From contig JAUXWS010000024.1 of assembly GCA_030685015.1 (NCBI GenBank), forward strand, positions 1 through 15,855: 15,855 nucleotides of DNA, written 5' to 3'. Below are positions 1 through 15,855 of this stretch, in pieces. Source of the stretch: a bacterium (GTDB taxonomy: Bacteria > CAIWAD01). Each line of letters begins with the position of its first letter. Within the stretch, counting starts at the first letter, position 1. A model generated the notes under the pieces. It saw only the letters and a program-made list of their open reading frames with translations. It was not told the DNA's origin and made no database searches. A program made the position numbers and the translations under genes.

Positions 1-1635
1 CAGGTCCAGCGAGTAGGAACCGATGCGGGCCTGCCGCTGCGCCTCCTCCAGCATGCGCGAGGTCTCGCGCAGCTGCTCCACGGCCAGGCGGCGCTCGGTC
101 ACGTCCTGGATGATGCCGTAGGTGCCGATGGTGCGTCCGGCGCTGTCCCGGCGCAGGAAGGTGCGCACGCTGATCCAGCCCTCCGTGCCGTCCCCGAAAC
201 GCACCCGCTGCTCCACCTGATGGGTGAAATCCGGCTGACTGGCCGCCTGGGCCTGGAAATGCTCCCGCTCCACCGCGTCGCTCTCGTCCGGATGGTGGAA
301 GCGGTGCTGGTAATCGACGAGAGGCATCGAGTAGCCGCCCTGGGCCTCCGCCGTGGTGCGCAGCACGGTGTAGAACTGGTCGTTGAAGGCGAAGCGGTCA
401 CCGGCGGGATCGTACTCCCAGTGGCCCAGGCGCGCCATGGCGACGGCGTCGGCCAGGCGGCGCTCGCTGTCGCGCAGGGCCTCCTCGGCCCGCTTCCGTT
501 CGCTGATGTCCTGGGTGATGACGACGATGCGGTCCACCGCCCCCGCCTCATCGGGGATGGCATAGAAGTGCTGGGAGATCCACTCCGCCGAACCGGGGCG
601 GCGGCCCCGCGTGCGCATTTCCGGGATGGCCAGGCGGCCTCCCTCGCGATAGACGCGCCGGATCTCCTCCCACCAGGGCAGGCTGTAGTCGTCCCGCTCG
701 TCCAGGCGCAGGTCCTGGCGCGGACGCGCCATGTCCTCCAGCACGTCCTCGGCCGGAATGGCCCAGATGCGTCGCCAGGCGTCGTTGGCCGAGATGAGCC
801 GCCCATCCCCGCTGCGCACGCTGATGCCCAGCGGGGAGCTTTCCAGCACGGCGCGCATGAAGTGCTCGCTGCGGCGGAGGGATTCCTCGGCCTGGCGCCG
901 GGCGCTGATGTCCAGCGCCACGAAGGTGACACCCTGCTCGGGATGGCGCGCGTTGGCCGGCGTGCTGTTGAGCAGGATGTGGATGAGCGAGCCGTCCTTT
1001 CGCCGCCAGATGGTCTCCACCGTGCCGGTGCCGCACTGCTCGATCTGGCGGTACTTCTCGCGCCCCACCTCCTCGTAAGCATCCTCCGTCGGATAGAGGA
1101 GGCGCGCGCCCTGTCCCAGCAGCTCGTGCCGTTTGTAGCCGACCATGCGGCAGAGCGTCTCGTTGGCCTCGAGGATCACCCGCTCCCGCGTCAGCCCGAT
1201 TCCCACCGGCGCCGCGCGGAAGATGCTGCCCAGCCGCTCCTCGCTGCGGCGCAAGGCGTCCTCGGCGGCTTTGCGGCCACTGATGTCGCGCGCCACGGCC
1301 ACCACCACCGGCCGGTCCTCCCAGAAAGCCGCCGAGAGGCTGACATCCTTGGGGAAGATGGACCCGTCGGCGCGGCGACCCCAGAACTCGAAGCGCTGGG
1401 CCTGTCCCGCCAGGGCGGCGGCCAGCAGGGGACCGAGACCCGCCAGGTCGTTGCGGCCGGGCGCGGCCAGCAGTTCCGGCATGGCGCCGATGATCCGTTC
1501 CCGCGGCAGGCCGTACATCTCCTCGGCGGCGCGGTTGACATAGAGGAAGCGGCCGCTGGTGTCCTGGATGTAGACCGCCTCCGCCAGGCCTTCGAGAATG
1601 CCCTGGTGGACGGCTGCCATGTCACTCCCGCTCAT
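1..1635 (-). CDS. Multi-PAS sensor protein, 3' end beyond the left edge
   Basis: This frame is open from its ATG at 1635 to the left edge (545 codons, no stop), so the C-terminus and any kinase or other output domain are not visible. I see tandem PAS domains at residues about 8-128, 131-252, 255-385 and 390-518, with a fifth starting near 525. Each ends in the usual linker: ARDISGRKAAEDAL, ALDISARRQAEESL, ITQDISERKRAEEAL, IQDVTERRLAVEQL. No signal peptide or membrane segment is present, so it is probably cytoplasmic. The ATG overlaps the TGA of the upstream PAS gene (ATGA), and GGGGAG lies 8 bases before it, which fixes the start and suggests translational coupling. PAS domains sense small ligands, redox state or light, or mediate dimerisation; no ligand can be assigned here. 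It is most likely a PAS histidine kinase, but a diguanylate cyclase or PAS-only protein cannot be excluded. Confidence 0.85.
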   Translation of the reverse strand, partial: MSGSDMAAVHQGILEGLAEAVYIQDTSGRFLYVNRAAEEMYGLPRERIIGAMPELLAAPGRNDLAGLGPLLAAALAGQAQRFEFWGRRADGSIFPKDVSLSAAFWEDRPVVVAVARDISGRKAAEDALRRSEERLGSIFRAAPVGIGLTRERVILEANETLCRMVGYKRHELLGQGARLLYPTEDAYEEVGREKYRQIEQCGTGTVETIWRRKDGSLIHILLNSTPANARHPEQGVTFVALDISARRQAEESLRRSEHFMRAVLESSPLGISVRSGDGRLISANDAWRRIWAIPAEDVLEDMARPRQDLRLDERDDYSLPWWEEIRRVYREGGRLAIPEMRTRGRRPGSAEWISQHFYAIPDEAGAVDRIVVITQDISERKRAEEALRDSERRLADAVAMARLGHWEYDPAGDRFAFNDQFYTVLRTTAEAQGGYSMPLVDYQHRFHHPDESDAVEREHFQAQAASQPDFTHQVEQRVRFGDGTEGWISVRTFLRRDSAGRTIGTYGIIQDVTERRLAVEQLRETSRMLEEAQRQARIGSYSLDL

Positions 1636-4160
1636 GGTTCAAGCTCCCCGCTCTTCGCGGGACCACCCAGTTCGGTGTGTGTTCCCAGCAGGCGCAGGGG
1701 CCGGCCCGCCTCGTCGTGCTCCATCAGGCGGCCCAGGGACAGGATGCGCTTCCAGGCCCCTTCCCTCGTCCGCATGCGCAGGACCAGACGGTGGTCCGTC
1801 CGGACACCGGCCGGGTACTCGCCCAGCACGCGCTCGGCCTCTGCGCGATCTTCCGGGTGGATCAGCCCGCGCCAGCGCTCCGCCGTCCAATGCGTGTCGT
1901 CCGCCTCGTATCCCAGCATCTGCGCGTACTCCGGCGTGACGACCGCCTCGCCGCTGCGCAGGTCGAGGTCGAAGAGCCCTTGGCGGGAAGCGGCCAGGGC
2001 CAGGCGCAGGCGGGCCTCGTTCTCGCGCAGCTCCTGCTCGGCCTTGATCCTGCCGCTCACGTCCAGCGCCAGCACGAGGACGGCGCGGTGCAGGGCGAAC
2101 TCGAGCGGGTGCGAGGAAATCTCGGCCAGAAGCAAGCTCCCGTCCTTGCGCAAATGGCGCCACACGCCGGCGTCATCCAGGCCGGAGGAGCCGCGGGCCA
2201 CGCTCTCGAGCAGGCGGGACACGTCCTCCGGTGGGCGGATGTCCGTGATGCGCATGCCCAGGAACTCGTTGCGGCTCCAGCCATAGGCGGCCACCGCCGC
2301 GTCGTTGACGGCAAGGAAGGCCAGGCTGTCCCGGTCGAAGACCCACATGGGATGCGGATTGGCGTCGAAGAGGAGGCGGTAGCGCTCCTCGCTCTCGCGC
2401 AGGGCCTGCTCCGCCTGCCGACGGGAGGTGATGTCGTGGACGACGGCGATGTGCAGCCCCCCTTCCCCATCCGGGACGCCCAGGGAGGACACCGTCACCT
2501 CCACCCAGACCAGGCGGCCGTCCTTGCGGGCAAGACGCAGGGTCGCCGTGATCTCGCTGGCCTGGCCGGCCAGCACCCGCTCCACGCTCTCCTGCAACGC
2601 GGGTTTCTCTTCCGGCACCAGCAGGCGCTGGTGGTCCAGGCGCTCCAGCTCGGCCCAGGAGTATCCCACCAGTTCGCAGAAACGGGGATTGGCCCATTTA
2701 AGCCGCTGCTCCAGGGCGTGGAAGAGGACGACGCCCACCGAGGCCTGCTCGAAGAGCCCGCGGAAGCGGGCCTCGCTCTCGCGCAGGGCGTCCTCGGCGC
2801 GCCGGCGGGCCGTGATGTCCTGGGAGATGGAGACGACCCGGACCACCCGGCCATCCTCCAGGACCGGGGCCAGGCGGGTGGCATACCAGACGAGGGAATC
2901 AGGGCTGCCCGCTCCCTCCAATTCGTAGTCCCGCGGCTCGCCCGTTGCCACCACCTCGCCGAAGGCCTGCCACAGGATCGGCCTTTGCTCGACCGGGACC
3001 CACAGGTCGAAAGGACGGCCCAGCACTTCCTCCATGCGAAAACCCGGCTGCAGGCGGCTCAGGAAGATGAAACGGCCTTCATGGTCCAGCTCGGCGATGA
3101 AGGCGGGGGCGTTCTCCGTCACGCTGCGCAGGCGCTGGTCACCCAGGCGCCGGGCCTCCTCGGCGACGCGCAGAGCGGTGATGTCCGTCATGACGCTCAA
3201 CCAGCAGGGCTCGCCGTCCAACTCGATGGATTCGGTGGTGCAGAGGGCGTGGCGCAGACCGCCGTCCGGCCGATGCAGGAGCAATTCCTGTCCGTCCAGG
3301 CGGTGTTCGCTCCCCAGCACGCCCTGCAGACGCTGGAACTCCTCGGGGATGAGGACGCCCATTTCCGTGGTGGTGCGGCCCATGATCTCCAGACGGGATC
3401 GGCCGAGCAGCTCGCAGAGGGCGTCATTGACGTGCAACTGGCGTCCCTGCCGGTCGGAGATGCTCATGGCCACGCCGCGGGCGTGGAAGGCTTTGGAGAA
3501 GCGCTCTTCGCTGGCCCGGAGGGCGGCCTCGGCCACCTTGCGCTCGCTGACATCCTGGGCCAGGGCCAGCACCACGGGCCGACCCGACAAGTCCACCCGG
3601 CGCAGGTTGACTTCCGCCCAGAACACACTGCCGTCCTTGCGCCGCGCCAGCCAGTGGAAGGTGGGCTGTTCCCCGGCGGCGGCCCGCTGGATCCAGCTCA
3701 GGGCCGCATTCTCACTCCAGGGGGGAAGATTGGCGCTGATCCGCGCCACGCCCACGCCCCGCAGCTCCTCAGGTTCATAGCCCCAGTCCCGGATGCCGGC
3801 GCTCACATCCAGGATCTCGCCCGTTTCCGGGTCATGGACGAAAATGGCGTCGCCTACCGTGTCAAAAATGGCGCGCAGGCGTCCCTCGCCTTCCAGGGCT
3901 CGCTGCAGCAGCTTCTCCTGGCGCTGGAGGTCGCGGCGGACCATGGCGGTCACCAGCAGGGCGGTGATGGCGACGTAGAACCAGCCCTTCCAGGTCTGCA
4001 GCCAGGAGTAGTGATGGGTGTCAACCACCAGCCAGAGCAGCACCCGGTCGCTGAGGATGATCCAGAGCGACCCGAAGAGGGCGTAGATGACGCCGATGCG
4101 GCCGGCGCGGCCCAGGGTGCCGAACATGAGCCTTCCACTGGTGGTTGATGGCCTTTCCAT
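1632..4160 (-). CDS. Membrane-anchored protein with six PAS domains and no output domain
   Basis: The 842-residue product begins with two membrane segments at about residues 23-46 (IGVIYALFGSLWIILSDRVL) and 58-74. This hairpin is common at the N-terminus of PAS sensor kinases. A short coiled linker follows, then six PAS domains at about 93-213, 217-335, 342-456, 463-585, 589-711 and 715-830. Most are joined by the D(I/V)(T/S)xRxxAExxL connector. The protein stops right after the sixth PAS, with no histidine kinase, GGDEF, EAL or response-regulator domain. The next gene on the same strand, another PAS array, starts inside its stop codon. The two products therefore probably work together, or represent one sensor split in two. 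The start at 4160 has AAGG about 10 bases upstream; Met12 is an alternative. The signal is unknown. The domain assignment is secure; the function is inferred. Confidence 0.88.
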   Translation of the reverse strand: MERPSTTSGRLMFGTLGRAGRIGVIYALFGSLWIILSDRVLLWLVVDTHHYSWLQTWKGWFYVAITALLVTAMVRRDLQRQEKLLQRALEGEGRLRAIFDTVGDAIFVHDPETGEILDVSAGIRDWGYEPEELRGVGVARISANLPPWSENAALSWIQRAAAGEQPTFHWLARRKDGSVFWAEVNLRRVDLSGRPVVLALAQDVSERKVAEAALRASEERFSKAFHARGVAMSISDRQGRQLHVNDALCELLGRSRLEIMGRTTTEMGVLIPEEFQRLQGVLGSEHRLDGQELLLHRPDGGLRHALCTTESIELDGEPCWLSVMTDITALRVAEEARRLGDQRLRSVTENAPAFIAELDHEGRFIFLSRLQPGFRMEEVLGRPFDLWVPVEQRPILWQAFGEVVATGEPRDYELEGAGSPDSLVWYATRLAPVLEDGRVVRVVSISQDITARRRAEDALRESEARFRGLFEQASVGVVLFHALEQRLKWANPRFCELVGYSWAELERLDHQRLLVPEEKPALQESVERVLAGQASEITATLRLARKDGRLVWVEVTVSSLGVPDGEGGLHIAVVHDITSRRQAEQALRESEERYRLLFDANPHPMWVFDRDSLAFLAVNDAAVAAYGWSRNEFLGMRITDIRPPEDVSRLLESVARGSSGLDDAGVWRHLRKDGSLLLAEISSHPLEFALHRAVLVLALDVSGRIKAEQELRENEARLRLALAASRQGLFDLDLRSGEAVVTPEYAQMLGYEADDTHWTAERWRGLIHPEDRAEAERVLGEYPAGVRTDHRLVLRMRTREGAWKRILSLGRLMEHDEAGRPLRLLGTHTELGGPAKSGELEP

Positions 4161-4171
4161 CGGAGGCCATC
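4147..4171 (-). promoter_or_regulatory. Possible start-codon hairpin of the six-PAS gene
   Basis: A perfect 7-bp inverted repeat (GATGGCC/GGCCATC) flanks an 11-base loop. The loop contains the ATG of the membrane PAS gene, and one arm overlaps the region between its ribosome-binding site and the start. Such a fold could modulate initiation. It could also be chance in GC-rich DNA, since one arm lies within coding sequence. Confidence 0.25.
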
Positions 4172-4189
4172 CTTGTCGTTCAATGACTT

Positions 4190-4207
4190 ATCGGCACTTC
4201 GGCCGAT
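4190..4207 (-). terminator. Weak hairpin at the 3' end of the deaminase gene
   Basis: ATCGGC and GCCGAT form a 6-bp stem around a 6-base loop, starting within the stop codon of the deaminase gene. No T-run follows on the minus strand, so intrinsic termination would be weak. The six-PAS gene begins only about 30 bases further on, so read-through from the deaminase gene into the PAS genes is plausible. Confidence 0.25.
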
Positions 4208-5244
4208 CAATCCAAAGGGGACGCCGCCCCGGCAGGCCGGTCCGGCCCAAGGCAGCGGGTCCGCAGGAGGGCCTGCTCCGCATCGGGCAGCCAGCTGATG
4301 GCGATGGCCGATTCCACCAGGGCGCGGATGGCGGCGCGATCCAGGCGGAACAGCTCCATCAGGGCGCCATATTCACCGGCCAGACTGGTGTGGAACATGG
4401 CGGGATCGTCGGTGTTGACGGACAGGCGCGCCCCCAGCTCCAGGTAGCGGCGGATGGGATGCTCCGCCAGCGAGGGGATGACGCCGGTCCGCACGTTGGA
4501 CAAGGGGCACAGCTCCAAGCCCGTGCCACGCCGCACCAGTTCGTCCACCAGGCCCCGGTCCTCCACCGCGCGCGTGGCATGGCCGATGCGGTCCACCTGC
4601 AGAAGTTCAAGGGCCTGCCGCACGCTGTCCGCCCCGGCCGCCTCCCCGGCGTGGCAACTGGTGCGCAGGCCGCGCCGGCGGGCCTCGGCAAAGATCTCCG
4701 TGAACAAGGCGGGGGGGAAGTCCGCCTCGCTGCCCCCCAGCCCGATGCCGATCACGCCCAGATCCGCGCATTCCGCCACCTGGGCCAGGGTGCGGGCGGC
4801 GCGACGGGGACCGAAGTCCCGCACCAGGTCCGGCACGAGAGCCACGCGCAGCTGCGGCACGCGGTCCAGGCCGCGGCGGAGGGCGCCCAGGATCTCCTGC
4901 GGCTCCAACCCGGAGGCGGCGAAGTCCGGCGGTGAACAGAAGGCTTCCACGTACACGTGGCCCTGGGCGGACAGGTGGCGGGCGACGGCCTCGGCGACCA
5001 GCGTGAAGTCCTCCGCCTCCCGCAGGAAGCGGTTCTTCCAGACCCAGGTGTCGATGAAATGGGCGAAGTCCCGGTAGGCGAAACGGGCCTGGAGGGCTTC
5101 CAGGCTGGGCGTGGCCGGGTCGCCGCCGTACTTCTCCGCCAAGGTCCACAGCGTGGGCAGGGGGATGGCCCCTTCCAGGTGAAGGTGTAGCTCCACTTTG
5201 GGCAGGGCCGCCAGCCAGGCCCGGTCGGACTCGTTCAGCTCCAT
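4207..5244 (-). CDS. add: Adenosine deaminase family enzyme
   Basis: This 345-residue metal-dependent hydrolase would deaminate adenosine or a related purine (for example adenosine to inosine plus ammonia) in the cytoplasm. The family motifs are all visible: KVELHLHLEG with zinc-ligand histidines at 20 and 22, CHAGE with His198 and catalytic Glu201, IGHATR with His222, and SVNTDDP with Asp279/Asp280. The length matches the family (about 330-360). The frame is open 16 codons further upstream. I chose the Met at 5244 because AAGGGG precedes it by about 10 bases and homology to the family begins close behind it (LPKVELHLHLEG). Aminodeoxyfutalosine deaminases (menaquinone pathway) and adenine deaminases belong to the same superfamily, and I cannot exclude them from sequence alone. 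The 5' end and upstream spacer are duplicated at 6705-6998. The PAS genes follow on the same strand after 46 bases. Confidence 0.88.
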   Translation of the reverse strand: MELNESDRAWLAALPKVELHLHLEGAIPLPTLWTLAEKYGGDPATPSLEALQARFAYRDFAHFIDTWVWKNRFLREAEDFTLVAEAVARHLSAQGHVYVEAFCSPPDFAASGLEPQEILGALRRGLDRVPQLRVALVPDLVRDFGPRRAARTLAQVAECADLGVIGIGLGGSEADFPPALFTEIFAEARRRGLRTSCHAGEAAGADSVRQALELLQVDRIGHATRAVEDRGLVDELVRRGTGLELCPLSNVRTGVIPSLAEHPIRRYLELGARLSVNTDDPAMFHTSLAGEYGALMELFRLDRAAIRALVESAIAISWLPDAEQALLRTRCLGPDRPAGAASPLD

Positions 5245-5406
5245 GCGGCGCGATCCCCTTGATGTGCCCAGCCTCCCGCCCCCGGCCGCCACGCAGGCCG
5301 CGCCAGGGAAGGACCGATGCGGGCGGGTTGCGGATCAAGCTCCCACTGTGCTCCATGGGACGGCGGCAAGGTGGCAAGGGCGCGGGGCACATCCAGGTCA
5401 GCACAA
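5111..5406. repeat. Direct repeat copy A (deaminase 5' end plus upstream spacer)
   Basis: This block reappears at 6705-6998 in the same orientation. It covers the first 134 bases of the deaminase coding region (on the minus strand) and 162 bases of upstream spacer. By eye the spacer part differs from copy B at only three positions (two substitutions and one inserted C), while the coding part carries small indels and more substitutions. The block has no transposase or terminal inverted repeats. Confidence 0.9.
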
Positions 5407-5513
5407 AGGGATGTCATTCAATGGTCGGAGAAGGACATGACCGCGGCGCCAGATGTCCTCCTTTGCCAGGAATGAACTACGATTGACCAAACAATTCATC
5501 AAGGGAGGGAGTC
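5407..5513. other. Leader region of the cytochrome lipoprotein gene
   Basis: This 107-base stretch lies between repeat copy A and the plus-strand cytochrome gene, and is noticeably less GC-rich than the neighbouring genes. It ends in a strong ribosome-binding site (AAGGGAGGGAG) just before the ATG at 5514. TTGCCA (5463-5468) and TTGACC (5483-5488) resemble -35 elements, but I find no convincing -10 at the right distance, so I do not call a promoter. Confidence 0.4.
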
Positions 5514-6434
5514 ATGAGATCGCATATCGTGATGGCACTGGTCGCTGCGGCGTTCATCGGTTGTTCTGGCGAAGATGGGGCCACCGGGCCACAGGGGCCG
5601 CAAGGGCCAATGGGACCGCAGGGCCCGGCTGGCGAGGATGGAACGGACTGGCCGGGTCCAGTGCCGCAGGCTTATGTCGATGCGGACGGGATCACGGGTG
5701 GTGCAGCCTTCTCGAAATGGTGGACGATTGACGGCGGCGGCAGCGGGACCGCGCCCTCCACCGCGGCCAGCAGTGAGTTCTATCGCTGCAAGTCGTGCCA
5801 TGCCTGGGACGGCTTGGGCAGCGCGGGATCCTACGCAAACCGCACCGGCCAGAGCACGGGCAACCTTGGACGGCCGGACGTGGCCGCCGTGAACCTGCGC
5901 AGCGCGGTGTACGCAGAAAGCTACCAGGAGCTATACAACTTGGTCAGCCATGCGGGCGCGCGGGATATTGATGCCGTGGACAACACGCATCCCGACTACG
6001 CTGACTTTTTGAGCGAAGACCAGATCTGGGATTTGGTCAAGTTCATGCGGGAGGAATGGGTCAATCCCAGCGACTTGTACGACTTGGCCGTGTCAGGCCC
6101 GGCTATGCGTTGGGACTATTCGGTCAATCCGGCCGTTCTGGTGTCCCCCACCTTGACCTACACCAATATTGGCGCGCTGGGCAACGAGAGTAACGGGCAG
6201 ACCCTCTACGCCAGCGCCTGTGCGGTATGTCACGGCATCGACGGCACCCAATTGCCCATTGGTGGCATCAGCGTGGGCCGCTTCATCCGCACCAAGCCTT
6301 ATGAGGCTTGGTTCAAGATCAAGTTCGGTGAGCCCGGAACGGGCATGGCGCCGGGCTTGGTGACGGCCACGTCGGATCTGCAGGACTTGTATGCCGCGTT
6401 GGCAAACACCACCAATTTCCCCGAAATGCCCTGA
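5514..6434 (+). CDS. Lipoprotein with collagen-like stalk and two c-type haem motifs
   Basis: This 306-residue product has a lipoprotein-type signal, MRSHIVMALVAAAFIGC, with Cys17 as the likely lipidated residue. Residues 22-43 are seven Gly-X-Y triplets (GPQGPQGPMGPQGPAG), a collagen-like segment. Two haem-binding motifs follow: CKSCH at 92-96 and CAVCH at 236-240. Met278 in GTGMAPG is a probable axial ligand for the second haem; the partner of the first is unclear (Met178 is a candidate). The C-terminal half resembles a cytochrome c domain (LYASACAVCHGIDG). It is most likely a membrane-tethered, periplasmic or surface dihaem cytochrome for electron transfer. The partner is unknown, and no cytochrome maturation or oxidase genes are nearby. 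The start is set by a strong AAGGGAGGGAG site. A terminator follows. Codon use is less GC-rich than in neighbours, and the gene sits between two direct repeats, which suggests insertion. Confidence 0.85.
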   Translation: MRSHIVMALVAAAFIGCSGEDGATGPQGPQGPMGPQGPAGEDGTDWPGPVPQAYVDADGITGGAAFSKWWTIDGGGSGTAPSTAASSEFYRCKSCHAWDGLGSAGSYANRTGQSTGNLGRPDVAAVNLRSAVYAESYQELYNLVSHAGARDIDAVDNTHPDYADFLSEDQIWDLVKFMREEWVNPSDLYDLAVSGPAMRWDYSVNPAVLVSPTLTYTNIGALGNESNGQTLYASACAVCHGIDGTQLPIGGISVGRFIRTKPYEAWFKIKFGEPGTGMAPGLVTATSDLQDLYAALANTTNFPEMP

Positions 6435-6451
6435 GGCAAGGCCAATCCAGC

Positions 6452-6494
6452 AAAGGCCCACGCAGCTGGTCGCGTGGGCCTTTGTTTGCCTTTT
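6452..6494 (+). terminator. Intrinsic terminator of the cytochrome gene
   Basis: A perfect 12-bp stem (AAAGGCCCACGC / GCGTGGGCCTTT) with an 8-base loop begins 17 bases after the cytochrome stop codon and is followed by a T-rich tail (TTTGTTTGCCTTTT). It fits rho-independent termination of a monocistronic transcript. Confidence 0.85.
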
Positions 6495-6548
6495 GTCGGG
6501 GAAAGATCTTGAGGCAGCGAACCGGAACATGGGTGCGACGGCCGTTGA

Positions 6549-6704
6549 ACGACTGGTGAGCCGATGGACGCGGGGGAGCCGGCCCAGTTCCATGTGCTGC
6601 GTCAGAACCACCCGAACCCCTTCAATCCGGCCGCGACGATCCGCTTCACGCTGGGGGAAACCAGACCCGTCCGCTTGACGGTGTCGGATCTGCGGGGACG
6701 GCGC
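6549..6704 (+). pseudogene. Fragment of a C-terminal sorting (FlgD/T9SS-like) domain
   Basis: The plus-strand frame reads VLRQNHPNPFNPAATIRFTL, then ETRPVRLTVSDLRGRRVAG. This is the start of the conserved C-terminal domain found on many secreted proteins of FCB-group bacteria, where it directs secretion or surface attachment. A stop at 6546-6548 leaves no room for the expected large N-terminal protein. After GRRVA the sequence changes abruptly into repeat copy B, so the second half of the domain is missing too. The frame then runs into unrelated sequence and stops at 6773. It is best read as a gene remnant truncated at both ends. A Met at 6564 exists, but I see no evidence of expression. Confidence 0.75.
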
Positions 6705-6835
6705 GTGGCCGGGTCGCCCGTACTTTTCCACCAGCGACCACAGCGTGGGCAGGGGATGGCTCCTTCCAGGTGAAGGTGCAGCTCCACTTTGGGCAGAGCC
6801 GCCAACCAGGCCCGGTCGGACTCGTTCAGCTCCAT
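6705..6835 (-). pseudogene. Truncated deaminase N-terminus (duplicate of the gene at 4207-5244)
   Basis: From an ATG at 6835 the minus strand encodes MELNESDRAWLAALPKVELH then LHLEGAIP, identical to the intact deaminase. A one-base deletion then shifts the frame (CPRCGRWWKSTG in place of LPTLWTLAEKYG). Homology ends after about 44 codons, at the junction with the sorting-domain fragment. The zinc-binding HxH motif is kept but all later catalytic motifs are missing, so it cannot be an active enzyme. Confidence 0.85.
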
Positions 6836-6998
6836 GCGGCGCGATCCCCCTTGATGTGCCCAGCCTCCCGCCCCCGGCCGCCACGCAGGCCGCGCCAGGG
6901 AGGGACCGATGCGGGCGGGTTGCGGATCAAGCTCCCACAGTGCTCCATGGGACGGCGGCAAGGTGGCAAGGGCGCGGGGCACATCCAGGTCAGCACAA
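6705..6998. repeat. Direct repeat copy B
   Basis: This is the second copy of the block at 5111-5406. Its left boundary falls at a short GTGGCC-type match inside the truncated sorting domain. Its right boundary is at CAGCACAA, beyond which the two copies diverge (AGGGATG versus GCAGAGG). The part matching the deaminase spacer is nearly identical to copy A; the part matching the coding region has a 2-base deletion, a 1-base deletion and several substitutions. Confidence 0.9.
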
Positions 6999-7037
6999 GC
7001 AGAGGCAATCACCGGCAACGGCCAGGATCTTCAACGA

Positions 7038-8303
7038 TCAGCCCGGTTTCCGGGCGATCCACAAGCCGCGCCCGCCCAGACCCGTCTCGTCGTACTCCGC
7101 CGACAGGCCGACGGCCTCCAGGGCGGCGCGCAGCTCGGAGCGGGTGGCCAGCAGCAGCTCGTGGTGCTCGACGAAATGGCGCGTGCTCTCCGGCGTGCCC
7201 ACCAGATGGTGCAGGTCGAGCACGGAAAGGCGGCCGCGCACCAGGCTGGTGCCGAGCCGGGCGATCTTCAGCTCCGGCTCGTCGATGAAGAGGCCATGGA
7301 CGGTGCCGGGCCGCCAAGTCTCCGGCGCCAACCAAGGTTCCACCAACAGCAGTCCCCCGGGCTGGACGTGCCGGGCCATGGCGGCGCAGGCCCGCCCCAG
7401 GTCGGGCAGGGTGGTCATGTAGCCGATGGCGCTGAACAGGCAGCAGACCACATCGTAGGCGCGGCCCAGGCGGAAGTCGCGCATGTCGCCCAGATGGAGG
7501 GGCAGGTCCGGCAGGTGGCGGCGGGCTTCCGCCAGCTGGCCCGGGCTCAGGTCGAGGCCCTCGCAGGCGAAGCGGCCCCGCAGATGCTCCAGGTGGCGGC
7601 CCGTGCCGCAGGCCACGTCCAGCAGGGTGCGGGCCTCCGGCCATCGCTCATCGACCACTTCCACCAGATGGGCCGCCTCGCCGGCGTAGTCCTTGAAGGA
7701 GTAAAGCCGGTCGTACCATTCCGCGCTGGCGAAATAGGCCTCGGTGGCGCCCTCCCCCCGCACGTTGCCGACTCCCCCCGCGCGTGGTGCGGCCAGGGCC
7801 TCGATCCAGGCCGGCGCATCCGCCGCCAACAGGCGCTCCACCTGCCGGGCGTGCCGCCAGACGTGGACGACAGCGTGCTCCAGCAGCTGTTCCAGGTCGT
7901 AGTCCACACCCCAACCGGCGCGGATGCGCAGCGCCGCGATCTCCTCCTCCGACCAGTCCGCCTTGTCCGCCAGAAGGGACCAGGTGCCGGTCGGCAGGGC
8001 GCGCAGCCGCCGGCGCAGGGCGGTCAGGTCCTGCCCGGGCAGGTCCCGCGCGGGCGGGTCCGGCGGGGCGGCCGCCCCGAAGGCGGTGCGAAGCAGGTCG
8101 TCATAGACGTGGCCGGAATAGAGGACGTGCTCCAACACTTCGCGCAGGGTCAGGCCCGCGGCGCCGGGCAGGGTCCGCGGACGGGCCAGCGCCTCCTCGT
8201 CCAGGGCCTCGAGCAGGGAGTCCAGATGGAGGACGGCGCGTTCCAACTCGTCCACCAGGGCGCCCAGGGGACCAGGTCGCCAGCGTGCCGGGGCGCTTTT
8301 CAT
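7038..8303 (-). CDS. DinB-like domain fused to SAM-dependent methyltransferase
   Basis: This 421-residue protein has two modules. Residues about 10-165 look like a DinB/YfiT-type four-helix bundle, with histidines spaced as metal ligands: His59/His65 in EHVLYSGH, and His143, His147 and His151 in EHAVVHVWRHARQ. Residues about 190-420 are a class I methyltransferase: a WYDRLYSFKDYAGEA lead-in, SAM motif I LLDVACGTGRHLEHL (227-241), GLDLSPGQL, the LGDMRDF acidic loop and MARHVQPGGLLLVEPW. The lead-in and motif spacing recall small-molecule or amino-sugar N-methyltransferases of the DesVI type, but no sugar or antibiotic genes are nearby. The substrate is unknown. Its ATG overlaps the stop of the TRIC-family gene (ATGA), with GAGGAG 8 bases upstream, so it is last in that operon. 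It is probably cytoplasmic. Confidence 0.8.
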   Translation of the reverse strand: MKSAPARWRPGPLGALVDELERAVLHLDSLLEALDEEALARPRTLPGAAGLTLREVLEHVLYSGHVYDDLLRTAFGAAAPPDPPARDLPGQDLTALRRRLRALPTGTWSLLADKADWSEEEIAALRIRAGWGVDYDLEQLLEHAVVHVWRHARQVERLLAADAPAWIEALAAPRAGGVGNVRGEGATEAYFASAEWYDRLYSFKDYAGEAAHLVEVVDERWPEARTLLDVACGTGRHLEHLRGRFACEGLDLSPGQLAEARRHLPDLPLHLGDMRDFRLGRAYDVVCCLFSAIGYMTTLPDLGRACAAMARHVQPGGLLLVEPWLAPETWRPGTVHGLFIDEPELKIARLGTSLVRGRLSVLDLHHLVGTPESTRHFVEHHELLLATRSELRAALEAVGLSAEYDETGLGGRGLWIARKPG

Positions 8304-8947
8304 CGGGCGGACTCCTCGGGGGGTGGCGGCACCTCCAGCGCCGGCAGGCGCAGGCCGCGGACGATGGCCGTCAGGCGCAGGGCCAGGATGACCACCATGC
8401 CGGCCAGGGCGGCCCAGCCCCGGGCAAGACCGGCGGGCTGGGCCAACAGGTAGCAGGAGATGCCGGCCAGGCTGGCCGTGGCGTAAAGTGTTTCGCTGGG
8501 CCGGAAGAGCAGGGGCACCTCCCCCGACATCATGTCGCGCAGCACGCCGCCCGCCACCCCGGTCAGCAGACCCATCACCACCGCCACGAGGCCGCCCTCG
8601 CCGGCGCTTTCCGCCACCTGGACGCCCACGATGCTGAAGAAGGCCAGGCCCAGGGCGTCGGCCACCAGCAGGGCCTTCCAGGGCGGGCGCAGGAAGCGCA
8701 CGGTGACGAGGGCCAGCGCGGCGGCGATGATCGTGCTCCAGAGGATGACCGGCTGCCGCACCCAGAAGACGGGGTGGATGTCGAGCAGCAGGTCGCGCAA
8801 GGTGCCGCCCCCCAGCGCCGTCACACCGGCCAGGAAGGCGGCGCCGATCAGGTCGAAGCGTTGGCGTCCCGCCGCCAGGGCGCCCGAGGCGGCGAACACG
8901 GCGACGCCCAGGACGCTGATCAGGGTGAAAAGCTGGTCATGGTCCAT
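8300..8947 (-). CDS. TRIC/UPF0126 family membrane protein (YicG-like)
   Basis: The 215-residue product is very hydrophobic, with about seven membrane segments. It contains the two family repeats, GGGTLRD (46-52) and AGGVLRD (132-138), and a DALGLAFFSIVG segment between them, which together mark the UPF0126/trimeric intracellular cation channel fold. Prokaryotic relatives form trimeric cation channels; the ion and physiological role here are unknown. The length matches the family (about 200-215). The start has AAGGAGG only 4 bases before the ATG, slightly close but unambiguous. It begins 9 bases after the haemolysin III-like gene and ends overlapping the methyltransferase gene, so the three are probably co-transcribed. 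The proline-rich C-terminal tail (EVPPPPEESAR) is a likely cytoplasmic extension. Confidence 0.88.
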   Translation of the reverse strand: MDHDQLFTLISVLGVAVFAASGALAAGRQRFDLIGAAFLAGVTALGGGTLRDLLLDIHPVFWVRQPVILWSTIIAAALALVTVRFLRPPWKALLVADALGLAFFSIVGVQVAESAGEGGLVAVVMGLLTGVAGGVLRDMMSGEVPLLFRPSETLYATASLAGISCYLLAQPAGLARGWAALAGMVVILALRLTAIVRGLRLPALEVPPPPEESAR

Positions 8948-8956
8948 CCATCCTCC

Positions 8957-9610
8957 TTAACCGGCCAGCGGAATGACATGGAAGAGGATGGCGAAATAAT
9001 GGAAGGCGCTGCCCGCCAACACGAAAAGATGCCAGACGGCGTGGCCCCAGGGCAGGCTCTTCCAGGCATAGAAGACGCAGCCCAGGGTGTAGGACAACCC
9101 ACCCGCGGCCAAGAGCAGCAGGCCCCCGGCGTCCAGGGCCCGCCACAATGGCACGGCCGCCACCAGCACGGCCCAGCCCATCAGCAGGTAGATGCCCAGG
9201 GAAAAGACCTGACGGGCCCGCAGCAGCCGGCTTTGCAGGATGATGCCGGCCAGGGCCAGGCCCCACACGGCGCCAAAGAGGCTCCAGCCCCAGGGTCCGT
9301 GCAGCTTGACGAGGGTGAAGGGCGTGTAGGTCCCTGCGATGAGCAGGTAGATGGCGCTGTGGTCGATCACGCGCAGCACAGCCCGGACCCGGACCTGGGT
9401 GACGGCGTGATAAGCGGTGGAGGCGGCGAAGAGCAGGATCAGGGTGGCCCCGTAGATGCTGCAGGCCACCATGAGCCAGGCCGTGCCGTGCGTGGCGGCG
9501 AAGGCGGTGAGCACGCCCAGGCCCACCATGGCCAGCACCAGGCCGACGCCGTGGATGATGGCGGAGGCGATTTCCTCGCCCAGGGGGCGCGCAGGTGGTG
9601 CGGGAATCAT
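8957..9610 (-). CDS. Haemolysin III / PAQR family membrane protein
   Basis: The 217-residue product is predicted to have seven membrane segments and carries the family motifs: EEIASAIIHG near the N-terminus, STAYH (Ser64-His68), DHSAIYLLIAGTYTPF (83-98) and HAVWHLFVLAGSAFHYF (190-206). His68, His190 and His194 correspond to the zinc-binding histidines of the progestin/adipoQ receptor (PAQR) superfamily. Bacterial members are called haemolysin III, but most are not toxins; related proteins are linked to membrane homeostasis, and I infer no lytic role here. The ATG follows AAAGGAAGGG. The TRIC-like gene begins 9 bases downstream. Confidence 0.9.
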   Translation of the reverse strand: MIPAPPARPLGEEIASAIIHGVGLVLAMVGLGVLTAFAATHGTAWLMVACSIYGATLILLFAASTAYHAVTQVRVRAVLRVIDHSAIYLLIAGTYTPFTLVKLHGPWGWSLFGAVWGLALAGIILQSRLLRARQVFSLGIYLLMGWAVLVAAVPLWRALDAGGLLLLAAGGLSYTLGCVFYAWKSLPWGHAVWHLFVLAGSAFHYFAILFHVIPLAG

Positions 9611-9631
9611 CCCTTCCTTTCACGACAGGGA

Positions 9632-9655
9632 CCCGCGCCCTCGCGGGGGCGCGGG
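9632..9655. other. Strong GC hairpin between the DinB-like and haemolysin III-like genes
   Basis: CCCGCGCCC and GGGCGCGGG form a perfect 9-bp stem with a 6-base loop in the 62-base gap between two minus-strand genes. No T-run follows on the minus strand, so it may attenuate or protect mRNA ends rather than terminate outright. Confidence 0.5.
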
Positions 9656-9672
9656 CCTCCCGCCGCGGCTGC

Positions 9673-10194
9673 TCATGCCCAGAGGTGCATGGTGTTGACC
9701 GCCTTGCCCTGCAGCTTCAAATAGTAGAAGAGCTGGCCCTTGTGCTGGGTCAGGTGCTGCACCATCTGCAGCAGGCGGCGGCCCAGATTCATGGTGGACT
9801 GGTCCCAGGGGGCGGGCGCCGGCCGCGTCTCCAGCTCCTCCTCGCCCACCGTGGCCAGGATCTCCAGGGCCAAGGCGCGGTCCGCCTCGATGAGCCGGCG
9901 CGCCTCCGCCACGCTGCCCGCGGCCGGCAGCTTCTCGGCGGGCGGCATCATCTCCTCCTCGCTCATCTGGCTCATGTCCATGTCGGGCGGCAGGCCCCAG
10001 TCTCCCGTCACGAAGCCCTTGAAGCCGCAGCCGCAGGCGGAGGTGAGGTGGTGGAGGAGCTGGCCGACCGTCATCCAGTTGGATCCGGTGGCGGGCTTCC
10101 AGCCCAGCTCGTCGTCACCCACCAGGTCCAGCAGACGCAGGGTGACGGCATAGGCGTCTTCAATCTCCGCCTTCAACAAGTTGTGCGCATTCAT
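9673..10194 (-). CDS. DinB-like (DUF664/DinB superfamily) protein
   Basis: The 173-residue product has the helical-bundle pattern of the DinB superfamily: MTVGQLLHHLTSACGCG in the second helix, with His48/His49, and QHLTQHKGQLFYYLKLQG near the end, with His147 and His151. These three positions are the usual metal-binding triad. Family members include DNA-damage-induced proteins and metal-dependent thiol S-transferases, but most have no known reaction, and the substrate here is unknown. The frame is open 30 codons upstream, but the start at 10194 is supported by GGAAAGGA 7 bases before it and by the family starting there. It is probably a soluble cytoplasmic protein. It precedes the haemolysin III-like gene on the same strand, separated by a hairpin. 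Confidence 0.82.
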   Translation of the reverse strand: MNAHNLLKAEIEDAYAVTLRLLDLVGDDELGWKPATGSNWMTVGQLLHHLTSACGCGFKGFVTGDWGLPPDMDMSQMSEEEMMPPAEKLPAAGSVAEARRLIEADRALALEILATVGEEELETRPAPAPWDQSTMNLGRRLLQMVQHLTQHKGQLFYYLKLQGKAVNTMHLWA

Positions 10195-10332
10195 GGAGGG
10201 GTCCTTTCCGTTTGCATGATTCCGTGCTGCCAATGTTCCACCATCGCCGCAGAGGAGCAAGGCGCTCCCTCCGGCGTGGCCCACAAGAACGGGGGGGTGT
10301 GGGACATGACACTGGCTTCTGCCGGAGAGCGG

Positions 10333-10354
10333 GCGTGGGCCGGATGGCCCACGC
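10333..10354. terminator. Hairpin between glutamine synthetase and DinB-like genes
   Basis: GCGTGGGCC and GGCCCACGC form a perfect 9-bp stem with a 4-base loop, 42 bases past the glutamine synthetase stop. It is followed by TTCTTT only when read on the plus strand. On the minus strand, where it would serve glutamine synthetase, the tail is not T-rich. The arms are the same 9-mer as in the cytochrome terminator. Confidence 0.5.
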
Positions 10355-10395
10355 TTCTTTCAGACTGCCTCGTCAACCGATGAGGACCAACTCAT

Positions 10396-11823
10396 CTACA
10401 CATCGTAGTACAGCTCCATCTCGAAGGGATGGGGCCGTCGACGCAGCTGGGCCGCCTCGTCGCGCTTCCGGGAGATCCAGGTCTCCAGCAGGTCGGCCGT
10501 GAACACGCCACCCTCCAGCAGGAAGTCTTGGTCCCGCTCGAGCGCCGCCAGGGCCTCCTCCAGGCTGGTGGGCAGGTTGGCGATGCGGTCGCGCTCCGCC
10601 GGCGGCAGGTTGAACACGTTGAGGTCGAAGGGGCCGAATCCCATCTCCCGCGGATCCAGGCGGCGTTGGATGCCGTCGATGCCCGCCATCAACTGGGCGG
10701 CCATGGCCAGGTAGATGTTGCAGCTGGCATCCGGCGGGCGGAACTCGATGCGCTTCTCCATGGGCTCGGTGGCGTACTTGAGGATGCGGATCGCCGCGCT
10801 GCGGTTGCCCAGGCTGAAGAAGGCCTTGACCGGCGCCTCGAAGCCCGGCACCAGGCGCTTGTAGGAATTGGTGCTGGGGTTGGTCAGGGCCAGGAGGGCG
10901 GGACCGTGGTGAAGCAGGCCGCCGATGTAATGCAGCGCCGTGTCCGACAGGTCGGCGTAGCCGCCTTTCTTGTAAAAGAGCGGCTCCTCGCCGCGGAAGA
11001 GATGCTGGTGGAAGTGCATGCCGCTGCCCGCCACGTTGTAGAGGGGCTTGGGCATGAAGGTGGCCGTCTTGCCGTGCAGCTTGGCCACCATGCGGATGAC
11101 GTACTTGGTCCACATCGCCTTGTCGGCGGCGCGGCGCAGGGTGTCCAGGATGATCTCGATCTCGTTCTGGCCGGGACCGCCCACCTCGTGATGGTGGTAG
11201 TTGACGGGGATGTCCGCCGCCTCCAGCAGGCGCACCATCTCGCTGCGCAGGTTGTAGCTGCGATCCATGGGCGGCGCCGCGTGGTAGCCGGCGTGGGCGC
11301 CCATGCGGTGTCCCTGGTTGCGGCCGGGCATCATGGAATTCCAGCCCGCCTCATCGCTGTCGATGGAGTAGCCGGCCTCGTGCTCCACGTTGCGGTAGTT
11401 GATGGAGTCGAAGATGTAGAACTCGAACTCCGGTCCCCACTTGCTGTGCGTGGCGATGCCGCATTCCTGCAGGTACTGCTCGGCGCGGCCGGCGATGCTG
11501 CGCGGATCCCGGCTGAAGGGTTGGCGCGTGTCGGCCTCGGCGATGCTGCAGAAGAGGCTGAGGGTGGGCACGTCCCAGAAGGGGTCGTGGTAGGCCGTGC
11601 GCGGGTCGGGCAGCAGCACCATGTCGCCCGCCTCGGTCGTCTTGAAGCCGGGCGTGGAGGAGCCGTCGAAGGCGATGCCGCGCTCGAAAGTGTCCGAGTT
11701 GACGTGGGAGGCGGGCAGGGTGATGTGATGCCAGCCGCCGAAAAGATTGACGAACTTGAGGTCCACCATCTGGATCTGGTGGTCGTGCAGGTAATCCAGC
11801 ACTTCCTCTCGCGTGATGAACAT
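10396..11823 (-). CDS. glnA: Type I glutamine synthetase
   Basis: Glutamine synthetase makes glutamine from glutamate, ammonia and ATP in the cytoplasm, the main entry of ammonia into metabolism. The 475-residue length fits type I dodecameric enzymes. Visible motifs are AFDGSS (51-56), the metal-binding KWGPEFEFYIFD (128-139), NEIEIILDTL (220-229), the ATP-loop GSGMHFHQHL (266-275), NPSTNSYKRLVPGFEAP (315-331), and NRSAAIR plus RIEFRPPD (358-365). At the usual adenylylation position (NLYDLPP in enteric enzymes) this protein reads NVFNLPP, with Phe404, so control by adenylylation is unlikely. The Met at 11823 is chosen because GGAGG lies just before it and family homology starts there; the frame is open 9 codons further upstream. 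It is divergent from the flavin oxidoreductase gene, with 114 bases between them. No PII gene lies nearby. Confidence 0.95.
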   Translation of the reverse strand: MFITREEVLDYLHDHQIQMVDLKFVNLFGGWHHITLPASHVNSDTFERGIAFDGSSTPGFKTTEAGDMVLLPDPRTAYHDPFWDVPTLSLFCSIAEADTRQPFSRDPRSIAGRAEQYLQECGIATHSKWGPEFEFYIFDSINYRNVEHEAGYSIDSDEAGWNSMMPGRNQGHRMGAHAGYHAAPPMDRSYNLRSEMVRLLEAADIPVNYHHHEVGGPGQNEIEIILDTLRRAADKAMWTKYVIRMVAKLHGKTATFMPKPLYNVAGSGMHFHQHLFRGEEPLFYKKGGYADLSDTALHYIGGLLHHGPALLALTNPSTNSYKRLVPGFEAPVKAFFSLGNRSAAIRILKYATEPMEKRIEFRPPDASCNIYLAMAAQLMAGIDGIQRRLDPREMGFGPFDLNVFNLPPAERDRIANLPTSLEEALAALERDQDFLLEGGVFTADLLETWISRKRDEAAQLRRRPHPFEMELYYDV

Positions 11824-11937
11824 GTTGCCTCCGGGTTTCGGGTCGGGCAAGGAAGCAAATCAGGCGTTGATTGTGAACGGATTGACAGGCTCGTCGGCCG
11901 ATTCCCGACCGGCCCCCATTGAAAAGGCGGACCTCCC

Positions 11938-13035
11938 GTGACCTTTCGCCATCAGCTGGCTCCCCTGCGCCTGGGCGACCTGCTCCTGCGCAACCACATC
12001 GTGATGGCCCCCTGCACCCGCTGCCGCTGTCCAGGCTTCCTGCCCACGGCGGAGGTGGCGGCTTACTATGCCCGTCGCGCCGCCGATGGCGTGGGCTTGC
12101 TCATCAGCGAGGGCACGGTGGTCTGCGAGCGGGGCAACGGCTACAACGGGGCGCCCGGGATCTGGACCGACGACCAGGTTCGGGCCTGGCGGCCGGTGAC
12201 GGAGGCGGTGCACGAGGCCGAGGGTCTCATCATCTGCCAGCTCTGGCACGTGGGGGCGGTGGCCCATCCCCTCACCACCGGCGGGGTGGCGCCCGAATCG
12301 CCCTCCGGCCTGCATCCGCCCGGAGCCGTGTCGCGGCTGCGTGATGAGGCGGGCGCGCCCATCCCCTTCGGCCCCTCCGAGGCCATGGACGAGGAGCGCA
12401 TCCGGGAGGTCGTCCGCCTCTTCGGCGATGCGGCCGGCCGGGCGCTGGAGGCCGGTTTCGACGGGGTGGAGATCCACGGCGCCCACGGCTATCTCATCGA
12501 CCAGTTCATCAACCTGAAGTGGAACCATCGCACGGATGACTGGGGTGGCGACCAGCGCTGCCGCCTGGCGGGGGAAGTGACGCGGACCGTTCTGGCGGAG
12601 ACAGGTCCCGGCCGCACCCTCCTGCGCTTCTCCCCAGGCTGGGGCACGCCGGGCTCCGGCTGGCAGCGACCGGCCGAGACCCTGCCGCTGCTGCTGGACA
12701 CCTTGTGGGAAGCGGGCCTGCGCCTCCTCCATGCCAGCCACGGCAGTTATGATGAGGGCTTCCTGCCTGCCGCCGCCCTTCCCATCGCCCATCCACTGCA
12801 CAATCACGACACCTTGGTCCCCCTTCACCTGGCGACCCGCGCCCGGTGGCCCGGTCAGGTGGTCGGGGTGGGCGGCCTCAGCCCGGCCCGTGCCGAGTCC
12901 GCGCTGGCTGCCGACGAGATTGACGCCGCCGCTTTCGGGCGGGCCCTCATCGCCAATCCGGATTTGGTCAGCCGCATCAAAATGGGCATCGAGCTGCGGG
13001 AGTATGACCAGAGTATGCTGGATCGACTGGTATGA
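11938..13035 (+). CDS. Old Yellow Enzyme-type NADH:flavin oxidoreductase
   Basis: The 365-residue product is an FMN-dependent TIM-barrel oxidoreductase, probably an ene-reductase acting on activated alkenes or related electrophiles with NAD(P)H. Motifs are MAPCTR (23-28) at the flavin, QLWHVG (101-106), EIHGAHGYLIDQF (178-190, with the paired histidines at 180 and 183 and Tyr185), RTDDWGGD (198-205) and FGRALIANPDL (333-343) for the FMN phosphate. The length is typical for the single-domain family. It lacks the C-terminal iron-sulfur/NADH domain of 2,4-dienoyl-CoA reductase. I chose the GTG at 11938, with AAAAGGCGG upstream; there is no nearby in-frame ATG before family homology. Being upstream of a peroxide-response pair is suggestive of stress metabolism, but the 11-bp repeats and AT-rich spacer separate them. 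Confidence 0.88.
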   Translation: MTFRHQLAPLRLGDLLLRNHIVMAPCTRCRCPGFLPTAEVAAYYARRAADGVGLLISEGTVVCERGNGYNGAPGIWTDDQVRAWRPVTEAVHEAEGLIICQLWHVGAVAHPLTTGGVAPESPSGLHPPGAVSRLRDEAGAPIPFGPSEAMDEERIREVVRLFGDAAGRALEAGFDGVEIHGAHGYLIDQFINLKWNHRTDDWGGDQRCRLAGEVTRTVLAETGPGRTLLRFSPGWGTPGSGWQRPAETLPLLLDTLWEAGLRLLHASHGSYDEGFLPAAALPIAHPLHNHDTLVPLHLATRARWPGQVVGVGGLSPARAESALAADEIDAAAFGRALIANPDLVSRIKMGIELREYDQSMLDRLV

Positions 13036-13040
13036 GGGCC

Positions 13041-13128
13041 GACCTGGCACCGACCTGGCACCGGCCTGGCACCGACCTGGCACCGACCTGGCACCGACCT
13101 GGCACCGACCTGGCACCGACCTGGCACC
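13041..13128 (+). repeat. Eight tandem copies of an 11-bp unit
   Basis: The unit GACCTGGCACC is repeated eight times head to tail, starting 5 bases after the oxidoreductase stop. Seven copies are identical and the third begins GG instead of GA. The 11-bp period is close to one DNA helical turn. It is non-coding on the plus strand and not strongly self-complementary. It may be a polymorphic minisatellite or an array of protein-binding sites. Confidence 0.95.
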
Positions 13129-13313
13129 GATATCACGTTTATTCAGTAATAGCAAATTTCATGTGCAATAATACATTTTCACCGTCATGATTCGGCCTAA
13201 GCAAGCCCTAATGCACGTCTCTCGAGCTTCAATCTCCATTCTCAAGGACTATCACTTGCCATTCCAAGAGCACTAAAATAAATAGTAATCGTTCCTGTTA
13301 TTGGGTGGAGCAA
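13129..13313 (+). promoter_or_regulatory. AT-rich spacer with likely promoter for the PerR-peroxiredoxin pair
   Basis: This 185-base stretch has much lower GC than its surroundings and no credible ORF. A possible sigma-70-type promoter is TTGCCA (13256-13261), a 17-base spacer, and TAAATA (13279-13284). The -10 lies within AATAGTAA...TGTTATT (13281-13302), an imperfect AT-rich inverted repeat that could be an autoregulatory operator. The promoter elements are weak matches and are inferred. Confidence 0.4.
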
Positions 13314-13703
13314 ATGCGACACAGCCGGCAACGTCAGCTGATCCTGGATCTGGTGCGCAGCCGCGCCCTGGACCATCCCACGGCCCAGTCCATCCACGAC
13401 GCCGTGCGCGATCACATGGCGGGGGTCAGCCTGGGCACGGTCTATCGCAACCTCCATCAACTGGTGGAGGCGGGCGAGATCAGCGCCGTCCCGGGTGAGG
13501 GCCCCGTCCATTACGACTGGCGGCTGGCGCCGCATCAACACCTGCATTGCCGCATCTGCGGCTCGCTGGTGGACCTGGACTTGGACCTGGCCGAGGAGGC
13601 GCGCCAACGCGCCGAGGTCCTGGGCCACCGTCTGGACGAGATCGATTTCCATCTGCGCGGCACCTGTACCCGCTGTCTGATCAGAAGCGAATCAACCCCA
13701 TAA
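13314..13703 (+). CDS. perR: PerR-type peroxide-sensing Fur-family repressor
   Basis: The 129-residue product is a metal-dependent DNA-binding repressor. It has a winged-helix N-terminus ([11 protein letters not shown] and [17 protein letters not shown]) and a metal-binding C-terminus. The residues matching the regulatory metal site of Bacillus PerR are all present: His21, Asp68 (HYDWR), His74, His76 and Asp87. Asp87, at spacing CxxCGxxxD, is the residue that is Asp in PerR but usually Glu in Fur. Structural zinc cysteines are C79xxC82 and C118xxC121. In the known family, metal-catalysed oxidation of the histidines by peroxide releases DNA and de-represses targets. The peroxiredoxin gene begins 16 bases downstream, which supports this role. 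GTG at 13305 is an alternative start; ATG at 13314 is preferred because GGTGGAG lies just before it. A Zur or Fur role is less likely. Confidence 0.88.
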
Positions 13704-13719
13704 CCACAAGGAGTTCCAC

Positions 13720-14364
13720 ATGCTGGTGACCAAGCCCGCCCCCCATTTCAAGGCCACGGCCGTCATGCCCGACAACACGATGAAGGAGATCAGCCTCTCC
13801 GACTACAAGGGCAAGAAGGTCGTCCTCTTCTTCTACCCCCTGGACTTCACCTTCGTCTGCCCCACCGAGCTGCTCGCCTTCGACCACCGCCTCGCCGAGT
13901 TCGAGAAGCGTGGCGTGCAGGTGCTGGGCTGCTCCGTGGACAGCCACTGGTGCCATCTGGCCTGGAAAAACACGGCCATCGAGCATGGCGGCATTGGCAC
14001 TGTGAAGTATCCGCTCATCGCAGACCTGACGAAAGGAATCGCCCGCGACTACGACGTGCTGGTGGGCGCCGAGCCCGCCACGGTGATCACGGCCGAGACG
14101 GAGGAGGATACGACGGTGGGCGGGCACAGGGCACTGCGGGCCTCCTTTCTTATCGACGAGGAGGGGGTGGTGCGCCACGCCGTCATCAATGACCTGCCCC
14201 TGGGCCGCAACATCGACGAAATGCTGCGCATGGTGGATGCCCTCGCCTACAACCAGAAGCACGGCGAAGTGTGTCCTGCCGGTTGGCAGCATGGGGACGC
14301 CGGAATGAAGGAGACCCCTCACGACGTGGCCAATTATCTCGCCACGCATGCCGGGAAGCTCTGA
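13720..14364 (+). CDS. ahpC: 2-Cys peroxiredoxin (AhpC/Prx1 type)
   Basis: The 214-residue thiol peroxidase reduces hydrogen peroxide and organic hydroperoxides in the cytoplasm. The peroxidatic Cys47 lies in [13 protein letters not shown] and the resolving Cys185 in [13 protein letters not shown] (90-93) matches the GGLG element associated with over-oxidation-sensitive enzymes, but the C-terminal YF element is not visible. Compared with typical AhpC/Prx, the loop between YDVL and ALR (about residues 115-137, rich in Glu and Thr) is longer by about 17 residues. A strong AAGGAG site sits 6 bases before the ATG. It follows the PerR-type gene by 16 bases and is probably co-transcribed and repressed by it. 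No AhpF is present, so reduction by thioredoxin is assumed. A hairpin follows. Confidence 0.93.
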
Positions 14365-14383
14365 TCAACGTGTCGGAATGGAC

Positions 14384-14419
14384 GGGGCCGCGGTTGGCGC
14401 GAGGACCGCGGCCCCCTTT
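14384..14419 (+). terminator. Hairpin terminator after the peroxiredoxin gene
   Basis: GGGGCCGCGGT and ACCGCGGCCCC form a perfect 11-bp stem with a 10-base loop, 19 bases after the peroxiredoxin stop, followed by a short CTTTC tail. The T-run is short, but the stem strength and position suggest the end of the PerR-peroxiredoxin transcript. Confidence 0.7.
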
Positions 14420-14452
14420 CGCCTCGGCTTGACACAGCATCCCTCGGCCTGA

Positions 14453-15409
14453 TCAAGGCCGGAAGGGCACCAGGTCCCCAAACTCCACGCGGAAAATGTC
14501 CCGCTGCTCGTTGGTGATCCAGACGCTTTCGCCGTCCAGGGCGATCCCCTCGCACTGGCCCGCCGCGATGGGCAGCCAGCGCCACTCCCCCGCCAGCAGG
14601 TCCCCCGTCCCGTCCGCCGCGGAAGCCTCCCCGTTGTCCACCACGAAGACGCCCGTGTAGGTGAGGATGGCCACCCACCGGCCGTCCGGCGTGGCGTCGG
14701 CGGCGGTGACCAGGCCCGGGATGTCGGGGCGCAGGCCGCCCACCTCGGCCGTGCCCAGGTGGGTGAGCGGATGGACGAGGTCCTCGCGGAAGGCGGCGTG
14801 CCAGGGTTGCCCGGGCGGCAGGCTTTCAAAGGGGAAGGGATCCAGCCGGTAGAGGCGCGTGCGGCGGTCGGCGCGGTGCTTGGTGAGGAAATGGAGCGCG
14901 CCGCGGGCGAAAAAGACCGCCTCGCAGTCGAAGTTGGCGGCGGCGGGCGGGAAATCCCGCTGGTCGGGCCAGGCGAAGGGAATGCGTTTGAGGGGCCGCG
15001 CCGCGTTGACGGCGCGGGGGTTGGGTTCAGGCAGCAGGTAGACGGCCAGGTCGCGCCGGGCGTTGCCGTTGTTGCCGAAGGCTCCGATGATCAGGTTGCC
15101 CCGGTCGTCCTGGGCCAGGTCCTCCCAGTCGATGTTGACGGCCCCGGGCAGCAGTAGGCCTCGATACTCCTTGTCCCACTCCGGCTGGATCAGGGCGCCC
15201 GTGCTGTCCACGGCGAAGAGGCGGGCCTCGTCCCCCGAGTCATTCAAGGTCCACCACACCCCTGGGAGGCGGCGGCTGATCTCCAGGGCGCTGGACTCGT
15301 CGATCTCCTCAAAGGACAGGCGACCCCGGGCTTGCAGCTCCCGCGGCTCCTCAGCCCGGCTGGTCTTGATCAGCAGCAAGGTGATGATTAGAGCCATTGA
15401 CGTGCGCAT
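14453..15409 (-). CDS. Secreted protein of unknown function, propeller-like
   Basis: The 318-residue product starts with a signal peptide (MRTSMALIITLLLIKTSRA, probable cleavage before EEP), so it is exported. The mature part contains ESSALEISRRLPGVWWTLND, then SGDEARLFAVDSTGAL, NIDWEDLAQDDRGNLIIGAFGN, FDCEAVFF and AGQCEGIALDGESVWITNEQ. This spacing of short beta-strand motifs, with acidic WED/CE(A/G) segments, recalls secreted beta-propeller proteins such as phytase-like or NHL/SMP-30-like families. I do not recognise a defined family or catalytic site. The start at 15409 has AAGAGG 6 bases upstream. An in-frame Met at 15436, with GGGAGAGGG upstream, would give a longer basic n-region. It is convergent with the peroxiredoxin gene and shares its terminator region. 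No operon partner is visible. Confidence 0.75.
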   Translation of the reverse strand: MRTSMALIITLLLIKTSRAEEPRELQARGRLSFEEIDESSALEISRRLPGVWWTLNDSGDEARLFAVDSTGALIQPEWDKEYRGLLLPGAVNIDWEDLAQDDRGNLIIGAFGNNGNARRDLAVYLLPEPNPRAVNAARPLKRIPFAWPDQRDFPPAAANFDCEAVFFARGALHFLTKHRADRRTRLYRLDPFPFESLPPGQPWHAAFREDLVHPLTHLGTAEVGGLRPDIPGLVTAADATPDGRWVAILTYTGVFVVDNGEASAADGTGDLLAGEWRWLPIAAGQCEGIALDGESVWITNEQRDIFRVEFGDLVPFRP

Positions 15410-15721
15410 GGCGGACCTCTTCTTGCTTTGGCCCATGGGCGGGCCGCCCTCTCCCGTTAAGCCATAAACCTTTCCAAGGCAATTCCGGTCTTGATTTGCC
15501 CTTCCCCCCATCCTAGTATACGGACCACGCCGATGGTGGCGACCTCCACACAGCCTTGCCGACTCCACGACTCGTCAACGCTCCGGTCGAGGCCGGTGAA
15601 GCCGTGCCGGGAAGGTGGACCAGGGCGTCCTGGCGCGGCACACAACATGGTGGACCATCCACCGACACACAATCTGGAGAGAGTTGATGCGACGCATGAC
15701 CCTGAGCTTAAGCCAACCCGA
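15410..15721. other. Intergenic region with no recognisable gene
   Basis: This stretch of about 310 bases lies between the start of the secreted-protein gene and the transposase end. Small open frames exist on both strands, but their products are low-complexity and resemble nothing. A short hairpin, GGTGGA-CCA-TCCACC (15649-15663), is present without a T-run. It may include the end of the insertion sequence, but I cannot identify terminal inverted repeats with the other end outside the window. Confidence 0.5.
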
Positions 15722-15855
15722 TTACGCAGGAGAATCAGCCAGTCGTAGGGTCCTCAGGGGTCGCTGTGCCGATCTTGCTGCCAGGCGCAGAGTGCCGGTG
15801 ATGAGGCAGACCAGATTCATGCGGCGATTGAACCGGTATTGGAACAAGGCAAAGA
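15722..15855 (-). mobile_element. C-terminal end of an IS1595-like transposase
   Basis: The minus strand reads in from beyond the right edge and ends at TAA (15722-15724). The visible 43 residues start FALFQYRFNRRMNLVCLITG and end LRTLRLADSPA. The FxYRFNRR motif close to the C-terminus, followed by a short helical tail, is characteristic of IS1595/ISXO2-type DDE transposases. The catalytic core is outside the window, so it is unclear whether the element is intact. A short divergent tail could also mean a degraded copy. Confidence 0.6.

Follow-up and report, generated by a model that had tools for sequence, protein, structure and literature searches.

A predicted lipid-anchored dihaem cytochrome c with a collagen-like Gly-X-Y spacer

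A lipoprotein gene on contig JAUXWS010000024.1 (GenBank assembly GCA_030685015.1) encodes collagen-like Gly-X-Y triplets and two haem-binding motifs in a single polypeptide of 306 residues, which raises the question of what a collagen-like segment might do for a cytochrome and where in the cell envelope it would place the haems. We analysed the whole 15,855-nucleotide stretch in which the gene lies (hereafter, the window; Table 1). We think it rather likely that the protein is a lipid-anchored dihaem electron carrier on a Gly-X-Y spacer of variable length, probably facing outward on the outer membrane.

Table 1. Features of the dihaem cytochrome gene and its flanks in the window.
Feature	Position	Strand	Basis
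Dihaem collagen-like lipoprotein gene, P0001, 306 aa	5514..6434	+	ORF, Pfam, homologue alignment
Shine-Dalgarno AGGGAGGGA (core AGGGAGGG), directly 5' of ATG	5502..5510	+	sequence
Lipoprotein signal peptide, lipobox AFIGC; Cys17 codon 5562-5564	5514..5564	+	PROSITE-type lipobox pattern; Cys position common to lipoprotein homologues
Nine Gly-X-Y triplets, aa 19-45	5568..5648	+	sequence, shuffles; Pfam Collagen E 2.3e-4, below cut-off
First cytochrome c domain, aa 54-185; CKSCH 5787-5801 (aa 92-96)	5673..6068	+	Pfam, alignment, structure model
His159, putative distal ligand, first cytochrome c domain	5988-5990	+	invariant in alignment
Second cytochrome c domain, aa 220-303; CAVCH 6219-6233 (aa 236-240)	6171..6422	+	Pfam, alignment, structure model
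Met278, putative distal ligand, second cytochrome c domain	6345-6347	+	alignment
Intrinsic-terminator-like hairpin, directly 3' of cytochrome gene	6449..6486	+	folding energy
Direct repeat (~300 bp), left copy: adenosine deaminase gene start (minus strand) and upstream region	5109..5406		repeat comparison
Direct repeat, right copy: truncated adenosine deaminase start, 95% identical	6703..6998		repeat comparison

The protein consists of a signal peptide, Cys17, the Gly-X-Y run and two class I cytochrome c domains. Its AFIGC sequence satisfies the lipobox pattern, and the run that follows the lipidated cysteine is uninterrupted (GED GAT GPQ GPQ GPM GPQ GPA GED GTD). A preliminary description of the locus had given seven triplets; we count nine after Cys17, and the register extends to ten if Gly16 is included. 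The run was described there as directly following the lipidated cysteine; Ser18 separates the two. With Gly16 included, glycine recurs at every third position ten times, whereas 20,000 composition-preserving shuffles yielded at most seven. The match to the Pfam Collagen family, at 21.3 bits, does not pass the curated cut-off of 27.2 bits. Both CXXCH motifs lie inside cytochrome c domains (PF00034, E 2e-13; PF13442, E 9e-9), and the cytochrome c families score above their curated cut-offs in two stretches each. The Pfam matches, the lipobox pattern and the shuffles thus bear out that a lipobox, a collagen-like segment and two haem c domains are united on one protein. The hairpin that closes the gene has 15 pairs and a folding energy of -40.4 kcal/mol (z -5.1), and the gene therefore looks like a single-gene unit. 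No RNA families were found in the window.

The AlphaFold2 monomer model has a confident head and a mean pLDDT of 80 over the whole chain, with residues 1-45 unordered (pLDDT < 50). Each half of the head aligns with class I cytochromes c, among them c6 and c551, with Z scores of 6-8, which are middling. A structure search found no close solved structure, which does not argue for a new fold. In alignment A1, Met278 is invariant; His159 is invariant in all 12 rows and has Met at the aligned position in the divergent branch of the family, and so behaves as expected of a distal ligand. Judging from this conservation, the first haem is probably coordinated His/His via His159 and the second His/Met via Met278.

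A scan of genomes returned 14 loci, 12 of them with long matches to the 306-residue protein. A functional Gly-X-Y segment should be retained among homologues, and eleven further proteins (about 44-67% identity), two of them at loci from later searches, indeed keep it directly after the lipobox. It comprises five triplets in L014 and L062 (Calditrichota) and in L015 (Gemmatimonadota), nine in L016 and L017 (Gemmatimonadota), 15 in L021 (Proteobacteria), about 20 in L023, 24 in L068 and 40 in L020 (all Deltaproteobacteria/Myxococcota), and 24 in L019 (Chloroflexi); L022 begins at a contig start, where the repeat is visible and its full count missing. Taxa are named after the record titles, except for L062 and L068, where the name is that of the phylum searched; by record title, about five phyla are represented. 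A Chloroflexi protein (L069:14101-15177) does pass the Pfam Collagen cut-off, with 28.7 bits. The L069 locus encodes a second dihaem protein, with 19 triplets, five genes downstream of its first. The family is rare: searches by phylum or class found it in 6/395, 3/195, 1/400, 3/39 and 1/399 genomes, counts from which divergent members may have been missed, and no relative was found in plasmid and phage collections. Retention of the segment at varying length is what a spacer would be expected to show, and the segment looks like a genuine tether that cytochromes can reuse, not a chance repeat.

The same genome provides a second example. Contig C25 encodes a 473-residue lipoprotein with ten triplets after the cysteine and nine CXXCH motifs, and relatives of this protein in G001, G003, G004 and G011 have 7-13 triplets after the lipobox, the glycine ahead of the cysteine being counted in some of them. 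The nine-haem protein matches multihaem families of the C7/C554 type and no class I domains, and hence belongs to a different cytochrome family from the 306-residue protein. When the whole genome was searched for Collagen matches, the two best (E 8e-5 and 4e-4) were these two cytochromes, the next having an E value of 0.07. In two genomes of the genus the gene for the nine-haem lipoprotein (L002:1465-2886, L013:328-1893) adjoins a rubrerythrin-like gene. Arrays of 11-bp tandem repeats, of 8 and 13 copies with different units and 96-97% match, lie at or just after a gene end at 13039-13130 of the window and at L002:2947-3091, respectively.

Other relatives carry the head on a different anchor. 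The Thermoleophilia homologue L018 has the same head (61% identity) preceded by three SLH domains (E 1e-26), without lipobox or collagen. Two Flavobacteriaceae proteins (L024, L025) have a lipobox and no collagen, and collagen is also absent from the divergent branch (L063-L066). The SLH swap and the collagen-free relatives indicate that the head is the conserved part and that the anchor is exchangeable; the collagen-free proteins L024 and L063-L066 further imply that the Gly-X-Y segment is unneeded for the core function. Parsimony on the tree of heads gives two changes of anchor type; the tree is poorly resolved (2/19 branches starred), and the order of gain and loss of the collagen segment is not recoverable from it.

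Several observations bear on the origin of the gene. Its GC3 is 0.76, compared with 0.80-0.93 in its neighbours, and at a threshold of E 1e-5 the only match in genomes of the same genus or family is to the start of the nine-haem protein; the nearest kin are found in other phyla. The gene is flanked on both sides by copies, about 300 bp long, of the start of an adenosine deaminase gene. Taken together, the low GC3, the absence from genus and family relatives and the 95% identical flanking duplication make the gene look acquired, and insertion with duplication is the simplest reading. No orthologous site, and so no empty one, was found in relatives, where the best adenosine deaminase matches are only 28-46% identical. 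Misassembly may lie behind the duplication, the assembly consisting of 105 contigs. At about 6588-6713 (+) there is a sub-threshold remnant of a T9SS type A sorting domain (FHVLRQNHPNPFNPAATIRFTL...), and similar DNA recurs at about ten further sites in the genome. Elsewhere in the window, positions 7038-8303 encode a fusion of a DinB-like domain with a methyltransferase in a single ORF (Pfam), and positions 1632-4160 an 842-residue protein made almost wholly of PAS domains, for which Pfam found no output domain.

Neither the ORF list nor a profile search revealed electron-transfer genes near the cytochrome gene in the window. Such genes do accompany the head in some relatives. In two Gemmatimonadota loci (L064, L065) the head gene is followed by genes for a C7-type protein that has five CXXCH motifs, for a molybdopterin protein closest to QrcB, for a 4Fe-4S protein and NrfD, and for a pair of tetrahaem proteins. 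In the Chloroflexi locus L069, 4Fe-4S and NrfD genes come after the head gene and NapA and NapB before it; in the Flavobacteriaceae locus L072, the head gene is followed by genes for a monohaem lipoprotein, a DUF5777 barrel, a 4Fe-4S protein and NrfD. In a third Gemmatimonadota locus (L074), genes for multihaem and 4Fe-4S proteins and for NrfD lie at a distance of about 8 kb, and L073 has 16-haem and 19-haem proteins nearby. In L062, L063, L066, L068, L070 and L071, no neighbours of NrfD, 4Fe-4S or multihaem type were recognised from the ORF lists alone. Among the relatives whose long context was read, about half showed NrfD or multihaem neighbours; the close relative L062 did not. Where they occur, they point to a part in quinol-linked respiratory electron transfer. 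The electron conduit of the preliminary description survives in part: two haems can relay electrons, but two alone cannot span the envelope, and the route rests on the neighbours of some relatives. Beside the QrcB-like, 4Fe-4S and NrfD genes of L064 (8995-11475) and L065 (8898-10589), the collagen-free dihaem unit itself is repeated within one ORF, three and two times, respectively.

On which side of the membrane the head would act is the least certain step. The preliminary description had named a surface or a periplasmic position, and the surface side gains indirect support from the SLH domains of L018. Since these stand in place of lipobox and collagen, the head of the 306-residue protein appears to lie beyond the cytoplasmic membrane and probably on the cell surface. 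It is quite possible, if not our preference, that the protein faces the periplasm as an ordinary membrane-tethered dihaem carrier, the spacer giving mobility only and serving no surface role. The periplasm is a common location for dihaem class I cytochromes, c4 among them, and the proximity of NapA/NapB and NrfD genes to the L069 homologue is a periplasmic setting. The SLH swap argues against such a location. A further lead comes from the acidic residues after the lipidated cysteine (SGED in the 306-residue protein, AGDD and AGED in the nine-haem proteins, KGDE in L014), which somewhat resemble, without matching exactly, the X-K-(D/E)2-X and SDDDD surface signals of Bacteroidetes lipoproteins (PMC5080379); the same acidic residues also belong to collagen triplets. 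A function in catalysis, as an enzyme like the thiosulphate dehydrogenase TsdA instead of an electron relay, seems very unlikely to us. TsdA is also a dihaem protein and is the best whole-chain match in Foldseek (4wq7), but the match is weak and poorly superposed (E 0.016, TM 0.18). In TsdA a cysteine ligates the active-site haem; the 306-residue protein contains Cys17, the four cysteines of its CXXCH motifs and no others, leaving none to spare for a distal ligand.

Whether the collagen-like segment is a stalk or a spacer depends on whether it trimerises. As a rigid stalk it would form a collagen triple helix and trimerise the cytochrome into a six-haem surface spike, which we consider improbable. 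A run of nine triplets that lacks hydroxyproline is short for a triple helix to be stable, the nearest homologues have five, and the 306-residue protein contains no known trimerisation domain. The segment is also unordered in the AlphaFold2 monomer model, which cannot probe a trimer. What speaks for a stalk are the 20-40 triplets of L019, L020, L023 and L068, together with the finding that longer bacterial collagens, although they lack hydroxyproline, form triple helices melting near 36 °C (PMC8968730). Triple-helix formation is therefore unlikely for a nine-triplet run, but might occur in the relatives with 20-40. The preliminary description had allowed that the segment may be only a spacer, and the triplet number, the lack of hydroxyproline and of a trimerisation domain, and the low pLDDT fit a spacer better.

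We therefore return to the lipid-anchored carrier on a spacer, which could work as follows. The signal peptide would export the protein, and signal peptidase II would leave Cys17 lipidated, as the lipobox predicts. The nine triplets and a WPG linker would form an extended, polyproline-II-like spacer holding the folded head off the membrane, probably on the outward face of the outer membrane. The head, two class I domains in tandem with the putative His/His and His/Met haems, may relay electrons from a quinol-linked or multihaem donor to an acceptor on the outer membrane or beyond it. The length of the spacer would be free to vary and would set its reach.

In research on extracellular electron transfer, how haem proteins are placed at a set distance from the membrane is an active question. 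The homologues constitute a natural series in which the same head is borne by about 5 to 40 triplets or, in one case, by an SLH anchor; the series lets reach be measured against electron transfer, and could equally reveal the length at which a bacterial collagen-like segment starts trimerising. A bolder proposal, which we regard as somewhat doubtful, is that Gly-X-Y spacers are a general, repeatedly used tether of tunable length for surface cytochromes in several phyla and at least two unrelated families, the long versions being trimeric stalks that carry haem heads outward. If true, extracellular electron transfer would gain reach by a means that has gone unrecognised. A full-text literature search for collagen-like segments combined with cytochromes found no description of the architecture, most subscription journals being outside its scope; the parts are of known kinds, and their combination is without description in the literature searched.

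Each part has a counterpart in known systems. Like MtrC/OmcA and the SLH-bearing multihaem proteins, the 306-residue protein would be an anchored c-type cytochrome placed outside, and its homologue L018 uses an SLH anchor; unlike them, it has only two haems and class I folds, and no porin partner was found at the window locus. With Scl1/Scl2 and BclA it shares an uninterrupted Gly-X-Y run at the cell envelope. Its run is far shorter than theirs and below the Pfam Collagen cut-off, no trimerisation domain is seen, and it has a lipid anchor and a redox head. The sequence similarity to solved proteins is only weak, and the first domain has an invariant His where Met is usual in class I cytochromes c. 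The dihaem cytochrome c4 (PF00034/PF13442) resembles it in having two exported tandem CXXCH cytochrome c domains, to which the 306-residue protein adds an N-terminal lipid anchor and a Gly-X-Y spacer.
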